This document shows, piece by piece, positions 1-64,000 of a stretch of DNA of 64,000 nucleotides. The notes beneath the pieces were generated by a model. That model saw nothing but the letters and a program-made list of their open reading frames with translations, did not search any database and was not told the origin of the DNA. A program made the translations under genes and the position numbers. The DNA comes from Mammaliicoccus sp. Dog046 (GTDB taxonomy: Bacteria > Bacillota > Bacilli > Staphylococcales > Staphylococcaceae), in the NCBI RefSeq assembly GCF_034039665.1, contig NZ_CP120131.1, positions 2,162,499 through 2,226,498 of the forward strand, in the 5' to 3' direction. Numbering within the stretch: position 1 is the first letter of the stretch; the number at the start of each line of letters is the position of its first letter.

Positions 1-224
1 CTCTTCTTCACTCTATAAACTCTTATATTATCATCTATATCTAAGGAAAAATTAATTATCGTTGAACTGACGTAACATTGATTATTTGGATACCCTAAAT
101 GCTTAGCAATTCGATGCATTGTATCTTCAACACGAAATGCTTCGGAACCAGCTTCTAGAAGAACACGCCCTGCATTCATCACAATTTCCTGTACTAATTC
201 TTTTGAAATAGGTTGTTGATTCAT
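1..224 (-). CDS. Threonine/serine exporter family protein, N-terminal part (runs off the window)
   Basis: The reverse strand opens with ATG at 224-222, preceded by an AGAGGTG ribosome binding site, and stays open to the window edge (74 codons). The translation begins MNQQPISKELVQEIVMNAG and then reads RVLLEAGSEAFRVEDTMHRI. This AGR-LL--G-E--RVE-T--RIA pattern is the start of the ThrE/YjjP (DUF1212) family. Members of this family are membrane proteins that export threonine and serine. Only the cytoplasmic N-terminus is visible; the membrane part lies outside the window. The partner subunit gene is not visible. The family call is good, the substrate is inferred from the family. Confidence 0.75.
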   Translation of the reverse strand, partial: MNQQPISKELVQEIVMNAGRVLLEAGSEAFRVEDTMHRIAKHLGYPNNQCYVSSTIINFSLDIDDNIRVYRVKK

Positions 225-446
225 TCTATATTCACCTCTTTTAATGGTCACGTCATAAGGATATCAAATATCAAATAACAATTTAACTATTATTTTTAAA
301 TAAGCTAAAAGTTTACCACAATCTAAAGTCATATCAAACCTAATTGGGTACGATAATTTTTTGCTATTTTATGAACGTTTATTATAGCACTTGACTTTAC
401 CCTAGTTTCATAATAGGCTTAATTTTGACGTAAGGAGGATGAATAT

Positions 447-884
447 ATGGGTTTACCACCAATCAACAAACAATTAAGTTTCTTATTATATGTTGCGTCA
501 AAAGAATTAATTAAAAAATACACACCGATATTGAAGAAATATAACTTAACTTACACAGGTTATATCGTTCTTGTAGCTATAGATAAAAACGAAGTAATCA
601 ATATTAAAACTTTAGGTGACAGACTGTATTTAGATTCAGGAACATTAACACCATTATTGAAAAAATTAGAAGAAAAAGGGTTTATCAACCGAGAGAGAGC
701 CGTTAACGACGAAAGAAATTTACGCGTTACGCTCACAGATTCAGGAATAGACACACAAGTTCAACTTTCAGCAGAAATTGCGAAAGTATTTAAAGAGTTA
801 GATATGAACTTTGATGATTCCCAAGAATTATGTAACACCTTAGAAGCATTCATTCAAACGAATTTAAAAGAAGAAATCAATTAA
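447..884 (+). CDS. MarR-family regulator, SarZ/MgrA/OhrR-like, without the N-terminal sensing cysteine
   Basis: A 145-residue winged-helix DNA-binding protein with an AAGGAGG ribosome binding site. The N-terminus (KQLSFLLYVASKELIKKYT, then NLTYTGYIVL) and the wing region (LYLDSGTLTPLLKKLE, DERNLRVTLT) are very close to staphylococcal SarZ and to OhrR. SarZ/OhrR/MgrA sense peroxide through one cysteine in the first helix, in the context KQLCFL. Here that position is Ser11, and the only cysteine is Cys129 near the C-terminus. The protein therefore probably keeps the DNA-binding fold but cannot use the standard thiol switch. It stands alone between two terminators or intergenic spaces, divergent from the exporter gene. 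Its targets are not visible. Confidence 0.85.
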   Translation: MGLPPINKQLSFLLYVASKELIKKYTPILKKYNLTYTGYIVLVAIDKNEVINIKTLGDRLYLDSGTLTPLLKKLEEKGFINRERAVNDERNLRVTLTDSGIDTQVQLSAEIAKVFKELDMNFDDSQELCNTLEAFIQTNLKEEIN

Positions 885-887
885 TAA

Positions 888-951
888 AAAACCACCACTG
901 ATACGCAACCTACAGTAACACTTAAGGTCAACGTCGCAATGGTGGTTTTTT
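888..951. terminator. Bidirectional intrinsic terminator
   Basis: AAAACCACCACTG at the left and CAATGGTGGTTTTTT at the right form a stem with T-runs on both sides. It lies between the convergent ends of the MarR gene and tag and can serve both. Confidence 0.75.
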
Positions 952-952
952 A

Positions 953-1525
953 TTATCTATTATAAGTGTGGTATGGACACGTTATGATATGATCATCAAT
1001 CATACCGATACTTTGCATAAATGAATATACAATCTTAGGGCCAACAAAATTAAAACCTAGCTTCTTTAAATCTTTACTTAATTTAATAGAAAGTTCTGTT
1101 TCTGCTGGCATTTCACTTTCCGCCTTCCATTCATTGATAATAGGTTTATTATCAACATAAGACCAGAAAAATTCTGCCAGGCTACCATGCTCTTGTTGAA
1201 CACGTTGCGCAACAATTGCATTATTACGTACAGATTTGATCTTTCCACGATGTTTAATCACATTATAAGTGACTCTAATTTCTTCAAGATTTTCATCAGT
1301 CAATTGTGCACATTGCTCAATATCAAATTGTCTGAAGGCTTGTTGATAAGCATCACGCTTCTGAATAACAGTCTCCCAAGACAACCCTGCTTGCGCACCC
1401 TCTAAAGACAACATTTCAAATATATGCTGATCATCTTTACTAATTCTGCTCCATTCATTTTCATGATACAATTTCATCAAATCACTAGTTGGCCATGAAC
1501 ATTCACTCATTATAGTCACACTCAT
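953..1525 (-). CDS. tag: DNA-3-methyladenine glycosylase I
   Basis: 190 residues, the usual length for Tag, a base-excision enzyme that removes N3-methyladenine from alkylated DNA. The zinc-binding set of the family is present: Cys9 in SECSWP, His21 in LYHENEW, and His179 and Cys183 near the C-terminus (HIITCPYH). The catalytic-site motif LEGAQAGLSWETVL-like is at residues 41-52 with Glu42. The N-terminus could instead begin at the second ATG (residue 6), because neither start has a strong ribosome binding site. The gene is transcribed alone and ends at the shared terminator downstream. Confidence 0.93.
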   Translation of the reverse strand: MSVTIMSECSWPTSDLMKLYHENEWSRISKDDQHIFEMLSLEGAQAGLSWETVIQKRDAYQQAFRQFDIEQCAQLTDENLEEIRVTYNVIKHRGKIKSVRNNAIVAQRVQQEHGSLAEFFWSYVDNKPIINEWKAESEMPAETELSIKLSKDLKKLGFNFVGPKIVYSFMQSIGMIDDHIITCPYHTYNR

Positions 1526-1596
1526 TTCTTTATTATATATTTATAAAGCGATACCTTGTATTTACCCTCATTCATATATCTTCATTCAAGGTTGAA

Positions 1597-1640
1597 ACAA
1601 AAGACCACCTCAAAGTCGATTGACGTCGAGGTGGCTTTTA
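1597..1640. terminator. Intrinsic terminator downstream of nupC
   Basis: CCACCTC and GAGGTGG, with about 16 nt between them, form a stem followed on the minus strand by TCTTTTGTTT. It ends transcription of the CNT transporter gene. Confidence 0.75.
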
Positions 1641-1659
1641 AAAATATTGTCGGCATTGC

Positions 1660-2874
1660 TTACCAAGCAAATAGACCAACAAATGCTGCTGTTAATAGTG
1701 ATACTAACACACCTGATAAAAGCATCATCGGCACATATTTAGATACAAAGTTTGATACGTCTTCTTTAACGATACCTTTCAGTGTACCTATAATCATACC
1801 TATTGTAGAGAAGTTCGCAAATGATACTAAGAAAGTACTAATTACGGCTGCTCTATGTGTTGAATACTCACTAATTTCTTTACTAATTGTGCTCATTACA
1901 ACAAATTCATTTGTTACAATTTTAAGCGCCATTTGTTGCGCAACAACCCATGCTTCTGAAACTGGCATACCAAGTAATAAAGCAAATGGGAACATAAAGA
2001 TACCAAGTATATACTCTAATCTTATGTTTGGTAAATATGGAATTGGATCCATAATACCTAGTAACTTATTAAACAAGTCTGCAATAGCTACAAATGCGAT
2101 AACAAACGCAATGATAATAAGCACTAACTTACCTGCATTGATTACTGAATCTCCTAAGAATGAGAAGAACGGTTGTCTTTCCCCTTCGTCTATCTCTGCG
2201 ACAACGTCTTCTTCTGGATCTAAATCAAATGGATTTAAGATTGTTGTTACTATGATTGCATTAATGATATTTAATGGAATAGCTGTTAATACATATTCAC
2301 CCGGTATCATCGTAACGTAAGCACCAACAATCGCACCTGATACAGAACTCATTGACATCATTGCCAATGTTAATACTCTGACTTTATTCATAGAAGTTAA
2401 TTGTTTAGATGATACTGCTAAAGCTTCTGTATTACCTAAGAACATCATTTCAATTGAGAAGAATGATTCAAATTTCGGTTGTCTTGTAACCTTTGAAATA
2501 ATCCATCCTAAGAATGAAATGAATTTTGGTAAAATCCCTAAATACATTAGTATATCGAATACTGGTACAACTAGTAATATTGGAAGTAATGCAGAAACTG
2601 CCATATCCATTTTTCCCGGTCCTGGTGCTGTAAAGCTACCAAACGCAAATCCAATTCCCGAAAATGCAGATTCAATCAGCCACGACACACCATCAGCCGC
2701 GCTCTTTACAAATCTTGCCCCAAAAGAATATTGCGTAAAGAACCATGCTAACACTAAATTGATTACAATTAGTATTAATACTGATTTCCAATCAACATTC
2801 TTTTTATCCCTAGAAAATAGAAAAGCGACACCAATGAATACCAACAAACCAATAATATTGATAATGAGAAACAT
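1660..2874 (-). CDS. nupC: Concentrative nucleoside transporter NupC (CNT family)
   Basis: 404-residue polytopic membrane protein, the normal length for bacterial CNT proteins. These import nucleosides by cation symport. Order of parts: short N-terminal helices (residues 1-50), the nucleoside recognition (gate) domain around 90-200 with GFAFGSF, and the conserved core with FFSIEMMFLGNTEALAVSS and SVSGAIVGAYV. A hydrophilic stretch around 215-230 and a C-terminal bundle follow. It is a single gene with its own terminator. A nucleoside hydrolase gene at 24.2 kb could use its imported substrates, but the two are not linked. Confidence 0.92.
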   Translation of the reverse strand: MFLIINIIGLLVFIGVAFLFSRDKKNVDWKSVLILIVINLVLAWFFTQYSFGARFVKSAADGVSWLIESAFSGIGFAFGSFTAPGPGKMDMAVSALLPILLVVPVFDILMYLGILPKFISFLGWIISKVTRQPKFESFFSIEMMFLGNTEALAVSSKQLTSMNKVRVLTLAMMSMSSVSGAIVGAYVTMIPGEYVLTAIPLNIINAIIVTTILNPFDLDPEEDVVAEIDEGERQPFFSFLGDSVINAGKLVLIIIAFVIAFVAIADLFNKLLGIMDPIPYLPNIRLEYILGIFMFPFALLLGMPVSEAWVVAQQMALKIVTNEFVVMSTISKEISEYSTHRAAVISTFLVSFANFSTIGMIIGTLKGIVKEDVSNFVSKYVPMMLLSGVLVSLLTAAFVGLFAW

Positions 2875-2984
2875 TGTTATTGTCCACCTTTATTATTTAT
2901 TAAAAAGCAACATAATTATACCACGCATATTAAAAGTATGTTACTACATTTTTAAAATCGAATTTACAATTTCTATATATAAAA

Positions 2985-3045
2985 ACTAAAAAAGCGTGCC
3001 CTTGAATTCTCATATGTTTCATCAGATTTCAAAGGCACACTCAGT
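2985..3045 (-). terminator. Intrinsic terminator of the small membrane-protein gene
   Basis: GTGCCCTTGAA and TTCAAAGGCAC form a long stem (one mismatch) about 20 nt apart, with a T-rich run on the minus strand. It is placed immediately after the 69-codon gene. Confidence 0.65.
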
Positions 3046-3057
3046 TCATTTTTAATT

Positions 3058-3267
3058 TTATTGATCCGATTGTTCGAATTGGTTTATCGATTGATCACAT
3101 GTCATACTTACAGATAAATATACAATATATCCAGAAATGAGTACCATGATTAATGTATAAACAATGAGTACATAAATATTAGAAACAATGACCGCATTAA
3201 ACAGTACTAACATGATTAACATTAAAGCATCTATGATACTTAATGAAATGATACATCCGCGCTCCAT
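3058..3267 (-). CDS. Small two-helix membrane protein of unknown function
   Basis: 69 residues, starting at ATG with an AAGGGGT ribosome binding site eight bases upstream. Two hydrophobic segments, about residues 5-29 and 31-55, are separated by a single Tyr-rich turn. A polar acidic/Gln-rich tail follows (DQSINQFEQSDQ). The good ribosome binding site and dedicated terminator support a real gene. I do not recognise the family. It faces away from the aldo/keto reductase genes. Confidence 0.6.
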   Translation of the reverse strand: MERGCIISLSIIDALMLIMLVLFNAVIVSNIYVLIVYTLIMVLISGYIVYLSVSMTCDQSINQFEQSDQ

Positions 3268-3409
3268 TTTACCCCTTCTTTACTCTATAATATGACCAAA
3301 ATCATCGTGTTCCTTCTTGCGCAATGAGATTAATCTTACTATATACAAGTTATGAATTCAATACGTTTTTACAAAAATTTTCCCTCACCATTGTAAGCTA
3401 ATTATTAAA

Positions 3410-3425
3410 ACACATAAATATGTGT
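3410..3425. promoter_or_regulatory. Palindrome upstream of the aldo/keto reductase pair
   Basis: ACACATA-AA-TATGTGT is a perfect 7-2-7 inverted repeat 52 bases before the first reductase start. Its position fits an operator overlapping the promoter. The regulator is not known. Confidence 0.4.
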
Positions 3426-3476
3426 GTGATATAGTTTATTCGTACGATATTTTTATATTAGGGGGCAAAATTTATC

Positions 3477-4307
3477 ATGGAAAATCACAATTTAATTGAT
3501 GGACAAATATTACCAGAAGTTGGTTTTGGCACATACAAATTAAACGGAACTTCAGGTGTACATGCCATCGTTAATGCATTAAATAATGGCTATAGAATTT
3601 TAGATACTGCATATAACTATGAAAACGAAGGAACGGTTGGTAAAGCCATTCAAGCGAGCCATGTCGATCGCGATCAAATCATTGTAACTTCTAAATTACC
3701 AGGACGTTACCATAGCTATGATCAAGCCATCACAGCCATCCAAGAATCCATATATCGCCTAGGTGTTGATTATATTGATCTATATTTAATCCACTGGCCG
3801 AATCCTAAACAAGGTAAATATGTCGAAGCTTGGAAAGCACTGATTGACGCTCAAAAATTAGGGCTCGTGAAATCTATAGGTGTGTGTAACTTTTTAGAAG
3901 AACATATCGACACATTAGAAAAAGAAACAGGCGTCCTACCAGCTGTAAACCAAATTGAATTGCACCCTTACTTTAACCAAAAAGATACATTTGATTACCA
4001 CAATGAAAAAGGTATTATAATAGAAGCTTGGAGTCCACTTGGTCGTGCTTCTGAAGTAATCAATGACGATAATATTAGAAAAATCGCAGAAAAATATAAT
4101 AAAACAATTCCACAAATCATATTGAAATGGCATGTTCAAAACGGCGTAGTTCCAATTCCTAAGTCTACATCCATTTCAAGACAATTACAGAATCTTGATC
4201 TCTTTGATTTCATTTTAGAAAAAGAAGATTTAGAAGCAATTGATGCTTTATCTCATAAAGATGGTCGTCTAAAAGGTCAAGACCCTGCTGTATACGAAGA
4301 ATTTTAA
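3477..4307 (+). CDS. Aldo/keto reductase (AKR5-like)
   Basis: 276-residue (beta/alpha)8 NADPH-dependent oxidoreductase of the 2,5-diketo-gluconate reductase type. The catalytic tetrad is visible: Asp and Tyr in [12 protein letters not shown], Lys in TSKLPGRY, and His in YLIHWPNP. The C-terminal cofactor-binding segment VPIPKSTS is also present. AGGGGGC provides the ribosome binding site. It is followed 16 bases later by a second, unrelated-type aldo/keto reductase, so the two are probably cotranscribed. The natural substrate cannot be read from the sequence. Confidence 0.9.
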
Positions 4308-4323
4308 AATAGGAGTGATTCAC

Positions 4324-5250
4324 ATGGCTAAATTAGGTAAATCAAATATAGAAGTCAATCCAATCGGTTTAGGTACAAACGCTGTAGGTGGACATAACCT
4401 ATATCCAAACCTAGATGAAGAACAAGGTAAAGATGTTGTACGCGCAGCAATCGAAAATGGCGTTACATTATTAGATACTGCATTTATTTACGGTCCTGAA
4501 CGATCAGAAGAACTCGTTGGACAAGTTATCAAAGAATATAATCGATCAGATGTTGTTATCGCTACTAAAGGCGCACATTATTTTGATGGTGATGAAACGA
4601 AACTTTCAAATGATCCACAATTTCTTAAAGAACAAGTCGAACAAAGTCTTGAAAGATTACAAACGGACTATATCGATTTATATTATATTCATTTTCCAGA
4701 TGAAGAAACACCTAAAGATGAAGCCGTGGCTGCATTACAAGAATTAAAAGCTGCCGGTAAAATCAAAGCAATCGGTGTATCCAACTTCACATTAGAACAG
4801 CTGAAAGAAGCTAATAAAAATGGTGCAGTTGATGTCATACAACACGAATACAATTTATTAAATCGTGAGAACGAACATATTCTAGAATACACAGCTGCAA
4901 ATGACATTACATTTATACCGTACTTCCCATTAGCTGCTGGACTACTCGCTGGAAAATATAACGAAGATACAACATTCAATGATCTACGTACTAAAAATCC
5001 AGATTTTCAAGGCGAGCAATTCAAAGCAAACCTTAAAAAAGTCGACAAATTGAGAGACATCGCGAAAGAACATAATGTTGATGTTGCACATGTCGTTCTT
5101 GCTTATTATTTAACAAAACCATCATTAGATGTCATCATTCCCGGTGCGAAAAGAAAAGAACAAGTTATAGATAACTTAAGAACATTAGACGTAGAACTAA
5201 CAGAAACTAATATTCAACAAATCGAAACACTCTTCCCTATTTCTAAATAG
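4324..5250 (+). CDS. Aldo/keto reductase (IolS/YhdN-like)
   Basis: 308-residue aldo/keto reductase of the larger YajO/IolS class. Catalytic residues lie in [23 protein letters not shown] and YYIHFPD, and the cofactor site is near [13 protein letters not shown] chose the ATG at 4324 because the AGGAG at 4311-4315 is optimally placed for it. The GTG nine bases upstream overlaps that ribosome binding site. It is the second gene of the two-gene reductase unit and ends before a strong terminator. Confidence 0.9.
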
Positions 5251-5276
5251 AGCATAGGAAGCATTTCGTTCCTTTT

Positions 5277-5327
5277 GAGACTGTATCAAAAACATGACTG
5301 CATGTTTTTAGGTACAGTCTTTTTTTG
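5277..5327 (+). terminator. Intrinsic terminator after the aldo/keto reductase pair
   Basis: AGACTGTA and TACAGTCT enclose an inner pair AAAACATG/CATGTTTT and are followed by a run of T. This is a typical strong hairpin. Confidence 0.85.
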
Positions 5328-5396
5328 ATGTGTTTTTTTATTGGGTGTGGTGTTGGTATGGTGTTGGATGTTTATGAGTGCGGGTGCAGAGTTGAG

Positions 5397-5493
5397 GTCG
5401 TAGATTAACTCCCTCATTAAGCGACGAGTTTGGCTAAGTCGTAGATTAATTCCCTCATTAAGCGACGAGTTTGATCAAGTCGTAGATTAACTC
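5397..5493. repeat. 41-bp tandem repeat (2.4 units)
   Basis: GTCGTAGATTAACTCCCTC starts units at 5397, 5438 and 5479. Each unit continues ATTAAGCGACGAGTTTG. The third unit is cut by the IS-end remnant at 5494. The 5328-5773 gene-free stretch otherwise holds only this repeat, a diverged copy at 5581 and the Fur box. Confidence 0.8.
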
Positions 5494-5566
5494 TGGACCG
5501 TCTACACTTAATTGGACAACTTCTATAAAGAGAAGTATTGTTAAAATTAAGAAAGTAGGTGGTCCA
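5494..5566. mobile_element. 73-bp IS3-like end-to-end remnant (MITE-like)
   Basis: The segment begins TGGACCGTCTAC and ends GTAGGTGGTCCA, which are imperfect terminal inverted repeats (TGGACC..CTAC outer match). This resembles the ends of IS3-family elements. Only about 50 internal bases remain and no transposase is encoded. It sits inside the 41-bp repeat tract, which it interrupts. Assignment to IS3 is inference from the termini. Confidence 0.5.
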
Positions 5567-5580
5567 AAGAATTGGCCCAT

Positions 5581-5614
5581 GTCGTGAGTTAACTCTTTAA
5601 TTAATCCAAGACTC
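5581..5614. repeat. Single copy of the 41-bp repeat family found at 34.0 kb
   Basis: GTCGTGAGTTAACTC followed by TTTAATTAATCCAAGACTC matches the reverse complement of the array units at 34005-34377. This links the two intergenic tracts. Confidence 0.6.
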
Positions 5615-5700
5615 TCCCATAACATGAGTTAGCCCCACTCTCCAGCCAACATCCACACATACCTTACTTCTTTTCGCCCTAAATATTCATAACTTCTTTT

Positions 5701-5721
5701 AATTGATATTGATTATCAATT
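5701..5721. promoter_or_regulatory. Fur-box-like operator
   Basis: AATTGATA-TTGAT-TATCAATT is a perfect 8-5-8 dyad that closely follows the Fur consensus (GATAATGATTATC type). It lies about 50 bases before the ferredoxin-NADP reductase start. It implies iron-dependent repression. Confidence 0.7.
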
Positions 5722-5773
5722 ACAAATGTAGGATAATAATAGTTAAGTTTAAATTCAGGAGGTATCATGACTT

Positions 5774-6814
5774 ATGGCAATGACTGACGTTACGATTATT
5801 GGTGGGGGACCAGCCGGGTTATTCGCAAGTTTCTATTCTGGCGTACGAGGGATGCGCGCAAGAATTATTGATGTTCAACCTAAACTCGGGGGCAAGATGC
5901 AAATTTATCCTGAAAAAATCATATGGGATATTGGTGGACTCGCACCGAAACCGTGTTATGAAATCATCGAAGACTTGATTCAACAAGGTACCCACTTTGA
6001 CCCTGAAATCTGTTTAGAAGAAAAGGTCATTGATATCCAAAAAGTAAAAGAACAACATTTTATCGTCTATACAGAAAGTGGCAATGAATATCATTCTAAA
6101 GCTGTTATTATTGCTGTCGGTAGCGGCATTATCAAACCACTCACTTTAGATATTGAAGGTGCCGAACGTTTCGAATTAACGAACTTAAATTATGTTGTTC
6201 AATCGATGCAAAAATATAAAGACAAACATATACTCATTTCTGGTGCTGGAAATTCTGCTCTAGACTGGGCAAGAGACTTATCTGAATATGCTAAACAAGT
6301 GACACTTTGTTATAGAAAAGATGAAATCTCTGGCCATGAATATATGAGTGACTTATTAGATCAACTTAATATTATTAAAAAACCAAGCATGACAATTAAA
6401 CAACTGAACAGTCATCCTAATGAACCGATTATTACAGAAGTTGTCCTAGAGAACGTGACTACTCACGAACAAGAAATTATTCCTGTGGATGAAGTCATCA
6501 TTAGTCACGGATTTGATCAAGATGCCGACCTACTACATCAATCACAAACAAAAGTAAAACTCGTAGATGAATTCTTCATTGAAGGTATAGGCAATTGTCA
6601 AACTTCTGTTCCTGGTATTTTCGGTGCTGGGGATATTCTGAAACACGATGCTAAAATACATCTCATTGCCGCATGTTTCACCGATGCAGCACATGCAGCT
6701 AATTTAGCTAAAAGCTATATCACACCTGACGCACAAGAAGAAGGTCTTGTTTCTAGTCATAATGATTTATTTAAAGAAAAAAATAAATCTGTAATCAAAA
6801 AATACATGTCCTAA
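5774..6814 (+). CDS. Ferredoxin/flavodoxin-NADP+ reductase, type 2 (TrxR-like, YumC family)
   Basis: 346-residue flavoprotein that passes electrons between NADPH and ferredoxin or flavodoxin. The FAD-binding motif [14 protein letters not shown] is near residues 11-24. The NADPH-binding motif [15 protein letters not shown] is near 160-174. The C-terminal FAD segment is GIFGAGDI. The redox-active CxxC of thioredoxin reductase is absent, as expected for this class. The start follows a GGAGGT ribosome binding site by ten bases. A Fur-box-like dyad upstream suggests control by iron, consistent with electron supply to iron release or heme degradation. It is a monocistronic gene with a terminator. 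Confidence 0.9.
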
Positions 6815-6827
6815 CTTTAACCTATTC

Positions 6828-6862
6828 GACTAAATTTCTGAGCTACTCAGGAATTTAGTCTT
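6828..6862. terminator. Intrinsic terminator shared by convergent genes
   Basis: GACTAAATTTCTGAG and CTCAGGAATTTAGTC form a 15-bp stem with one mismatch, followed by TTTAT. It overlaps the last codons of the convergent AraC gene. Confidence 0.8.
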
Positions 6863-7742
6863 TATATTTATACTCGAAATTATCTAAATGGAACTTAATC
6901 TCATCCTCAGATAAATTTCTTTCTTTATCAACTTCATTGAAAAAATTTCCTCGTGCAAAGTGTTCCTGATCACTTTGAAACATGTTTCTATATTTTTTCG
7001 GTGTGACACCATAATACCCTTTAAATGCGTTAATATATGTTGATACATTGTAGAAACCGTGCTTTTCAGATATATCAATGACCTTAGCGCGCGTATGAAC
7101 CAAGTCATAAATACTATTTAATAATCTAATATCCGTTAAATAATCTTTAAAATTCATCCCGACTTTTTCTTTAAATAACTTTGAAAAATATGATTCCGAA
7201 TAATGATATTTATCTGTAAAAGTGTGCATCGTTATTCTTTCATTGTAGTGTTGATAAATATAAGACTTCACTTCTTCAACTACAGGATTTACATCTCTAA
7301 CTGGATCATCACATTCCTCACCGTTTAACTTCACCTGTTCACTATAAATTTCTAAAATAGTTATCATACATTTAAGTATTTTTAAATTTCTATTTTCCTC
7401 TTTAGATAAATATAATGAACAAAGCTTAACCAACTCTTCCCTTATCTCACTCATGTCAATTTGATTTTTTAGATTAGATTCACATAATAAATCTGGCAAC
7501 AGTTCTCCTATTAAATTTTCAAACAAATGAATTTGAACAACGACATTATCCTCAAGAACATCGAGTTTATAACATTCATTATGCTTAACAACAAACGCAT
7601 CACCTTCATTAAACAATGAACTTACACCTTTAATTGTAACCATCGCATTCCCCGTTAAGACTACAAAAAAGGATATCCCTACATGATTCCTATACTTCGT
7701 TTCTGAATACTTTAAGTATTTGATTTCGCATATATTTTTCAC
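6855..7742 (-). CDS. AraC-family transcriptional regulator with N-terminal cupin
   Basis: 295 residues if started at the GTG at 7742-7740, which has AGGAG seven bases upstream. The longer open frame reaching 7892 has a low-complexity hydrophobic lead and no ribosome binding site. Residues 1-100 fit a cupin sensor (VLTGNAMVTIKG, FNEGDAFVVKHNECYKL). Residues about 175-275 carry the two helix-turn-helix units, ending with FYNVSTYINAFKGYYGVTPKKYR, the AraC/XylS signature. It lies directly downstream of glpT on the same strand, separated by a repeat-borne terminator. It may control glpT or another sugar-phosphate gene, but no operator pairing was found. The effector is unknown. Confidence 0.85.
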   Translation of the reverse strand: MKNICEIKYLKYSETKYRNHVGISFFVVLTGNAMVTIKGVSSLFNEGDAFVVKHNECYKLDVLEDNVVVQIHLFENLIGELLPDLLCESNLKNQIDMSEIREELVKLCSLYLSKEENRNLKILKCMITILEIYSEQVKLNGEECDDPVRDVNPVVEEVKSYIYQHYNERITMHTFTDKYHYSESYFSKLFKEKVGMNFKDYLTDIRLLNSIYDLVHTRAKVIDISEKHGFYNVSTYINAFKGYYGVTPKKYRNMFQSDQEHFARGNFFNEVDKERNLSEDEIKFHLDNFEYKYKD

Positions 7743-7866
7743 AACAAATCTCCTATTGTAAAAGTATTTAAATTTAACGATAATATTATAATTCGAAAAC
7801 TTTAAATAGTAAATATAAATATTTAAAATTATTAAAAATAACATTTTTGACACTTTTAGTAACAAA

Positions 7867-7945
7867 AGAAAAAAAGGGGGCGGGACAGTCATCTACTGCC
7901 AAGATAATAAAAGAGACTGAGACATTACATTATGTCCCAATCTCA
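7867..7945 (-). repeat. Deletion derivative of the ~170-bp interspersed element, acting as terminator
   Basis: GGGCGGGACAG is joined to TCATCTACTGCCAAGAT and to the hairpin AGACTGAGACAT/ATGTCCCAATCTCA. The full-length copies at 32013-32183 and 36599-36765 have about 85 extra bases at the junction. The missing part is bounded by CAG in the full copies, so deletion between short direct repeats is likely. It sits just after glpT and can stop its transcription. Confidence 0.7.
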
Positions 7946-7958
7946 ATCACTCGTATGC

Positions 7959-9320
7959 TTATGATTTCACTACTTCTTGACCACGCTTGTTCCACGTTAA
8001 TATAAAGCTTAACATAGCTAACACACTAACTATCGTTAATAATAAGAATCCTGAATCCCAGCCGAGCTTATCAACAATGAGACCCATAATGACATTTGCC
8101 ATAACAGCCCCTCCAAGATAGCCGAATAAACCAGTCAATCCTGCTGCAGTCCCCGCTGCTTTTTTAGGAACATAATCTAACGCTTGCAATCCAATGAGCA
8201 TGACTGGACCATATATTAAGAATCCAATCGCTACTAACGAAATATTATCTACTAATGGATTGCCCGGAGGATTTAACCAATAAACAACGACCGCAATCGT
8301 TACACCAAGCATAAATATAAATCCTGCTGGCCCTCTTCGACCTTTAAAGAGTTTATCTGAAATATACCCACATAATAATGTTCCAGGAATACCAGCCCAT
8401 TCATATAAGAAATACGCCCAACCAGATGCACTTAAGTCGAATCCTTTTTCTTCACTTAAATACGTAGGTGCCCAATCCAACACACCATATCGAACAAAAT
8501 ATACAAATATATTTGCGATAGCAATCATCCATACCCATTTATTATTCAGAACATATTTAAATAAAATTTCTTTCGTCGTAAGTTCCGTTTCTAACGTCTC
8601 ATGTGTTTTATTTGGATAATCATTACGGTAATCTTCAATTGGTGGTAATCCCATTGATTGTGGTGTATCTCTTACAAGTATATAAGAAATAAGTGCAATG
8701 ATTAATGCTATCAATGCTGGATATATAAATGCCCCTTCAAATCCTTTTAAATAGCCAAATGAAAGTGTACCAGTAAGCGAAATACCTATTAATGCAATTG
8801 GAGCCATTAATCCACCACCTACATTATGTGCTACATTCCAAATCGCCGTTTTTCCACCACGTTCACTCACACTATACCAATGTACCAGTACTCTACCAGA
8901 TGGTGGCCACCCCATACCTTGAAACCAACCATTTAGGAAAAGCATGACAAACATAATAAATACACTTGAAGTTAATACAGGAATAAAACCCATTAACAAA
9001 TTTACAATTGCAGTCAATACAAGACCTAAAGTAATAAACACCCTTGCATTACTCCGGTCACTGATCGTCCCCATTACAAATTTACTAAAACCATATGCTA
9101 TCGAAATTGCTGATAAAGCAAATCCTAATTCTGTTTTACTAAAACCTTCATCAATCAATGCCGGCATTGCTAATGAAAAATTTTTACGTAATAAATAATA
9201 TCCTGCGTATCCTAAAAATATACCGAGAAAAACTTGAAACCTTAACTTCTTGTAAGTTTGATCAACTTGTTCTTTAGGTAAAGGTTCAATATGCTTTGCT
9301 GGTTTTAAAAAATTAGCCAT
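7959..9320 (-). CDS. glpT: Glycerol-3-phosphate transporter GlpT (MFS, OPA family)
   Basis: 453 residues with 12 membrane helices. It exchanges sn-glycerol-3-phosphate for inorganic phosphate and is the usual fosfomycin entry route. Strong family segments are the N-terminus [28 protein letters not shown], the OPA signature [19 protein letters not shown], and [12 protein letters not shown]. These follow S. aureus GlpT more closely than the hexose-phosphate transporter UhpT. The start has a GAGGAG-type ribosome binding site. The upstream region to 9463 is shared with the divergent fus-type gene. An AraC regulator follows downstream. Confidence 0.93.
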
Positions 9321-9463
9321 CGTCCTCTCCTCCTCATCCCTTTGTTAATTTTGCGTAAATAATATTAAGAAATTGTAAAAACGTGTATAATTACATCATT
9401 TCATTCACACCCTTTAAAGTCAATGAAATCTAGCAAATTAATTAAGCTCTCAACAAACTAGAT

Positions 9464-9492
9464 TTGAAATTAATGTGATAAAGGACTATACT
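9464..9492 (+). promoter_or_regulatory. Sigma-A promoter for the leader peptide and FusB-family gene
   Basis: TTGAAA and TATACT are separated by exactly 17 bases. The promoter is 26 bases upstream of the leader-peptide start codon. A further dyad, AATCTAG/CTAGATT, overlaps the -35 side. Confidence 0.65.
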
Positions 9493-9517
9493 GTTTCTGA
9501 TAAGGAGGGATCTCAAG

Positions 9518-9577
9518 ATGCTACTTAACGTGTCATGTTCTCTACAATTATTCATAACTACCACTCTAAATAATTAA
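9518..9577 (+). CDS. 19-residue leader peptide upstream of the FusB-family gene
   Basis: ATG is preceded by a near-perfect AAGGAGGGA eight bases away and opens a frame MLLNVSCSLQLFITTTLNN, then stop. It ends 14 bases before the next start codon, which has its own AGAAGGG site. A short, strongly translated frame directly before a ribosome-protection gene is the layout of translational attenuation, as in erm and cat leaders. The alternative RNA fold was not computed. Confidence 0.6.
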   Translation: MLLNVSCSLQLFITTTLNN

Positions 9578-9591
9578 AGAAGGGATTTTTT

Positions 9592-10236
9592 ATGAATAAT
9601 TTTATACAACCATATCAATTCGTCAGCATTAAGGCACATTCTGAACAATTACTTAATGTATATAAATCAGTAAATGATTTTAAAACAATCGAAACTTTTC
9701 AAGCAATCACTTATGACCATATATCACAACTTTTCAATGAAAAGCATTCTGAAATAGAAGATTTCACAAACATTATCATGCACCAAAAAATCAAACGCGC
9801 CCAAGTAGAAAAATTAATTCTCGGGTTACGTTCATATGTTGAACCTTTTAATCAACCATCTAGTAAACAACTAGAGAAGATTTTTAAGAAGACTAAAAAA
9901 TTAAAACAGCCAGATTGGGAAAATATAGATTTAAAAACAACATCCTATGTAGGCTGGAATGATTCAGGTAAGCAGAAGAAATTTATCATTGCGTATGAAC
10001 AAGATAAATTAGTTGGCGTTGTTGGTGAATTATCTCCAACTATTAAACCAGGGATATGCAGTGTTTGTAAGAAAGAATCCAACGTTTCTATGTTCCTATC
10101 GACAACGAAATCAAAAGGTGACGGAACATATACAAAGAATGGCAATTACATTTGTCATGACAGTAAACATTGTAATCAACAGCTCGATCAATTAGACGGA
10201 TTATATGAATTTATACAATCAGTAAAAATGAAATAA
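9592..10236 (+). CDS. FusB/FusC-family EF-G-binding protein (fusidic acid resistance type)
   Basis: 214 residues, matching the 213-214 of FusB, FusC, FusD and FusF. The protein binds elongation factor G and frees it from ribosomes stalled by fusidic acid. The C-terminal four-cysteine zinc finger is complete: Cys156-x2-Cys159 and Cys188-x5-Cys194, within residues 150-200. The N-terminal helical bundle covers residues 1-80. It lies behind a leader peptide and its own promoter and ends at a perfect terminator. The sequence alone does not show which Fus type it is or whether it gives clinical resistance. Intrinsic chromosomal members are known in several staphylococci. Confidence 0.85.
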   Translation: MNNFIQPYQFVSIKAHSEQLLNVYKSVNDFKTIETFQAITYDHISQLFNEKHSEIEDFTNIIMHQKIKRAQVEKLILGLRSYVEPFNQPSSKQLEKIFKKTKKLKQPDWENIDLKTTSYVGWNDSGKQKKFIIAYEQDKLVGVVGELSPTIKPGICSVCKKESNVSMFLSTTKSKGDGTYTKNGNYICHDSKHCNQQLDQLDGLYEFIQSVKMK

Positions 10237-10249
10237 CAGAGAAATAAAG

Positions 10250-10290
10250 ATAGCGGATGGAAAATGATTATTTTCCATCCGCTATTTCTA
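10250..10290 (+). terminator. Intrinsic terminator of the FusB-family gene
   Basis: ATAGCGGATGGAAAA and TTTTCCATCCGCTAT are perfectly complementary over 15 bp with a 6-base loop. Confidence 0.85.
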
Positions 10291-10296
10291 TATATT

Positions 10297-10354
10297 GAGC
10301 CGGTATTTTGTTTTTCGGCTCAGTTTTTTTCAGTACTGAGCCGAAAACCACCTC
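10297..10354. repeat. Solitary CGGCTCAG palindromic repeat
   Basis: Half unit TGAGCCGGTATT is followed by a whole unit TTTTCGGCTCAG...TACTGAGCCGAAAA. It is the same family as the array at 20313-20553 and the single copy at 14236. It sits between the fus-type gene and the convergent response regulator and probably also terminates transcription. Confidence 0.75.
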
Positions 10355-10378
10355 ATCATACTTCTCTACGCTCTTTTC

Positions 10379-10981
10379 CTATATCCACCCTTTTTCGGAT
10401 GCTATTTTCCATGCGTCAAATCGATTATCCGCTTCTAATTTATCTATAATCAATGATGTGTAATTCCTAATCGTTCCATCTGATAAAAATAATACTTTAG
10501 AAATCTCCTTGCTAGATAATCCTTTACCAATTTCTTTTAACACGAGTTGTTCTTTAGGGTTTAATGGATTTTTCTGTTTAAATATTGATGTCATCAAGGA
10601 TTCACTATATTCTTTCTTACCTACCATTACATTTTCAATCGTAATGACAAGTTCATCTATCGATCGTTCTTTTAACACATAGGCATCGACATCATTCGCT
10701 ACTGCGCTTTCGAAATATCCTGGTCTTCTAAAGGTTGTAACAATAATGACTTTTGTGTTCAATCCTAATGTTTTAATTTCTTTCAACACTTCCAAACCAG
10801 TCATTTTCGGCATTTCAACATCTAAAATTGCGACGTCTGGCTGTTTATCGACAATGGCTTTCAGGGCTACCTCGCCGTTTGGAACATCGCTTAATATTTC
10901 TAATTCTTCATTCATTTCCATTAACTGAACCATTGCTTTTCTTAACATTTCTTGGTCTTCAGCTATCACAATTGATGTCAT
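10379..10981 (-). CDS. NarL/DesR-type response regulator (YvfU-like)
   Basis: 200 residues. The receiver domain (1-120) has the acidic pair Glu8-Asp9 in IAEDQ, the phosphoacceptor Asp54 in AILDVEMPKMTG, and Lys in VLKERS. A LuxR-type helix-turn-helix follows at about 135-195 (LSSKEISKVLFLSDGTIRNY). The ATG overlaps the stop of the kinase gene by four bases, so the pair is translationally coupled. The order ABC ATPase, permease, kinase, regulator matches Bacillus subtilis YvfRSTU, whose regulator acts on its own ABC operon. Confidence 0.9.
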   Translation of the reverse strand: MTSIVIAEDQEMLRKAMVQLMEMNEELEILSDVPNGEVALKAIVDKQPDVAILDVEMPKMTGLEVLKEIKTLGLNTKVIIVTTFRRPGYFESAVANDVDAYVLKERSIDELVITIENVMVGKKEYSESLMTSIFKQKNPLNPKEQLVLKEIGKGLSSKEISKVLFLSDGTIRNYTSLIIDKLEADNRFDAWKIASEKGWI

Positions 10982-12084
10982 AATGTTTCATCTCCTCTAG
11001 GCAATGTCACTGTCATTTTCAATCCTTTATTTAATAGATGCACGTCGAATTGTCCATTCAAAGCATGCACTCGTTTTTTTATACTTTGAAAATCATCATT
11101 CCCGACTTTCTTCATGCCTTTTCCATCATCTTCAACAATCATTGACAAACCATTTTCATCCTCAATGAGTTCACCAATTACTTTTGTTGCGCCGGCATGT
11201 TTAATGACATTATTGATTGCTTCTCTCAATATCATCGCTAATGCTGATTGTTTAGTTGGACTGAGCGATTGCGCGCGATCTGCATTTTTAAATTCAAATA
11301 ATAAATTCGCATTATCTAAAAGCGTATGCATCGACATAATTTCTTCTTCAAAAGATTGTATTTTCAAGTTATCCACAATGGATCTGACTTTCATCAAAGC
11401 CTCTTTCGACAATTCATTAACAGAAGCTATCTCTTCTTTCGCTTTATCGACATCTTTGTCTATTAATTTCATCGCAAGTTCAGATTTCACACTTAAACTC
11501 GCAAATACATGTCCTAAAGTATCATGCAAATCTTGACCGATTCGATTTCGTTCTTGTTCAGCTATGAGCGTATTAATGTGTTCATTTTGATTTCTAATTT
11601 CATCTTGTAGCTTTTTCGATTCTAAAAGTTTAAAATTGCCTAACATTACTAATATAATGACCACACTCATTGGAGCCATAAAAAGTAAGTAATCTCTGTG
11701 ATTCATGGCTATAATAAATATCGTTATAGCAAATGCAATGATGTACATAAAGACTTCAATAGATTTCTTTTTCACTTGAAATACATATGGAATAATATAT
11801 GCTGCGTAAAAGAAAAACATTAAATGTGATGCATTAAAAAGTTCTACAAAATAAAGTATGCCTATAAAATGAATCCCTAATAGCATTCTTCTTAACATTA
11901 ATTTATTTGATAGGTCTTCATAAATCATGATTAAATAGCTGGCAGTAAATAGAACGGTAATCAATATACCACTCCACAATGGGCCTCTATGACCCAACAC
12001 CGTCAAACTTAGTATAGGAAAAATTAAATATATTAAATTCGATGTTCCTATAGGTGCAGCTTTTATTTTTTCTAAAAGGGACAT
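10978..12084 (-). CDS. HisKA_3 sensor histidine kinase (YvfT/DesK-like)
   Basis: 368 residues. Four to five membrane helices at residues 15-150 have almost no extracellular loop, so it probably senses within the membrane. A coiled linker (155-180) leads to the dimerisation/phosphotransfer motif RIGQDLHDTLGHVFASL with His187. The ATPase part has the N-box REAINNVIKHAGA and the G-box VEDDGKGM. It is the partner of the adjacent response regulator. Its start abuts the last base of the permease gene. Such small membrane-sensing kinases are often paired with ABC transporters that respond to membrane-active agents. The signal here is unknown. Confidence 0.9.
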   Translation of the reverse strand: MSLLEKIKAAPIGTSNLIYLIFPILSLTVLGHRGPLWSGILITVLFTASYLIMIYEDLSNKLMLRRMLLGIHFIGILYFVELFNASHLMFFFYAAYIIPYVFQVKKKSIEVFMYIIAFAITIFIIAMNHRDYLLFMAPMSVVIILVMLGNFKLLESKKLQDEIRNQNEHINTLIAEQERNRIGQDLHDTLGHVFASLSVKSELAMKLIDKDVDKAKEEIASVNELSKEALMKVRSIVDNLKIQSFEEEIMSMHTLLDNANLLFEFKNADRAQSLSPTKQSALAMILREAINNVIKHAGATKVIGELIEDENGLSMIVEDDGKGMKKVGNDDFQSIKKRVHALNGQFDVHLLNKGLKMTVTLPRGDETL

Positions 12085-12815
12085 TAAATCACTTCCGTCT
12101 TTTTTCGTATAATTAACGCGATACTTATAAACAATATACAGTATACCATTAGAATGAGTAATGATTGAACATGCATACCTCCACTCGTTGTTAGCGAAAG
12201 AGACAGTTCTCTTAAATTATACGTAGGTGTTAAATATGATATTTCTTTTAACCAATCGGGAAACTGGTCTGTCGGAAACCAAAGTCCGCCCACAACCGCA
12301 AGCCCTAAATATAATATATTGGCTATCGCACTTGCCTTCTGAATGTCTTTCATTTGTGCGATTAAAACGCCTATGGATAAAAACATACTGGACCCTAACC
12401 ACAATAATAATCCTGAACCGATCCATTCACCTGCAGACATTTCAACACCTTTATAAAGCCATCCTGTTAAAAACAAAGCAATGATTGAAATACTAAACAT
12501 ACACATGAGTTTTAACACTTTTCCTGCATAATAATATTTGGGAGTCAAAGGCGTTTTAAACAGATTTTTTGCCCAACCAATTTTGTTATCCTCAATCATT
12601 TCTAATGGGAATGTCATAATACAAAAGCTACTTAAACTGAAAGTCGCCATACTGTACATATATGCTTTATAAAATTGTGTTTCGTATGCTTTTGGTAAAT
12701 CTAACATCGCTGTAAAGATGATATAAAATACAAGTGGCAGCATAATTGATAATGTTAAATACGATTTTTTCCTAGAAACTAATAGCAATTCAAATTTAAA
12801 ATAGGCCCATAACAT
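12084..12815 (-). CDS. ABC-2 type transporter permease (YvfS-like)
   Basis: 243 residues with six predicted helices. An ABC-2 membrane domain covers most of the protein, with a typical LVFYIIFTAML segment near 28-38 and LGLAVVGGLWFPTDQFPDWL around 170-190. It starts seven bases after the ATPase gene, in the same operon as the kinase and regulator. It forms an exporter with the upstream ATPase. The substrate is unknown; antimicrobial peptide or lipid export would be a family-level guess only. Confidence 0.88.
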   Translation of the reverse strand: MLWAYFKFELLLVSRKKSYLTLSIMLPLVFYIIFTAMLDLPKAYETQFYKAYMYSMATFSLSSFCIMTFPLEMIEDNKIGWAKNLFKTPLTPKYYYAGKVLKLMCMFSISIIALFLTGWLYKGVEMSAGEWIGSGLLLWLGSSMFLSIGVLIAQMKDIQKASAIANILYLGLAVVGGLWFPTDQFPDWLKEISYLTPTYNLRELSLSLTTSGGMHVQSLLILMVYCILFISIALIIRKKTEVI

Positions 12816-12821
12816 ATCTCA

Positions 12822-13691
12822 TCAAACCCTTTCGTTATTTTTAGAAAATATCGTATCCATTAACGACGCTTTAGATATTTCGATATCATTAAAATCCACA
12901 TGATGCTCAAGCAGTGTTTTAATAACCGGATTTGCATCTTGTGTCGTAATAAACAACATATCTTTCATTTCTTCTACATTCACATTCTCTAAAAATTCAA
13001 CAATATGTTTATTGGATGTTGGCATTTGAATATGTGTCTTACTTTCGCTGTAACGTATCGCTCTAGGCGTACTATCCATTATCAGTTTTCCTTTATCGAG
13101 TACGACAACACAATCTGCCATACGTTCTACTTCTTCAATATAATGAGACGTGTAGAAAATCGTTTTCCCCTCTTGCTTCATTTGTTCAATAACTTCCCAA
13201 AAGTGTTTTCTCATCTCTGTATCCATCGCACTGGTCGGCTCATCTAATATGATAAATCGAGGCTTACCTATAATCGCCAAAGTAAAATCAAGAATTCTGC
13301 GTTCCCCACCAGATAATTTTGAAGCAAATTGATTTAATTTATCATCGTCAAATCTCGTTATCTTTCTAAATTCAACCATAGAAAGTGTATCTTTATATAA
13401 CGATTGATGAAGATGAAACAATTCTTTAACCTTAATCATTTCAGGAAAAATAGTCGTCTGAAATAGAATGCCCATACTCTTCTTAACTAATTGATGATCA
13501 TCACTCACAATCTTCCCATCAGATGGATGTCTATCCCCAATAATCATGTCTATTAACGTAGACTTCCCCGCACCATTTGGACCAATGAGCGCCGTGCACT
13601 CCCCTTCATTTATTTGAAAAGACACCCCATTCACAACATTCTTAACACCATAAACCTTTGTTACACCTTGAACATCGATCATCCTCATCAC
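12822..13691 (-). CDS. ABC transporter ATP-binding protein (YvfR-like)
   Basis: 289 residues; the first gene of the four-gene exporter/two-component operon. It has Walker A GPNGAGKSTL, a Q-loop in FQTTIFPE, the signature LSGGERRILD, Walker B FIILDEPTSAMD and the H-loop TSHYIEEVE. The C-terminal 70 residues are an extra domain typical of drug-exporter ATPases (DrrA/NatA class). A GACGGTGATGAGG-type site precedes the start. If the system is autoregulated, the operator should lie in 13692-13810, but I could not pick one out confidently. Confidence 0.9.
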   Translation of the reverse strand: MMRMIDVQGVTKVYGVKNVVNGVSFQINEGECTALIGPNGAGKSTLIDMIIGDRHPSDGKIVSDDHQLVKKSMGILFQTTIFPEMIKVKELFHLHQSLYKDTLSMVEFRKITRFDDDKLNQFASKLSGGERRILDFTLAIIGKPRFIILDEPTSAMDTEMRKHFWEVIEQMKQEGKTIFYTSHYIEEVERMADCVVVLDKGKLIMDSTPRAIRYSESKTHIQMPTSNKHIVEFLENVNVEEMKDMLFITTQDANPVIKTLLEHHVDFNDIEISKASLMDTIFSKNNERV

Positions 13692-13814
13692 CGTCCTTAA
13701 TTAATTAACTTCAGTATAAATAACAACACAACACGTTATAAGTACAAACTGTCATAGATTCAACATGACAAATGTCATTAAAATCAATAAAAATAACAGT
13801 TCAATTAAATGGAG

Positions 13815-13842
13815 TTGACATTTTTCACTATTTATAGATAAT
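13815..13842 (+). promoter_or_regulatory. Promoter of the monooxygenase-fold gene
   Basis: TTGACA and GATAAT are separated by 16 bases, 44 bases before the start codon. Confidence 0.55.
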
Positions 13843-13885
13843 GAAAATATAATCCATGTTTTTTATACAATTAGGAGATGAATCC

Positions 13886-14233
13886 ATGACAATTACAGTA
13901 AATATTTATTATCGAGGCGAAGGAACAGCAGCAAAAGACTTTGCGTTAGAAATGATATCCAGTGGTATTGTTTCAGAAATACGTGAAAAAGAAGGTAACT
14001 TAAAATATGAATATTTTATGCCTTTAGAAGAAAATGGCACAGTCTTACTTATAGATCAATGGACCAATCAAAATGCCCTAGATGAACATCACCTTTCACA
14101 AACAATGGAAAAAATAATGAAGTTAAGAGAGAAATACACATTAACGATGGAAGTAGAACGTTATACAGAAGATCAAGACGGCATACCAAAACACGATGAA
14201 CAGTATATTGTGAGAAATGAAGATAATAAATAA
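13886..14233 (+). CDS. Antibiotic biosynthesis monooxygenase (ABM) domain protein
   Basis: 115 residues from the ATG at 13886, chosen because TAGGAGATG lies immediately upstream. The longer frame from 13856 has none. Residues 1-95 form the dimeric alpha/beta barrel domain (VNIYYRGEGTAAKDFALEM, then ILLIDQWTNQNALDEHH-like). The fold is shared by quinol monooxygenases and heme-degrading enzymes. The heme-binding residues of IsdG (Asn7, Trp67, His77) are not obviously reproduced, so heme degradation is not claimed. The last 20 residues are a polar tail. It ends at a CGGCTCAG palindrome that can act as terminator. Confidence 0.75.
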   Translation: MTITVNIYYRGEGTAAKDFALEMISSGIVSEIREKEGNLKYEYFMPLEENGTVLLIDQWTNQNALDEHHLSQTMEKIMKLREKYTLTMEVERYTEDQDGIPKHDEQYIVRNEDNK

Positions 14234-14235
14234 GT

Positions 14236-14282
14236 GGTTCCGTTTTCGGCTCAGTTTTTCTTAGTACTGAGCCGAAAACTAC
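14236..14282. repeat. Solitary CGGCTCAG palindromic repeat (terminator-like)
   Basis: TTTTCGGCTCAG and CTGAGCCGAAAA are perfectly complementary across a 12-base spacer. It lies directly after the monooxygenase-fold gene and belongs to the same family as 10297-10354 and 20313-20553. From 14283 to 14404 I see nothing else. Confidence 0.75.
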
Positions 14283-14404
14283 TATTCCATATTATTATGT
14301 ATAAAAAAAACCATTTATAGCTCACTTTAATACAATGTAATCGACCAAGAAAAATTGTAGTGGTGGCTTATAAATGACTCAATTCAATTTCACCATAGAC
14401 TGCA

Positions 14405-15136
14405 TCAACTTCCTGCATTATAAATCTTTCTATTTAAGTTAACAGTATCATCATGCGTAAAATCTGGAGTGAAATTTTTCATAATTTCATCTCTTAATTG
14501 TGGTGCTTTTTGTTTATTAGCTTTTTCTAATGCTGTTGCTAATTCACTTTTTGTTAATTCAGTGCAGTACGCAGGTGTTCCTGGTTGTTGTTTCCATGAA
14601 TCTGATAACTTACCATTATCTACAGCATCAAAACCTACTTCATTAATCAGTTGTTTGATGATATCTTTTTCAGCATCGTTGTTTCCTGAAATCCCTATAG
14701 CTATACGATTGTCAGTTCCTTGAGGACTTCCTTTTTCCGCTAATGTATATGCAAGTAAATTGTTAAAAGCTTTCACTACATCTCTACCTATTTGTTGAGA
14801 TACCCATTCACTTTCAACTTCTCCATCTTCAATTGCTGCTATTTTATGATCTCTAAATGGATAATAATTAGATGTATCAACGATAATCACTTTATCTTCA
14901 ACTTTTGAAATAACATCTTTAATATCAGTCATTACTTTTGTTGGTATAGATAAAATTAAAACATCTATATTCGTTACGACATCTTCAACTTCGACTGCTT
15001 TACCGCTAATATTTTTATCTTTTAAACGATCAACACTACGTACATCAGCAATTTTTACATCGTGACCGCTATTAACAAGCTTATGTGATAATGTTGCGCC
15101 AATGGGACCCGCACCAATAATTCCTATTTTCATCAT
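14405..15136 (-). CDS. NADP-dependent F420-reductase-like oxidoreductase
   Basis: 243 residues with an N-terminal Rossmann domain (KIGIIGAGPIGATLSHKL, then SGHDVKIADVRS). It has the NAD(P)-linked core of COG2085 proteins, including VIIVDTSNYYPFRD and VVKAFNNLLAYTL. Coenzyme F420 is not made in this lineage, so the name describes the fold and not the reaction. Two ATG codons in tandem follow AAAGGAG; either may be used. It is transcribed alone, toward the ABM gene. The substrate is unknown. Confidence 0.8.
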   Translation of the reverse strand: MMKIGIIGAGPIGATLSHKLVNSGHDVKIADVRSVDRLKDKNISGKAVEVEDVVTNIDVLILSIPTKVMTDIKDVISKVEDKVIIVDTSNYYPFRDHKIAAIEDGEVESEWVSQQIGRDVVKAFNNLLAYTLAEKGSPQGTDNRIAIGISGNNDAEKDIIKQLINEVGFDAVDNGKLSDSWKQQPGTPAYCTELTKSELATALEKANKQKAPQLRDEIMKNFTPDFTHDDTVNLNRKIYNAGS

Positions 15137-15349
15137 AATATCTCCTTTAATTTAAATGTTTTATTTAGTTCATTGATTATATTCTTTTTACTTACATAAT
15201 CCAAGAAGGCAATAAAATAAGCCTAGGTACATATTTTCGTACTTTTGTGATGTATATGACTTTTCAGTAATATTTTCGAAGGAAAAAATTTTATCATTAG
15301 ACAAATTTCACTTTATTCGTTATTATAAGGGAACAATAAAATAGCTCGT

Positions 15350-15452
15350 AATCTTATTTAGAGTAGGTGGAGGGAATTGGCCCGAAGAAACCTCAGCAGC
15401 AGGCGTTTGCACTGTGCTAAATCCAACAAGTGATACTTGAAAGATAAGAAGA
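15350..15452 (+). ncRNA. SAM-I (S-box) riboswitch
   Basis: P1 is formed by TCTTATT (15352) with AGATAAG (15442). Between them lie the S-box conserved blocks in order: AGAGTAGGTGGAGGGA, TTGGCCCGAAGAAACC, CAGCAG and GTGCTAAATCC, then GAAAGATAAG. All of these match the SAM-I aptamer consensus. When it binds S-adenosylmethionine it normally terminates transcription. A terminator hairpin follows directly. The AAGAAG after P1 can pair with CTTCTT inside the terminator arm to give the antiterminator. Confidence 0.92.
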
Positions 15453-15459
15453 ATCTCTA

Positions 15460-15497
15460 GACAGCTCTTCTTAATTTTAAGATGAGCTGTTTTATTG
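15460..15497 (+). terminator. Expression-platform terminator of the SAM riboswitch
   Basis: ACAGCTC and GAGCTGT enclose a secondary pair TCTTAA/TTAAGA and are followed by TTTATT. The 5' arm overlaps the predicted antiterminator partner. Confidence 0.85.
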
Positions 15498-15523
15498 TAA
15501 CTCAAACTTTAGGAGGCAATAAT

Positions 15524-15745
15524 ATGAGAACAAGAGAAGATATTTTAGCAGATTTAGATGAATTAAAGGAACACCCACCTAATAATTGGGCGTCCTCAAT
15601 TGGAAGAACACAACAGAAAAGTGCACTACTTGCTGAACTTAGAAAGTTAGAATCCGACTACGTCCCAAGCAACCAAAATCATCATGATGATCAAACGATT
15701 CAGTTCAATGAATTTGAAATTAATATTAGAATAACGAAGAAATAA
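15524..15745 (+). CDS. Small riboswitch-controlled protein of unknown function
   Basis: 73 residues from the ATG at 15524, seven bases after a perfect AGGAGG. An ATG further upstream at 15482 lies inside the terminator stem and is not a start. The N-terminal half is a charged helix (REDILADLDELKEH). A central motif NNWASSIGRTQQKSALLAEL follows, then a His/Asp-rich linker (NQNHHDD) and a beta-like tail. No signal or membrane segment is present. It is the only gene behind the SAM riboswitch, since a strong terminator follows. SAM control suggests a role in methionine, cysteine or SAM economy, but no family is recognised. Confidence 0.8.
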   Translation: MRTREDILADLDELKEHPPNNWASSIGRTQQKSALLAELRKLESDYVPSNQNHHDDQTIQFNEFEINIRITKK

Positions 15746-15758
15746 ATGAACACGCACG

Positions 15759-15795
15759 AATGCCGACAAAGCAATATACTTTGTCGGCATTCATG
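15759..15795 (+). terminator. Intrinsic terminator of the riboswitch-controlled gene
   Basis: GAATGCCGACAAAG and CTTTGTCGGCATTC are perfectly complementary over 14 bp with a 7-base loop. The T-run is poor, but the stem is strong. Confidence 0.75.
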
Positions 15796-15810
15796 CTATT
15801 AAAAACAAGC

Positions 15811-15946
15811 AAAAAAAATAAGCTAACTATATTTGCCGTATAGTTAGCTTCAAACACTAAGGTTCGTTTGGTAATCACATCCACAGTGTGAGCCTTTACT
15901 CGATAGTCATCAGCGTACTCTAAAACCTGATGGCTATTTTTAATAC
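15811..15946 (-). ncRNA. Candidate small regulatory RNA, about 136 nt
   Basis: On the minus strand, a TTGGTA-N17-TAATAT promoter leads into a 5' stem ATAGCCATCAG / CTGATGACTAT with a 13-base loop. A region with further short dyads (TCACAC..GTGTGA-type, AAAC..GTTT) follows. The end is a perfect 11-bp stem AGCTAACTATA/TATAGTTAGCT with loop CGGCAAA and a U-run. No open frame in it resembles a protein. Promoter, internal structure and intrinsic terminator together support an independent transcript. I do not recognise a known family. Confidence 0.55.
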
Positions 15947-15952
15947 AATTAA

Positions 15953-15981
15953 ATATTAACATTACACTTACTATTTACCAA
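15953..15981 (-). promoter_or_regulatory. Promoter of the candidate small RNA
   Basis: Minus-strand TTGGTA (15981-15976) and TAATAT (15958-15953) are separated by 17 bases. They point into the structured region at 15946. Confidence 0.5.
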
Positions 15982-16030
15982 CAATTTACACAATTTTTCA
16001 CGCTAATTATTACCAAATGTTTACATAAAA

Positions 16031-16067
16031 CAAAGGCCTGGATTTCATTTTTCCAAGCCTCTTTTTA
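16031..16067 (-). terminator. Terminator of the PTS operon
   Basis: AGGCCTGGA and TCCAAGCCT form a stem (one mismatch) just after the EIIC stop codon. A T-rich run follows on the minus strand. Confidence 0.6.
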
Positions 16068-16074
16068 CAATCTA

Positions 16075-17430
16075 TTAAATTAAAGCGTCGTTTCCTTTTT
16101 CTTGTTCAACTAATTTTCTATCGTATATTTTAATGAATGGGAACCATACTAAGAACGCGACTGCCCCACAAATAAGTGCTACGACAACTGCTGTAAAACT
16201 GCCGGCAGTACCGATAAATGCACCAAACCCGATTGGCGATGGCCAAGGTACTTGCGCAATAATCGGTTTAACAATTTCTAACTTGATCGCCCAATAACCA
16301 ATAGATGCTGAAATCATTGGTGCTAAGAAAAATGGTATCGCTAAAAATGGATTATAAACAATCGGCAAACCGAATACTAATGGTTCATTAATATTGAAAA
16401 TACCTGGTGCTAATGCTGCTTTACCTAATACTTTCAGTTGTTCGGATTTTGCTAAGAATGCGATAAAGATACACATACCTAACGTTGCTCCTGATCCACC
16501 CATGATTGCGAATGAATTTGGGAATTCTCCGGCAAATGGTATATTTGCTCCATCAATATTTAATTGCATATTAGAAAGCAAGATTGGTGTGATGAATGCT
16601 CCGATAATATTAGCACCGTGAATACCTACAATCCAAAGTGCGTGAATTAAGAAGTATATAACCAATATACCAATCCAACTACTTGTTAAATAAACAACAA
16701 ATCCAAATGGTACTGCAATAATTTTAAAGATATCTGTATTTAATGCGACTAAAATACCAGTGAATATTAACACAACAAATGCTACTAAAAAAGCAGGTAT
16801 TAATGCTGTGAATGATCTTGAAACACCTTCTGGAACGGCTTCAGGCATTTTAATAATCCACTGACGCTTTACACAGAGACGATATAATTGAACTGCGATA
16901 ATGGCCATAACGATGGCAGTGAAGATACCTGTCGTTCCTAATCTACTGACACCGTCACCTGACATTTCCCAACCGTTAAATATATTGACGTCTTTCTTCA
17001 TTATATTAACTACTACCATTTTCCCATCTTCAATGACTAACTGAGGAATAGCCATAAAGAACGCAAACATTGATAATAATGCACCGTTCAATGGATTTAC
17101 TGCTAAGTCTTCCTCATCTGCATAAATCTTCGTATACTCGTAACCGATAACTAAACAGAAATATAATGCCAATATCCCCATTGTTGCTTTGTTCGCTAAC
17201 ATATACAAGTCACCGATTTTAAAGAACGTATTATTCCAAATGCCTTCTAATGCTGGAATTGTTTGTGGTATTACGTTCAATACTAAGAACATCGATCCGA
17301 CAATTGTAAATGGTATACATGCCATCCCGGCTGCCATAATTGCCCTAACAATTCTAAATGATGCAACTTTCCCCATTGGACCCATTAAATATTTCTCTAA
17401 TAAAGCAAACACTTTGTTTTCCGACCCCAT
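16075..17430 (-). CDS. PTS lactose/cellobiose-family EIIC permease
   Basis: 451-residue membrane component of a lactose/N,N'-diacetylchitobiose/cellobiose-family phosphotransferase system. About ten membrane helices are visible. The family's conserved substrate-binding segment FNINEPLVFGLPIVYNP is at roughly residues 345-361, and GIHGANIIGAF is near 270. The length is normal. It is the last gene of a minus-strand operon with an EIIA gene and a truncated 6-phospho-beta-glucosidase, so the sugar is probably a beta-glucoside such as cellobiose. No EIIB gene is found in the operon, so the permease depends on an EIIB from elsewhere or is not functional. Confidence 0.9.
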   Translation of the reverse strand: MGSENKVFALLEKYLMGPMGKVASFRIVRAIMAAGMACIPFTIVGSMFLVLNVIPQTIPALEGIWNNTFFKIGDLYMLANKATMGILALYFCLVIGYEYTKIYADEEDLAVNPLNGALLSMFAFFMAIPQLVIEDGKMVVVNIMKKDVNIFNGWEMSGDGVSRLGTTGIFTAIVMAIIAVQLYRLCVKRQWIIKMPEAVPEGVSRSFTALIPAFLVAFVVLIFTGILVALNTDIFKIIAVPFGFVVYLTSSWIGILVIYFLIHALWIVGIHGANIIGAFITPILLSNMQLNIDGANIPFAGEFPNSFAIMGGSGATLGMCIFIAFLAKSEQLKVLGKAALAPGIFNINEPLVFGLPIVYNPFLAIPFFLAPMISASIGYWAIKLEIVKPIIAQVPWPSPIGFGAFIGTAGSFTAVVVALICGAVAFLVWFPFIKIYDRKLVEQEKGNDALI

Positions 17431-17451
17431 ACCGATACCCCTTTTCTATAT

Positions 17452-17955
17452 TTAATTTAATGCACGTTCATATCTCTGCAATCGTTTAAAATGCCAATCC
17501 TTATCTTGTCGAATATTATTTAGCCTGAACATGACAAAACCACTAATGATTAATCCTGCAACAAGCGCCCCTATAATAAATATTCTCGTAGCAGATTGAT
17601 CAATTAAAAACGGATATAAATGTTGAAATAAAGGTGTAAATAATACCATGATGATTAAAGCGACATTGACGATGAATAACGTTGAAAAGCTATAAAATGT
17701 ATATTTCGCATGATTTGAATGACGACTATACATACGCACTTGTTCAGCCACGCTGACAATCATTAATAACATCAGCATCAGCGGTATGAGCAGCAATAAA
17801 GAACGACTCATCGTAAGTGTGAAAAACCAATATAAATTTGTGAAAAAGAATAAAGCCGACATGTATCTCACTAACAAAAATCGATTAAAATACATCGTCT
17901 TAAGACTGGTTTCTTTTCTGTTTTTTTCTATTTTTGCTTTTGTTTCTTTATTCAT
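17452..17955 (-). CDS. Four-helix membrane protein within the PTS operon, function unknown
   Basis: 167 residues. A basic cytoplasmic N-terminus (NKETKAKIEKNRKE) and four hydrophobic segments at about 25-50, 54-72, 88-112 and 120-145 are visible. A charged C-terminal tail (DKDWHFKRLQRYERAL) follows. An AGAGGG-type site precedes the start. It lies between the EIIA and EIIC genes with short gaps, where an EIIB gene would usually be expected, but it has no EIIB features (no Cys loop, no soluble fold). I do not recognise a family. Confidence 0.7.
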   Translation of the reverse strand: MNKETKAKIEKNRKETSLKTMYFNRFLLVRYMSALFFFTNLYWFFTLTMSRSLLLLIPLMLMLLMIVSVAEQVRMYSRHSNHAKYTFYSFSTLFIVNVALIIMVLFTPLFQHLYPFLIDQSATRIFIIGALVAGLIISGFVMFRLNNIRQDKDWHFKRLQRYERALN

Positions 17956-17978
17956 GTATATCCCTCTTTCAAATGACG

Positions 17979-18293
17979 TTATTTAACCTTTTGATATAAA
18001 TGCAACATTTCTATCGCTACTTCTTTTAAAGTCATTGTAGTCATGAGATGATCCTGTGCATGTACCATAATGATTTCCATATCAATCGTTTCACCTGATG
18101 CATATTTTTGTAATAAATCTGTTTGTGCTTGATGTGCTAATGTAATTTCTTGATTAGCTTCATTTAATAGCTGTTCTGCTTCTACATAGTTGTCCTCGCG
18201 CATACATTTAAATGCATCATGGATACTTGTACGCGCCGTTCCACTATGTAATATAATTTCGAACGAAACGACTTGAATGTTTTCCTGTTCCAT
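17979..18293 (-). CDS. PTS lactose/cellobiose-family EIIA
   Basis: 104-residue soluble phosphocarrier of the EIIA-Lac family, a trimeric helical protein that passes phosphate from HPr to EIIB. The active site motif MVHAQDHLM puts the phosphorylated histidine at His78, exactly the family position, with His82 following. Full length. It lies 13 bases downstream of the regulator fragment in the operon. The protein looks intact, unlike its neighbours bglA and the regulator. Confidence 0.92.
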   Translation of the reverse strand: MEQENIQVVSFEIILHSGTARTSIHDAFKCMREDNYVEAEQLLNEANQEITLAHQAQTDLLQKYASGETIDMEIIMVHAQDHLMTTMTLKEVAIEMLHLYQKVK

Positions 18294-18306
18294 AGGCTAA
18301 ACCCCT

Positions 18307-18897
18307 TTATTTATAATACTGACCAACCATATACGCCTTAAAACTTTGATAATCTTTACAATCCATGAGCGCCGTTACTTTATCATTTGAATCTATTAAA
18401 TTAACGATAATATCAATGATTGTCTTTAATTCATTGTCATTATATTTTGATGGTGACAACATAATAATCAGTTTAATTTTCTCGTGCTGTTCGTCCCAGT
18501 AAACGCCGTTTGGTACGAGTGCAACTGCGATACTTGAATAATCACCAACGGAATGTGCTGTATGTGGCACCGCTACTTCATCACTAAAGACGACTGAGCT
18601 CAAACCTTCTCTATATTGAAGTTGCTTTCGTAACTTACTTTCAAAATCCGCTTCTTCCTTCATACTTAACTGCTTAATCAACAAGTCATAAATGGCACTT
18701 TTATCCAAATCAGACTCAATCACGTTAAACGCCTCTTCATTACAATACTGATCAAAAAATCCACTATATTGTTCCAATGCGATATTTTCTTCAAGCACGT
18801 GATTATACGAGAATTGTGAATGTTGTTGATGGATAAATGTACTAATTTTCTTTATATCTTGTTCGTTAAGTAAGACATTGACTTGAATCACAACCAC
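18307..18897 (-). pseudogene. C-terminal fragment (EIIA-Fru/Mtl domain) of a LicR/MtlR-type PTS regulator
   Basis: 196 codons from a GTG with no clear ribosome binding site. Residues about 55-196 are a fructose/mannitol-type EIIA domain with the phosphorylatable His112 in VAVPHTAH. Residues 1-25 (VVIQVNVLLNEQDIKKI) look like the link from an EIIB-like domain, as in LicR and MtlR regulators. The helix-turn-helix and PRD domains that should precede it (about 400 residues) are absent. The frame is open upstream through TIVFK into the truncated glucosidase gene, interrupted only by a TAA at 18927-18925. I read it as the surviving tail of a regulator joined to bglA by deletion. Translation is uncertain. 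Confidence 0.7.
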
Positions 18898-18924
18898 TTT
18901 AAAAACAATCGTAGATAAATCGAT

Positions 18925-20220
<1,296 letters not shown>

Positions 20221-20235
20221 TTAATACACATTTAT

Positions 20236-20249
20236 TGTAAACGTTTTCA
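20236..20249. promoter_or_regulatory. cre site (CcpA operator) upstream of bglA
   Basis: TGTAAACGTTTTCA (reverse TGAAAACGTTTACA) matches the TGWAANCGNTNWCA consensus at every fixed position. It lies 46 bases before the bglA start and indicates carbon catabolite repression of the PTS operon. Confidence 0.85.
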
Positions 20250-20270
20250 TAAAATTGCGACATGTTAGAA

Positions 20271-20292
20271 ATTTCCGTAGTGCTACGGAAAT
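20271..20292. promoter_or_regulatory. Perfect 10-2-10 inverted repeat upstream of the PTS operon
   Basis: ATTTCCGTAG-TG-CTACGGAAAT lies 80 bases before the bglA start, upstream of the cre site. This is a usual place for an activator operator, such as that of a LicR-like regulator. It could also be a hairpin. Confidence 0.5.
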
Positions 20293-20312
20293 ATTGTGAT
20301 ATAGATTCGGTA

Positions 20313-20553
20313 GTTTTCGGCTCAGTTTTCCCAAGTACTGAGCCGGTATTCCCGTTTTCGGCTCAGTTTTTCTGAGTACTGAGCCGGTATTCCCGTTTTC
20401 GGCTCAGTTTTTCCGAGTACTGAGCCGGTATTCCGTTTTTCGGCTCAGTTTTTTCAAGTACTGAGCCGGTAATTCCGTTTTCGGCTCAGTTTTCCCAAGT
20501 ACTGAGCCGGTAATTCCGTTTTCGGCTCAGTTTTTCCGAGTATTGAGCCGAAA
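20313..20553. repeat. Array of six 41-bp palindromic CGGCTCAG units
   Basis: Units start at 20313, 20354, 20395, 20435, 20477 and 20518. Each holds GTTTTCGGCTCAG, about 8 variable bases, then GTACTGAGCCG, and the spacer GTATTCC or GTAATTCC. CGGCTCAGT and ACTGAGCCG are complementary, so each unit is a hairpin. The variable loop bases differ (CCCAA, TCTGA, TCCGA, TTCAA). The array fills the gap between bglA and the upstream gene's terminator. Confidence 0.9.
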
Positions 20554-20570
20554 ATAATCTACACATCAAA

Positions 20571-20612
20571 AAAACAGTCGACACGGTACCGTTACGCCGT
20601 GTCGACTGTTTT
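20571..20612 (-). terminator. Intrinsic terminator of the TIM-barrel protein gene
   Basis: AAAACAGTCGACACGG and CCGTGTCGACTGTTTT are perfectly complementary over 16 bp with a 10-base loop. Confidence 0.85.
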
Positions 20613-20626
20613 ACATATTCTTATAT

Positions 20627-21550
20627 TTATCGATTTATTGATCGTGCCATTCGTGATACGGTATGTCGTTGGCCACGAATCGCTTTACTTAATGCATATA
20701 TATTTTCAACAGGTGCTAAACCGCCATATCCCGCATCTCCAATATGCTGAATATCCACACCTAATGTTTTATTTTTAATTGCGAAGTCTCTAATTGTCGC
20801 TTCATCTGAACTTTCTTGTGATGTACCTATAGCGCTCATCACTAATGCACCGTTCTGATGCGCCACTTCTACAGCTTCTCTCACTTCTTGCTCACTCACA
20901 CCCCAAACGGTACCGACTGCTGGGACTAATATGATATCTGCGCCATTTTCTACAAATTTGCGAATCGCTGTTAAATCTACAACAGGTTCATCTACGCCAG
21001 CGCCATGCATTTTCCCGGCAATAATTAAACCATCAAAATGCGCTTTCCCAACTTTGACCGCTTCTAATATATGCTGATTTGTCACACCGGTTGCTGGATT
21101 ACCTGTTAAACATACGAAATCAAATCCCAATTCATTCGCACGTTTAAAAGTTGCCTCCGTTGCTTTTCTACCTTCCGCAATATTTAATTTCTGCTCTGCC
21201 ATATTAGCACGATCATCGACAGGTTCTAAATTAACGCCGATTGGTCTGCCAACTAGATGTTTTAAATCTTGAACAACATTTCCCGAACCTTCAAACGTTT
21301 CATTATACAAACCATTCACAATTGGTACATGTATATCAAAAGCATTTAATAAAATCATATCGGCACCAAATGCAGTTGCCATTTCAGCGTTTGTAATATC
21401 TTGAACAATCGCAGGTGAATGCACGACTACATTTTCACTCAGTACCGTTCTCCCCTCACTTGCTTTAATACTTTGCTTCAATTCTTCTTTCGAGAAACGA
21501 CTTATCTCTGAAGTATTTGCGCTAATTAATCGTTTAACCAAAACCTTCAC
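20627..21550 (-). CDS. TIM-barrel protein of unknown function (PTS-associated, DUF7916-like)
   Basis: 307 residues with the alternating beta/alpha pattern of a (beta/alpha)8 barrel. Strand motifs are GADMILLNAFDIHVP, GRPIGVNLEPVDDR, GFDFVCLTGNPATGV, ADIILVPAVGTVWGV and a C-terminal GLDIQHIGDAGYGG-like loop suited to phosphate binding. Relatives are commonly found beside lactose/cellobiose PTS genes in Firmicutes and are sometimes mislabelled as haloacid dehalogenases. It lies just upstream of the PTS operon but has its own terminator. A ribosome binding site AAGGGGTG is present. The reaction is unknown; sugar-phosphate metabolism is inferred from context. Confidence 0.7.
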   Translation of the reverse strand: MKVLVKRLISANTSEISRFSKEELKQSIKASEGRTVLSENVVVHSPAIVQDITNAEMATAFGADMILLNAFDIHVPIVNGLYNETFEGSGNVVQDLKHLVGRPIGVNLEPVDDRANMAEQKLNIAEGRKATEATFKRANELGFDFVCLTGNPATGVTNQHILEAVKVGKAHFDGLIIAGKMHGAGVDEPVVDLTAIRKFVENGADIILVPAVGTVWGVSEQEVREAVEVAHQNGALVMSAIGTSQESSDEATIRDFAIKNKTLGVDIQHIGDAGYGGLAPVENIYALSKAIRGQRHTVSRMARSINR

Positions 21551-21619
21551 CCCTTTATTTTAAATACACGCTAAAGATATAGTTAATAAATAATTATGTC
21601 AAATTATCTTACATAAAAA

Positions 21620-22354
21620 TTACTTTTTCTTTTTTGATTTTATAAGTATAAATGGTGGATATTGTTTCAAAGTATGAATACGATTTTCATCGTAGTTCTC
21701 AAACACTTCTTTAGATTGACCTAAATCTTGCACATGCATGATTTCAAGACCATTTGCAATCAAACTATTGATGATTGTTGAAATTGTATGATGATATTTA
21801 CTCACAGATGTTCCTAACCATGTAGCTGACCGTTCGGATTCATCAAAATAATGTTCCATACGTAAATACACACCTGTTTCATCTTCAATACGTACGTCAG
21901 GATGTTTTGTTGCTGTTTGAATTGGGTGCTCCATCGTAAATAACAGTGTCCCATCATTATTTAATAAATTGTTCAGTTTCTGACAACACTTGTTAAAATC
22001 CTCAATATAGTGAAAGACCAGTGAAGAAACAATCACATCATATTTATAATCAGTATGAAATGCCATGAAGTCATTATGAATCAAAGATACCGATTGTGAA
22101 TGAACATTGTCACGACAAGCGCGAATCATATTTTCAGATTGTTCAACACCTGTAATATGCGAAGGATTAAATGTAAGCATATCGTTGATTAAGTTGCCCA
22201 TACCACATCCAATATCTAAAACATGTTTATTTTCCAAATCTGGTAAATGGCGTTTAACTTCTGGCATTTCAACAATTTCGTTATAACTTAATGGATCTGA
22301 CCTTTTTTGTAAATACGCTTCGAAAAACTTTTGATTATCATAAATATTATCCAT
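21620..22354 (-). CDS. SAM-dependent class I methyltransferase
   Basis: 244 residues from the ATG at 22354, which is correctly spaced from GAGGGGGA; an ATG two codons earlier is too close. Motif I is VLDIGCGMGNL, followed by GVEQSENMI and the motif for the fourth strand DVIVSSLVFHYIED. Then LFTMEHPIQTATKH appears, a feature of the UbiE/small-molecule methyltransferase group. The substrate cannot be predicted. The gene stands alone between terminators. Confidence 0.85.
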   Translation of the reverse strand: MDNIYDNQKFFEAYLQKRSDPLSYNEIVEMPEVKRHLPDLENKHVLDIGCGMGNLINDMLTFNPSHITGVEQSENMIRACRDNVHSQSVSLIHNDFMAFHTDYKYDVIVSSLVFHYIEDFNKCCQKLNNLLNNDGTLLFTMEHPIQTATKHPDVRIEDETGVYLRMEHYFDESERSATWLGTSVSKYHHTISTIINSLIANGLEIMHVQDLGQSKEVFENYDENRIHTLKQYPPFILIKSKKKK

Positions 22355-22456
22355 AACCATTCCCCCTCTATGTTATAAATTATAAACATAAACTATATAA
22401 AAAATAGACTTATATATTCATTTTTAGTATGATGTGGGTATACAAGTGCCTAAAAT

Positions 22457-22506
22457 AAAAAGGACTTGGATGTGGTCGATTCTACATCCAAGTCCTTTTT
22501 TATTTT
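22457..22506. terminator. Bidirectional terminator after adcA
   Basis: AAAAAGGACTTGGATGT and ACATCCAAGTCCTTTTT are perfectly complementary over 17 bp. Confidence 0.85.
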
Positions 22507-22513
22507 CATTCAA

Positions 22514-24046
22514 TTAATGTGCTAACATTTCTTCTTTCACTTCATCTTTTGTTAATTTTGAAGGGAAGTATGTTGGCCAGTTATCTAATTCTTTTAGAAC
22601 TTTTTCTTTATTGTCTCCCATAAATATATGGAAATGAGATGTCTTCTTAGAATAGATGTTATGGTCGCTGAATTGTACATATTTTGGTAAGTCATCATTT
22701 GATTGACCTTTTAATTTAAATGTATATCTCACGCCTCTATTGCCTTTTTCATATTTTAGAATATCATATCCATCATATTCATATTCCCCTGTTACTGTCT
22801 TACCTTTCTTAGTAAAACTGATTTTATTATCGGTTATTTTAATGTTTTCGATATCTGTTTTATATCCTACATCATAATAAGCTTTATATTCTTTCGCAGA
22901 CATGTCACCATCTTCAGCTTTATGTTTAAAGACATCATCAAGTGTGCCATCTTTCAAATATGGATAAACAGACTGCCAATCTCCTGCATAATCTGATAAT
23001 TGACGATCTTTTACTTGGTTATTTTTAAAATAGCCATTCTCGATTGCTTTATCATGTGCTGTATCTTTATGGTCATCTTTTGTCGTTATTTTGTCGTTTA
23101 ATGCTTTTTCGATATTTTTAATATTATCTTTCATTAACGATTGATATGATAGATTTTTTTGATTCAATTGTTCTTTAGTTAATGACTCCATATTATTAAA
23201 TGGAAGTGTCTTCGCATTTGTTTCTTTTCTAATTGTGTCTGCAATTTTCGGCGAAATATTATTCTCGTATAATATATATTTCGCTTTGCTTTCTTTAATT
23301 TCTGATACCATTTGAGTTAATGATTTTTGTGAAGGATCTTCAGCATTTAAACCTTGAACACCTTTTTGAACGAAGCCATAGCGATGTGCCAAATAGCCTA
23401 AAGATTCATGAGAAATAAATACAGTATGTCCTTGATGATCTTTCGTAACGTCTTTCATTGATTGATCAATGTCTTTTAAATCTTTATCTAATTTTTTATA
23501 ATTTTCTTCATAATATGCCTTGTTATCTGGATCTTTCTTCACTAATTCATCTTTAATGCCTTTAATCATTTCACGATTTAAAGTTGGATCTAACCAAACA
23601 TGTGGATCATAACTACCGTGATGATGTGCGTGTTCCCCTTCGTGATCATGACCTTCTTCTTCATGTGAATGCTGATCCGTTAACAATTCTGTTTGATCAA
23701 TTTTATTCTGCAATGATAATTTTTTATCATCTTTTTTTATTACTGAAGCAATTTTTTTCGACACAGCATCTAAATCATACCCGGTATATACAAATAAATC
23801 AGATTTGCTTACGTCTAAAATTTCTTTCTGAGTTGGTTCATAACTATGTAAATCTGTACCTGCTGGATAGATGGATTCAACTTCTACATGTTTCCCACCG
23901 ATTTGTTCAATAAATGATTTTAAAGGATAAACTGTTGTTGATACTTTTAATTTTTCTGAGTCGTTATCCTTTTTATTACTTTGCGTGCATCCCGTTATCA
24001 CCAATAATGCTATAACAATGGAAAGCGCTGCTACCCATTTCTTCAT
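22514..24046 (-). CDS. adcA: Zinc ABC transporter substrate-binding lipoprotein AdcA with ZinT domain
   Basis: 510 residues from the ATG at 24046, whose AGGAAG site and lipoprotein signal fit. The frame upstream to 24139 is not signal-like. The signal peptide ends in LLVITGC with lipid-modified Cys20. Residues about 30-320 are the cluster-9 zinc-binding domain, with a His/Glu/Asp-rich loop (HSHEEEGHDH and HAHHHGSYDPHVW). Residues about 350-510 are a ZinT/YodA domain (YAGDWQSVYPYL, TSHFHIFMGD). This two-domain form is AdcA, which captures zinc for import. No AdcBC genes are adjacent. A Zur box overlaps the promoter. Confidence 0.93.
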   Translation of the reverse strand: MKKWVAALSIVIALLVITGCTQSNKKDNDSEKLKVSTTVYPLKSFIEQIGGKHVEVESIYPAGTDLHSYEPTQKEILDVSKSDLFVYTGYDLDAVSKKIASVIKKDDKKLSLQNKIDQTELLTDQHSHEEEGHDHEGEHAHHHGSYDPHVWLDPTLNREMIKGIKDELVKKDPDNKAYYEENYKKLDKDLKDIDQSMKDVTKDHQGHTVFISHESLGYLAHRYGFVQKGVQGLNAEDPSQKSLTQMVSEIKESKAKYILYENNISPKIADTIRKETNAKTLPFNNMESLTKEQLNQKNLSYQSLMKDNIKNIEKALNDKITTKDDHKDTAHDKAIENGYFKNNQVKDRQLSDYAGDWQSVYPYLKDGTLDDVFKHKAEDGDMSAKEYKAYYDVGYKTDIENIKITDNKISFTKKGKTVTGEYEYDGYDILKYEKGNRGVRYTFKLKGQSNDDLPKYVQFSDHNIYSKKTSHFHIFMGDNKEKVLKELDNWPTYFPSKLTKDEVKEEMLAH

Positions 24047-24059
24047 TTCATACACTTCC

Positions 24060-24086
24060 TTTAAATAGTAATGGTTACGATTTAAA
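24060..24086. promoter_or_regulatory. Zur operator of adcA
   Basis: TTTAAATAGTAATGG-TTACGATTTAAA is a dyad closely matching the staphylococcal Zur box (TAATCGTAAT-n-ATTACGATTA type). It lies between the -10 and the start codon. Confidence 0.8.
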
Positions 24087-24115
24087 ATTATATACTTATC
24101 TTTTATAAAAAACAA
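24087..24115 (-). promoter_or_regulatory. adcA promoter
   Basis: Minus-strand TTGTTT and TATAAT are separated by 17 bases. The -10 touches the Zur box. Confidence 0.65.
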
Positions 24116-24218
24116 TAGCTTTTTTAAAATAAAATTCATTACCCGTTTATTTTGTGAACATGAAATCGCTTTAGTATAATAATGTGAAGATGTTCAATAC
24201 AAAGAAGGATGTGGTTTG

Positions 24219-25166
24219 ATGGTAAACAATAGAAAAATCATTATGGATTGTGATCCTGGGCATGATGATGCAATCGCATTGATAATAGCAGGTGCTGAAA
24301 CGAGTCCACTCGATATCGTAGCGGTTACGACCGTTGCAGGCAATCAATCTGTTGATAAAAATACAAGAAACGCATTAAATGTACTTGATATTATGCAACG
24401 TGGAGATATTCCAGTTTCTACTGGTGCAGATCGACCGTTAATTAAAGAATCTGCGTTCGCGGAAAGTATTCATGGAGAAACAGGTTTGGATGGTCCTCAA
24501 TTACCTAAAAATCCAAAATTAAAAGCAACTGGCAATCACGGTGTGAAGGTCATTGTTGATGAAGTGTTAAACAGCGATGAGCCAATTACAATCGTCGCAA
24601 CTGGTCCATTAACAAATGTAGCAATGGCATTAATTCAAGAACCAAAAATTGCAGAAAATATCCAAGAAATTGTCATCATGGGTGGTGGTACATTTGGAAA
24701 TTGGACACCAACTGCTGAATTCAATATTTGGGTAGATGGTGAAGCAGCTAAAAAAGTATTTAACAGTGGCGTGCCTGTTGTCGTCTTCGGATTAGACGTT
24801 ACGCATCAATTATTAGGTAATGACACGATTATCGAGCGATTTAATCAAATCAATAATCCAGTATCTCAATTCGTCGTTGAATTATTAAAATTCTTCAAAT
24901 CTACTTATAAAGAACAATTCGATATGGATGGTGGACCTATTCATGATGCTTGTACAATCTTATACTTATTAAATCCTAAAATATTCACCCTTCAACACAC
25001 ATATATTCAAATTGAAAATCAAAGTCCGTTAACTTATGGTACGATGTCAGTTGATTTAAATCATACGTATCATCAAGAACCAAATGCACACTTTGCAACC
25101 GCAGTTGATATTGAATTAGCATGGAATACGATGGAGAAAGCGTTACGCAGCTATCCGTCACTTTAA
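24219..25166 (+). CDS. Inosine-uridine-preferring nucleoside hydrolase (IunH family)
   Basis: 315 residues. The calcium-binding signature MDCDPGHDDAIALI is at the N-terminus, and EIVIMGGGTFGNWTPTAEFNIWVDGEAA carries the conserved active-site Asn and Asp (residues about 150-175). The late His region GGPIHDACTI is also present. The enzyme splits the N-glycosidic bond of ribonucleosides to base and ribose. The ATG at 24219 is preferred over the TTG one codon earlier because of spacing from AGAAGGA. It is monocistronic. A role with NupC in nucleoside salvage is plausible. Confidence 0.92.
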   Translation: MVNNRKIIMDCDPGHDDAIALIIAGAETSPLDIVAVTTVAGNQSVDKNTRNALNVLDIMQRGDIPVSTGADRPLIKESAFAESIHGETGLDGPQLPKNPKLKATGNHGVKVIVDEVLNSDEPITIVATGPLTNVAMALIQEPKIAENIQEIVIMGGGTFGNWTPTAEFNIWVDGEAAKKVFNSGVPVVVFGLDVTHQLLGNDTIIERFNQINNPVSQFVVELLKFFKSTYKEQFDMDGGPIHDACTILYLLNPKIFTLQHTYIQIENQSPLTYGTMSVDLNHTYHQEPNAHFATAVDIELAWNTMEKALRSYPSL

Positions 25167-25372
25167 TTCATTATTTTGCTTAGAAATATTTGCTTTTAAT
25201 AGTAATTGATGTGAGAATAAAGAGTATAATTACACTTCGAAAAGTGTAAGCCAAATTTTAGGAGTGATAATCGCACTAATCACTTAAATTAATCGTCAAG
25301 GTACATGTGTAAGGGGTAAATGAGAAATCATCTGAAGAAGGTTACTTGTTCACAAATTTATGCATTCGTAAG

Positions 25373-25394
25373 TTGACTATATTTTGATAGTCAA
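25373..25394. promoter_or_regulatory. Inverted repeat upstream of the IsaB-like gene
   Basis: TTGACTAT-ATTTTG-ATAGTCAA is a perfect 8-6-8 dyad about 30 bases before the start codon. It is either an operator or a 5'-UTR hairpin. The remaining 25167-25372 sequence showed no gene. Confidence 0.45.
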
Positions 25395-25425
25395 AACCTA
25401 GTCAAAATTTAAGGAGTGATTGATT

Positions 25426-25998
25426 ATGCGTAAAACAGGAAAGATTCTTTCAGCAACAATCGTCGTTTCAGCACTTGTCGCAGGTTCTTCAACACCATTT
25501 ATTTCATCTAATGATTCAACTGCACAAGCCGCAGAACAAACTCAAAAATGGGGTCATGGCGAAGGTGGCTCTAGTGGTACCAACGCACAAAGTACAAAAG
25601 AGTCAAGCGAACAAATACCTTGGTATCAATATGAAGGTTACACAACATACGATCCTTCATTTACACAAGATTATAATTTTGTACGTGCATTAAAATATGA
25701 TAACGTCACTATCGATGGTTACAAAGTCGACCCAAATGCTGCAAAAGATTTTGACCATTCTGTAAATCTTTACGATACAACTGTAAATTTTAATGACAAA
25801 GATGAAGTCATTAAAGTCACTTTCCTAACTAAGCCAAATTCCGTAACAAAAGCCGAGTTCAAAAACGCACACGCATCTAATGCTGGATCAGAAGCCGCTT
25901 CTGACGATGGATCAACAATTTCATATAATACTAATGACGGTTTATACACAGCATTCTTTGATGAAGATGGTTATTTAACTAAAATGAGTATCGGATAA
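25426..25998 (+). CDS. Secreted IsaB-like immunodominant antigen
   Basis: 190 residues from ATG 25426 with AGGAG upstream. A Sec signal peptide (KTGKILSATIVVSALVAG) ends near AQA-AEQT. A Gly/Ser/Gln-rich linker follows at about 40-60. The core PWYQYEGYTTYDPSF, then YNFVRALKYDNVTIDGYKV, aligns with the YYTYNGYIG...NAIKYDNVKFNGIKL core of S. aureus IsaB. IsaB is a secreted, surface-associated protein reported to bind nucleic acid. The second half differs more. No sortase motif is present, so it is probably released or loosely bound. Confidence 0.75.
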   Translation: MRKTGKILSATIVVSALVAGSSTPFISSNDSTAQAAEQTQKWGHGEGGSSGTNAQSTKESSEQIPWYQYEGYTTYDPSFTQDYNFVRALKYDNVTIDGYKVDPNAAKDFDHSVNLYDTTVNFNDKDEVIKVTFLTKPNSVTKAEFKNAHASNAGSEAASDDGSTISYNTNDGLYTAFFDEDGYLTKMSIG

Positions 25999-26005
25999 TA
26001 AAAAT

Positions 26006-26055
26006 AGCCCATCATTGTACTGATAACATTCAGTATAATGATGGGCTTGTTTTTA
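26006..26055. terminator. Bidirectional terminator between isaB-like gene and hrtA
   Basis: AGCCCATCATT and AATGATGGGCT enclose an inner TACTG/CAGTA pair and are followed by a T-run. Confidence 0.85.
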
Positions 26056-26069
26056 TTTATTTTTAAATA

Positions 26070-26732
26070 CTATTCTTCCTTCAATGTACCATCTACCATT
26101 TTAAATACTTTATCACAATAAGTCGTTAACCTTTGATCATGTGTCACGATGATACATAACTTATTCAGTTCTTTCGTTTCTCGTTTTAAGATTTCCATCA
26201 CTTCAATCGCATTCTCTGTATCTAATGATGCTGTTGGCTCATCTGCAAGTATTATTGATGGATTGGTATATAAAGCATTCGCAATCGCAACTCTTTGTTT
26301 TTGTCCTCCTGATATTTCATTCGGTAATTGAGTTAATATTTTATTAAGTCCGAGCTGTTTAAGTAATCTTTGATGTTCTTCTTCGCTCATGACATCTTTT
26401 TTCACTTTTTTAAGTAATTCAAATTGTTGTTTCACTGTTAAAAATGGAATCAAGTTGCTCGTTTGTAGAATAAAGCCGATTTCTTTTAATCTTAACTTTG
26501 AAAGTTGCTTTTCATTATATTGATTAATTTGTTGTCCGTTTAATGATACCGTACCTTCTGATGGTAACTGTAAAGCGCCAGCCATTGTTAGCAGTGTACT
26601 TTTCCCGGAACCTGATGGACCAATGATTGCGACGAGCTCACCTTTTTCTAATTTGAAATTCGTAGGTTTAACCGCTTCAATTGTTCGATTTCCATCTTTA
26701 AATGATTTAGTGACATTTTCAAATGATAACAT
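26070..26732 (-). CDS. hrtA: Heme exporter ATPase HrtA
   Basis: 220 residues. Walker A GPSGSGKSTLL, Q-loop FILQTSNLIPFL, signature ISGGQKQRVAIANAL, Walker B IILADEPTASLD and H-loop VTHDQRL are all present. It is the ATPase of a MacB/FtsX-type exporter. It follows hrtB by 12 bases in the same operon, and identification rests mainly on that neighbour. HrtBA relieves heme toxicity in staphylococci. The HssRS sensor pair that normally adjoins it is not in this window. Confidence 0.85.
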   Translation of the reverse strand: MLSFENVTKSFKDGNRTIEAVKPTNFKLEKGELVAIIGPSGSGKSTLLTMAGALQLPSEGTVSLNGQQINQYNEKQLSKLRLKEIGFILQTSNLIPFLTVKQQFELLKKVKKDVMSEEEHQRLLKQLGLNKILTQLPNEISGGQKQRVAIANALYTNPSIILADEPTASLDTENAIEVMEILKRETKELNKLCIIVTHDQRLTTYCDKVFKMVDGTLKEE

Positions 26733-26744
26733 GACATGTTCCTC

Positions 26745-27794
26745 CTAACTAATGACTTTCAATGGTTCTACTTTTCTAATGCTTAACACTGAGAATAAAC
26801 TACCTAATATCGCAACGATAATCAACACAATGCCATAAATAAACATCGTTACATAATCAAATTTGATAGGTACTGCTTCTGGTAAGAATGAACCCGTCAA
26901 TACCGTTAATCCAAATCCAATGAGCGTACCGATTAACGCGATGATAATCGTTTGGCTCATCACAGATCTTGCTAAAAAGCCATTTGTTAACCCTTGTGCT
27001 TTTAATACGCCAAATAAATTTCTCTTTTGTAACGTAATAATATATAAGAAAATACCAATCACCATCGCTGAAATAGCGAATAAGAAAACAATCATAAATG
27101 TTAACGTTAAATTCTGTGCTTGATACCCAGGTAATTTCGTAATGAAATCTTCTATTTCATTAATCTCTAAATCTTTATTTAGTTGAACATCTTTCCATTG
27201 TTTATCTTTCACAACTAGCGCGTTAATGCGATCTCCTTTAAGCATCGGATTTAATTTACCAATTGTTTCATCGTTCGTAAACAATACAGGTGACGCATTA
27301 AATTTCGCACTTTCTGAAAAGCCGACAATTTTGAGTTTTTCATCACTATTTGAAAGCGACAATTCATCTCCAACTTTAAAACCTTTAGTTTTCAAAGTAT
27401 GGTCAGCTACAACTTCATTATTTTTCTTATACAATGACCCTTCTTCTACTTTAGGCATTAGGAATCCCTTTCCATCAATACCAAAGACCGTTGCATTTTC
27501 TTGTAATTTCCCGTTAGATGCAATGACAGCTGTTTGTTTTAAATGCGCACTTTTATCAAATTTGCCATCTACGTCATCCGTTTTTATAGACGATTGAGCT
27601 ACTGTTTGATTCGCATCCTTATTTAAAACAATCGCATCAGCCTTCCATAAATCGACCGCTTCCCTGTTCATATTCATCAAACCATTGGCTAAACCGGATA
27701 ATAAAAACAATAAATAACTAATCATAACTAATACGCCAATAATAAGACCGAACTTCGTTTTATTCCTTCTCATTTCGTTCCAAGCTAAGAACAT
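26745..27794 (-). CDS. hrtB: Heme exporter permease HrtB
   Basis: 349 residues, close to the 351 of S. aureus HrtB, and closely similar along its length. Matching segments include MFLAWNEMRRNKTKFGLIIG, YLLFLLSGLANGLMNMNRE, ADAIVLNKDANQTV, GFSESAKFNASPVLFTND and LPGYQAQNLTLTFMI. One N-terminal helix, a large extracellular domain (about 40-220) and three C-terminal helices give the FtsX/MacB topology. It takes heme from the membrane for export with HrtA. A TATACT -10 lies about 50 bases upstream. The direct-repeat HssR site was not evident. Confidence 0.92.
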   Translation of the reverse strand: MFLAWNEMRRNKTKFGLIIGVLVMISYLLFLLSGLANGLMNMNREAVDLWKADAIVLNKDANQTVAQSSIKTDDVDGKFDKSAHLKQTAVIASNGKLQENATVFGIDGKGFLMPKVEEGSLYKKNNEVVADHTLKTKGFKVGDELSLSNSDEKLKIVGFSESAKFNASPVLFTNDETIGKLNPMLKGDRINALVVKDKQWKDVQLNKDLEINEIEDFITKLPGYQAQNLTLTFMIVFLFAISAMVIGIFLYIITLQKRNLFGVLKAQGLTNGFLARSVMSQTIIIALIGTLIGFGLTVLTGSFLPEAVPIKFDYVTMFIYGIVLIIVAILGSLFSVLSIRKVEPLKVIS

Positions 27795-27863
27795 ATTTTC
27801 AATCCTTTCTAGAAAACCAATTATTTTCCGTTCTCAATCTATATAAAGTATACCATTAGAAAA

Positions 27864-27906
27864 AAGCGTTCCACAATATTAACCATATTGTGGAACACTT
27901 TTTAGT
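27864..27906. terminator. Terminator after the metallophosphoesterase gene
   Basis: GTTCCACAATAT and ATATTGTGGAAC form a perfect 12-bp stem with a 5-base loop and T-runs on both sides. Confidence 0.85.
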
Positions 27907-27948
27907 ATTATTTATTTTTCATTGGCTTTAACCCCAACAACATAGCTC

Positions 27949-28764
27949 TTATATTTCTACAATTTGTATTGTATTTTTTATTTCTGTTTCTAAATCTTCT
28001 GTTCGCCATTCTCTTTGATACCCTAAACATGGACAAATATATGTGATGCCTTCATCTTCTATTGCACTTCGAAAGTGTACGTGTCCCATGATACTGAATT
28101 TTATAGGATAATTTGTATAGAACTGATCAAAATCAGATGTCCCGATAAATGCATTAAAATAATCAAAGATTCTATGTGGCATTGGTACAGCAAATCTCTT
28201 ATGTGTGACGATATGTGTCATTAATATAATATTTTTGTCTTTCACTTGTTCTAAATCATTTTTTACAGATTGCGCAGCTAATTGAGACATTTCTAAATCT
28301 GATTTACCCCAATCGATATGTTCTTTATCTAACCATGTTGATCCATAGTACTTTCTTCTTTCCAATCGTTCTAAACTGAATTTATCTTGATCCGCAAAGC
28401 TATAATCATACCAACCGCTATGCCCCACAATTGCCCAATCATCATTAATGACATACGGATGCCCAATTACTGTTTCGGGTTGTGATTTATAATATTCGAA
28501 GATTTCATATGACGTTTTTTCTTCATGTTCGTTCTTCCAGTAATCATGATTCCCCGGAATAAACAAGACGTCTATATTAGATTGATGCTTAACATTTTGA
28601 ACAAATTGTATTGTTTGTGAGTAGTGATTCGAAATATCTCCTGCTATTAATAATAAATCCAACTCCAAACGCATGATTTCTTTCACCAAAATCATCTCAA
28701 AATCTTGTGGATAATAATCTTTACTTCTATCTATATGTAGATCCGAAATCGTACCAATTTTCAT
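27949..28764 (-). CDS. Calcineurin-like metallophosphoesterase
   Basis: 271 residues from ATG 28764 (an ATG two codons earlier is possible). The dinuclear metal motifs are in order: SDLHID, IAGDISNH, IPGNHDYW, MTHIVTHKRF and MGHVHFRS. This D-x-H / GD / GNHD / H / GHxH set defines the family. Such proteins hydrolyse phosphodiesters, but the substrate is unknown. It is divergent from the N-acetyltransferase gene. Confidence 0.9.
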   Translation of the reverse strand: MKIGTISDLHIDRSKDYYPQDFEMILVKEIMRLELDLLLIAGDISNHYSQTIQFVQNVKHQSNIDVLFIPGNHDYWKNEHEEKTSYEIFEYYKSQPETVIGHPYVINDDWAIVGHSGWYDYSFADQDKFSLERLERRKYYGSTWLDKEHIDWGKSDLEMSQLAAQSVKNDLEQVKDKNIILMTHIVTHKRFAVPMPHRIFDYFNAFIGTSDFDQFYTNYPIKFSIMGHVHFRSAIEDEGITYICPCLGYQREWRTEDLETEIKNTIQIVEI

Positions 28765-28875
28765 AAGCATGACCTAGCTTTCTATTTTATAACCATGTAA
28801 TTTTAATTTCATATTAACACATTCATGCTTGATATCCGTTATAATAGCACCAAGCATTTTTTTGGAGGGACGACT

Positions 28876-29661
28876 TTGGATATTCAACAATTTGAAAACT
28901 ATTTAAATATTGATTCAGACACATATCATCAAATCGATTTAAACAGTTTAAACCATTTTATTAAAAGATTTATGCACACAGTACCTTTTGAGAATATAAG
29001 CGTTCAAAACAATACCCCTATTTCAGTAAGTATTGATGATTTATTCAATAAAATCGTCTATCAAAACCGTGGTGGATTTTGCTATGAAATGAATACACTA
29101 TTTCAAGCTTATTTAAAGAAAAAGGGATTTAACGTTGATTGTATCTCTGGCACAGTTCATGCGCCTGACGATAGCTGGACGCGCGATGGTTCTCACATGT
29201 CGACGATTGTACATTTAGACCGCCCTTATATTGCTGATGTTGGGTTTGGTGATTTACCGACTGAAGCGATACCTATCTCTACACACGAAGACCCTACTGT
29301 TATTAATGATATTAATGGAAATTATCGTGCGATTTCTGATGCATCTGGCTCCATTCAACTTCAAAAACAATTAGAAAACATGGAGTGGCGTACGTCTTAC
29401 CAAACACAATTCACACCCAGATCATGGGACTTCTTTGAAGATCATTTAGCTTTTAACGCACTCAACCCAGATTCTATATTTGTTCAAAATCTCATTATTA
29501 CAATCCCTAAAGAATATGGTAGAGTAAGTATGTCTAAAGCGCACTTAACGATTACGACGAATGACGGCAAACAAAAGGAACCCGTCACTCATGACAATTA
29601 TAAAAATATTTTAAAGCATTATTTTGGAATAGAAGAACAAATTAAAACATTAGAAAGTTGA
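28876..29661 (+). CDS. Arylamine N-acetyltransferase
   Basis: 261 residues starting at TTG 28876, which follows GGAGGGA by five bases. The frame extends upstream but has no ribosome binding site there. With this start the catalytic triad falls at the family positions: Cys69 in NRGGFCYE, His107 in DGSHMST and Asp121 in IADVGFGD. The enzyme transfers acetyl from acetyl-CoA to arylamines and hydrazines. It is followed after 9 bases by a MarR gene, suggesting one operon. Confidence 0.92.
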   Translation: MDIQQFENYLNIDSDTYHQIDLNSLNHFIKRFMHTVPFENISVQNNTPISVSIDDLFNKIVYQNRGGFCYEMNTLFQAYLKKKGFNVDCISGTVHAPDDSWTRDGSHMSTIVHLDRPYIADVGFGDLPTEAIPISTHEDPTVINDINGNYRAISDASGSIQLQKQLENMEWRTSYQTQFTPRSWDFFEDHLAFNALNPDSIFVQNLIITIPKEYGRVSMSKAHLTITTNDGKQKEPVTHDNYKNILKHYFGIEEQIKTLES

Positions 29662-29670
29662 GGACCAACA

Positions 29671-30111
29671 GTGATAACTAATCAAGAATTACAAGACTTA
29701 GATTTATTTGATATATTAAGCGAACGTCATGGCATCATCCGTACTAAGATAGAATCGATGTGGAATGATACACATGATGTCCATATGTCTAGTTCTGAAT
29801 GGTATATTATGGCCAAAGTTTATCAACATAAGTGCAACATCTCTACCATTACTAAAAGTGTCACGATTTCTAGACAAGCTGTGCATAAATCCATTAAACA
29901 ATTACATCAAAAAGGATTAGTAGATATTCAAGATGTTGAAGGTAATAAAAAAGAAAAAGCCATCCAATTAACAGCACTTGGTGAAGAATACTTTTTAGAA
30001 GTGACACGTCAGAAAAAAATGTTAGAACAACATTTAATTGAATCTATTGGCTTAGATAACGTTAATAAACTGAGAGACATTTTGAAAATGGATTGGGATA
30101 TTCAAAATTAA
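29671..30111 (+). CDS. MarR-family transcriptional regulator
   Basis: 146 residues starting at GTG 29671, with TTGAGGA upstream. The helix-turn-helix is at about 55-75 (ISTITKSVTISRQAVHKSIKQL) and the wing at about 80-95 (GLVDIQDVEGNKKEKAIQLT). It lies between an arylamine N-acetyltransferase and an MFS multidrug pump. It is therefore a likely local repressor of the pump, whose start is 89 bases downstream. No cysteine is in the usual sensing position; Cys48 is in YQHKCNIS. Confidence 0.87.
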   Translation: MITNQELQDLDLFDILSERHGIIRTKIESMWNDTHDVHMSSSEWYIMAKVYQHKCNISTITKSVTISRQAVHKSIKQLHQKGLVDIQDVEGNKKEKAIQLTALGEEYFLEVTRQKKMLEQHLIESIGLDNVNKLRDILKMDWDIQN

Positions 30112-30200
30112 GTTTTGTAAACCAAGTTGACAATAAGGATGTTATTCTGCTAAAGTGAGTAAGTTATTATTTTTAGGTACGAAGGAGATTAAAGCATATT

Positions 30201-31598
30201 ATGAAAGCAGAAGTACAAGTAAAGCACCCAAAAACAATGGCCCTCATTTTAATGTTAGGCGCTTTTATCGGTTTATTTGGCGAAACCGCACTCAACATGG
30301 GCTTAACAAACGTCATGCAAGATTTCAGTATTAGCGCACCTACCGCACAATGGTTAACAACAGGCTACTTATTAGTCCTCGCTATCCTCGTACCAATTTC
30401 AGCTTACTTAACACGTTGGTTTACAACGAGACAACTCGTATTAGGCGGATTTATGATTTCTATAATAGGAACATTTTTTGCTGCAATATCACCTGTATTT
30501 GCGGTATTGTTGCTCGGACGTGTCATTCAAGCAATTGGAACAGGCATTATTTTACCCGTAATGATGACCGTTATGCTCAACATATTCCCTGTTAATAAAC
30601 GTGGCGTTGTCATGGGTATTATGGGATTAGTCATTACTTTAGCACCAGCAGTCGGCCCGACATTGTCAGGTGTCATTATTACAACATTAAACTGGCATTT
30701 CATCTTCTGGTTTAGTGCCATCTTTTATGTAGGATTAACAGTTATTGCTTTTATTAAGATAAGTAATGTATCAGAAATCACTAAGCCAAAAATAGATTTC
30801 ACATCTATCATTTTATCAACAATTGGTTTTTCCGGATTAATTTATGCGTTAAGTACAATGGCTGAAGTTTCAATCAGTTCACCTATTGTATGGTTGCCAC
30901 TAGTAATCGCGATCATCTCATTAACATTATTCTGTGTTAGACAAACAAAAATGTCAGAACCAATGTTGAATCTGACTGTATTTAAACACCCTATGTTCAC
31001 ATTAGGTGTACTCATGATTTTCTTCTTAATGCTCGTTATATTATCGACAGCTATTTTACTACCCATTTATTTAAAAGGCAGTTTATTATTAACAGCAGCA
31101 CTGGCTGGTCTCGTACTATTACCAGGTAATGCTATCAACTTTATATTGTCTCCAGTTGTTGGTAGTTTATTTGATAAATATGGTGCAAGATATTTTGGAA
31201 TCGCTGGCTATTTATTATTACTTGTAGCAAGTATTGGATTCTCAATATCCATTACAGCCACAACACCAGTTTGGTTAATCATTAGTTTATTCATCGTACT
31301 ATTTTTAGGTTCTACGATGATAATGATGCCAGCACAAACTAATGGATTAAATCAGCTACCACCTCATTTATATGCAGATGGATCAGCAGCAATGAATACG
31401 TTAATGCAAGTAGCAGGATCAGCTGGTACAGCATTAGCTATTACACTTTATACAGTAGGTCAACAACAAGTCACTGGTCATTCTAGTCATTTAGACGGCG
31501 GAGAAATAATCGCTCACGGTGTACAATTTGTCTTTTACTTTATAACAGGTGTCGCAGCATTAGGATTCATCACATCATTATTTGTGAAAAAAGCATAA
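30201..31598 (+). CDS. MFS multidrug efflux pump, 14-helix DHA2 (EmrB/QacA) family
   Basis: 465 residues. Motif A/C regions are recognisable: AQWLTTGYLLVLAILVPISA near residues 48-67, GRVIQAIGTGIILPVMMT in helix 4 and LVITLAPAVGPTLSGVI in helix 5. The last is the antiporter motif C. The count of hydrophobic segments suggests 14 helices. The start has GAAGGAG upstream. It is close to LmrB/SdrM-type pumps of Firmicutes. The adjacent MarR gene is its likely regulator. The drug profile is unknown. Confidence 0.88.
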   Translation: MKAEVQVKHPKTMALILMLGAFIGLFGETALNMGLTNVMQDFSISAPTAQWLTTGYLLVLAILVPISAYLTRWFTTRQLVLGGFMISIIGTFFAAISPVFAVLLLGRVIQAIGTGIILPVMMTVMLNIFPVNKRGVVMGIMGLVITLAPAVGPTLSGVIITTLNWHFIFWFSAIFYVGLTVIAFIKISNVSEITKPKIDFTSIILSTIGFSGLIYALSTMAEVSISSPIVWLPLVIAIISLTLFCVRQTKMSEPMLNLTVFKHPMFTLGVLMIFFLMLVILSTAILLPIYLKGSLLLTAALAGLVLLPGNAINFILSPVVGSLFDKYGARYFGIAGYLLLLVASIGFSISITATTPVWLIISLFIVLFLGSTMIMMPAQTNGLNQLPPHLYADGSAAMNTLMQVAGSAGTALAITLYTVGQQQVTGHSSHLDGGEIIAHGVQFVFYFITGVAALGFITSLFVKKA

Positions 31599-31608
31599 AG
31601 TATAGAAG

Positions 31609-31648
31609 AAAGCTGGAACACATTGAAAAATGTCGTTCCAGCTTTTTC
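31609..31648 (+). terminator. Terminator of the DHA2 pump gene
   Basis: AGCTGGAAC and GTTCCAGCT are followed by TTTTTCT. Confidence 0.8.
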
Positions 31649-31676
31649 TATTTGAAATATTTAGTGTGGTGTGGGG

Positions 31677-31971
31677 ATATCGTGCGTTTCAGGGGCAATC
31701 GCACGAAGAATTCCCAGGTTTCACCGAGATATCGTGCGTTTCGGTATCAATCGCACGAAGAATTCCCAGATTTCGACGAAATATCGTGCGTTTCGGTATC
31801 AATCGCACGAAGACTTCAGGATTTCGCCAAGATATCGTGCGTTTCAGGGGCAATCGCACGAAGACTTTCCGGATTTCGCCGAGATATCGTGCGTTTCGGT
31901 ATCAATCGCACGAAGACTTCAGGATTTCGCCAAGATATCGTGCGTTTCGGTATCAATCGCACGATATCTTC
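31677..31971. repeat. Array of six ~52-bp repeats (TCGTGCG/CGCACGA family)
   Basis: Units begin with ATATCGTGCG at 31677, 31729, 31781, 31832, 31884 and 31935. Each holds TTTCGGTATCAATCGCACGA (or TTTCAGGGGCAATCGCACGA) and a 19-20 base spacer. TCGTGCG and CGCACGA are complementary. The array ends with CGCACGATAT, the reverse of its own beginning. It is the inverted counterpart of the array at 36775-36968. Small open frames across it are repeat artefacts. Confidence 0.9.
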
Positions 31972-32012
31972 TATACTTGAAATCCATCTAGGAAGATCTA
32001 AAATGCCTCCAT

Positions 32013-32183
32013 AAAAAAGGGAGCGGAACAGAAATCTAATTTATAAAAAAGATTTCGTAGTCCCGCCCCGGCAAGGATGACTAGAGTTGGAAAAAGCTTG
32101 ATACAAGCGTATTTTTAACTCAGTCATCTACTGCCAAGATACTAAAAGAGACTGAGACATTATATTATGTCCAGTCTCTTTTA
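32013..32183. repeat. Full copy of the ~170-bp interspersed intergenic element
   Basis: It starts AAAAAAGGGAGCGGAACAG and contains TAGTCCCGCCCCGGCAAGGA and CAGTCATCTACTGCCAAGAT. It ends in the hairpin AGACTGAGACAT/ATGTCCAGTCT followed by TTTTA. It is nearly the exact reverse complement of 36599-36765 and shares both ends with 7867-7945. Its hairpin lies just past the proP stop and can terminate it. Confidence 0.9.
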
Positions 32184-32190
32184 ATGTATA

Positions 32191-33609
32191 TTAATCTAAT
32201 TTAACTTTGTTTTCTGGAACTTCTGATTCATTCCACCAAAGTGCATCTTCTGGGTTTTTAGCTACTTTTTCTAATTCTTTTTTAGAAGATACTGTTGGGT
32301 ATGAACCTTTTAAAGCTTTTCCTGAAGTTGTTTCAAATAGTACAAGAATTGCTACAAATCCAATAATACTTACTGCTGTTAAATAATATGCAGGTGCTAA
32401 TGGATTATTTGTTGCGTGTACTAACCAAGTAGAAACTAATGGTGTTGTACCACCAAAAATTGATACAGATACATTAAACGTAACTGCTAGTGTACGGTAA
32501 CGAACATCTGTATGGAATATACTTGGTAATAGACTTGGCATTGCACCTTCATATGTTGAAAGGAAGAAACCAAGAATGAATATACCTAATGAAATAAACA
32601 TCAATTGATTCATGCCAATCAAGTAAAATGCTAATAATGAAAATGCTGTTAAGCCAAATGTACCGACAAGAACAACTTTCTTGTTACCAATTTTATCACT
32701 TAAACGTCCAAATAAGAACGCTAAAGGAACCATGATTACCATGACACTTGTAATAAGAATTGTACTTAATGATGCTGAAATACCAATTTCTCCTTCTAAG
32801 TAAGAAGGCATGTATGATAATAACATGTAGTTTGTGATATTGAAGAATGCTACTGCAATGAAGCATAATACGATATCTTTTTTATGATTTTTAAGGATTG
32901 ACCCTAATGACTCTTGTTCATCATCATTGTCTGAAATTTCGTTTTCAAATATAGGTGTTTCGTCTAAATGTCTTCTTAAATATAAACCGAATAGTCCAAG
33001 TGGTGCACCTAAGATAAATGGAATTCTCCAGCCCCAAGATTGCATTTGAGCATCAGATAAACCAATTGTTAATCCAGTTGCTAATAAAGAAGCAAGGATA
33101 TAACCAGCCAAAGTACCAATTTCTAATCCACTACCAAGAACACTTCTCTTCTTATCTGGAGAAGACTCTGCAATGTAAACCATCGCACCAGCATATTCCC
33201 CACCAGTTGAGAAACCTTGAATAATTCTAGCAATCAGTAATAGAATTGGCGCCCATACACCAATTTGATCGTAAGTTGGTAATAATCCAATTAATAACGT
33301 TGAAAATGCCATTAAAATAATTGTCGTTGTTAAAACAGTCTTTCTTCCCAATTTATCGCCAATTCTTCCGAAGATGACACCACCCAATGGTCTCATTAAG
33401 AAGGCAATGGCAAACGTTGCAAATGTAAATACTAATTTCAACTCATCATTTTCTACAGAAGAGAAGAAATTTTTACTAATGATAATTGCTAAATAAGAAT
33501 ATAACCCGAAGTCAAACCATTCCATCGCATTACCAATACCTGTTGCATAAACACTTTTCTTAGTTTGTTTCATGTCTACAACATTGACTTTATTTTTATT
33601 AAATTTCAT
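32191..33609 (-). CDS. proP: Proline/betaine transporter ProP (MFS, metabolite:H+ symporter family)
   Basis: 472 residues, 12 helices. Family segments: [20 protein letters not shown] in helix 1, [20 protein letters not shown] (motif A), [16 protein letters not shown] in helix 4 and [15 protein letters not shown] after helix 6. These match staphylococcal ProP, which imports proline and glycine betaine for osmoprotection. The start has AAGGGTG at a long spacing. A later ATG (codon 13) is possible but has no site. Two palindromes lie upstream. The gene is enclosed by the inverted repeats at 32.0 and 36.6 kb. Confidence 0.88.
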
Positions 33610-33681
33610 GTTTTTATAAACACCCTTTCGATATAGTTATGTATAATAACAGATTGAAAAATAAAAACAACTGTAAAATTA

Positions 33682-33707
33682 CACAATTTTAAAATATTAA
33701 AATTGTG
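33682..33707. promoter_or_regulatory. 11-4-11 dyad upstream of proP
   Basis: CACAATTTTAA-AATA-TTAAAATTGTG is perfectly complementary and lies 73 bases before the start codon. It is a probable operator in the proP promoter region. Confidence 0.5.
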
Positions 33708-33744
33708 AAAAACAAAACAATCACAATAGTTTATTAGGTTTGTA

Positions 33745-33758
33745 AGTGGTCGACCACT
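33745..33758. promoter_or_regulatory. 14-bp perfect palindrome upstream of proP
   Basis: AGTGGTCGACCACT, about 40 bases beyond the AT-rich dyad, is unusually GC-rich for this interval. It is a candidate operator for a regulator not identified here. Confidence 0.45.
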
Positions 33759-34004
33759 ATTGTAAAATTGCACTATTTTCTATGTGTTTTTTTATTATTT
33801 TCCAAGATTTATACACGTTTTTCATAGGGAAATAAATTTTTAGAAAATTTTATATACCTACGGAGACATGATGATTCGAAGATAAATCGACTGGAATAAT
33901 AAGTCATATAATGGGAATTATTTTGTTGAGAAATTTGGGTTGAGCGGGGATTTTTTTGTGGGATCGATTATATTGCATGAGGAAATGTTTGGTATGGGGC
34001 GTAT

Positions 34005-34377
34005 CTTGGATTAACTTCGGAATTAACTCACGACTTGCCCTTTCTCTTGGATTAACTTCGCAATTAACTCACGACTTTGGCCTTCTCTTGGATTAACTTC
34101 GGCGTTAACTCACGACTTGCCCTTTCTCTTGGATTAACTTCGGCATTAACTCACGACTTGCCCTTTCTCTTGGATTAACTTCAGCGTTAACTCACGACTT
34201 GACCCTTTTCTTGGATTAATTCCAGCGTTAACTCACGACTTTGACCTTCTCTTGGATTAACTTCGGCGTTAACTCACGACTTGCCCTTTCTCTTGGATTA
34301 ACTTCGGCGTTAACTCACGACTTGACCCTTTTCTTGGATTAATTCCAGCGTTAACTCCACACTTAATCTACGACTTT
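34005..34377. repeat. Array of nine 41-bp repeats
   Basis: CTTGGATTAACTTCGGCGTT starts units at 34005, 34046, 34087, 34128, 34169, 34210, 34251, 34292 and 34333, exactly 41 bp apart. Each continues AACTCACGACTTGCCCTTT. TTAAC and GTTAA form a short dyad in each unit. The stretch 33610-34445 holds only this array and the proP upstream dyads. Confidence 0.92.
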
Positions 34378-34445
34378 CACCAACTTATGCCCACCTCACA
34401 TAATTTCTCCCATTTCTAAAGCAAATTCCACACCACAAACAACAT

Positions 34446-34500
34446 AAAAAGCCGCTCAACTTTGTGTGTTCCTTCAACTTCACAATAGTTGGCGACTCTT
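34446..34500 (-). terminator. Probable terminator of the TetR gene
   Basis: GCCGCTCAACTTTGTG and CACAATAGTTGGCGAC form an imperfect long stem with a T-run on the minus strand. Confidence 0.55.
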
Positions 34501-34505
34501 TATCA

Positions 34506-35126
34506 TTAATCTCGATTAAATTTTTTATCAACAAGTTTCCTCATGATAGTCAATGGACCTGTTCCTGCAATTGTTGCTGAATAATTGACGAGTTCATCAA
34601 CCGAAACACGATTTTCGTCGTTCACCCAATATTTAATCATCGATATCATCGATCCTGTAATGTAACTTAAATAATATTCTTCAGGAATTCCGAATACATC
34701 TTCTCCTTCATCTATTAAAAATTCCAAATTATTTCTTACAAAAACGCTAAATTGATTCTCTATTTTACTTTTTCTTTCTAATGTTAATATCACTTTATAA
34801 AAATCTATATTATCATCTATGTGCGTAATTACTTTTCCAATTATTTTCTTAGCGAAATCGTCTATGAACGATGCCGTAGATGTTTGATCTAAAGCCATTT
34901 TACTGATATCTACCATGCCTCTAATTTTTTCAATTTGCTCATTTTCCATTTCATCTAAAAGTGCATACTTATCTTCATAATTTAAATAAAATGTACCTCT
35001 ATTTACATCCGCTAAATCTGAAATTTCTTGAATCGTAATTTTTTCAATTCTATTTTCTTTCAACAACTCAATAAATGCTTTTTTAATCGCATTTTTACTT
35101 TTTCTAACTCGACGATCTTCAGCCAT
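34506..35126 (-). CDS. TetR-family regulator, divergent from a YhgE-like gene
   Basis: 206 residues. The N-terminal helix-turn-helix region is DRRVRKSKNAIKKAFIELLK and ITIQEISDLADVNRGTFYLNY, a clear TetR signature of the TetR_C_8/DhaS-like class. The C-terminal 130 residues are helical ligand-binding and dimerisation. The start follows GGGAGG. The 155-bp gap to the divergent membrane protein gene contains AT-rich dyads such as GTTGATTAATGAAC and GAACAATATTAATATT, likely operators. It is probably the repressor of that gene. Confidence 0.88.
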   Translation of the reverse strand: MAEDRRVRKSKNAIKKAFIELLKENRIEKITIQEISDLADVNRGTFYLNYEDKYALLDEMENEQIEKIRGMVDISKMALDQTSTASFIDDFAKKIIGKVITHIDDNIDFYKVILTLERKSKIENQFSVFVRNNLEFLIDEGEDVFGIPEEYYLSYITGSMISMIKYWVNDENRVSVDELVNYSATIAGTGPLTIMRKLVDKKFNRD

Positions 35127-35281
35127 TTTAAAAATCCTCCCTTATTTAATGAACAATATTAATATTTTTGTTGATTAATGAACCAATTGTAATGTATTGA
35201 CGATTGTATAATCTTTAAACCCTATTATAATAAACAATGTAATTAATAATCAACACTATGTTCAATAAAGGAGAATAAATC

Positions 35282-36580
35282 ATGCAAATATTTAAAAAGA
35301 AATTATTTTGGATGGCACCTGTACTAGTTGCTGTCATTTTGTTAATACTTGCTGTTGCATTTTTACCAGCGTATAATCCAGAACCTAAATCAGTACCTAT
35401 TGCTATTATGAACCAAGATAACGGCACTGCGATGCAAGATAAACAAGTCAATATCGGGAAATCTTTTGAAGATAAGATTAAAGACAACAAAGATCTTTCA
35501 GAAAAAGTTAAATGGATTTCTGTAGATAACAAAAAAGATTTAGACCAAGGTTTTAAAGACAACAAATACTATGGCGCGATTATCTTAGATAAAAATCTTT
35601 CAAAAGATAGCTTAAGTAAAGTTCAAAAAACTGTTCAAGATGCAAAAATGAAAGAAATGAAAGCTAAAGTAGAAAAACAAATTAAAAGTGGAGCAATGAC
35701 GCCTGAGCAAGTTAAGCAAATGCAAAGCAAGCAACAAGCTCCAGAACCTGTTCAAGTAAAACAAGGACAAATCCGCGTCATTGTTAATGAAGGTTCAAGT
35801 ATGCAAGGCGCACAACTTGCGAATACAATGCTTACAACAATTGGTGATCAGTTAAACAATCAAATCTCTAAACAAGGTATACAAATATTAGATAAAACAG
35901 ACGTATCTGTTTCTGCTTCTGATATTCAAGACCTTACTAACCCAATTAATGTGGAAAAAGAATCAATGAATAAAGTTAAATCTCATCAAGCTAACGGGAA
36001 CTTACCATTCTTAATGTTTACACCGATTTGGTTAGGCTCATTAATTACATCAGTTATCTTGTTCTTCTCATTTAGATCAAGTAACCTCATTACTATAAAA
36101 GACCGTATCATTGGATCAATTGGACAACTTGGGCTTGCCATTTTATCAGCATTAGTTGGTGGATTTGGATATATTTACTTCTTAACTGGCGTATTGAATG
36201 TCACAATTGACGATCCAAATAAAGTTGGCCTATACATTGCCATCGCATTACTAGCATTCATCAGTTTAATACTTGGTGTCATGACATGGCTTGGAATAAA
36301 AGCGATACCACTGTTTATGATATTGCTATTCTTTAGTATGCAACTGTTAGCTTTACCAAAACAAATGTTACCTCAGTTCTATCAAGATTATATGATAAGT
36401 TGGAACCCATTCAGACATTACGCTGAAGGTTTAAGATCACTTATATACCTTAATCATCCAATTGAATTAAACAGCACAATGTGGATGTTTATCGGATTCA
36501 TTATATTTGGTAGTGTTTCTACAATTTCAGCAGCAATTATTAGAAAGCACAGTTCAAAAAGAACAGAAGTACCATCATAA
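35282..36580 (+). CDS. YhgE/Pip-like ABC-2-type membrane protein
   Basis: 432 residues. One N-terminal helix (about 10-32) is followed by an extracellular domain to about 235. That domain opens with the family motif VPIAIMNQDNGT and includes a Gln/Lys-rich helical section (about 120-165). Five or six helices follow (about 240-420), with FRHYAEGLRSLIYLNHP before the last. This is the topology of YhgE/phage-infection-protein and related ABC-2 permeases. Ribosome binding site AAAGGAG. A divergent TetR gene suggests induction by a toxic compound. No ATPase gene is adjacent. Confidence 0.82.
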   Translation: MQIFKKKLFWMAPVLVAVILLILAVAFLPAYNPEPKSVPIAIMNQDNGTAMQDKQVNIGKSFEDKIKDNKDLSEKVKWISVDNKKDLDQGFKDNKYYGAIILDKNLSKDSLSKVQKTVQDAKMKEMKAKVEKQIKSGAMTPEQVKQMQSKQQAPEPVQVKQGQIRVIVNEGSSMQGAQLANTMLTTIGDQLNNQISKQGIQILDKTDVSVSASDIQDLTNPINVEKESMNKVKSHQANGNLPFLMFTPIWLGSLITSVILFFSFRSSNLITIKDRIIGSIGQLGLAILSALVGGFGYIYFLTGVLNVTIDDPNKVGLYIAIALLAFISLILGVMTWLGIKAIPLFMILLFFSMQLLALPKQMLPQFYQDYMISWNPFRHYAEGLRSLIYLNHPIELNSTMWMFIGFIIFGSVSTISAAIIRKHSSKRTEVPS

Positions 36581-36598
36581 TAAAATATTTATGAATAG

Positions 36599-36765
36599 GC
36601 TGGGACATTAATAATGTCTCAGTCTCTTTTAGTATCTTGGCAGTAGATGACTGAGTTAAAAATGCGCTTGTATCAAGCTTTTTTTAACTCTAGTCATCCT
36701 TGCCGGGGCGGGACTACGAAATCTTTTTTTATAAATTAGATTTCTGTCCCGCTCCCTTTTTATTT
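36599..36765. repeat. Second full copy of the ~170-bp element, inverted
   Basis: It runs CTGGGACATTAATAATGTC, CTCTTTTAGTATCTTGGCAG, GCCGGGGCGGGACTACG and TTTCTGTCCCGCTCCCTTTT. This is the reverse complement of 32013-32183. Its first hairpin lies 20 bases after the YhgE-like stop and can terminate that gene. Confidence 0.9.
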
Positions 36766-36774
36766 GGGATAAAA

Positions 36775-36968
36775 GATATCGTGCGATTGACCTTGAATCG
36801 CACGATATCTCTGCTCCTAACCCTAACTCTTCGTGCGATTGACCTTGAATCGCACGATATCTCGCCTCTTACCCCTAACTCTTCGTGCGATTGATACTGA
36901 ATCGCACGATATCTCTGCTCCTACCCCTAACTCTTCGTGCGATTGAACCTGAATCGCACGATATCTCC
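36775..36968. repeat. Array of four 52-bp repeats (TCGTGCG/CGCACGA family)
   Basis: TCGTGCGATTGA starts units at 36779, 36831, 36883 and 36935, 52 bp apart. Each continues CCTTGAATCGCACGATATCT, then a C-rich spacer (CTCCTACCCCTAACTC). The unit is homologous to the reverse complement of the 31677-31971 unit. Confidence 0.9.
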
Positions 36969-36996
36969 ACATCCTATAAATTCCCATTCACAAAGT

Positions 36997-37036
36997 AAAA
37001 GCTAGGACCCCCTCAAATGGTGTCCTAGCTTTTTCC
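36997..37036 (-). terminator. Terminator of the mhq operon
   Basis: AAAAGCTAGGAC and GTCCTAGCTTTT form a perfect 12-bp stem. Confidence 0.85.
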
Positions 37037-37045
37037 ATACTATAT

Positions 37046-37636
37046 TTATAATAATTTTTTCGCTTCGTTTAAAGATTCTTGTGTAATTTCATGACTATTC
37101 ACCCATGTTTCATGCACTTCTGCTCCGCGTTCTTTAAATATTTCTATGACGCGTTTACTTTGTTCTGGTGTCACGATTGGGTCATTCTCTCCCATTGATA
37201 AGAATACATTAAATGCTGATAAATCTTTTGTATTTTGTTGTAAGTCTACTGGATACAATGGCGCAAACAGCAATGCTTTCTTAAATGGTGATTCTTCTCT
37301 TAAGATGACATTAATTGCGATATTCGATCCGTTTGAGAATCCTACAAGTACAACATCTTCTAAATTAAATTTATATTTTCGTGATGATTCTTCTATAAAT
37401 TCATACAATTCTTGTCCACGAAATTCCAAATCTTCTAAATCATACTCACCTTCACCGCGGCGTTTAAAGAATCTTGCCATTCCATTTTCTGATACTTCAC
37501 CTTTCACACTTAGAATGCCGTATGTTGGGTCTAATATTTTAGCAAGTGGTAACAAATCTCTTTCGTCTCCACCTGTTCCATGTAACATTACAAATACTGG
37601 TTTACCGTGTTCACCTTGTTTATAAATGTGTTTCAT
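37046..37636 (-). CDS. mhqD: Alpha/beta hydrolase (carboxylesterase/phospholipase), MhqD-like
   Basis: 196 residues. Oxyanion region VMLHGTGGDERDLL, nucleophile elbow GFSNGSNIA (Ser), acid Asp in GENDPIVTP, and His near the end in SHEITQESL complete the catalytic triad. Length and motifs match YodD/MhqD-type hydrolases, which are induced by quinones and electrophiles. It is the last gene of a minus-strand operon mhqR-mhqE-flavin reductase-mhqD. The operon context supports a role in detoxifying quinone-like compounds; the actual substrate is unknown. Confidence 0.88.
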   Translation of the reverse strand: MKHIYKQGEHGKPVFVMLHGTGGDERDLLPLAKILDPTYGILSVKGEVSENGMARFFKRRGEGEYDLEDLEFRGQELYEFIEESSRKYKFNLEDVVLVGFSNGSNIAINVILREESPFKKALLFAPLYPVDLQQNTKDLSAFNVFLSMGENDPIVTPEQSKRVIEIFKERGAEVHETWVNSHEITQESLNEAKKLL

Positions 37637-37651
37637 TGTATCTCTCCATTT

Positions 37652-38260
37652 CTATTGTGGTCTCTTTATCGTAAATGTTTGCCCAATCTCCGCATAATCA
37701 TTACCTGCTAATCTGCTTACTGCGCCTAATTCATCTTTATTGATATAGCCATTTTCATAAATTGCTTCATCGAAATGATAATACTTCACTTCTAATAGAA
37801 TCAAATCGGAAATGGGTTCTTCCTCTTTTCCAATGACGATATGATCATATAATTGCGTTTCAAATCGCACTTTACTTTGCTTCAATCCTGGCACTGCAAC
37901 TTCAACAGAACCTACGAGATCAAATTCAGTACGATCAATTTCACTTTCGTCTGGTCCAAGCCTAGCTGCTGTTTGATTGGCATCTGCAACATTGTCTGTA
38001 TCCACAATATGCACGACCGCTTCTTTATTCTGTAAAATATTTCGCGCCGTGTCTTTCATCTCACCTTCGACACGTTGTACAGCAATAGATAATATAGGCG
38101 GCTCCGAAGACACGATATTAAAAAAGCTAAACGGGGCAATATTTAATAACCCACTATCTGATTGTGATGTCACAAGTGCAATCGGTCTAGGAATAATGGA
38201 TCCTATTAGCAATTTATAATTTTCTTTTTGTGTTAATGCGTCTGGTCGTAGTTTCTTCAT
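37652..38260 (-). CDS. Flavin reductase-like domain protein (FMN-binding split barrel)
   Basis: 202 residues from ATG 38260, well placed after AGAGGTGG; a GTG three codons earlier overlaps that site. The motif GSIIPRPIALVTSQSDSG and NIAPFSFFNIVSSEPP are typical of the split-barrel flavin reductase family (DIM6/NTAB). These proteins bind FMN and reduce flavin or small aromatics. In S. aureus the mhq operon is reported as mhqR-mhqE-mhqD. Here this gene sits between mhqE and mhqD and may add a quinone- or flavin-reducing step. Confidence 0.88.
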   Translation of the reverse strand: MKKLRPDALTQKENYKLLIGSIIPRPIALVTSQSDSGLLNIAPFSFFNIVSSEPPILSIAVQRVEGEMKDTARNILQNKEAVVHIVDTDNVADANQTAARLGPDESEIDRTEFDLVGSVEVAVPGLKQSKVRFETQLYDHIVIGKEEEPISDLILLEVKYYHFDEAIYENGYINKDELGAVSRLAGNDYAEIGQTFTIKRPQ

Positions 38261-38280
38261 TTGAACCACCTCTAGTTTAA

Positions 38281-39243
38281 TTAATGTTGTCTGCTTGTAT
38301 CGAACATTCTAATTTCTGATTCAATGTACTCACGTTTTGATTCTAAGAATGGTGGCAATGCAAGACTTTCACCTAATGTTTCGTAAGGTTCGTCTCCCAT
38401 AAATCCAGGTCCATCTGTAGAAACTTCTATTAATATATGTCCTATTCTTGCATATAATGCTTCAAAATAATAACGATCAACATTACCTGAATTACCAATA
38501 CGACGTTCGTTATATTTTTCTTCCCATGCTTTAATTGCTTCATGGTCTTTCAATCTAAATGATACGTGATGAACTTCACCGTAACCTTGTCTTGCTTCAG
38601 GACCTTGGTCGTCTTTTCTTAAAATCACTTGACCACCATTACCACCTTCTCCTACTTCAAACAATGTTACTTGTTCTTCTTCAACAACAGGTTTCATGCC
38701 ATAAACTTCTTTTAATACGGCTTTAAAATCATCATAATAACTCACTGTAATTTCAATAGGTCCTAATCCGTAAATTGCTTTATCTTCTGGTACTGGACCA
38801 TTTTTCCAAGGGATACCAGGGGCAACGCCTTCATTTAATTCATCTGAAATCAATTGATATCTTTGTCCGTCTTCTTCTTCAAATGGCAATACTTTTTTAC
38901 CAAATAGATCTTGTATGCCATCATGTTTAACGCCGAATGATTCAAATCGGTCTAAATAATATTCAAGAGCTGCATCATTTGGAACTCTAAATGCTGCACG
39001 TGTAATTGAATTCGTACCTCTTTGACCTTTTGGATTATTTGGGAAGTCAAAGAATGTCATGTCTGTTCCTGCAGAACCTTGATCATCTGCAAAAAATGTA
39101 TGATACGTATAAATATCATCTTGGTTCACTGTTTTTTTAACTAAACGCATACCGAGTACTTCTGTGAAGAATTTATAGTTTCTTACTGCATCGTTTGTCA
39201 TCGCTGTTACGTGGTGGATTCCTAAAAGTTCATTATTTTTCAT
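38281..39243 (-). CDS. mhqE: Ring-cleaving dioxygenase MhqE/MhqO-like
   Basis: 320 residues; two vicinal-oxygen-chelate modules. Module 1 begins LLGIHHVTAMTNDA with the metal-ligand His and ends near residue 130. Module 2 starts GLGPIEITVSYYDD and carries GEVHHVSFRL. The conserved Glu is in HILIEVSTDGPGFM. This is the glyoxalase/extradiol dioxygenase family of MhqA/MhqE/MhqO that acts on hydroquinone-type compounds. An operator copy lies directly upstream, so the gene has its own regulated promoter as well as possible readthrough from mhqR. Confidence 0.9.
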   Translation of the reverse strand: MKNNELLGIHHVTAMTNDAVRNYKFFTEVLGMRLVKKTVNQDDIYTYHTFFADDQGSAGTDMTFFDFPNNPKGQRGTNSITRAAFRVPNDAALEYYLDRFESFGVKHDGIQDLFGKKVLPFEEEDGQRYQLISDELNEGVAPGIPWKNGPVPEDKAIYGLGPIEITVSYYDDFKAVLKEVYGMKPVVEEEQVTLFEVGEGGNGGQVILRKDDQGPEARQGYGEVHHVSFRLKDHEAIKAWEEKYNERRIGNSGNVDRYYFEALYARIGHILIEVSTDGPGFMGDEPYETLGESLALPPFLESKREYIESEIRMFDTSRQH

Positions 39244-39270
39244 TTAAAATTCCTTCTTTCGATTTTTTAT

Positions 39271-39288
39271 ATTTATTTCGATTTCGAA
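39271..39288. promoter_or_regulatory. MhqR-type operator upstream of mhqE
   Basis: ATTTATTTCGATTTCGAA is identical over 18 bases to the site at 39767, upstream of mhqR. It contains the dyad TTCGA-TT-TCGAA. Confidence 0.7.
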
Positions 39289-39316
39289 CTAGTTTCGTTG
39301 TAAAAAATTTTCGCTC

Positions 39317-39748
39317 TTAAACTTTTTCATAAGCGCTGATTTTTTTTAAAGCTTTTCTTAATACCGTTAATTCTTCATCATCTAACACTGAAAATGCAGC
39401 TTCTATCGCTTCAGCATGTTGAGGGAAAATATTATTCATTAAAGTGTGACCCGCTTCAGTTAGAACAGCGTAAGTGACACGTTTGTCTTTCGTGTCTTGT
39501 CGACGATTGACATACCCTTTCTTCGTTAGCTGATCAATGACGTATGTCGTGCTGCTATTCGCAATTAATATGCGTTCTTTTACTTTTTGAATCGGTTGAT
39601 CGCCTTTATGAAATAACAATTCCATTACTGCAAATTCCGTTATCGTTAGTCCATAATTCACCATATCTTGCTTAACAATACGGTCTAAAGTATCATTCGT
39701 TCGTTTAATACCTACTAAAGCCTTTAAGGACTCCTTTGTTCTATCCAT
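39317..39748 (-). CDS. mhqR: MarR-family regulator MhqR-like
   Basis: 143 residues with a winged helix: AVMELLFHKGDQPIQKVKE, SSTTYVIDQLTKKGYVNR and DTKDKRVTYAVLTEAG. The position at the head of a dioxygenase/hydrolase operon identifies it as the MhqR repressor, which is known to control quinone-responsive genes in Bacillus and Staphylococcus. It has no cysteine, consistent with direct ligand binding by MhqR proteins rather than a thiol switch. Identical operator copies lie before it and before mhqE. Confidence 0.85.
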   Translation of the reverse strand: MDRTKESLKALVGIKRTNDTLDRIVKQDMVNYGLTITEFAVMELLFHKGDQPIQKVKERILIANSSTTYVIDQLTKKGYVNRRQDTKDKRVTYAVLTEAGHTLMNNIFPQHAEAIEAAFSVLDDEELTVLRKALKKISAYEKV

Positions 39749-39766
39749 CTCATCACCTCTTCAAAC

Positions 39767-39784
39767 ATTTATTTCGATTTCGAA
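39767..39784. promoter_or_regulatory. MhqR-type operator upstream of mhqR
   Basis: ATTTATTTCGATTTCGAA, the second exact copy, lies 19 bases before the mhqR start codon. It is consistent with autorepression. Confidence 0.7.
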
Positions 39785-39963
39785 GTAATTGTAACGCGCC
39801 TGATTTTAAAAGTCAACCATTCTTGATATAAAAAGTATACTTAGTTTTGAACGGGTATTTTTTCAATTTTCTAACAAATGGAAATAAATTGCTTTTACAA
39901 ATCGATTAACTTATAATTCTTATTGAAAAGGTAAGATATAGAAAAATATATTGGAGTAATGAG

Positions 39964-40869
39964 ATGAAAGCTTTTGATTTAATCGGTAATACACCACTTG
40001 TTTTACTTGAACAATTTAGTACTGAGGCTATGAAGATTTATGCCAAACTTGAGATGTATAACTTAGGTGGCAGCATCAAAGATCGATTAGGGAAACACCT
40101 CATTGAACATGCGATGTCTCAAGGGGAACTCTCTACTGGAGACACGATTGTTGAAGCAACTGCGGGAAACACAGGCATCGGGCTAGCCATTGTGGCAAAT
40201 CATTATCACATCAATTGTGTCATATATGCACCAGAACATTTTTCTGAAGAGAAGATGTCAATCATGCGTGCATTAGGTGCAGATGTTAGACGTACACCAC
40301 GTTCTGAAGGTATGATTGGTGCACAACAACAAGCGAAAGCATATGCTGAGAAACATCAAGCATACTACGTTAATCAATTTAATAATGACGAGAACCCACG
40401 TGCTTACGTACATACATTAGCACAAGAAATTCTCGACCAGTGCCCGGATATTAATTATTTCGTTGCTGGTGCAGGTTCAGGCGGAACATTTTCAGGTACT
40501 GCTTCAGTCATGCATCAACACAATGTTAAAAATATCATCGTAGAACCTGAAGGCAGCATTTTAGCAGGTGGTGAAGCACATGCACATGATACGGAAGGTA
40601 TTGGCGTTGAGAAGTGGCCGTCATTTTTAGATCGCTCACTTATTGATGATATTAAAGTCATCAGTGATCAAGATGCTTTTCATAACGTATCACAATTAGC
40701 ATTGAAAGAAGGCCTCCTTGCTGGTAGTTCATCAGGTGCAGCATTACAAGCAGCAATGGATATTGCAGAAGACATTGACGAAGGTCATATCGTTGTCGTA
40801 TTTCCAGACAGCAGTGATCGTTACATGTCAAAAAATATTTTAAATTATGGAGGAAACAATAATGAATAA
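39964..40869 (+). CDS. mccA: O-acetylserine-dependent cystathionine beta-synthase MccA
   Basis: 301 residues, PLP fold type II. The PLP-lysine motif is GGSIKDRLGKHLIE (Lys about 40). The phosphate-binding loop is GAGSGGTFSGTAS and the substrate loop EATAGNTGIGLA. It lies immediately before a gamma-lyase gene with an 8-base overlap, the mccAB arrangement that converts homocysteine to cysteine. The start follows TTGGAG. No S-box or T-box was seen upstream. Confidence 0.9.
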   Translation: MKAFDLIGNTPLVLLEQFSTEAMKIYAKLEMYNLGGSIKDRLGKHLIEHAMSQGELSTGDTIVEATAGNTGIGLAIVANHYHINCVIYAPEHFSEEKMSIMRALGADVRRTPRSEGMIGAQQQAKAYAEKHQAYYVNQFNNDENPRAYVHTLAQEILDQCPDINYFVAGAGSGGTFSGTASVMHQHNVKNIIVEPEGSILAGGEAHAHDTEGIGVEKWPSFLDRSLIDDIKVISDQDAFHNVSQLALKEGLLAGSSSGAALQAAMDIAEDIDEGHIVVVFPDSSDRYMSKNILNYGGNNNE

Positions 40870-42004
40870 AAAAACTTTACTTATACATGGTGGTCAAACA
40901 ACAGATGCTTACACAGGAGCTGTTACAACACCAATCTATCAAACAAGTACGTATGAACAAGATGCAATCGGTGAATTAAGACAAGGTTACGAATATTCTC
41001 GTACAGCTAACCCAACGCGTTCTGCATTAGAAACTTTAATCGCAGATTTAGAAAATGGTACAAACGGTTTTGCATTCGGTTCTGGTATGGCTGCCATTTC
41101 AGCAGTTATTATGCTATTAGATAAAGGCGATCACATCTTAATTAATTCTGATGTGTACGGTGGAACTTATCGCGCACTTACAAAAGTCTTCACAAGATTC
41201 GGTATTGAATTTGATTTCATTAATACAACAGATGTAGCAAACATTGAATCTGCAATTAAACCAGAAACAAAAATGCTATTCATCGAAACACCATCAAATC
41301 CATTACTACAAATTACAGATATTAAAGCGGCAAGTGCAATCGCTAAAGAACATGATATTTTAACAGTTGTTGATAATACATTTATGACACCTTATTACCA
41401 AAATCCTTTAGATTTAGGTGCAGATATCGTACTTCACTCAGCAACTAAATATTTAGGCGGACACAGTGATGTCGTTTCAGGACTTGTTGTTACATCTACT
41501 GAAGAATTAGGAGAAAGAATTGGCTTTATTCAAAATTCAACAGGTGGCGTACTTGGACCACAAGATAGCTACCTATTAATTAGAGGTATAAAAACATTAG
41601 GATTACGTGTTGAACAAATCAACAAAAACGTTAAATCCATTGTAGATCTTTTAAATGAACATTCAAACGTTGTTAAAACAATACACCCATTAAACGAATC
41701 ACATGTGAATCGTGACATTCACTTCGAACAATCCTCAGGATATCCAGGTATTATTTCATTCGAAGTAGCAGATGTAGAAAAAGCAAAAGCAGTCATCAAA
41801 CATACAAAACTATTCACACTTGCTGAAAGTCTCGGTGCAGTAGAAAGTTTAATATCTGTTCCAAGTTTAATGACACACGCTTCAATCCCAGCAGAAATCC
41901 GTCATAAAGAAGGCATTGCTGACGGTATGATCAGACTATCTATCGGTATCGAAGACGGAGAAGACTTAGTCGCTGATTTAAATAATGCATTAAACCAAAT
42001 ATAA
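40862..42004 (+). CDS. mccB: Cystathionine gamma-lyase / homocysteine gamma-lyase MccB
   Basis: 380 residues from ATG 40862, with GGAGG eight bases upstream; this overlaps the mccA stop region. PLP fold type I Cys/Met metabolism enzyme: FAFGSGMAAISAV, VVDNTFMTPYYQNP, the PLP-lysine in LHSATKYLGGHSDV, and the C-terminal SVPSLMTHASIPAE. It splits cystathionine to cysteine, completing reverse transsulfuration with MccA. It ends at a perfect GC-rich terminator. Confidence 0.93.
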   Translation: MNKKTLLIHGGQTTDAYTGAVTTPIYQTSTYEQDAIGELRQGYEYSRTANPTRSALETLIADLENGTNGFAFGSGMAAISAVIMLLDKGDHILINSDVYGGTYRALTKVFTRFGIEFDFINTTDVANIESAIKPETKMLFIETPSNPLLQITDIKAASAIAKEHDILTVVDNTFMTPYYQNPLDLGADIVLHSATKYLGGHSDVVSGLVVTSTEELGERIGFIQNSTGGVLGPQDSYLLIRGIKTLGLRVEQINKNVKSIVDLLNEHSNVVKTIHPLNESHVNRDIHFEQSSGYPGIISFEVADVEKAKAVIKHTKLFTLAESLGAVESLISVPSLMTHASIPAEIRHKEGIADGMIRLSIGIEDGEDLVADLNNALNQI

Positions 42005-42012
42005 AATATTAG

Positions 42013-42052
42013 GCATCCCCCGGACATGTACGTGTCCGGGGGATTTTTTTGT
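42013..42052 (+). terminator. Terminator of mccAB
   Basis: ATCCCCCGGACA and TGTCCGGGGGAT form a perfect 12-bp stem with TTTTTTT after it. Confidence 0.9.
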
Positions 42053-42095
42053 GAGGTTTGTGGGATGTGTGCAGGATTTTTGATTGTTAGGGAGG

Positions 42096-42372
42096 CTGTA
42101 AGTGTCACTATTCCGAATTATGATCGTTAGAGAGCTGTAAGTGTCACTATTCTGGATTATGACCATTAGAATGCTGTAACGGACACAATCTAGAATTCTG
42201 TCCCTTAGAACACTGTAACGGACATAATCTAGAATTCTGTCCCTTAGAACACTGTAACGGACACAATCTAGAATTCTGTCCCTTAGAACACTGTAACGGA
42301 CACAATCTAGAATTCTGTCCCTTAGAACCACGTAACGGACACAATCTAGAATTCTGTCCCTTAGAACACGTA
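42096..42372. repeat. Array of seven exact 39-bp repeats
   Basis: Units begin CTGTAACGGACACAATCTAG at 42174, 42213, 42252, 42291 and 42330. Two diverged units lie at 42096 and 42135 (CTGTAAGTGTCACTATTC). Each good unit continues AATTCTGTCCCTTAGAACA; AGAATTCT and GGACA/TGTCC are dyads. The interval 42053-42470 contains nothing else; short open frames on the minus strand are repeat artefacts. Confidence 0.92.
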
Positions 42373-42477
42373 TCCCCCAAATACAACATGCCCGCACCTG
42401 TCCGCTAACTTCCTGCTAAACACAACATGCCCCCAGCACACCTTCACCCGTACTCACCATACCCCAAACCTCACAAC

Positions 42478-42512
42478 ACAAAAAAACACCCCACTTTTCA
42501 GCGAGGTGTGTC
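42478..42512 (-). terminator. Probable terminator of the NorA-like gene
   Basis: On the minus strand ACACCTC and GGGGTGT pair imperfectly and are followed by eight T. Confidence 0.55.
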
Positions 42513-42544
42513 CAAATACAAATCATATATTTTCGAATTGTTTT

Positions 42545-43690
42545 TTAGAATTTTAATTTGTCTGGCTTATAAAATACGATGATAATACCGGCGATGAAGA
42601 AGAATCCGATTGCGATCATGAGTGGGAAGTTGATGTTAATATCAAATGCTGCACCTGCCACTAATGGGCCGATTAAATTCCCGACACTTGTCGCTGCGGA
42701 GTTCAATCCGCCAGCTGTACCTTGGTTATTCCCGGCTAATTTTGAAAAGTAATTCGTCATTGATGGTCGAATTAAATCGAAGCCGATAAATATAACGAAA
42801 CTCACAAGCATCAATGTTATATATTTAGAAGCCATTAAGAAAGCGCCCAATATAACCATTGAATAAATAAGAGAGAATAGTGTCAATTTGATTTCCCCGA
42901 TTTTACCGACTAAGCGTTCAAATAAGAATAATTGGAAGATGACCCCTATGATCGCACCACCAGTAATGGCGATGGAAATATCTTTCGGCTCAAATCCACC
43001 TTTCTCAGCTGTATATAATGAATACATCGTTTCAGTTGATGCCAACCCATATGAAAGAATTAACATAATGATCACTGGTACGACAAACAATTTATATGGG
43101 AATGGTTCTTTCACTGTTGTCTTCTGTTCTTCTGTCTTGTCATCGTCATTTGTTTCTTTCAACAACACAATTGAGAATAATAATGCGACTAATCCAAGAC
43201 CTCCTGCAAAGTAAAAAGGCATGCGATGAGAGATTTCTGCTAAAAATCCACCGACACCTGGCCCTACAATAAACCCTGTATTGATAACTGCTGACATGTA
43301 ACTAAAGTTCTTCGCACGGTTCTCAGATGTTGATAAGTCACCAATCATTCCGTTTACACCAGGCATGACAAATGCTGCACTGATACCACCTAATACTCTT
43401 GATAATAATAATACTGAGAAAGAATCCCCCATTGCGAAAATAAATTCTGAAATGGAGAATAATAACAACCCGATGATGATAATGATTTTCTTACCAAATT
43501 TATCTGCAAAGCGACCACCGAATGGCGATGCTATCATTTGGAACAAGGCAAACACAGCAACAAGCAGGCCTAAATCACTTCCATTTAAATCTAAATCATG
43601 TAAAATTGTTGGCAACACGGGTATGACAATACTAATTCCTAAAAACATCAAAAATATATTAAAATATAAAACATTTAATTTGTTCTTCAT
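42545..43690 (-). CDS. norA: NorA/Bmr-like MFS multidrug efflux pump
   Basis: 381 residues, 12 helices; S. aureus NorA has 388. Matching segments are LYFNIFLMFLGISIVIPVLP, GSDLGLLVAVFALFQM, SPFGGRFADKFGKK (motif A), LSRVLGGISAAFVMPGV and GFIVGPGVGGFLAEISHRMP (motif C). The pump exports quinolones, dyes and quaternary compounds by proton antiport in the known members. Unlike S. aureus norA, it is divergent from a MerR regulator, as in Bacillus bmr-bmrR. The promoter contains the MerR operator. Ribosome binding site AAGGAGG. Confidence 0.85.
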   Translation of the reverse strand: MKNKLNVLYFNIFLMFLGISIVIPVLPTILHDLDLNGSDLGLLVAVFALFQMIASPFGGRFADKFGKKIIIIIGLLLFSISEFIFAMGDSFSVLLLSRVLGGISAAFVMPGVNGMIGDLSTSENRAKNFSYMSAVINTGFIVGPGVGGFLAEISHRMPFYFAGGLGLVALLFSIVLLKETNDDDKTEEQKTTVKEPFPYKLFVVPVIIMLILSYGLASTETMYSLYTAEKGGFEPKDISIAITGGAIIGVIFQLFLFERLVGKIGEIKLTLFSLIYSMVILGAFLMASKYITLMLVSFVIFIGFDLIRPSMTNYFSKLAGNNQGTAGGLNSAATSVGNLIGPLVAGAAFDININFPLMIAIGFFFIAGIIIVFYKPDKLKF

Positions 43691-43797
43691 TATAGACCTC
43701 CTTAATTGCTACGTTTGTAAACAAATAGTTATTTACATTGTAATCCAATTTAATTATTTTTCTTTTTCTAACTTTCCTTAATCTTTAATATATACAA

Positions 43798-43826
43798 TTT
43801 ATAGTGTATAGTAACTATACAGTCAA
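43798..43826 (-). promoter_or_regulatory. norA promoter with MerR-type operator in the spacer
   Basis: On the minus strand TTGACT (-35) is followed by GTATAGT-T-ACTATAC (43820-43806), then TATAAA or TAAATT as -10, giving a 17- or 19-base spacer. A dyad filling the -35/-10 spacer is the standard MerR-family layout. The same dyad lies just upstream of the merR-like gene. Confidence 0.7.
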
Positions 43827-43843
43827 GAGAAGGAGACCAATTT

Positions 43844-44659
43844 ATGCAAAAAATTAATCAAATTCCTATAAGTGAGTTTGCTAGTTTAACAAATGTGACT
43901 CGTCAAACTCTTATCTATTACGATAAAATCAACCTTTTCAAACCGGATTATATCAATGACATGGGTTACCGTTATTACTCCATTAAACAAATTGAATTCA
44001 TCAGCGTTATCACATTACTCAAGGAATTAGGCATGCCGCTTAAAGAGATTAAAGAATATACGCAAAACAAATCTCCCGAATACTTTTTAAATTTAATGAC
44101 ACAACAGAAGAAGACCATTCAAGCGCAAAAGCAGCATTTAGAATATAACGAAATGATCATCGATGATAAAATCCAACTCATTAAAGAAGCGATACAAACG
44201 CCATTCGATGAAATCACACTGCAAGAAATAGAAGAATCGACTTTCTACATCAGTGATGATATCGCAAATGCGTCAGAACTTGATTTCTTACTTTCCATTA
44301 ATCAATTTATCGATGAACTCAAATCACACGAGCTATTTACTAGCCAACCGATTGGCGTCATTTCAAATAGAGCAGACATTATCAATCATAGATACCACAA
44401 TTACAGTCATCTATACGTCAAAATTCCAAACGCCAAACGACATTACGAAAACACCATTACTTTAAAAGGCCAATACCTCATCGGTTACCATTTAGGGAGA
44501 GATACTAATATAGAAGAAACGTACTTAAAAATGATCAAAGAAATCGAAAACATGCATTTAAACATCGGACAATATGTGTATGAAGAATTTGTGTTTGATT
44601 CTGTCATTAAAAATAATGAAAATGAATATATTACGAAGATTATGATTGAAGTTGAATAA
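43844..44659 (+). CDS. MerR-family regulator with effector-binding domain (BmrR-like)
   Basis: 271 residues. The N-terminal MerR helix-turn-helix is ISEFASLTNVTRQTLIYYDK, then the wing LFKPDYINDMGYRYYSIKQIE. A dimerisation coiled coil lies at about 80-120 (QQKKTIQAQKQHLEYNEMII). The C-terminal 130 residues look like a GyrI-type drug-binding domain. It is divergent from the NorA-like pump with a shared dyad, so it is the likely drug-sensing activator of that pump. Ribosome binding site AGAAGGAG. The ligand is unknown. Confidence 0.85.
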   Translation: MQKINQIPISEFASLTNVTRQTLIYYDKINLFKPDYINDMGYRYYSIKQIEFISVITLLKELGMPLKEIKEYTQNKSPEYFLNLMTQQKKTIQAQKQHLEYNEMIIDDKIQLIKEAIQTPFDEITLQEIEESTFYISDDIANASELDFLLSINQFIDELKSHELFTSQPIGVISNRADIINHRYHNYSHLYVKIPNAKRHYENTITLKGQYLIGYHLGRDTNIEETYLKMIKEIENMHLNIGQYVYEEFVFDSVIKNNENEYITKIMIEVE

Positions 44660-44706
44660 GTATAGTAACATTTCCCCTTGCACCAATCATTATCATTTGC
44701 TTAAAA

Positions 44707-44722
44707 ATGATATTTATATCAT
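44707..44722. promoter_or_regulatory. Palindrome upstream of the DJ-1-like gene
   Basis: ATGATAT-TT-ATATCAT is a perfect 7-2-7 dyad 45 bases before the start. It follows TTGCTT and precedes TGATAA, so it may lie within the promoter spacer. Confidence 0.4.
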
Positions 44723-44767
44723 GATAAAATTAAATCATTTTCAAAATTAAACAAAGGGGTGTTTTTT

Positions 44768-45370
44768 ATGAAAAGAGCATTAATCGTACTTACAGAAGAA
44801 TATGCGGATTGGGAATTAGCGTATATCGCCGCAGAACTTTCCATGTCACATGAATTTGAAATCAACACGGTCTCTTTAGGTGAATCTACTGTCACGTCAA
44901 TCGGTCAAATCAAGACGGTGGTCGATTATACTATTGACCAAATTTCAGAAACTTATGATGCACTCATTGTTATCGGTGGAAATAGCTGGTCAACGATTGA
45001 AAACGAACAACTCGTCTCACTGATCAAGTCATATTTAGACCAGTCTATCGTCGTTGGTGCGATATGTGGTGCTGTAGACTTCTTTGCTAAAAATGGCTTA
45101 CTCACTGGTTACAAACATACGGGTAATGACCTCAACACTTGGACGACAGTCGAAGATTATAAGCAATATCATAATTCATTAGACTTTGTGAACGAAGACA
45201 GTGTAGCAGATAAGAACCTCGTCACTTCAAACGGATCCAGCAGCGTGGACTTTGCTTTCAATATCATACAAGCACTCGGACTTCTCGATCGTAAAGAAGC
45301 TGAGAAGAATAAATACTTCTATAAATCAGGATATGTCGCATATAAATTGAAGTATGGTGAAATTGGTTAA
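44768..45370 (+). CDS. DJ-1/PfpI family protein (glutamine amidotransferase-like)
   Basis: 200 residues from ATG 44768, correctly spaced after AAAGGGG; the GTG further upstream lies within that site. A flavodoxin-like fold with the nucleophile elbow GAICGAVDFF, Cys100, and the preceding Glu16 in ADWELAYIAAEL, the usual DJ-1 pair. Relatives act as chaperones, glyoxalases or amidases, so no single reaction can be given. It stands alone, upstream of a bidirectional terminator. Confidence 0.85.
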   Translation: MKRALIVLTEEYADWELAYIAAELSMSHEFEINTVSLGESTVTSIGQIKTVVDYTIDQISETYDALIVIGGNSWSTIENEQLVSLIKSYLDQSIVVGAICGAVDFFAKNGLLTGYKHTGNDLNTWTTVEDYKQYHNSLDFVNEDSVADKNLVTSNGSSSVDFAFNIIQALGLLDRKEAEKNKYFYKSGYVAYKLKYGEIG

Positions 45371-45376
45371 AATAGA

Positions 45377-45418
45377 AAAGCTGAACTCGAAGGAAATTTC
45401 GAGTTCAGCTTTGTTTTT
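45377..45418. terminator. Bidirectional terminator
   Basis: AAAGCTGAACTCGAA and TTCGAGTTCAGCTTT are perfectly complementary over 15 bp, with T-runs both ways. It is shared by the DJ-1-like gene and the convergent glycerophosphotransferase gene. Confidence 0.85.
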
Positions 45419-45421
45419 TAC

Positions 45422-47755
45422 TTATAGTATTTCTAATTTCTTCAATTCATCTATTATTCTATCTGTGTTTTTATTATCTTGAAATTCATTAATTTGTCTG
45501 TATTTGTGCATGATATTTTCAGGAACCTTATAGTTATTGGCAATAGCTTTTTGCACAATATTTACTAATGACTCTGCTGAATACGCAATTTCTCCTGGTG
45601 CGTTATTATCATTAACTGGTGGTATCGCTTTATAATTTTCAATTAAATAATCTTTTTCTTCCCAATAGAATATTGGGTATGCTCCTCTATAAATACTATC
45701 ATAAATTGCTGAAGAATAGTCAGTTATAAATATGATAGAATCCTTCAAAGCCTCACTTGGATTAGGTTCAATCATTTCTTTATATTCTGGGAGTTTATCA
45801 TAAATATACTCAGAAAACTTATTATGAGGTACAACAAGTAATCTATCTTTTAAACCAGCTTTTTCGAATTCATTTATCACTTTAATAAGTGATCTGAAAT
45901 AACTTGTTTTAGTTATATCTCCAGAATAAATCAATCGTTCTTCCCAATATCTATAAGTTGGCATATATGCTATTTTATCAGCGCCTTCTGATAAAGTAAT
46001 ATTATCAAATGTAGCTAATCCTGTTTTAATTAAATCATTATCGTCGTAACCCATTTTATAAAATTGTTCAGCCTCTAAATCAGATGATATAACATTTTTT
46101 ATATTATTATACTTGTTATAATTTTTATGGAATCCAAAGGCCATTGGATTATCTACTGGCTTCGCGAACATTATTCCATGTTGTAAAAAGACACTTGGTG
46201 TATCCATTATTTTATCTCTTAATGAATCAATATAAATTCTGTCATTGATGATATGATTTGGTAACTCTGAAGAAACAAAATAGTCAGATTCATATAATTT
46301 TAAGTAATGCTTGAAACTGTACTTTTTCAATAAGAATTTCCCGTATTTCTTTTTCATTTCTTTAAAGTAACTCGCATTTTTATCTAAAATAAAGTAATTA
46401 TTAGAATTGATATTTTTATTTTCCATGACTTTATCAAAAACTTTGATTGATGATTCTTCCGCTCTCTCACTTTTCTTTTCAAAGTAAATATTAGTATTCT
46501 TATTTTTATTTTTCTTAGAGAAAAGTTTTGCAACTTTGATTTTAATTTTATTACTCATACTATATTCTTCTGAATAAGGTATTGAAGTAAGTGTTAAATT
46601 TGCGCCTAAATTATTTCTTAAAATCATTACATTATCTTTAAACACTGATGATTTCAATGTCTGCATTGGTTTTGCCAAACTTGATAAACCAACATTATGC
46701 AGAACAAAATCTTCACTACCACATAATATATTTGTATGAATTCTATCTAATTTTTCAATTTCCTCAAACGGAACTTTACCAACTACAAATTGATTTAATA
46801 CTTTCAAATTTTTAAATGGTCGTTTAAATTTCCCAACTTTATTATCTTTATCTTGTAAATAAATATAGTCATATTTATGTTTAGCACGATAACCATTATG
46901 TTTAAATCGTCCGATTAGATAAAAAGATTTTTTCAATTTAAATGGTAATAAAAGTGATGTATATCTCGAAATCAATTTAGGATTAGATCTCAATACATGT
47001 ACCCCATTACTATTATTAAAAATAAAATATTTTCTGTTTTTAAAACTGAAATATAATAATATATGTTCTTTTTTAATTTTTTCTGTCATTCTTAATTCTC
47101 TTATTAACGTAGGTGATAAACCAATTTTATTTACATTTAAAATTACACTGTCATCATTTTCTTTATTTGTTAGCTCTATATTATTAGAATTAATCATTCT
47201 TAAGCTAAAGTTTTCATTTTGATAATGAAGTTTAAAGATAAACTTTCTATAAATAATTTCATTTAAAAATCGATCATAGGTAATAATAACAACTAAATTA
47301 TTGAACTTTAACTTCGCTATTGTAATGTATCTTTGTCTTTCCGACTCAATACCTAAATCAAAATCATGTGTATATACAATGGTTTTTGTATCATTTTTTT
47401 CACTAAACAAATCGTTCAATGTAAATAAAAGTTTACCTTCTAAATAAAATTCACCAATATGTCTATTTGCTATTTGGATATCCAAACATTTATTTATAAT
47501 CACTTCATAATTAAAAATCGAATCTTTTATTTCTTGACTATCTGCATATATATGACCATTCCATGCATAAATGAATGTTTTATCATCTATACATGCAATA
47601 ATTTCATCATTTATATCGTTGGTTTTGCATAATAAAACCTTGTCATCCTTAGGTATATATTTAAATTTATCTTCCTTTGATATATTGTCGTTAAATAATA
47701 TTGCATTATCTTGTATTTCAAAATCAAATTTATTTGAAAATTTTATTACTGTCAC
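45422..47755 (-). CDS. CDP-glycerol:glycerophosphate glycerophosphotransferase family protein (TagF-like)
   Basis: 777 residues from a GTG that follows GGAGG. The N-terminal half (about 1-380) is beta-rich, without membrane segments, and not recognised. The C-terminal part (about 430-770) has the Glyphos_transf signature in order: SVFLQHGIMFAKPVDN, IAYMPTYRYWEERL, VVPHNKF, and FITDYSSAIYDSIYRGAYPIFYW. The family polymerises or transfers glycerol- or ribitol-phosphate from CDP-alditols to make teichoic-acid-like chains on the cytoplasmic face. It lies downstream of the capsule operon but is separately terminated. It may decorate a surface polymer; the link to the capsule is inference. Confidence 0.82.
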   Translation of the reverse strand: MTVIKFSNKFDFEIQDNAILFNDNISKEDKFKYIPKDDKVLLCKTNDINDEIIACIDDKTFIYAWNGHIYADSQEIKDSIFNYEVIINKCLDIQIANRHIGEFYLEGKLLFTLNDLFSEKNDTKTIVYTHDFDLGIESERQRYITIAKLKFNNLVVIITYDRFLNEIIYRKFIFKLHYQNENFSLRMINSNNIELTNKENDDSVILNVNKIGLSPTLIRELRMTEKIKKEHILLYFSFKNRKYFIFNNSNGVHVLRSNPKLISRYTSLLLPFKLKKSFYLIGRFKHNGYRAKHKYDYIYLQDKDNKVGKFKRPFKNLKVLNQFVVGKVPFEEIEKLDRIHTNILCGSEDFVLHNVGLSSLAKPMQTLKSSVFKDNVMILRNNLGANLTLTSIPYSEEYSMSNKIKIKVAKLFSKKNKNKNTNIYFEKKSERAEESSIKVFDKVMENKNINSNNYFILDKNASYFKEMKKKYGKFLLKKYSFKHYLKLYESDYFVSSELPNHIINDRIYIDSLRDKIMDTPSVFLQHGIMFAKPVDNPMAFGFHKNYNKYNNIKNVISSDLEAEQFYKMGYDDNDLIKTGLATFDNITLSEGADKIAYMPTYRYWEERLIYSGDITKTSYFRSLIKVINEFEKAGLKDRLLVVPHNKFSEYIYDKLPEYKEMIEPNPSEALKDSIIFITDYSSAIYDSIYRGAYPIFYWEEKDYLIENYKAIPPVNDNNAPGEIAYSAESLVNIVQKAIANNYKVPENIMHKYRQINEFQDNKNTDRIIDELKKLEIL

Positions 47756-47827
47756 ACTTAACCCTCCATAATTTAAACTTATCTATTGTTCATTGTTTTG
47801 TTTGGCATTCATTATAAAATTCACCTA

Positions 47828-47870
47828 TAAAAAAGAAGAACTCCCTATTAATAATCATTAATAGAGAGTT
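47828..47870 (-). terminator. Terminator after the small anchored-protein gene
   Basis: ACTCCCTATTAAT and ATTAATAGAGAGT form a 13-bp stem (one mismatch) with a minus-strand T-run. From 47871 to 47946 I see nothing. Confidence 0.7.
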
Positions 47871-47946
47871 TAACGGGGATCCTTCAAACAGTTATAGTAC
47901 AACCCATTTACGTTTTTGTAAATCTTTTTTTCCACACAAACGTATT

Positions 47947-48273
47947 CTATTGATTATTTTTTAGCCAAACAGATTCTTCATAAGCTTTAACCGCTTCTTG
48001 ATAATGATTGCTTTTTGGTATGATGCCATGATCAACCGCTTCATTATAAGCATTCATTTTAGTCTGCTCATCTTTGTGACTATAAATCACTTTAGATAAA
48101 TCTTTTTGATTTTTAATATTTAAATCATTGGCTTGATTTTTCTTTTTAACTTGTTCAGTTTTTTCTTTTTTGCTTCCTTTTTTGCTATGTTCTGAATGAT
48201 CAGTTGTTTCCATATACCAAGCAGATGCAATAGTTAAGCAAAAAATGATCACTACGAGAATGATGTTTCTCAT
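47947..48273 (-). CDS. Small membrane-anchored/secreted protein of unknown function
   Basis: 108 residues from ATG 48273, spaced well from GAGGAGAG. A single N-terminal hydrophobic segment (NIILVVIIFCLTIASAWYM) is followed by a Lys/Glu-rich linker. The C-terminal domain (about 60-108) contains MNAYNEAVDHGIIPKSNHYQEA. The segment could be an anchor or an uncleaved signal. A family is not recognised. It has its own promoter region and terminator, between the capsule operon and the transferase gene. Confidence 0.7.
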   Translation of the reverse strand: MRNIILVVIIFCLTIASAWYMETTDHSEHSKKGSKKEKTEQVKKKNQANDLNIKNQKDLSKVIYSHKDEQTKMNAYNEAVDHGIIPKSNHYQEAVKAYEESVWLKNNQ

Positions 48274-48477
48274 TGTTGAATCTCTCCTCAAATTTTAAGC
48301 AATATTAATATTAAACTACAATTTATCACATTTGTAAAATTTACATTTACAATTTTAATCTTAAATTTACAAATATACGAAATGTAAACAATTACATTAA
48401 GATTAAATCTTTTTTAATATACAATATTTTGAAATAGACAGTTTGATGTTTCATAGCCTGTTAGTCTCCATAATAAA

Positions 48478-48530
48478 AAGCACTACCCATATCGTATCCA
48501 TTTTGGATTTGATTATCGGTAGTGCTTAAT
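48478..48530 (-). terminator. Terminator of the capsule operon
   Basis: AAGCACTACC and GGTAGTGCTT, with an inner ATCC/GGAT pair, lie six bases after the capN stop and have a minus-strand T-run. Confidence 0.75.
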
Positions 48531-48532
48531 AT

Positions 48533-49393
48533 TTAATTTAAAATAGTTCTGCTATATGTTGCATCTTCATTTATAAATTTTTCTTCTATGCTGAAGCTAT
48601 CTATATTGTGATCATATACCAAATTTCCATAAATTTTATTTAAAAAGCTAACCTTTGAAAATAATTTTATTAAACTACTAGGTAACTTCAAAATTTTACT
48701 GTTCTTATTATTTAATTCTCTCATTTTAACTATAGCTACATTAGTATTTAAATAATATTGATTTTGTGGATGGAAAGTTCCTGAACTTTCTTTCTGAATC
48801 AATTCACCAATATAGATTTCTAGATTCTCTATATAAATGCTACTACGTTGGTTATCAATTTGAGGATATAAAGGTAATAATTTCGAAACTTGAATTAATC
48901 TATGAAAATTCCCTGGTGCTTCCGATCCATATATCATTGGCGGTCTAACTACTGCTATTTTAAATTTTGAAGATTTCATTTCATATAATTTTTCTTCTGC
49001 TCGTAGTTTAGAAATACCATATTCTGTTGTTGGCTTCTTAGCTGTATTTCTATCAATCGTTATATTTTCTCCAATTTTCCCTTCGACACCAAATACTGAC
49101 ATTGTACTGAAGAATATAAATTGTTTTGTACCTTCTGTTTTAGCCTTTTCAGCTAATTCTCTTGTTAAATGATAGTTAACATTCATATAATCAACCATTT
49201 TAGCATTTGGTTCATTATTATGTACAAGTGCAGCGAGATGAATAATAACATCAAACTTTCCAAAATCTAAATGCTTCCACTCATTTCCTCTTACACTAAT
49301 ACTTTCTACTAAGTAATCCTGATTTGTTAAATACTGTTCTAAACGATTACCTACATAACCATGCTTTCCAGTGATTAATATTGATTTACTCAT
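48533..49393 (-). CDS. capN: CapN-like NAD-dependent epimerase/reductase
   Basis: 286 residues; extended short-chain dehydrogenase. The cofactor motif is ITGKHGYVGNRLEQYL, and the active-site YxxxK is in TEYGISKLRAEE. Ser in FIFFSTMSVFG completes the triad. In the type 5/8 pathway CapN reduces the 4-keto intermediate made by CapD to UDP-D-FucNAc. It shares one base with capM and is the last gene of the capsule operon. Confidence 0.87.
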   Translation of the reverse strand: MSKSILITGKHGYVGNRLEQYLTNQDYLVESISVRGNEWKHLDFGKFDVIIHLAALVHNNEPNAKMVDYMNVNYHLTRELAEKAKTEGTKQFIFFSTMSVFGVEGKIGENITIDRNTAKKPTTEYGISKLRAEEKLYEMKSSKFKIAVVRPPMIYGSEAPGNFHRLIQVSKLLPLYPQIDNQRSSIYIENLEIYIGELIQKESSGTFHPQNQYYLNTNVAIVKMRELNNKNSKILKLPSSLIKLFSKVSFLNKIYGNLVYDHNIDSFSIEEKFINEDATYSRTILN

Positions 49394-49950
49394 TAATGTT
49401 TCACACCTTCAGAAGTTATCGTATTTCTGATTGTCTTATAAATAATAAACATATCTAAAGTAAAGTTTTGATTTTCAACATAATATTTATCATATTGCAC
49501 TTTTTGATCATCTGAAATGTCATCTCTACCCATTACTTGTGCTAAACCAGTTAGCCCCGGCTTAACTGTATGTACATTTTCACTTGTTCTTTTTTCAATT
49601 AAATCATATTGATTGTATAGCGCAGGTCGTGGACCAACTACAGACATATCACCTTTGATGATATTAAATAATTGAGGTAATTCATCTATAGACGTTTTTC
49701 TAATAAAGCGCCCTGACTTTGTAATATACATACTTGCATCAATTTTATCTGTTGCTACATCTGGTGTTTCTACTTTCATAGATCTAAATTTATAAATATT
49801 AAATATCTTATTATTTAAACCAGGTCTTTTTTGTTTAAATACAATTGGACCCTTAGATTCTAATTTAATGATTATTGACGTTATCATTAAAATCGGAGAA
49901 GCAACTAGAATCACAAAAAGCGAACTAAAAAAATCAAATAATCTTTTCAT
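49393..49950 (-). CDS. capM: CapM-like initiating sugar transferase
   Basis: 185 residues, normal for the short polyprenyl-phosphate sugar-phosphotransferase family. An N-terminal membrane helix (LFDFFSSLFVILVASPILM) precedes GPIVFKQKRPGLNNKIFNIYKFRSM and DELPQLFNIIKGDMSVVGPRP, the conserved catalytic regions. It loads the first sugar phosphate (D-FucNAc in type 5/8) onto undecaprenyl phosphate. It lies between capL and capN, as in S. aureus. Confidence 0.93.
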   Translation of the reverse strand: MKRLFDFFSSLFVILVASPILMITSIIIKLESKGPIVFKQKRPGLNNKIFNIYKFRSMKVETPDVATDKIDASMYITKSGRFIRKTSIDELPQLFNIIKGDMSVVGPRPALYNQYDLIEKRTSENVHTVKPGLTGLAQVMGRDDISDDQKVQYDKYYVENQNFTLDMFIIYKTIRNTITSEGVKH

Positions 49951-49961
49951 CCCTTATGACC

Positions 49962-51167
49962 TCACTTTAATAATTCAAAATATTTTTCTGTACTTAATTT
50001 TCTTGTGTAATTATCTTTAAATAAATGATATGCGTTTGTTCCTATTACTTTAAGATTTTCAGTACTATTAGTTTCAATAAATTTTTTCATTTCTGAAAAA
50101 TCGCCATTTTCTACTTGAATTCCAGCATTATAATCTATGAGTTGTTTCACAATATCAGTTTCTTTATTCATTATCGCTATCAGTGGCTTTCCAGCTGCTA
50201 GATAGGCATAATTTTTACTAGGAACGCCAAGACCTGTACCTTCTTCGACTAATGAAACAATACAACAATCAGCAATATTTAATACGTCAGAATAATCTGT
50301 ACCTGTTAAGAAATCATATACGACTGCATTATCAATACTTTGATTTTTAATATATTGTTTTACTTCGTCTTGTTTTTTTCCATGTCCACATAAGATTGTA
50401 AATATCTCACTATTGCCTTTAACAGAATCTAAGAATTTCATAATCGTATCCATATCTTGCAGTTGCCCCATGTTCCCGCTATAAAGTAATATCTTATTAT
50501 ATTTACTTCGTATTTCTTGAAACTTCTCGTTTAAAACTTCTTCGTTATTTACTGCTTTTTCATCATACCAATTAGGAATAACGTGAATATTATCTTCATT
50601 CTCAGAAATTTTATTACTTAAAACATAATTTTTCATTTCTGTTCCTAATACGATTACGTGCTTTGCATTTGTATAAACATGCTTATTAATATATTTCATT
50701 ACTTTATCAATCATGCTACCTGGCTTTGTTGCGCCTGTTTTAATCGCATTATCTGGAGCAATGTCATAAGCCACAAACGAATATTTCTTTTTAAGAATTC
50801 TATATAATAAATCTGGAATTAACGGTAGAATCGGTGGATTAGAATATACAAGGATATGATCATACTTCAACATTCTAGGCATATTTACTAAAAACATTGT
50901 AAATAATGAGAAGAAATTAACGATTCTTCCTACTTTAGATTTATTGTTAAACTGAGCATATTTTAACCTTCTAATATTTATCCCTTTATATGTTTCTTTT
51001 TTTACTATTTTTTTTGATTTAGCATATTCATATGGCCATCCGCACATTACATCAATATTTAAACCCTTTTCAACTAAATCTTCTGCCATTTGAGTTGGTA
51101 ATGTTGCTGAAGATACATATTCAGGATAAAAATACTGACAAAGGATTAATATCTTTTTATTTTTCAT
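49962..51167 (-). CDS. capL: CapL-like glycosyltransferase
   Basis: 401 residues from ATG 51167, which fits the GAGG upstream; the TTG two codons earlier does not. GT4/GT-B fold: N-terminal KKILILCQYFYPEYVSSATLP and a C-terminal donor site around LLYSGNMGQLQDMDTI and SLVEEGTGLGVPSKNYAYLAAGKP. In the type 5/8 pathway CapL adds L-FucNAc to the lipid-linked D-FucNAc. It is followed by capM and capN in the usual order, but preceded by capO. Confidence 0.9.
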   Translation of the reverse strand: MKNKKILILCQYFYPEYVSSATLPTQMAEDLVEKGLNIDVMCGWPYEYAKSKKIVKKETYKGINIRRLKYAQFNNKSKVGRIVNFFSLFTMFLVNMPRMLKYDHILVYSNPPILPLIPDLLYRILKKKYSFVAYDIAPDNAIKTGATKPGSMIDKVMKYINKHVYTNAKHVIVLGTEMKNYVLSNKISENEDNIHVIPNWYDEKAVNNEEVLNEKFQEIRSKYNKILLYSGNMGQLQDMDTIMKFLDSVKGNSEIFTILCGHGKKQDEVKQYIKNQSIDNAVVYDFLTGTDYSDVLNIADCCIVSLVEEGTGLGVPSKNYAYLAAGKPLIAIMNKETDIVKQLIDYNAGIQVENGDFSEMKKFIETNSTENLKVIGTNAYHLFKDNYTRKLSTEKYFELLK

Positions 51168-51181
51168 AATCAACCTCTTCT

Positions 51182-52426
51182 TTAGATTTCATAAATATTA
51201 TTAAAATTATAATAAGTAACTGAATCATCCGAGTTAACTATATTTTTAGTATCAAATATAACTTTGTTTTTCATTGCAGAAAGAACTTCCACCGATATAT
51301 TTTTATATTCATTATGATCTGTTAAAACTAATGCTAAATCACTATCGTTTAGTGCTTTTTCAATATCATTTTCAACCCAATCTAAATGGACATGACTATC
51401 TTGTGCTACAACTTCGAATTCAGATTTCAACTTTAATTCATGATATATATCTAAAGCTGGTGATTCACGAATATCATCGATATTACCTTTATAAGTTAAA
51501 CCTAATACTGTGATTTTCTTACCCTTAATTGATTTCATAATTTCATTTACCTTCTCAATTACGAAACTCGGCATACTATTGTTGATTGCTCTAGATTTAG
51601 AAATAATCTGAGCATTTTTTTCATCACTTGCAACAATAAAGTAAGGATCAACAGCAAGACAATGACCACCTACTCCAGGTCCTGGTAAATGTATATTCAC
51701 ACGAGGATGTTCATTAGCAAGTTTAATTACATCTAATGCATCTACTTTTAAAGTATCACTAATTTTTACTAATTCATTTGCTAGCGCAATATTCACATCT
51801 CTATAAGTGTTTTCCATTAATTTAGACATTTCAGCAGTACTTGCTTTCGTTTCTAGAAGCTTTCCTTGAACTAAAACTTTATATAAATCTATAGCTTTTT
51901 TAGTACATGCATCTGTAATACCACCAATAATTCTATTATTATGAACCATCTCATGAATAATTTTCCCGGGTAATACTCTTTCAGGACAATGTGCTAAATA
52001 AACATCTTTCCCAACTTCAAATCCATAAGATTCTATCATTGGTTGAACAACATCTTCTGTAGTTCTTGGAGCAATTGTAGATTCAACGATCACTGTGTCA
52101 CCCTTTTTGATAACACCTTGTAACTTCTCAACAGCACTCTTTAAATAAGAAACATCACAAGAGTTATCTTCTAAATGAGGTGTTGGTACAGCAATAATGT
52201 AGTAATCAGCTTCTTCAACTGTTGTAGAAGCTTTAAATTTTTTAGAATCTAAAGATTGTACTAGCAACTCTTCCATCCCGTTTTCTTCAATATGTAATTG
52301 TCCATTGTTTAATTTATTTACAACAGATTCATTTACATCTACACCTACTACATCTACATTTTTTGATGCAAATAATAGTGCAGTGGGTAAACCAATATAA
52401 CCTAACCCGATTACTGTTAATTTCAT
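51182..52426 (-). CDS. capO: CapO-like UDP-N-acetyl-D-mannosamine dehydrogenase
   Basis: 414 residues. NAD-binding motif VIGLGYIGLPTALLFA at residues 5-20, the central dimer helix (MSKLMENTYRDVNIALANEL), and catalytic Cys256 in PGVGGHCLAVDPYF. The UDP-binding domain has VLGLTYKGNIDDIRESPA. It oxidises UDP-ManNAc to UDP-ManNAcA. In S. aureus capO follows capN at the 3' end. Here it lies between the flippase gene and capL, so the order has changed. The capP epimerase that normally supplies UDP-ManNAc is not present. Confidence 0.92.
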   Translation of the reverse strand: MKLTVIGLGYIGLPTALLFASKNVDVVGVDVNESVVNKLNNGQLHIEENGMEELLVQSLDSKKFKASTTVEEADYYIIAVPTPHLEDNSCDVSYLKSAVEKLQGVIKKGDTVIVESTIAPRTTEDVVQPMIESYGFEVGKDVYLAHCPERVLPGKIIHEMVHNNRIIGGITDACTKKAIDLYKVLVQGKLLETKASTAEMSKLMENTYRDVNIALANELVKISDTLKVDALDVIKLANEHPRVNIHLPGPGVGGHCLAVDPYFIVASDEKNAQIISKSRAINNSMPSFVIEKVNEIMKSIKGKKITVLGLTYKGNIDDIRESPALDIYHELKLKSEFEVVAQDSHVHLDWVENDIEKALNDSDLALVLTDHNEYKNISVEVLSAMKNKVIFDTKNIVNSDDSVTYYNFNNIYEI

Positions 52427-52427
52427 A

Positions 52428-53675
52428 TTATTTTTCCTCTTTTACCTTAAAATTTTTATTTTTAGCATTAATATAAATCATGATATAAAAAGCAAGATAA
52501 GCTAAAAACATACCAATACTATTAAACACTATAAATTCTAGAAAACTTAGCCCTATATTTACGGTTAAAAAGTAACCAACAATTGTTACCCCTAAAAATA
52601 TAGATTGGAATATTAACTCTATATGTTGTTTATTAAATACAATAACTGATAATGATACTGTCGATACAATCATTCTTATCATAAACATTGGAATAACAAT
52701 TTTGATAATAAAAATTGTATCTACCCAATCACTACCTAAAATAGCAGTAATTAATTTATCATTAATAAAGTAGAATGGAAGATACAAAAATAAACTCAAA
52801 ACAATTAATATTCCTGAAATACTAGTTAGTTGACCTCGAAAACTACCCGTTGACATATAATTTTCGTGTGAACTTTGCATAAAAATTTTTGACAGCCCTA
52901 AGGTTATTATTGTGATCGGTACACCAAGAATTCTTGTGACCATTCCATAAATACCAACATCTTCATTTGTAAATAAAATACCTATAAAAAATATTACAAC
53001 TGAAAAAGACAGACTGTTCAAAAATATCGAAGGAGTAGAAAATATTAATTGATTTTTATTCTTGATAAATTCGTTAATGATTTGATTTTTATTTTTTATA
53101 ATTTTAAAGTGGTTTTTAAATGATTTATATCCTATTGTAACTCCTGCAATATAAGAAAAAGCAAAACCAATTATTAACCCTACACTTCCAAAGTACATAT
53201 ATCCTAATATGATTTGTATTAATGACATAAACAATGCTCGAGATATATTTATAATTCCAAGCATTTTATAATTTTTCTCTCTATTTAAATAACTAGTGAA
53301 AATATTAGTAAGACTAACTAATAACAAAATGACAATCACTAATATAGTTTCAAGCATATATTCCGGATGTAGAACAATATAAACACCAGCCACAGGAAGC
53401 AAAATCAATATTATTATTAAAGATATTACAAAACTAATTGATGAAAGAATGTTAGCTCTTTTATCACTTTTAGCAGTTATGATTAATAAATCATATCTAG
53501 CATTAATAATAGGAATTAACACTGTTACGACATTCGAAAAAATAGTGAATACACCAAATTCACTTGGCGAATATAATCTTGAAATAATTGGTATAGTTGC
53601 TATTAAAATAATTTGTGCTATCCCACTCGACAAAACCATAATTAAAGAATCATTTAAAAATTTATTTTTACTCAT
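52428..53675 (-). CDS. capK: Wzx-type polysaccharide flippase (CapK-like)
   Basis: 415 residues with 12 or more membrane helices in the MATE/Wzx pattern, opening with NDSLIMVLSSGIAQIILIATIPIISRLYSPSEFGVF. It translocates the lipid-linked repeat unit to the outer face. It lies one base from capO and three from the acetyltransferase gene. The strongly AT-rich codon use fits the serotype-specific core of the cluster. The position after the acetyltransferase gene matches type-8 capK. The exact subtype is not determined. Confidence 0.87.
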   Translation of the reverse strand: MSKNKFLNDSLIMVLSSGIAQIILIATIPIISRLYSPSEFGVFTIFSNVVTVLIPIINARYDLLIITAKSDKRANILSSISFVISLIIILILLPVAGVYIVLHPEYMLETILVIVILLLVSLTNIFTSYLNREKNYKMLGIINISRALFMSLIQIILGYMYFGSVGLIIGFAFSYIAGVTIGYKSFKNHFKIIKNKNQIINEFIKNKNQLIFSTPSIFLNSLSFSVVIFFIGILFTNEDVGIYGMVTRILGVPITIITLGLSKIFMQSSHENYMSTGSFRGQLTSISGILIVLSLFLYLPFYFINDKLITAILGSDWVDTIFIIKIVIPMFMIRMIVSTVSLSVIVFNKQHIELIFQSIFLGVTIVGYFLTVNIGLSFLEFIVFNSIGMFLAYLAFYIMIYINAKNKNFKVKEEK

Positions 53676-53678
53676 TAA

Positions 53679-54236
53679 TTACACCAAATTTTTTACTATT
53701 TTCGCTGGATTTCCAGCAATTACAATATTGCCTTCTTCAAAACTTTTAGTAACAATTGAGCCTGCACCAACTATGGTATTATCCTTTAATTTTACTCCTG
53801 GTAAAATAACTGAATTCATACCTATCCAACAATTTTTTCCGATGTGAACGTCCTTACCATCTAAATGCTTTTCAAGATTTTTAAAATCATGATTTGCTGT
53901 AATTATTCCTACATTAGGTGCTATATAACTTCCACTACCAATATAAATTTTTGCAGAAAAATTATTGAAATAGGTACCTGGTGATTGAAATATATTAATA
54001 TCATTATGATCAAATATTATATTTTGAGGTTTATGGATTCGAACACTAATATCTGCTGGCCATGGTAACTTTCTATTAATTCCCAATATTTTAAAAGGCA
54101 CTGCCTTCCATGCCCATAACCATCCCATGACTTTCTCATTAAAATAATAACCTGTTAAAAATTCTTTTTTGTAGAATAATAGTAGGGGTAAATTTAAAAT
54201 TCTAAATAATTTAGTTTTCATTATGAATCGAATCAT
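53679..54236 (-). CDS. Capsule O-acetyltransferase (hexapeptide-repeat family), Cap8J-like
   Basis: 185 residues. A left-handed beta-helix acyltransferase is shown by the run of hexapeptide repeats: IYIGSGSYIAPNVGIITANHD, then VHIGKNCWIGMNSVILPGVKLKD-type turns, and IVGAGSIVTKSFEEG. The catalytic His is in TANHDF. It probably acetylates a sugar of the capsule unit. Cap8J in S. aureus is also a 185-residue acetyltransferase placed between the polymerase and flippase genes, whereas type 5 uses a different gene (capH) next to capG. Confidence 0.85.
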   Translation of the reverse strand: MIRFIMKTKLFRILNLPLLLFYKKEFLTGYYFNEKVMGWLWAWKAVPFKILGINRKLPWPADISVRIHKPQNIIFDHNDINIFQSPGTYFNNFSAKIYIGSGSYIAPNVGIITANHDFKNLEKHLDGKDVHIGKNCWIGMNSVILPGVKLKDNTIVGAGSIVTKSFEEGNIVIAGNPAKIVKNLV

Positions 54237-54237
54237 T

Positions 54238-55644
54238 CTATACCAACACCTTTAATTTTAAATTTTTAATTAGAAATGCAATAAATACAACAGTTCCATA
54301 TACAACAACGATTGAACTTAGCATGCTTATTATTGGCATTGGATTTCCAAATATATTTGTTGCTACTCTCATATAAACATATGTTCCAATAAAAATGATT
54401 TCTAATTTATTAGTACGTTTAACTAAATTTTCTATAATTGTTGATAGTGTAAGATTAAAAATCAAAATTAATGGGAATAACACTGGACCTAAATATATAT
54501 AGCCATAACCCGCACTTGAGATAAGATGTCCGGTTAATTGTTTATTACCATAAATTAATTTATTAAATAATTGACTTGTGATTAACCCATCTTTATTTAC
54601 AAACATATTCAATCCTGACGTTGATCGTACTAGATCGTAAAAAAACTCCTTAATATTACCTGTATAATAATTCAAATAATCTATTGATGCTCCCACATTA
54701 TGTGGTCCATAAAAATAAGATTGTAACTGATCAACAAATTTAATATCCGATACACTTTTACTTGATAAAGCATCACTGTACGAAGCATAGTTAAATATAT
54801 ATAGCTCTTTATATAGAGTCATTAAGAGTAATATTACAACTCCAGAAGATATTATCACCATATTAATTTTAAATTTATGCTTCTTAAATAGAATAGAAGT
54901 AATGGCTAATACTGCAATTAATGTATAAAGTTGTACTGTCCTTCTTTCACCTACAATTAAGCATATATTAATCAGACCGATAACTAACGGTATTATCACA
55001 TAAATGATTTTATTAACTTTTATATACTTTTTATAAAAATGTAAAGAAGTTAATACAAAAATTAGTAGTAATGATAATTGTATGCACATTCTAACCAATA
55101 TAACTATACTTGACGCATCTTCAGTTCCTCTTCCAGTAGCATTAGTTTTTATAACGAAAAAAGAAACTGTTTCTCTAACACCTGGTATTACTATAAATAA
55201 TCCCAAGGAAATCAAAATGAATATTAAATAAACGAATTTATTTCCCAGTAAAGTATAATCTGAATACTTTTGATGATTTATAATCCCTTTTTTAAATCTA
55301 TAAGATGACAAAATCAATAAAAAGATTGTTCCAACTAAATATTCAATACAAATTAATATTGCACCTTTATCAAAATAATCAATTCCTAATGGTAAATTAT
55401 CAACTATTTTATCATTAAACATTACAATACAGATTGGTATTACAACCAACCTAATGAAACCATATAAATCAAAGATGAATTTAGTAAATTTAATATTAGT
55501 ATTGTTAATAGAAGAAAGTAGTATTTTGGAAAATAAATAAACTATAGGCAAAATTAGTAATATTAATAGCTCTTGATTTAATAATAAAATCAATAATAAA
55601 GATACGAAAGAAACACAAATGGAAAAATAATTAAATAGCTTCAT
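54238..55644 (-). CDS. Wzy-type capsule polymerase (Cap8I-like)
   Basis: 468 residues, about twelve membrane helices and one larger loop at about 290-360 (DQLQSYFYGPHNVGASIDYL). No soluble catalytic domain is present. This hydrophobic profile with a large late loop, next to a flippase, is characteristic of O-antigen/capsule polymerases, which show little sequence conservation. It overlaps the preceding glycosyltransferase gene by 14 bases. The position and size are those of type-8 capI rather than type-5 capJ. Confidence 0.8.
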   Translation of the reverse strand: MKLFNYFSICVSFVSLLLILLLNQELLILLILPIVYLFSKILLSSINNTNIKFTKFIFDLYGFIRLVVIPICIVMFNDKIVDNLPLGIDYFDKGAILICIEYLVGTIFLLILSSYRFKKGIINHQKYSDYTLLGNKFVYLIFILISLGLFIVIPGVRETVSFFVIKTNATGRGTEDASSIVILVRMCIQLSLLLIFVLTSLHFYKKYIKVNKIIYVIIPLVIGLINICLIVGERRTVQLYTLIAVLAITSILFKKHKFKINMVIISSGVVILLLMTLYKELYIFNYASYSDALSSKSVSDIKFVDQLQSYFYGPHNVGASIDYLNYYTGNIKEFFYDLVRSTSGLNMFVNKDGLITSQLFNKLIYGNKQLTGHLISSAGYGYIYLGPVLFPLILIFNLTLSTIIENLVKRTNKLEIIFIGTYVYMRVATNIFGNPMPIISMLSSIVVVYGTVVFIAFLIKNLKLKVLV

Positions 55645-56716
55645 TTTCGAGTACCTTTCTTAGCTTTATATAAAAATCGTTATTAGCATTACTGATTCTA
55701 ATTAATTCCTTATTCGTTAATGCCTCAATTTTTATTAAATCCAAATTAAAATACCAATCCTCAATCATGTCACCCAATAATTCACCATCATATACATTTA
55801 TATCTTTCCCCAATCCCAATTCTTCCGCTTTCTTAGATGTGAACGTATTTGCAGAAGTTAGTATAGGTTTATTTAAATATATAGCGTAATATAACCTAAT
55901 AGAAAGTGCGGTATCTAAGGCTATTTCATTATTACCGTAAACATTATTTAATACATCTGTTTCATTTAATAATTCTGATGTTTTTTCAATTGGAAAACCA
56001 TCTATAAATTTTGTATTATTAATATTATTTTCTACAGCAAATTTCTTTAATACATCTGATCCTGTGCCAAAGTATTGTAATAAAAACCGATTATCATTTT
56101 TTAATGAAAGCATAAATTTTTTATTGACATCATAAAACCGATTATTTCCTATAAAACTTATTCTTATTGGTTTTTCATATCTTATATCATTTTTGTTATT
56201 ACAATTTTTTAATATTTTTTCATTAAAGCTATAAATGACCTGATACTTTTCTGAATCAGGTAAAAATTTTAAAAATCCTTCTGATGATAATGTTGTTAAT
56301 AAACTATTATTAATCAATTTTTTCATCCTATTGAAAATAAGTTTATTATTTTCATGAAAATAATCTCTTATATTTAAAATATATCTTTCCTTATAATTTC
56401 TAATTAGAAAGTTTTTGAACAAATGACCAGTATATGTTCCCCAAACTATAACAAGATCATATTTATTTTTTTTAATAATAGCTTCTGCAAATGGTTTGAA
56501 TTTATAATAATTTTTTATTTTTTTTAACTTAGACCAATTTGGATCAATTTTTATAGAATACTTATATTTATTGACCACCTCAATATCTTCATCAATTCCA
56601 TATTTATCAACATAAATAATATCAACATCATGTTTGGAAGAATCAATATTATCTAAATAATGTGAAATTAGAGTCATGTGCTTAATATTAACTGCACCTA
56701 ATATACATATTTTCAA
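55631..56716 (-). CDS. Capsule glycosyltransferase (Cap8H-like position)
   Basis: 361 residues. The start KICILGAVNIKHMTLISHYL and the Rossmann-like second half (IRISFIGNNRFYDV, FIDGFPIEKTSELLNETDVL, SIRLYYAIYLNKPILTS) suggest a GT-B glycosyltransferase. In a three-sugar capsule pathway the remaining transferase step is addition of ManNAcA, which fits this gene by elimination. It is one base from capG and overlaps the polymerase gene. The codon usage is strongly AT-rich like the following three genes. Confidence 0.75.
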   Translation of the reverse strand: MKICILGAVNIKHMTLISHYLDNIDSSKHDVDIIYVDKYGIDEDIEVVNKYKYSIKIDPNWSKLKKIKNYYKFKPFAEAIIKKNKYDLVIVWGTYTGHLFKNFLIRNYKERYILNIRDYFHENNKLIFNRMKKLINNSLLTTLSSEGFLKFLPDSEKYQVIYSFNEKILKNCNNKNDIRYEKPIRISFIGNNRFYDVNKKFMLSLKNDNRFLLQYFGTGSDVLKKFAVENNINNTKFIDGFPIEKTSELLNETDVLNNVYGNNEIALDTALSIRLYYAIYLNKPILTSANTFTSKKAEELGLGKDINVYDGELLGDMIEDWYFNLDLIKIEALTNKELIRISNANNDFYIKLRKVLENEAI

Positions 56717-56717
56717 A

Positions 56718-57842
56718 TTATTTCCCCCATGTATTTCTATTAATTATCTCCGTATAACTTTGTATAATCTTCACAACTTTTTGAGATACATTTGTGTCTA
56801 AGTAATCAATTGCATCTTTCATTGGTTCGTTGTTTTCTTGCATTGCTCTTGCTAATTCAACTGATTGAACAAGATTATCGTATTTGATTCCTCCAACGAT
56901 GACTGTTCCTTTATCTAATACTTCTGGTCGTTCTGTCGATGTTCTGATTAAAACGCCTGGGAATTTTAACATTGATGATTCTTCTGAAAGTGTTCCACTA
57001 TCGGATAATACGACAAATGCATTTTTTTGAAGTGCATTATAGTCAAAGAATCCAAATGGTTTTAGTTGTCTTACTAATGGATGAAATTCAAATGATCTTT
57101 CTTCGATTTTCTTCCAACTTCTTGGATGTGTTGAATATATAACTGGTAATTGATATTTCTCAGCTATTTCATTAATCGCGTTCATTAAAGAATTAAAGTT
57201 ATCTTCAATATCAATGTTTTCTTCTCTATGTGCAGATACTAAAATATATTTATTTTTTTCTAAATTTAATGTATCTAATGCTTTACTACCATTTATTTTC
57301 TCTTCATATTCTTCTAACACTTCTCGCATCGGAGATCCTGTAACGAAGATGTTTTCTTTTTTAAATCCTTCGTCTAACAAGTATCTTCTACTATGTTCTG
57401 TGTATGGTAAGTTCACATCACTTACATGGTCAACGATTTTTCTATTAATTTCTTCAGGGACATTTTGATCAAAGCAACGATTTCCCGCTTCCATATGGAA
57501 CACAGGTATTTTTAATCTTTTTGCTGATACTGCAGCTAAACAACTGTTTGTATCTCCTAAGATTAATAATGCATCTGGTTGTTCTGCAGCTAGTACTTCA
57601 TAAGATTTCGCAATGATATTACCCATCGTTTCACCTAAGTCTTTTCCTACCGCTTCAAGAAAATGATTGGGTTCTCTTAATTCTAATTCTTCAAAAAACA
57701 CTTGATTCAATGTGTAGTCATAGTTTTGACCTGTATGAACGAGTATTTGGTTAAAGTATTTATCACATGCTTTGATCGTTGCAGATAATCTTATAATTTC
57801 AGGTCTTGTACCTACAATTGTCATTAATTTTAATTTTTCCAT
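56718..57842 (-). CDS. capG: CapG-like UDP-N-acetylglucosamine 2-epimerase family enzyme
   Basis: 374 residues from ATG 57842, which follows a perfect GGAGGT inside the end of capF; the longer frame has no site. Motifs: LMTIVGTRPEIIRLSATI, LVHTGQNYDYTLNQVFFEEL, HMEAGNRCFDQNVPEE, VSAHREENID and LSDSGTLSEESSML. With CapE and CapF it makes UDP-L-FucNAc, CapG catalysing the final 2-epimerisation. It belongs to the conserved part of the cluster. Confidence 0.93.
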   Translation of the reverse strand: MEKLKLMTIVGTRPEIIRLSATIKACDKYFNQILVHTGQNYDYTLNQVFFEELELREPNHFLEAVGKDLGETMGNIIAKSYEVLAAEQPDALLILGDTNSCLAAVSAKRLKIPVFHMEAGNRCFDQNVPEEINRKIVDHVSDVNLPYTEHSRRYLLDEGFKKENIFVTGSPMREVLEEYEEKINGSKALDTLNLEKNKYILVSAHREENIDIEDNFNSLMNAINEIAEKYQLPVIYSTHPRSWKKIEERSFEFHPLVRQLKPFGFFDYNALQKNAFVVLSDSGTLSEESSMLKFPGVLIRTSTERPEVLDKGTVIVGGIKYDNLVQSVELARAMQENNEPMKDAIDYLDTNVSQKVVKIIQSYTEIINRNTWGK

Positions 57843-57843
57843 T

Positions 57844-58956
57844 TTATACCTCCAAGAAATATGTATCTGGATTTTCTGGATCAAACATTTCATTAACCCA
57901 CATAATCGTTACCATATTTTCAGTTCCTAGATTTTCAATATTATGTGTATATCCTACCGGTATATCAATCACTTCTAATTTTTCTCCTGAAACGTGATAC
58001 TCAATAATTTCTGATGTATCAGGTTTTCTGAATCGAATTACACCTTCACCTGATACAACTAAGAATTTTTCATTTTTAGTATGGTGCCAATGATTTCCTT
58101 TTACGATTCCAGGTTTTGATATATTTACAGATACTTGTCCACGATCTGGTGTTTTCAAAAATTCTGTAAATGACCCTCTGTTATCGACATTCATTTTGAG
58201 CGGATAACTAAATTCATCTGTCGGTAAATAACTTAAATATGTACTATACAATGCTTTTTCGAATGGATTATCTAATTTTGGTAATGTTCTATTTTCTCTC
58301 GTAGCTTTAAATGATTTTATTAAATCACCTATTTGACCTAAAGTTGCTTTATGAACATTTGATACAGTTGGCTGACCATCGATGATAGTTGGGTTACCGG
58401 TAATCGCATTTTTAATTTCAACGATGACATCATCAATGTAGTTTAACGATAATTCAATTTCTCTATCATTAATCTGTATTTCTTTATGATTCGCGATGTT
58501 ATAACAGAATGTAGCTATAACCGAGTTATAATTTGGTTTACACCATTTCCCAAATAAATTTGGTAATTGATAAATATAAATATTGTTTCCATTTGATTGT
58601 GAAAATTTCTTTAGCAGTTTTTCTGCATTGCTTTTACTTTTGCCATAAGGATTTTCAGAGTTTGCTTGTATTGAAGATGATAAAATAATACTCGGATTAT
58701 TTGGATTTTCTTTAATGATTTCTAACATTTCAGCTAATAATTCCACATTTCCTTCATTAAATTCACTATCATTCTCAGGTCGATTAACACCTGCTAAATG
58801 TACGATACAATCAGATGACATCAAGTATTTATTTCTATCTTCAACAGAAGTTTCTCTTGAAACTTCTAATATTTGATAATCTGTTGTTTGCATTAAATCG
58901 TATTTCAAATTTTTCCCTACAAATCCATTTGCGCCTGTTATAACAATAGTCTTCAT
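57844..58956 (-). CDS. capF: CapF-like bifunctional reductase with cupin domain
   Basis: 370 residues. N-terminal short-chain dehydrogenase (ITGANGFVGKNLKYDL, active-site region NPYGKSKSNAEKLL) to about 245. C-terminal cupin (VNISKPGIVKGNHWHHTKNEKFLVVSGEG) to 370, whose His residues bind zinc in CapF. In S. aureus CapF epimerises and then reduces the CapE product to UDP-L-6-deoxy-TalNAc. It is next to capE and capG. Confidence 0.93.
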   Translation of the reverse strand: MKTIVITGANGFVGKNLKYDLMQTTDYQILEVSRETSVEDRNKYLMSSDCIVHLAGVNRPENDSEFNEGNVELLAEMLEIIKENPNNPSIILSSSIQANSENPYGKSKSNAEKLLKKFSQSNGNNIYIYQLPNLFGKWCKPNYNSVIATFCYNIANHKEIQINDREIELSLNYIDDVIVEIKNAITGNPTIIDGQPTVSNVHKATLGQIGDLIKSFKATRENRTLPKLDNPFEKALYSTYLSYLPTDEFSYPLKMNVDNRGSFTEFLKTPDRGQVSVNISKPGIVKGNHWHHTKNEKFLVVSGEGVIRFRKPDTSEIIEYHVSGEKLEVIDIPVGYTHNIENLGTENMVTIMWVNEMFDPENPDTYFLEV

Positions 58957-58965
58957 AAATACCTC

Positions 58966-59994
58966 CTAATTTACTTGGCTTTTATATTTTTCGACTTCAT
59001 TTTTAACATAATCAAGTGCCATTAATTTTTCTTTAATTTCTGGAATCGTTAATCGATGGGTATTATCAGAATTATATTCATATGCTTCAGTTATTTCTTC
59101 CTTACCATCTTCAAAGTAATTTCCGTAATTTAAATCTCTTGAGTCTGCAGGTACTCTGTAATAATCACCCATATCTTCTGCTTGTGCATATTCTTCTCTT
59201 GTAAGTAAAGTTTCTGCTTTTTTCTCACCATGACGTGTACCAATAATTTTAATCTCATTATTTGCATCAAATAGTTCTAACAATGCTTGTGCTAAGTCAC
59301 CTACTGTTGATGCTGGTGCTTTTTGAACCATGATATCTCCTGTTTCAGCATGTTTAAATGCATGTATCACTAATTCAACCGCTTCTTCTAAACTCATTAA
59401 ATACCTTGTCATTTCTGGGTCTGTCACAGTTAATGGCTCATTATTGAATATTTTTTCAATAAATAAAGGAATGACTGATCCTCTTGAAGCCATAACATTT
59501 CCATATCTCGTACCACATATAAGCGTTTGACTTTCATCTACATTTCTTGATTTTGCGACAAATACTTTTTCCATCATTGCCTTTGATATTCCCATAGCAT
59601 TAATTGGATAAGCTGCTTTATCTGTGGAAAGACAAATTACTTTTTTTACATTTGCTCTAATTGCTGATTGCACAACATTTTCTGTACCTAATATATTCGT
59701 TTTTACAGCTTCAATTGGAAAGAATTCACAAGATGGAACTTGTTTTAATGCTGCTGCATGAAAGACAAAGTCGACACCTCTCATTGCACTTTCAACACTT
59801 AAAGCGTCTCTTACATCACCTATATAAAATTTCAATTTATCGTTATTATATTTTTTTCTTAAATCATCTTGTTTCTTTTCATCTCGTGAAAATACTCTAA
59901 TTTCTTTAATATCAGTGTGCAAAAACCTTTTCATAACTGCATTTCCAAACGAACCGGTTCCACCTGTAATTAGTATTGTTTTTCCTTTGAACAT
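58966..59994 (-). CDS. capE: CapE-like UDP-GlcNAc 4,6-dehydratase/5-epimerase
   Basis: 342 residues from ATG 59994, which equals the length of S. aureus CapE and has GGTGAGG just upstream; a longer frame to 60006 lacks a site. Motifs: KTILITGGTGSFGNAVMKRF, FHAAALKQVPSCEFFP and STDKAAYPINAMGISKAMME. In CapE enzymes the catalytic Tyr of the SDR triad is replaced by Met, and MGISK here follows that pattern. It starts the UDP-L-FucNAc branch. Confidence 0.93.
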   Translation of the reverse strand: MFKGKTILITGGTGSFGNAVMKRFLHTDIKEIRVFSRDEKKQDDLRKKYNNDKLKFYIGDVRDALSVESAMRGVDFVFHAAALKQVPSCEFFPIEAVKTNILGTENVVQSAIRANVKKVICLSTDKAAYPINAMGISKAMMEKVFVAKSRNVDESQTLICGTRYGNVMASRGSVIPLFIEKIFNNEPLTVTDPEMTRYLMSLEEAVELVIHAFKHAETGDIMVQKAPASTVGDLAQALLELFDANNEIKIIGTRHGEKKAETLLTREEYAQAEDMGDYYRVPADSRDLNYGNYFEDGKEEITEAYEYNSDNTHRLTIPEIKEKLMALDYVKNEVEKYKSQVN

Positions 59995-60037
59995 TTCCTC
60001 ACCCATTTATCGTATTTTTAATGTTACATGCGTTGAT

Positions 60038-61837
60038 TTAGTTATTAGTAAACTTGATAATGTTTTCTTTTTTGAAATTATTAAGTAATTCATCGATAAC
60101 TTCATTTACTTCTCTCATATCAATTTCCTTAACTTTCCCTCTATAAATCTTCTCGTATACTTGCTCTGGATGTATTTCATCCTTATTCAATAATTCTTCA
60201 AATAGTTTTTCCCCTGGTCGTATACCACTAAATTCAATACCAATGTCTTCTTCGTTATATCCACTTAATCGAATGAGATTTTTTGCTAAGTCTACAATTT
60301 TCACTGGTTTACCCATATCTAATACAAATACTTCTCCACCTGTTGCCAATGCACCTGCTTGTAATACAAGTCTCGATGCTTCTGGTATTGTCATGAAATA
60401 TCGAGTCATATCTGGATGTGTGACTGTGACTGGTCCACCCGCTTCTATTTGCTTCTTAAATAATGGTATTACTGATCCTCTTGAACCTAATACATTTCCA
60501 AATCGTACGGCTACAAAGTCTGTCTTTGACGTTTCATTGTTCATACTTTGAACGACCATTTCTGCGACTCTCTTAGAAGCGCCCATCACGTTTGGTGGAT
60601 TGACTGCTTTATCTGTTGAAACCATTACAAATTTACTGACTTCTGCTAATTTAGCTGCTTCTGCAGTATTTCTTGTACCAATCACATTATTCTTGATGGC
60701 TTCTTGTGGATTGTATTCCATCAATGGAACGTGTTTATGAGCTGCTGCGTGATATACGACATATGGTTTGTACGTTTGCATAATATCTATCATGCGCTGT
60801 CTATCTTGAACATCAGCAATTATTGGTATGATTTCAAATTTATCCTTATAAATTCCACTTAATTCTTGATTAATATGATAAATACTATTCTCACCATGGC
60901 CGAGTAGTAATATACGATCTGGATTGAATTTACATACTTGTCTACATATTTCTGAGCCAATAGATCCACCAGCACCCGTTACAAGTATCGTTTTATGTGT
61001 CAGTTCTTTCGAAATCGAAGCCATGTCTAGTTCTACAGGTTCACGTCCTAGTAAATCTTCGACTTCAACTTTCTTAAGTTGATTCACTTCTAATTCACCA
61101 GACATCACATTCTCGATATTTGGCATTTTGAACACTTCAACTTGTGATCTTTCACAAAATCCATTAATTTCTCTTAATCTTTGTTGTGACAATGTTGGTA
61201 TAGCGATGATAATTTTCTTAATGTTAAATTTCTTCACTAAGTTTGGTATGTCTTTAATATAACCTTGGACTTTAACACCCGAAGTAATGGACATCTTCTG
61301 CTTATTTGGATCATCATCTACGACCAATACTGGTTCCATGCCCATGTATGGTGTATTCATCATTTGTCTAATAAGTAAAGAACCTCCACGACCGCCACCT
61401 ACTACTAAAGTCGCTTTCTTCTTACCTTCTTTACTGATAAATGCTTTTCTATATATTCTCCATGATAGTCTCGAACCACCAATGAGTAACAAATGCATCA
61501 TCCAAGTGATGAAATAAAGTCTTAAAAATGGTGGGTGCTGAATAATAATAGAAACGATGATTGTTGTTGATATGATTGATCCGGTCACTGCTTTAACAAT
61601 CAATATTAATTCACTTACACTCGCGTATTCCCATGCCCTATGATACAAATCAAAGATTTGCGCAAATACATGATGTGATATAAGTAAGATTAATGAGGAT
61701 AACAACAGTAACTTAATCGAATACCCTGCGAAAAATGGTTCTAAGATGTAATATCCTAAAAACACCGATAAAGTAACAATAAGTGAGTCAATGATTAATA
61801 ACATCATCAGTCTTTGTTTAGTTGATAAATAACTCAA
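60038..61837 (-). CDS. capD: CapD-like membrane-bound UDP-GlcNAc 4,6-dehydratase
   Basis: 599 residues starting at TTG, with GGGGA upstream. Four N-terminal membrane helices (about 10-125) end with LRLYFITWMMHLLLIGGSRL. A first nucleotide-binding region is VVGGGRGGSLLIRQMM. The catalytic SDR domain (about 280-560) has ILVTGAGGSIGSEICRQV, YHAAAHKHVPLMEYNP and STDKAVNPPNVMGASKR. It makes the 4-keto-6-deoxy precursor that CapN reduces to UDP-D-FucNAc. S. aureus CapD is closely similar throughout. Confidence 0.94.
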   Translation of the reverse strand: MSYLSTKQRLMMLLIIDSLIVTLSVFLGYYILEPFFAGYSIKLLLLSSLILLISHHVFAQIFDLYHRAWEYASVSELILIVKAVTGSIISTTIIVSIIIQHPPFLRLYFITWMMHLLLIGGSRLSWRIYRKAFISKEGKKKATLVVGGGRGGSLLIRQMMNTPYMGMEPVLVVDDDPNKQKMSITSGVKVQGYIKDIPNLVKKFNIKKIIIAIPTLSQQRLREINGFCERSQVEVFKMPNIENVMSGELEVNQLKKVEVEDLLGREPVELDMASISKELTHKTILVTGAGGSIGSEICRQVCKFNPDRILLLGHGENSIYHINQELSGIYKDKFEIIPIIADVQDRQRMIDIMQTYKPYVVYHAAAHKHVPLMEYNPQEAIKNNVIGTRNTAEAAKLAEVSKFVMVSTDKAVNPPNVMGASKRVAEMVVQSMNNETSKTDFVAVRFGNVLGSRGSVIPLFKKQIEAGGPVTVTHPDMTRYFMTIPEASRLVLQAGALATGGEVFVLDMGKPVKIVDLAKNLIRLSGYNEEDIGIEFSGIRPGEKLFEELLNKDEIHPEQVYEKIYRGKVKEIDMREVNEVIDELLNNFKKENIIKFTNN

Positions 61838-61860
61838 TTCTCATTCCCCGATTTCCTTTA

Positions 61861-62628
61861 TTAAAATAGACCAAATCGCTTTTTCTTATATTCCATTGGT
61901 CTTTCCGTTGCAATATCTTTGTCTTGAATTAAATTTTCATTATTGTTTAATAATTGTTTAATTTCAGGTTCGTAATGCTTTGTTTTTGAATTGCCAAAAA
62001 GCCCATCCATGCTGAAAGGTCTTCTTTCCGAGTGATGTGCGTCCGAGGCAATAAAATGTACTAAATTGTGTTCTAACATTTGAATTGATAATTTTTGTAA
62101 GTTCTTCCCATGTGTTCCTATAAGTGATGAAGCTGTTAGTTGACTCAGCGAACCATTGTTGATCAATTCATAAAGTAAATTGATATCTTTCGCAATGGCT
62201 TTATTGCGTTCAGGATGCGCAATAATCGGTATGAACCCTCTCGCTTGTATTTCAAACAGAAGATGTTTGGTGTAATGTGGCACTTCATTAGAAGGTAGTT
62301 CTATGAGTAAATATTTGGAATGATTCAGTCCACTTAACTTATGTTGATCAATCTCATCTAATATCTTGTCTGTAATTCTAATTTCTTGTCCTGGATACAG
62401 GTCAATATTTAAATCTTTAACTTCTTGACGTTGCTTTAATTCCTCAACAGCTTTAGTAACATCAGCAAATGAATTATCATATCTTGGATGCAAATGATGA
62501 GGGGTTAATACAATTCCTGTAATCCCTTGGTCATGTGCTTGTTCTATCAATGAAATGAAATCTTCATCTGTTTGTGCCCCATCATCCACACCGACAATTA
62601 AATGATTATGAATGTCTATCATAATCAT
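61861..62628 (-). CDS. capC: CapC-like PHP-domain protein-tyrosine phosphatase
   Basis: 255 residues (253 if the second ATG is used). Metal-binding PHP motifs: IDIHNHLIVGVDDGA, LTPHHLHPRYDN, PIIAHPERNKAI and FIASDAHHSERRP. This manganese-dependent phosphatase (CpsB/Wzb type) dephosphorylates the tyrosine cluster of CapB to control chain length. The first ATG overlaps the capB stop codon, coupling their translation. Confidence 0.93.
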   Translation of the reverse strand: MIMIDIHNHLIVGVDDGAQTDEDFISLIEQAHDQGITGIVLTPHHLHPRYDNSFADVTKAVEELKQRQEVKDLNIDLYPGQEIRITDKILDEIDQHKLSGLNHSKYLLIELPSNEVPHYTKHLLFEIQARGFIPIIAHPERNKAIAKDINLLYELINNGSLSQLTASSLIGTHGKNLQKLSIQMLEHNLVHFIASDAHHSERRPFSMDGLFGNSKTKHYEPEIKQLLNNNENLIQDKDIATERPMEYKKKRFGLF

Positions 62629-63314
62629 TCTTCTCCGTAATAGTAGTATGAGCTAGATGATTTATCTAATGGTGCTTTATTGAGTACTACACCAAGAATT
62701 TTTGTTCCGGCTTTTTCTAATAATGTTTTTCCTTTTTTTACGGAATCTCTATTATTTTTTTCAGCATCAACAACAAAAACGGCATGTTTTGCTAATTCAC
62801 CAAATAGTTGTGCATCTGTCACTGTATTGACTGGAGGCGTATCAATAATAATAAAGTCATATTCTTTCTTTAATGTTTCAAATATATCTAGCATATTCGA
62901 TGAACCAATCAATTCAGACGGATTCGGTGGAATAGGTCCAGATGTTAAAACATTTAAATCTGTAATATCCGTACTTTGTACAGTTTCGTTCAAAGTACTT
63001 TTATTAATTACTACACTGGATAAGCCTTTAACATTATTTTTTTTGAATATATAATGTTGTGTTGGTTTTCTCATATCTCCATCAATCAATAACGTTTTAA
63101 AGCCAGCTTGTGCATACGTAATCGCAATATTGGCTGACATTGTAGATTTACCTGATGAAGGCATATCAGATGTTACTAACAAAGATTGCATATTATTATC
63201 TGCAGTCGAGAACAATATGTTTGAACGAATACCTCTGAATTTCTCACTAATTACTGACTTCGGCTTCTCATAAGTAATGAGTTGAGTGATTTTTGTATTT
63301 TTCTTTTTAGCCAT
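62625..63314 (-). CDS. capB: CapB-like bacterial tyrosine kinase
   Basis: 229 residues from ATG 63314, after GAGGTG; the GTG three codons earlier is inside that site. Walker A variant SDMPSSGKSTMSANIA, Walker A' TLLIDGDMRKPTQH and Walker B DFIIIDTPPVN are present. The C-terminal tyrosine cluster SSSYYYYGEE is the site of autophosphorylation. It needs the membrane partner CapA for activity. Cytoplasmic. Confidence 0.94.
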   Translation of the reverse strand: MAKKKNTKITQLITYEKPKSVISEKFRGIRSNILFSTADNNMQSLLVTSDMPSSGKSTMSANIAITYAQAGFKTLLIDGDMRKPTQHYIFKKNNVKGLSSVVINKSTLNETVQSTDITDLNVLTSGPIPPNPSELIGSSNMLDIFETLKKEYDFIIIDTPPVNTVTDAQLFGELAKHAVFVVDAEKNNRDSVKKGKTLLEKAGTKILGVVLNKAPLDKSSSSYYYYGEE

Positions 63315-63328
63315 TTTTTTCACCTCTT

Positions 63329-63997
63329 CTATTGGTCAAATCTTTGAATAACACCTAATACAGGTAATCCAAGTATTTCTTCAACGTCTTCTTCTGTTTT
63401 AATGCGTTTATCTAAGATTTCTTTCAAGAAAATTATGATTAGTGCGACAATTAAGCCTAAAAAAATACCAACCACAGCATTGATAAGTGGTTTAGGTGAG
63501 ACTTTACTGCCGTTACTGTCTGCTTTAGATAACACTGAGACATTATCGACATTCATAATTTTTTTGACATCTTTTTTAAATACATTAGCAATTTCATTTG
63601 CTACTTTACCAGCAGCTTTCTGACTTTCGTTTTCAACAGTAATATTCAATATTTGAGACTCTGTTTGATTGCTGACAGTTAGCATTCCTGAGATTTCTTT
63701 ACTAGAATATTTACCTTTTAAATTCTTTGATACTTGATCCAATATCCTCGGACTCTTAATAATTTCCGAATATGTATTAACACGTTGTAGATCCGATTGA
63801 ACTTGTTGCGCCATCATTTGGTTATCTGTTTCTTTTTGATTGACGATGACTTGAGTTGATGATGCATATTTAGGTGTAATTAATAAAAACGTTATCACCA
63901 TACTCAAAATAAGAAATACAATTGGTAAAATAATTAAAAATTTAATGTTTTTCTTTAAAATTGTAAATAACTTGCTTAAATCAATTGATTCTTCCAT
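63329..63997 (-). CDS. capA: CapA-like Wzz chain-length determinant / kinase activator
   Basis: 222 residues, complete if the ATG three bases from the window edge is the start. Two membrane helices, about 19-40 (FLIILPIVFLILSMVITFLL) and 172-193, flank an extracellular Wzz domain. That domain contains KYASSTQVIVNQKETDN and PKPLINAVVGIFLG before the second helix. The C-terminal cytoplasmic tail (EDVEEILGLPVLGVIQRF) activates CapB. It is the first gene of the capsule operon; its promoter lies outside the window. Confidence 0.93.
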   Translation of the reverse strand: MEESIDLSKLFTILKKNIKFLIILPIVFLILSMVITFLLITPKYASSTQVIVNQKETDNQMMAQQVQSDLQRVNTYSEIIKSPRILDQVSKNLKGKYSSKEISGMLTVSNQTESQILNITVENESQKAAGKVANEIANVFKKDVKKIMNVDNVSVLSKADSNGSKVSPKPLINAVVGIFLGLIVALIIIFLKEILDKRIKTEEDVEEILGLPVLGVIQRFDQ

Positions 63998-64000
63998 AAA

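Follow-up and report, generated by a model that had tools for sequence, protein, structure and literature searches.

The S-box (SAM-I) riboswitches usually control genes for enzymes and transporters, and small proteins are known from other responses to nutrient shortage, such as FbpA, FbpB and FbpC of the Bacillus subtilis iron-sparing response, which is under iron/Fur control. In staphylococci, in which the control of methionine synthesis has already been studied for S. aureus, the main methionine operon is under T-box and not S-box control, according to PMC3771891. Another report describes genes for small sulfur carriers of the ThiS/MoaD type that adjoin some O-acetylhomoserine sulfhydrylase genes (PMC1779556). 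The locus described here lies in a window of 64,000 nucleotides, the whole stretch of DNA analysed, from Mammaliicoccus sp. Dog046 (contig NZ_CP120131.1, positions 2,162,499 to 2,226,498). As in the SAM-I methionine regulon, an aptamer, an antiterminator and a terminator precede the gene, and three of the four other SAM-I targets in the host genome are methionine genes; unlike in that regulon, the target is a small protein without an enzyme or transporter family. Its likeness to FbpA/B/C, drawn by description alone, lies in a small protein that is produced upon nutrient shortage and presumably targets other gene products, whereas control is exerted there by iron/Fur and here by a SAM riboswitch.

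The sole Rfam match in the whole window, by cmscan at the gathering threshold, was the SAM-I family (RF00162), located on the plus strand at 15351-15450 at 72.6 bits (cut-off 44.4, E 4.6e-15) and covering the full length of the model (positions 1-108 of 108). The aptamer, P1 included, was predicted to fold with -23.9 kcal/mol. On the same strand, a predicted antiterminator helix at 15440-15478, alternative to P1 and to the terminator, reached -6.6 kcal/mol when 15440-15484 was folded, and a leader terminator hairpin was predicted at 15460-15491 (-16.0 kcal/mol), after which U-rich sequence extends to about 15497; this hairpin was absent from the list of a simple pattern scan. According to the energy predictions, antiterminator and terminator are mutually exclusive, sharing overlapping bases, and both lie before the start codon. 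An earlier sequence-only reading of this DNA had recognised these three elements and proposed a covariance search, and the strong SAM-I match and the folds agree with it. Judging from the SAM-I class and the terminator, SAM binding would switch transcription OFF at high SAM and leave it ON at low SAM. Upstream, a consensus scan found a promoter-like site (TAGACA-17-TATTAT, 10/12 matches) on the plus strand at 15298-15326, which is weak on its own because 15140-15960 contains seven such sites, compared with 4.0 on average in shuffled sequence.

The gene behind this leader (15524-15745, plus strand), with an ATG at 15524 and a stop codon ending at 15745, encodes a small protein of 73 codons, designated P0001, and is supported by its translation, its homologues and purifying selection among relatives. 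A Shine-Dalgarno sequence, AGGAGG, was read directly at 15511-15516 on the plus strand. A longer frame from 15482 was disfavoured, since its start falls within the terminator. On the 3' side, a strong hairpin occupies 15754-15796 and belongs to the structure predicted for 15740-15815 (-27.0 kcal/mol); on the plus strand it is followed by TATTAAAA, with no T-run, and the pattern scan called it as a terminator on the minus strand only. The gene had been described as closed off by a strong terminator, of which the strong hairpin stands but the U-tract on the gene's strand does not, so that transcription termination for P0001 at this site is uncertain. The P0001 gene and the next large frame, at 16075-17430, converge. 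Another hairpin, which has a T-run behind it on the minus strand, lies at 15820-15850 of the window and probably terminates this convergent gene.

Homologues were sought by protein alone, and SAM-I was looked for afterwards by cmscan. Relatives of P0001 were found across the Staphylococcaceae (the home family), in family f4, in one f2 genome and in the Planococcaceae, which we take family f6 to be; Tetzosporium and Chryseomicrobium, with which f6 is placed, are Caryophanaceae in NCBI. The genus of the host, whose genome has 2.57 Mb, is represented by 8 genomes in the collection. A single-sequence search with P0001 matched 21 of the 108 home-family genomes, and profile searches matched 55/108 and 57/108; further out, they matched 73 of 157 genomes in the order, 24 of the 398 sampled from the class and 19 of the 261 belonging to f6. 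No relative was found in the genome contigs collection with P0001 as query. A collection scan with a single member (L137) matched Tetzosporium hominis, Chryseomicrobium aureum and C. excrementi, and tblastn gave no plasmid match with one member from genus g5 as query and no phage match with one second paralogue as query. This genus is read as Staphylococcus from the Staphylococcus sRNA sau-13, carried by the loci of eight g5 genomes.

A SAM-I riboswitch lay directly upstream of 88 homologue copies in all, counted from the protein matches. These comprised the solo copy in each of the 53 home-family genomes having one, three second paralogues (L050, L051, L075), 12/12 copies in f4, one in f2 (G108) and 19/19 primary copies in f6. 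The linkage goes beyond chance, since home-family genomes have only 3-10 SAM-I riboswitches each under strict filters. The gene, taken at first for an orphan, therefore belongs to a conserved family of the Staphylococcaceae, f4 and the Planococcaceae, and the pairing of frame and riboswitch, whose conservation had been proposed as a check, is maintained across it. The small protein is dispensable, because about half of the 108 home-family genomes have no solo copy.

Among 91 scored leaders, which include L161-L163, apparent duplicates of other genomes in the set, the chosen start lay 66-81 nt past the aptamer in 88; in the three exceptions (L043, L055, L136) it was picked wrong or is unusual. 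A lax cut-off was used in this leader scan for placing starts only. The leader-terminator scan called a hairpin with a T-run in 72 of the 91 leaders; those without a call were L136, whose gene is broken, and 18 g5 leaders, and a weaker hairpin was visible by eye in L026, L041, L061 and L065, the four uncalled g5 leaders inspected in full. Broken or shortened members were also present among the 88 copies: the G080, G319 and G676 copies carry in-frame stops, and those in G013 and G011 end early. The copies without SAM-I were metY-linked, decayed or doubtful, including a decayed copy in G048 (L108) and a second copy in G663 (L160). Low-scoring matches with several stops were found in G111, G113 and G114, and a second partial match in G052 corresponded to a frame of 38 residues.

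The P0001 family is under purifying selection, its codon changes being mostly synonymous. Twenty-eight close pairs were compared, 25 of which had a synonymous change (dS above 0), and dN/dS was 0.02-0.31 in 24 of these informative pairs and 0.57 in one pair with three changes; the L043/L049 pair was computed with the odd L043 start. The conserved core of about 40 residues consists of a helix, a loop and a second helix, with the loop signature P-x-[SN]-x-x-[SG]-x-[MI]-x-[KR]. Residues were counted on 87 members (the 91 minus three duplicates and the broken L136), with the corrected L043 in the alignment. Position 28 in P0001 numbering was K or R and position 39 was I or L in 87/87, position 24 was S, G or A in 86/87, position 26 was M or I in 82/87, position 19 was P in 71/87, and position 31 was basic in 63 percent. 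The C-terminus varies by lineage while the core persists across families. In the P0001 model (mean pLDDT 76, pTM 0.50), the helical hairpin is followed by a short C-terminal beta hairpin of low confidence; in the model of an f6 member (pLDDT 89, pTM 0.49), the C-terminus is one long helix, and g5 members have a short C-terminal tail.

The earlier description of the 73-codon frame as one without a known family has held, and searches of Pfam, NCBIfam, PHROGs and PDB sequences did not identify the product as a known methionine-pathway component or give any convincing match. P0001 itself had no NCBIfam match, and its best Pfam score was 13.8 bits against a cut-off of 23.5, obtained with Siah-Interact_N, which was set aside. 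This N-terminal domain of the Siah-interacting protein (PF09032, 2a26) is likewise a helical hairpin and ranked first in VIA-align with rmsd 1.2 over 46 residues and Z 5.8, a value within the tool's chance range for helical models. Altogether, the fold comparison returned generic helical hairpins only, and Foldseek returned nothing at E<=0.001. The relatives showed scattered weak matches in Pfam, NCBIfam and PHROGs, with a best E of 0.0018 and no family matched by more than three members, and the best PDB sequence matches had E 0.51 and 0.018. Also set aside as weak were the topoisomerase 6z01 (E 0.018), PF12795 (0.0021) and phrog_28362 (0.0018), each of the latter two found in one member, and L29-like ribosomal protein entries among the fold and profile results.

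A related small protein with the core P-x-N-x-A-A-x-[MF]-x-K-x-x-K surfaced in the wider profile searches. Its profile gave 16 matches, eight of which were solo copies and eight of this metY-linked type, intact in 7 of the 108 genomes and decayed in one (G075). All seven intact copies are found in SAM-I-led clusters beside metY, the O-acetylhomoserine sulfhydrylase gene (TIGR01326, over cut-off). In G038, G024, G059 and G053, the order is SAM-I, metY and the small protein homologue. In G092, G039 and G081, metY is followed by SAM-I and then by a monooxygenase, a symporter, a tautomerase-like protein, the small protein and a DJ-1/PfpI protein; the three genomes share this order, and the SAM-I-led cluster (L112/L115 at G092:C1:386401-392500, L287 in G039 and L288 in G081) looks like an organosulfur scavenging cluster. 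A profile match identified the monooxygenase as Bac_luciferase (its partial sequence scored below the cut-off of the NtaA/DmoA family), and the DJ-1/PfpI protein was likewise identified by profile, in the G038 copy; the symporter and the tautomerase are readings of the sequences. The neighbours of the solo copies differ between clades. In one g5 clade, the solo gene of eight loci is followed on its own strand by a T-box at a distance of 0.1-1.7 kb. A methionine synthase-type gene is seen in seven of these loci and was identified in L058 as a 5-methyltetrahydropteroyltriglutamate--homocysteine methyltransferase (NF005085, over cut-off).

The host genome has five SAM-I riboswitches, including the one before the P0001 gene. 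The others precede genes for a MetN-type ABC ATPase, which scores under its NCBIfam cut-off, metX of the staphylococcal type, metK and an amidohydrolase. Host MetY is encoded at C1:2148947-2150209, about 28 kb from the P0001 gene, and none of the five riboswitches is nearer to it than the one at P0001. MetY (E <= 1e-100) was found in 69 of the 108 home-family genomes. The solo protein and MetY were both present in 46 genomes, the protein only in 7, MetY only in 23 and neither in 32 (Fisher p 1e-6). With the seven metY-linked copies added, the corresponding counts were 51, 7, 18 and 32 (p 2e-8), an association that is partly built in because these copies adjoin metY. Within g5, the counts for solo copies were 32, 1, 21 and 30. 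Since the genomes are related, each trait was also simulated, independently of the other, along a metK tree comprising all 108 genomes, and the observed association was matched in 3 of 2000 simulations for solo copies and in 0/2000 for solo or metY-linked copies; with MetY fixed as observed, 0/2000 simulations reached it in either case. The protein and MetY thus co-occur beyond shared ancestry in the home family. MetY was the only gene compared and may simply stand for methionine prototrophy in general. The solo-copy genomes without a MetY match at 1e-100 were G006, G008, G011, G020, G022, G023 and G056.

Based on the computational results for the switch, its pairing with the gene, selection on the protein, the metY linkage of relatives and the co-occurrence, the following role is tentatively proposed, at somewhat less than an even chance. 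With plentiful SAM, the riboswitch would halt transcription of the solo gene, and with scarce SAM transcription would pass; the product, a small helical-hairpin protein whose loop signature is conserved, would be induced at low SAM and serve the homocysteine/methionine branch as a partner or regulator through contact with another protein, most likely MetY. Action in homocysteine/methionine synthesis is suggested by the metY-linked relatives and the co-occurrence with MetY, which also lend support to the factor in sulfur or methyl metabolism postulated by the sequence-only reading; protein contact and MetY as target are inferred from association. The solo genomes without MetY, the genomes with MetY only, the clade-varying neighbours, the generic fold matches and the lack of a solo copy in about half of the home-family genomes count against this role. 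In a more specific version, which we regard as rather unlikely, the protein, made only at low SAM, would relay the riboswitch by binding MetY, or a partner from the O-acetylhomoserine pathway, and would confer SAM-responsive control on it also in genomes that, like that of the host, have no SAM-I at MetY. A single riboswitch class would then have a protein effector of its own.

The clade-dependent neighbours of the solo gene and its presence in some genomes without MetY would also suit a SAM-sparing factor, made at low SAM to restrain or mark SAM-consuming enzymes such as methyltransferases or MetK, and small proteins are used in a comparable way in metal-sparing responses; such a role is unlikely, however, as the metabolic links point to metY and a methionine synthase-type gene and to no methyltransferases. 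The basic residue at position 28 in all 87 members, the frequently basic position 31 and the T-box leader downstream in one clade would fit a hairpin protein that binds RNA or DNA and adjusts met mRNAs, for instance at T-box leaders. General nucleic-acid binding is argued against by the overall charge, which is unconserved, since isoelectric points span 4.9-9.9 across members (computed with the odd L043 start) and P0001 has 5.5, and no DNA- or RNA-binding family was matched at its cut-off, which makes this explanation decidedly doubtful.

It could also be supposed that the RNA is the functional product, the terminated riboswitch acting in trans as an sRNA, as known for a riboswitch in Listeria, and that the frame is a passenger or a leader peptide. 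This is very improbable and largely excluded by the strong reduction of non-synonymous change in the frame, by the core kept across families while the C-terminus diverges, and by the relatives that persist in metY clusters away from the leader. The metY linkage itself recalls the ThiS/MoaD-type carriers that, according to PMC1779556, adjoin O-acetylhomoserine sulfhydrylase genes elsewhere, and a sulfur carrier for MetY would resemble them in being encoded by a small gene beside metY. This explanation is scarcely tenable, since a C-terminal Gly-Gly occurs in 0/87 members, 71/87 have no cysteine, and both models are helical hairpins without a beta-grasp (pTM 0.50 and 0.49).

The riboswitch class is known, and the small protein family was not found described in the literature searched. 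A comparative study from 2004 reportedly dealt with methionine regulation. No account of such a gene was found in the available parts of the literature, and an unnamed entry may exist in that study or in the supplementary regulon tables of PMC3766115. That a small protein recurs in three or more families of Bacilli, with 88 copies placed behind a SAM-I riboswitch of their own, implies a so far undescribed step or control in the homeostasis of methionine and SAM, for which the metY linkage of relatives and the co-occurrence provide a concrete, testable target. In staphylococci, a SAM-sensing protein could join two regulatory inputs, because the main methionine operon uses a T-box and not an S-box.

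Some further loci were observed. In the host genome, the SAM-I riboswitch L002 (G000:C1:672704-672803) precedes the amidohydrolase gene (TIGR01891), which is not a standard methionine gene. In L022 (G013), the frame ends early and the profile match continues in frame beyond the stop, into a strand conserved in relatives. The L063 and L076 genes (G017 and G021) encode proteins of 117-128 aa without SAM-I that match the A1 profile and miss A2; their C-terminus resembles the core signature, and they adjoin a gene that reads as ArsD-like. Finally, in the Chryseomicrobium/Tetzosporium group (L137, L138, L161), a glycerate kinase gene, identified in L161, begins some twelve bases downstream of the small gene, so that the riboswitch may control this gene too.
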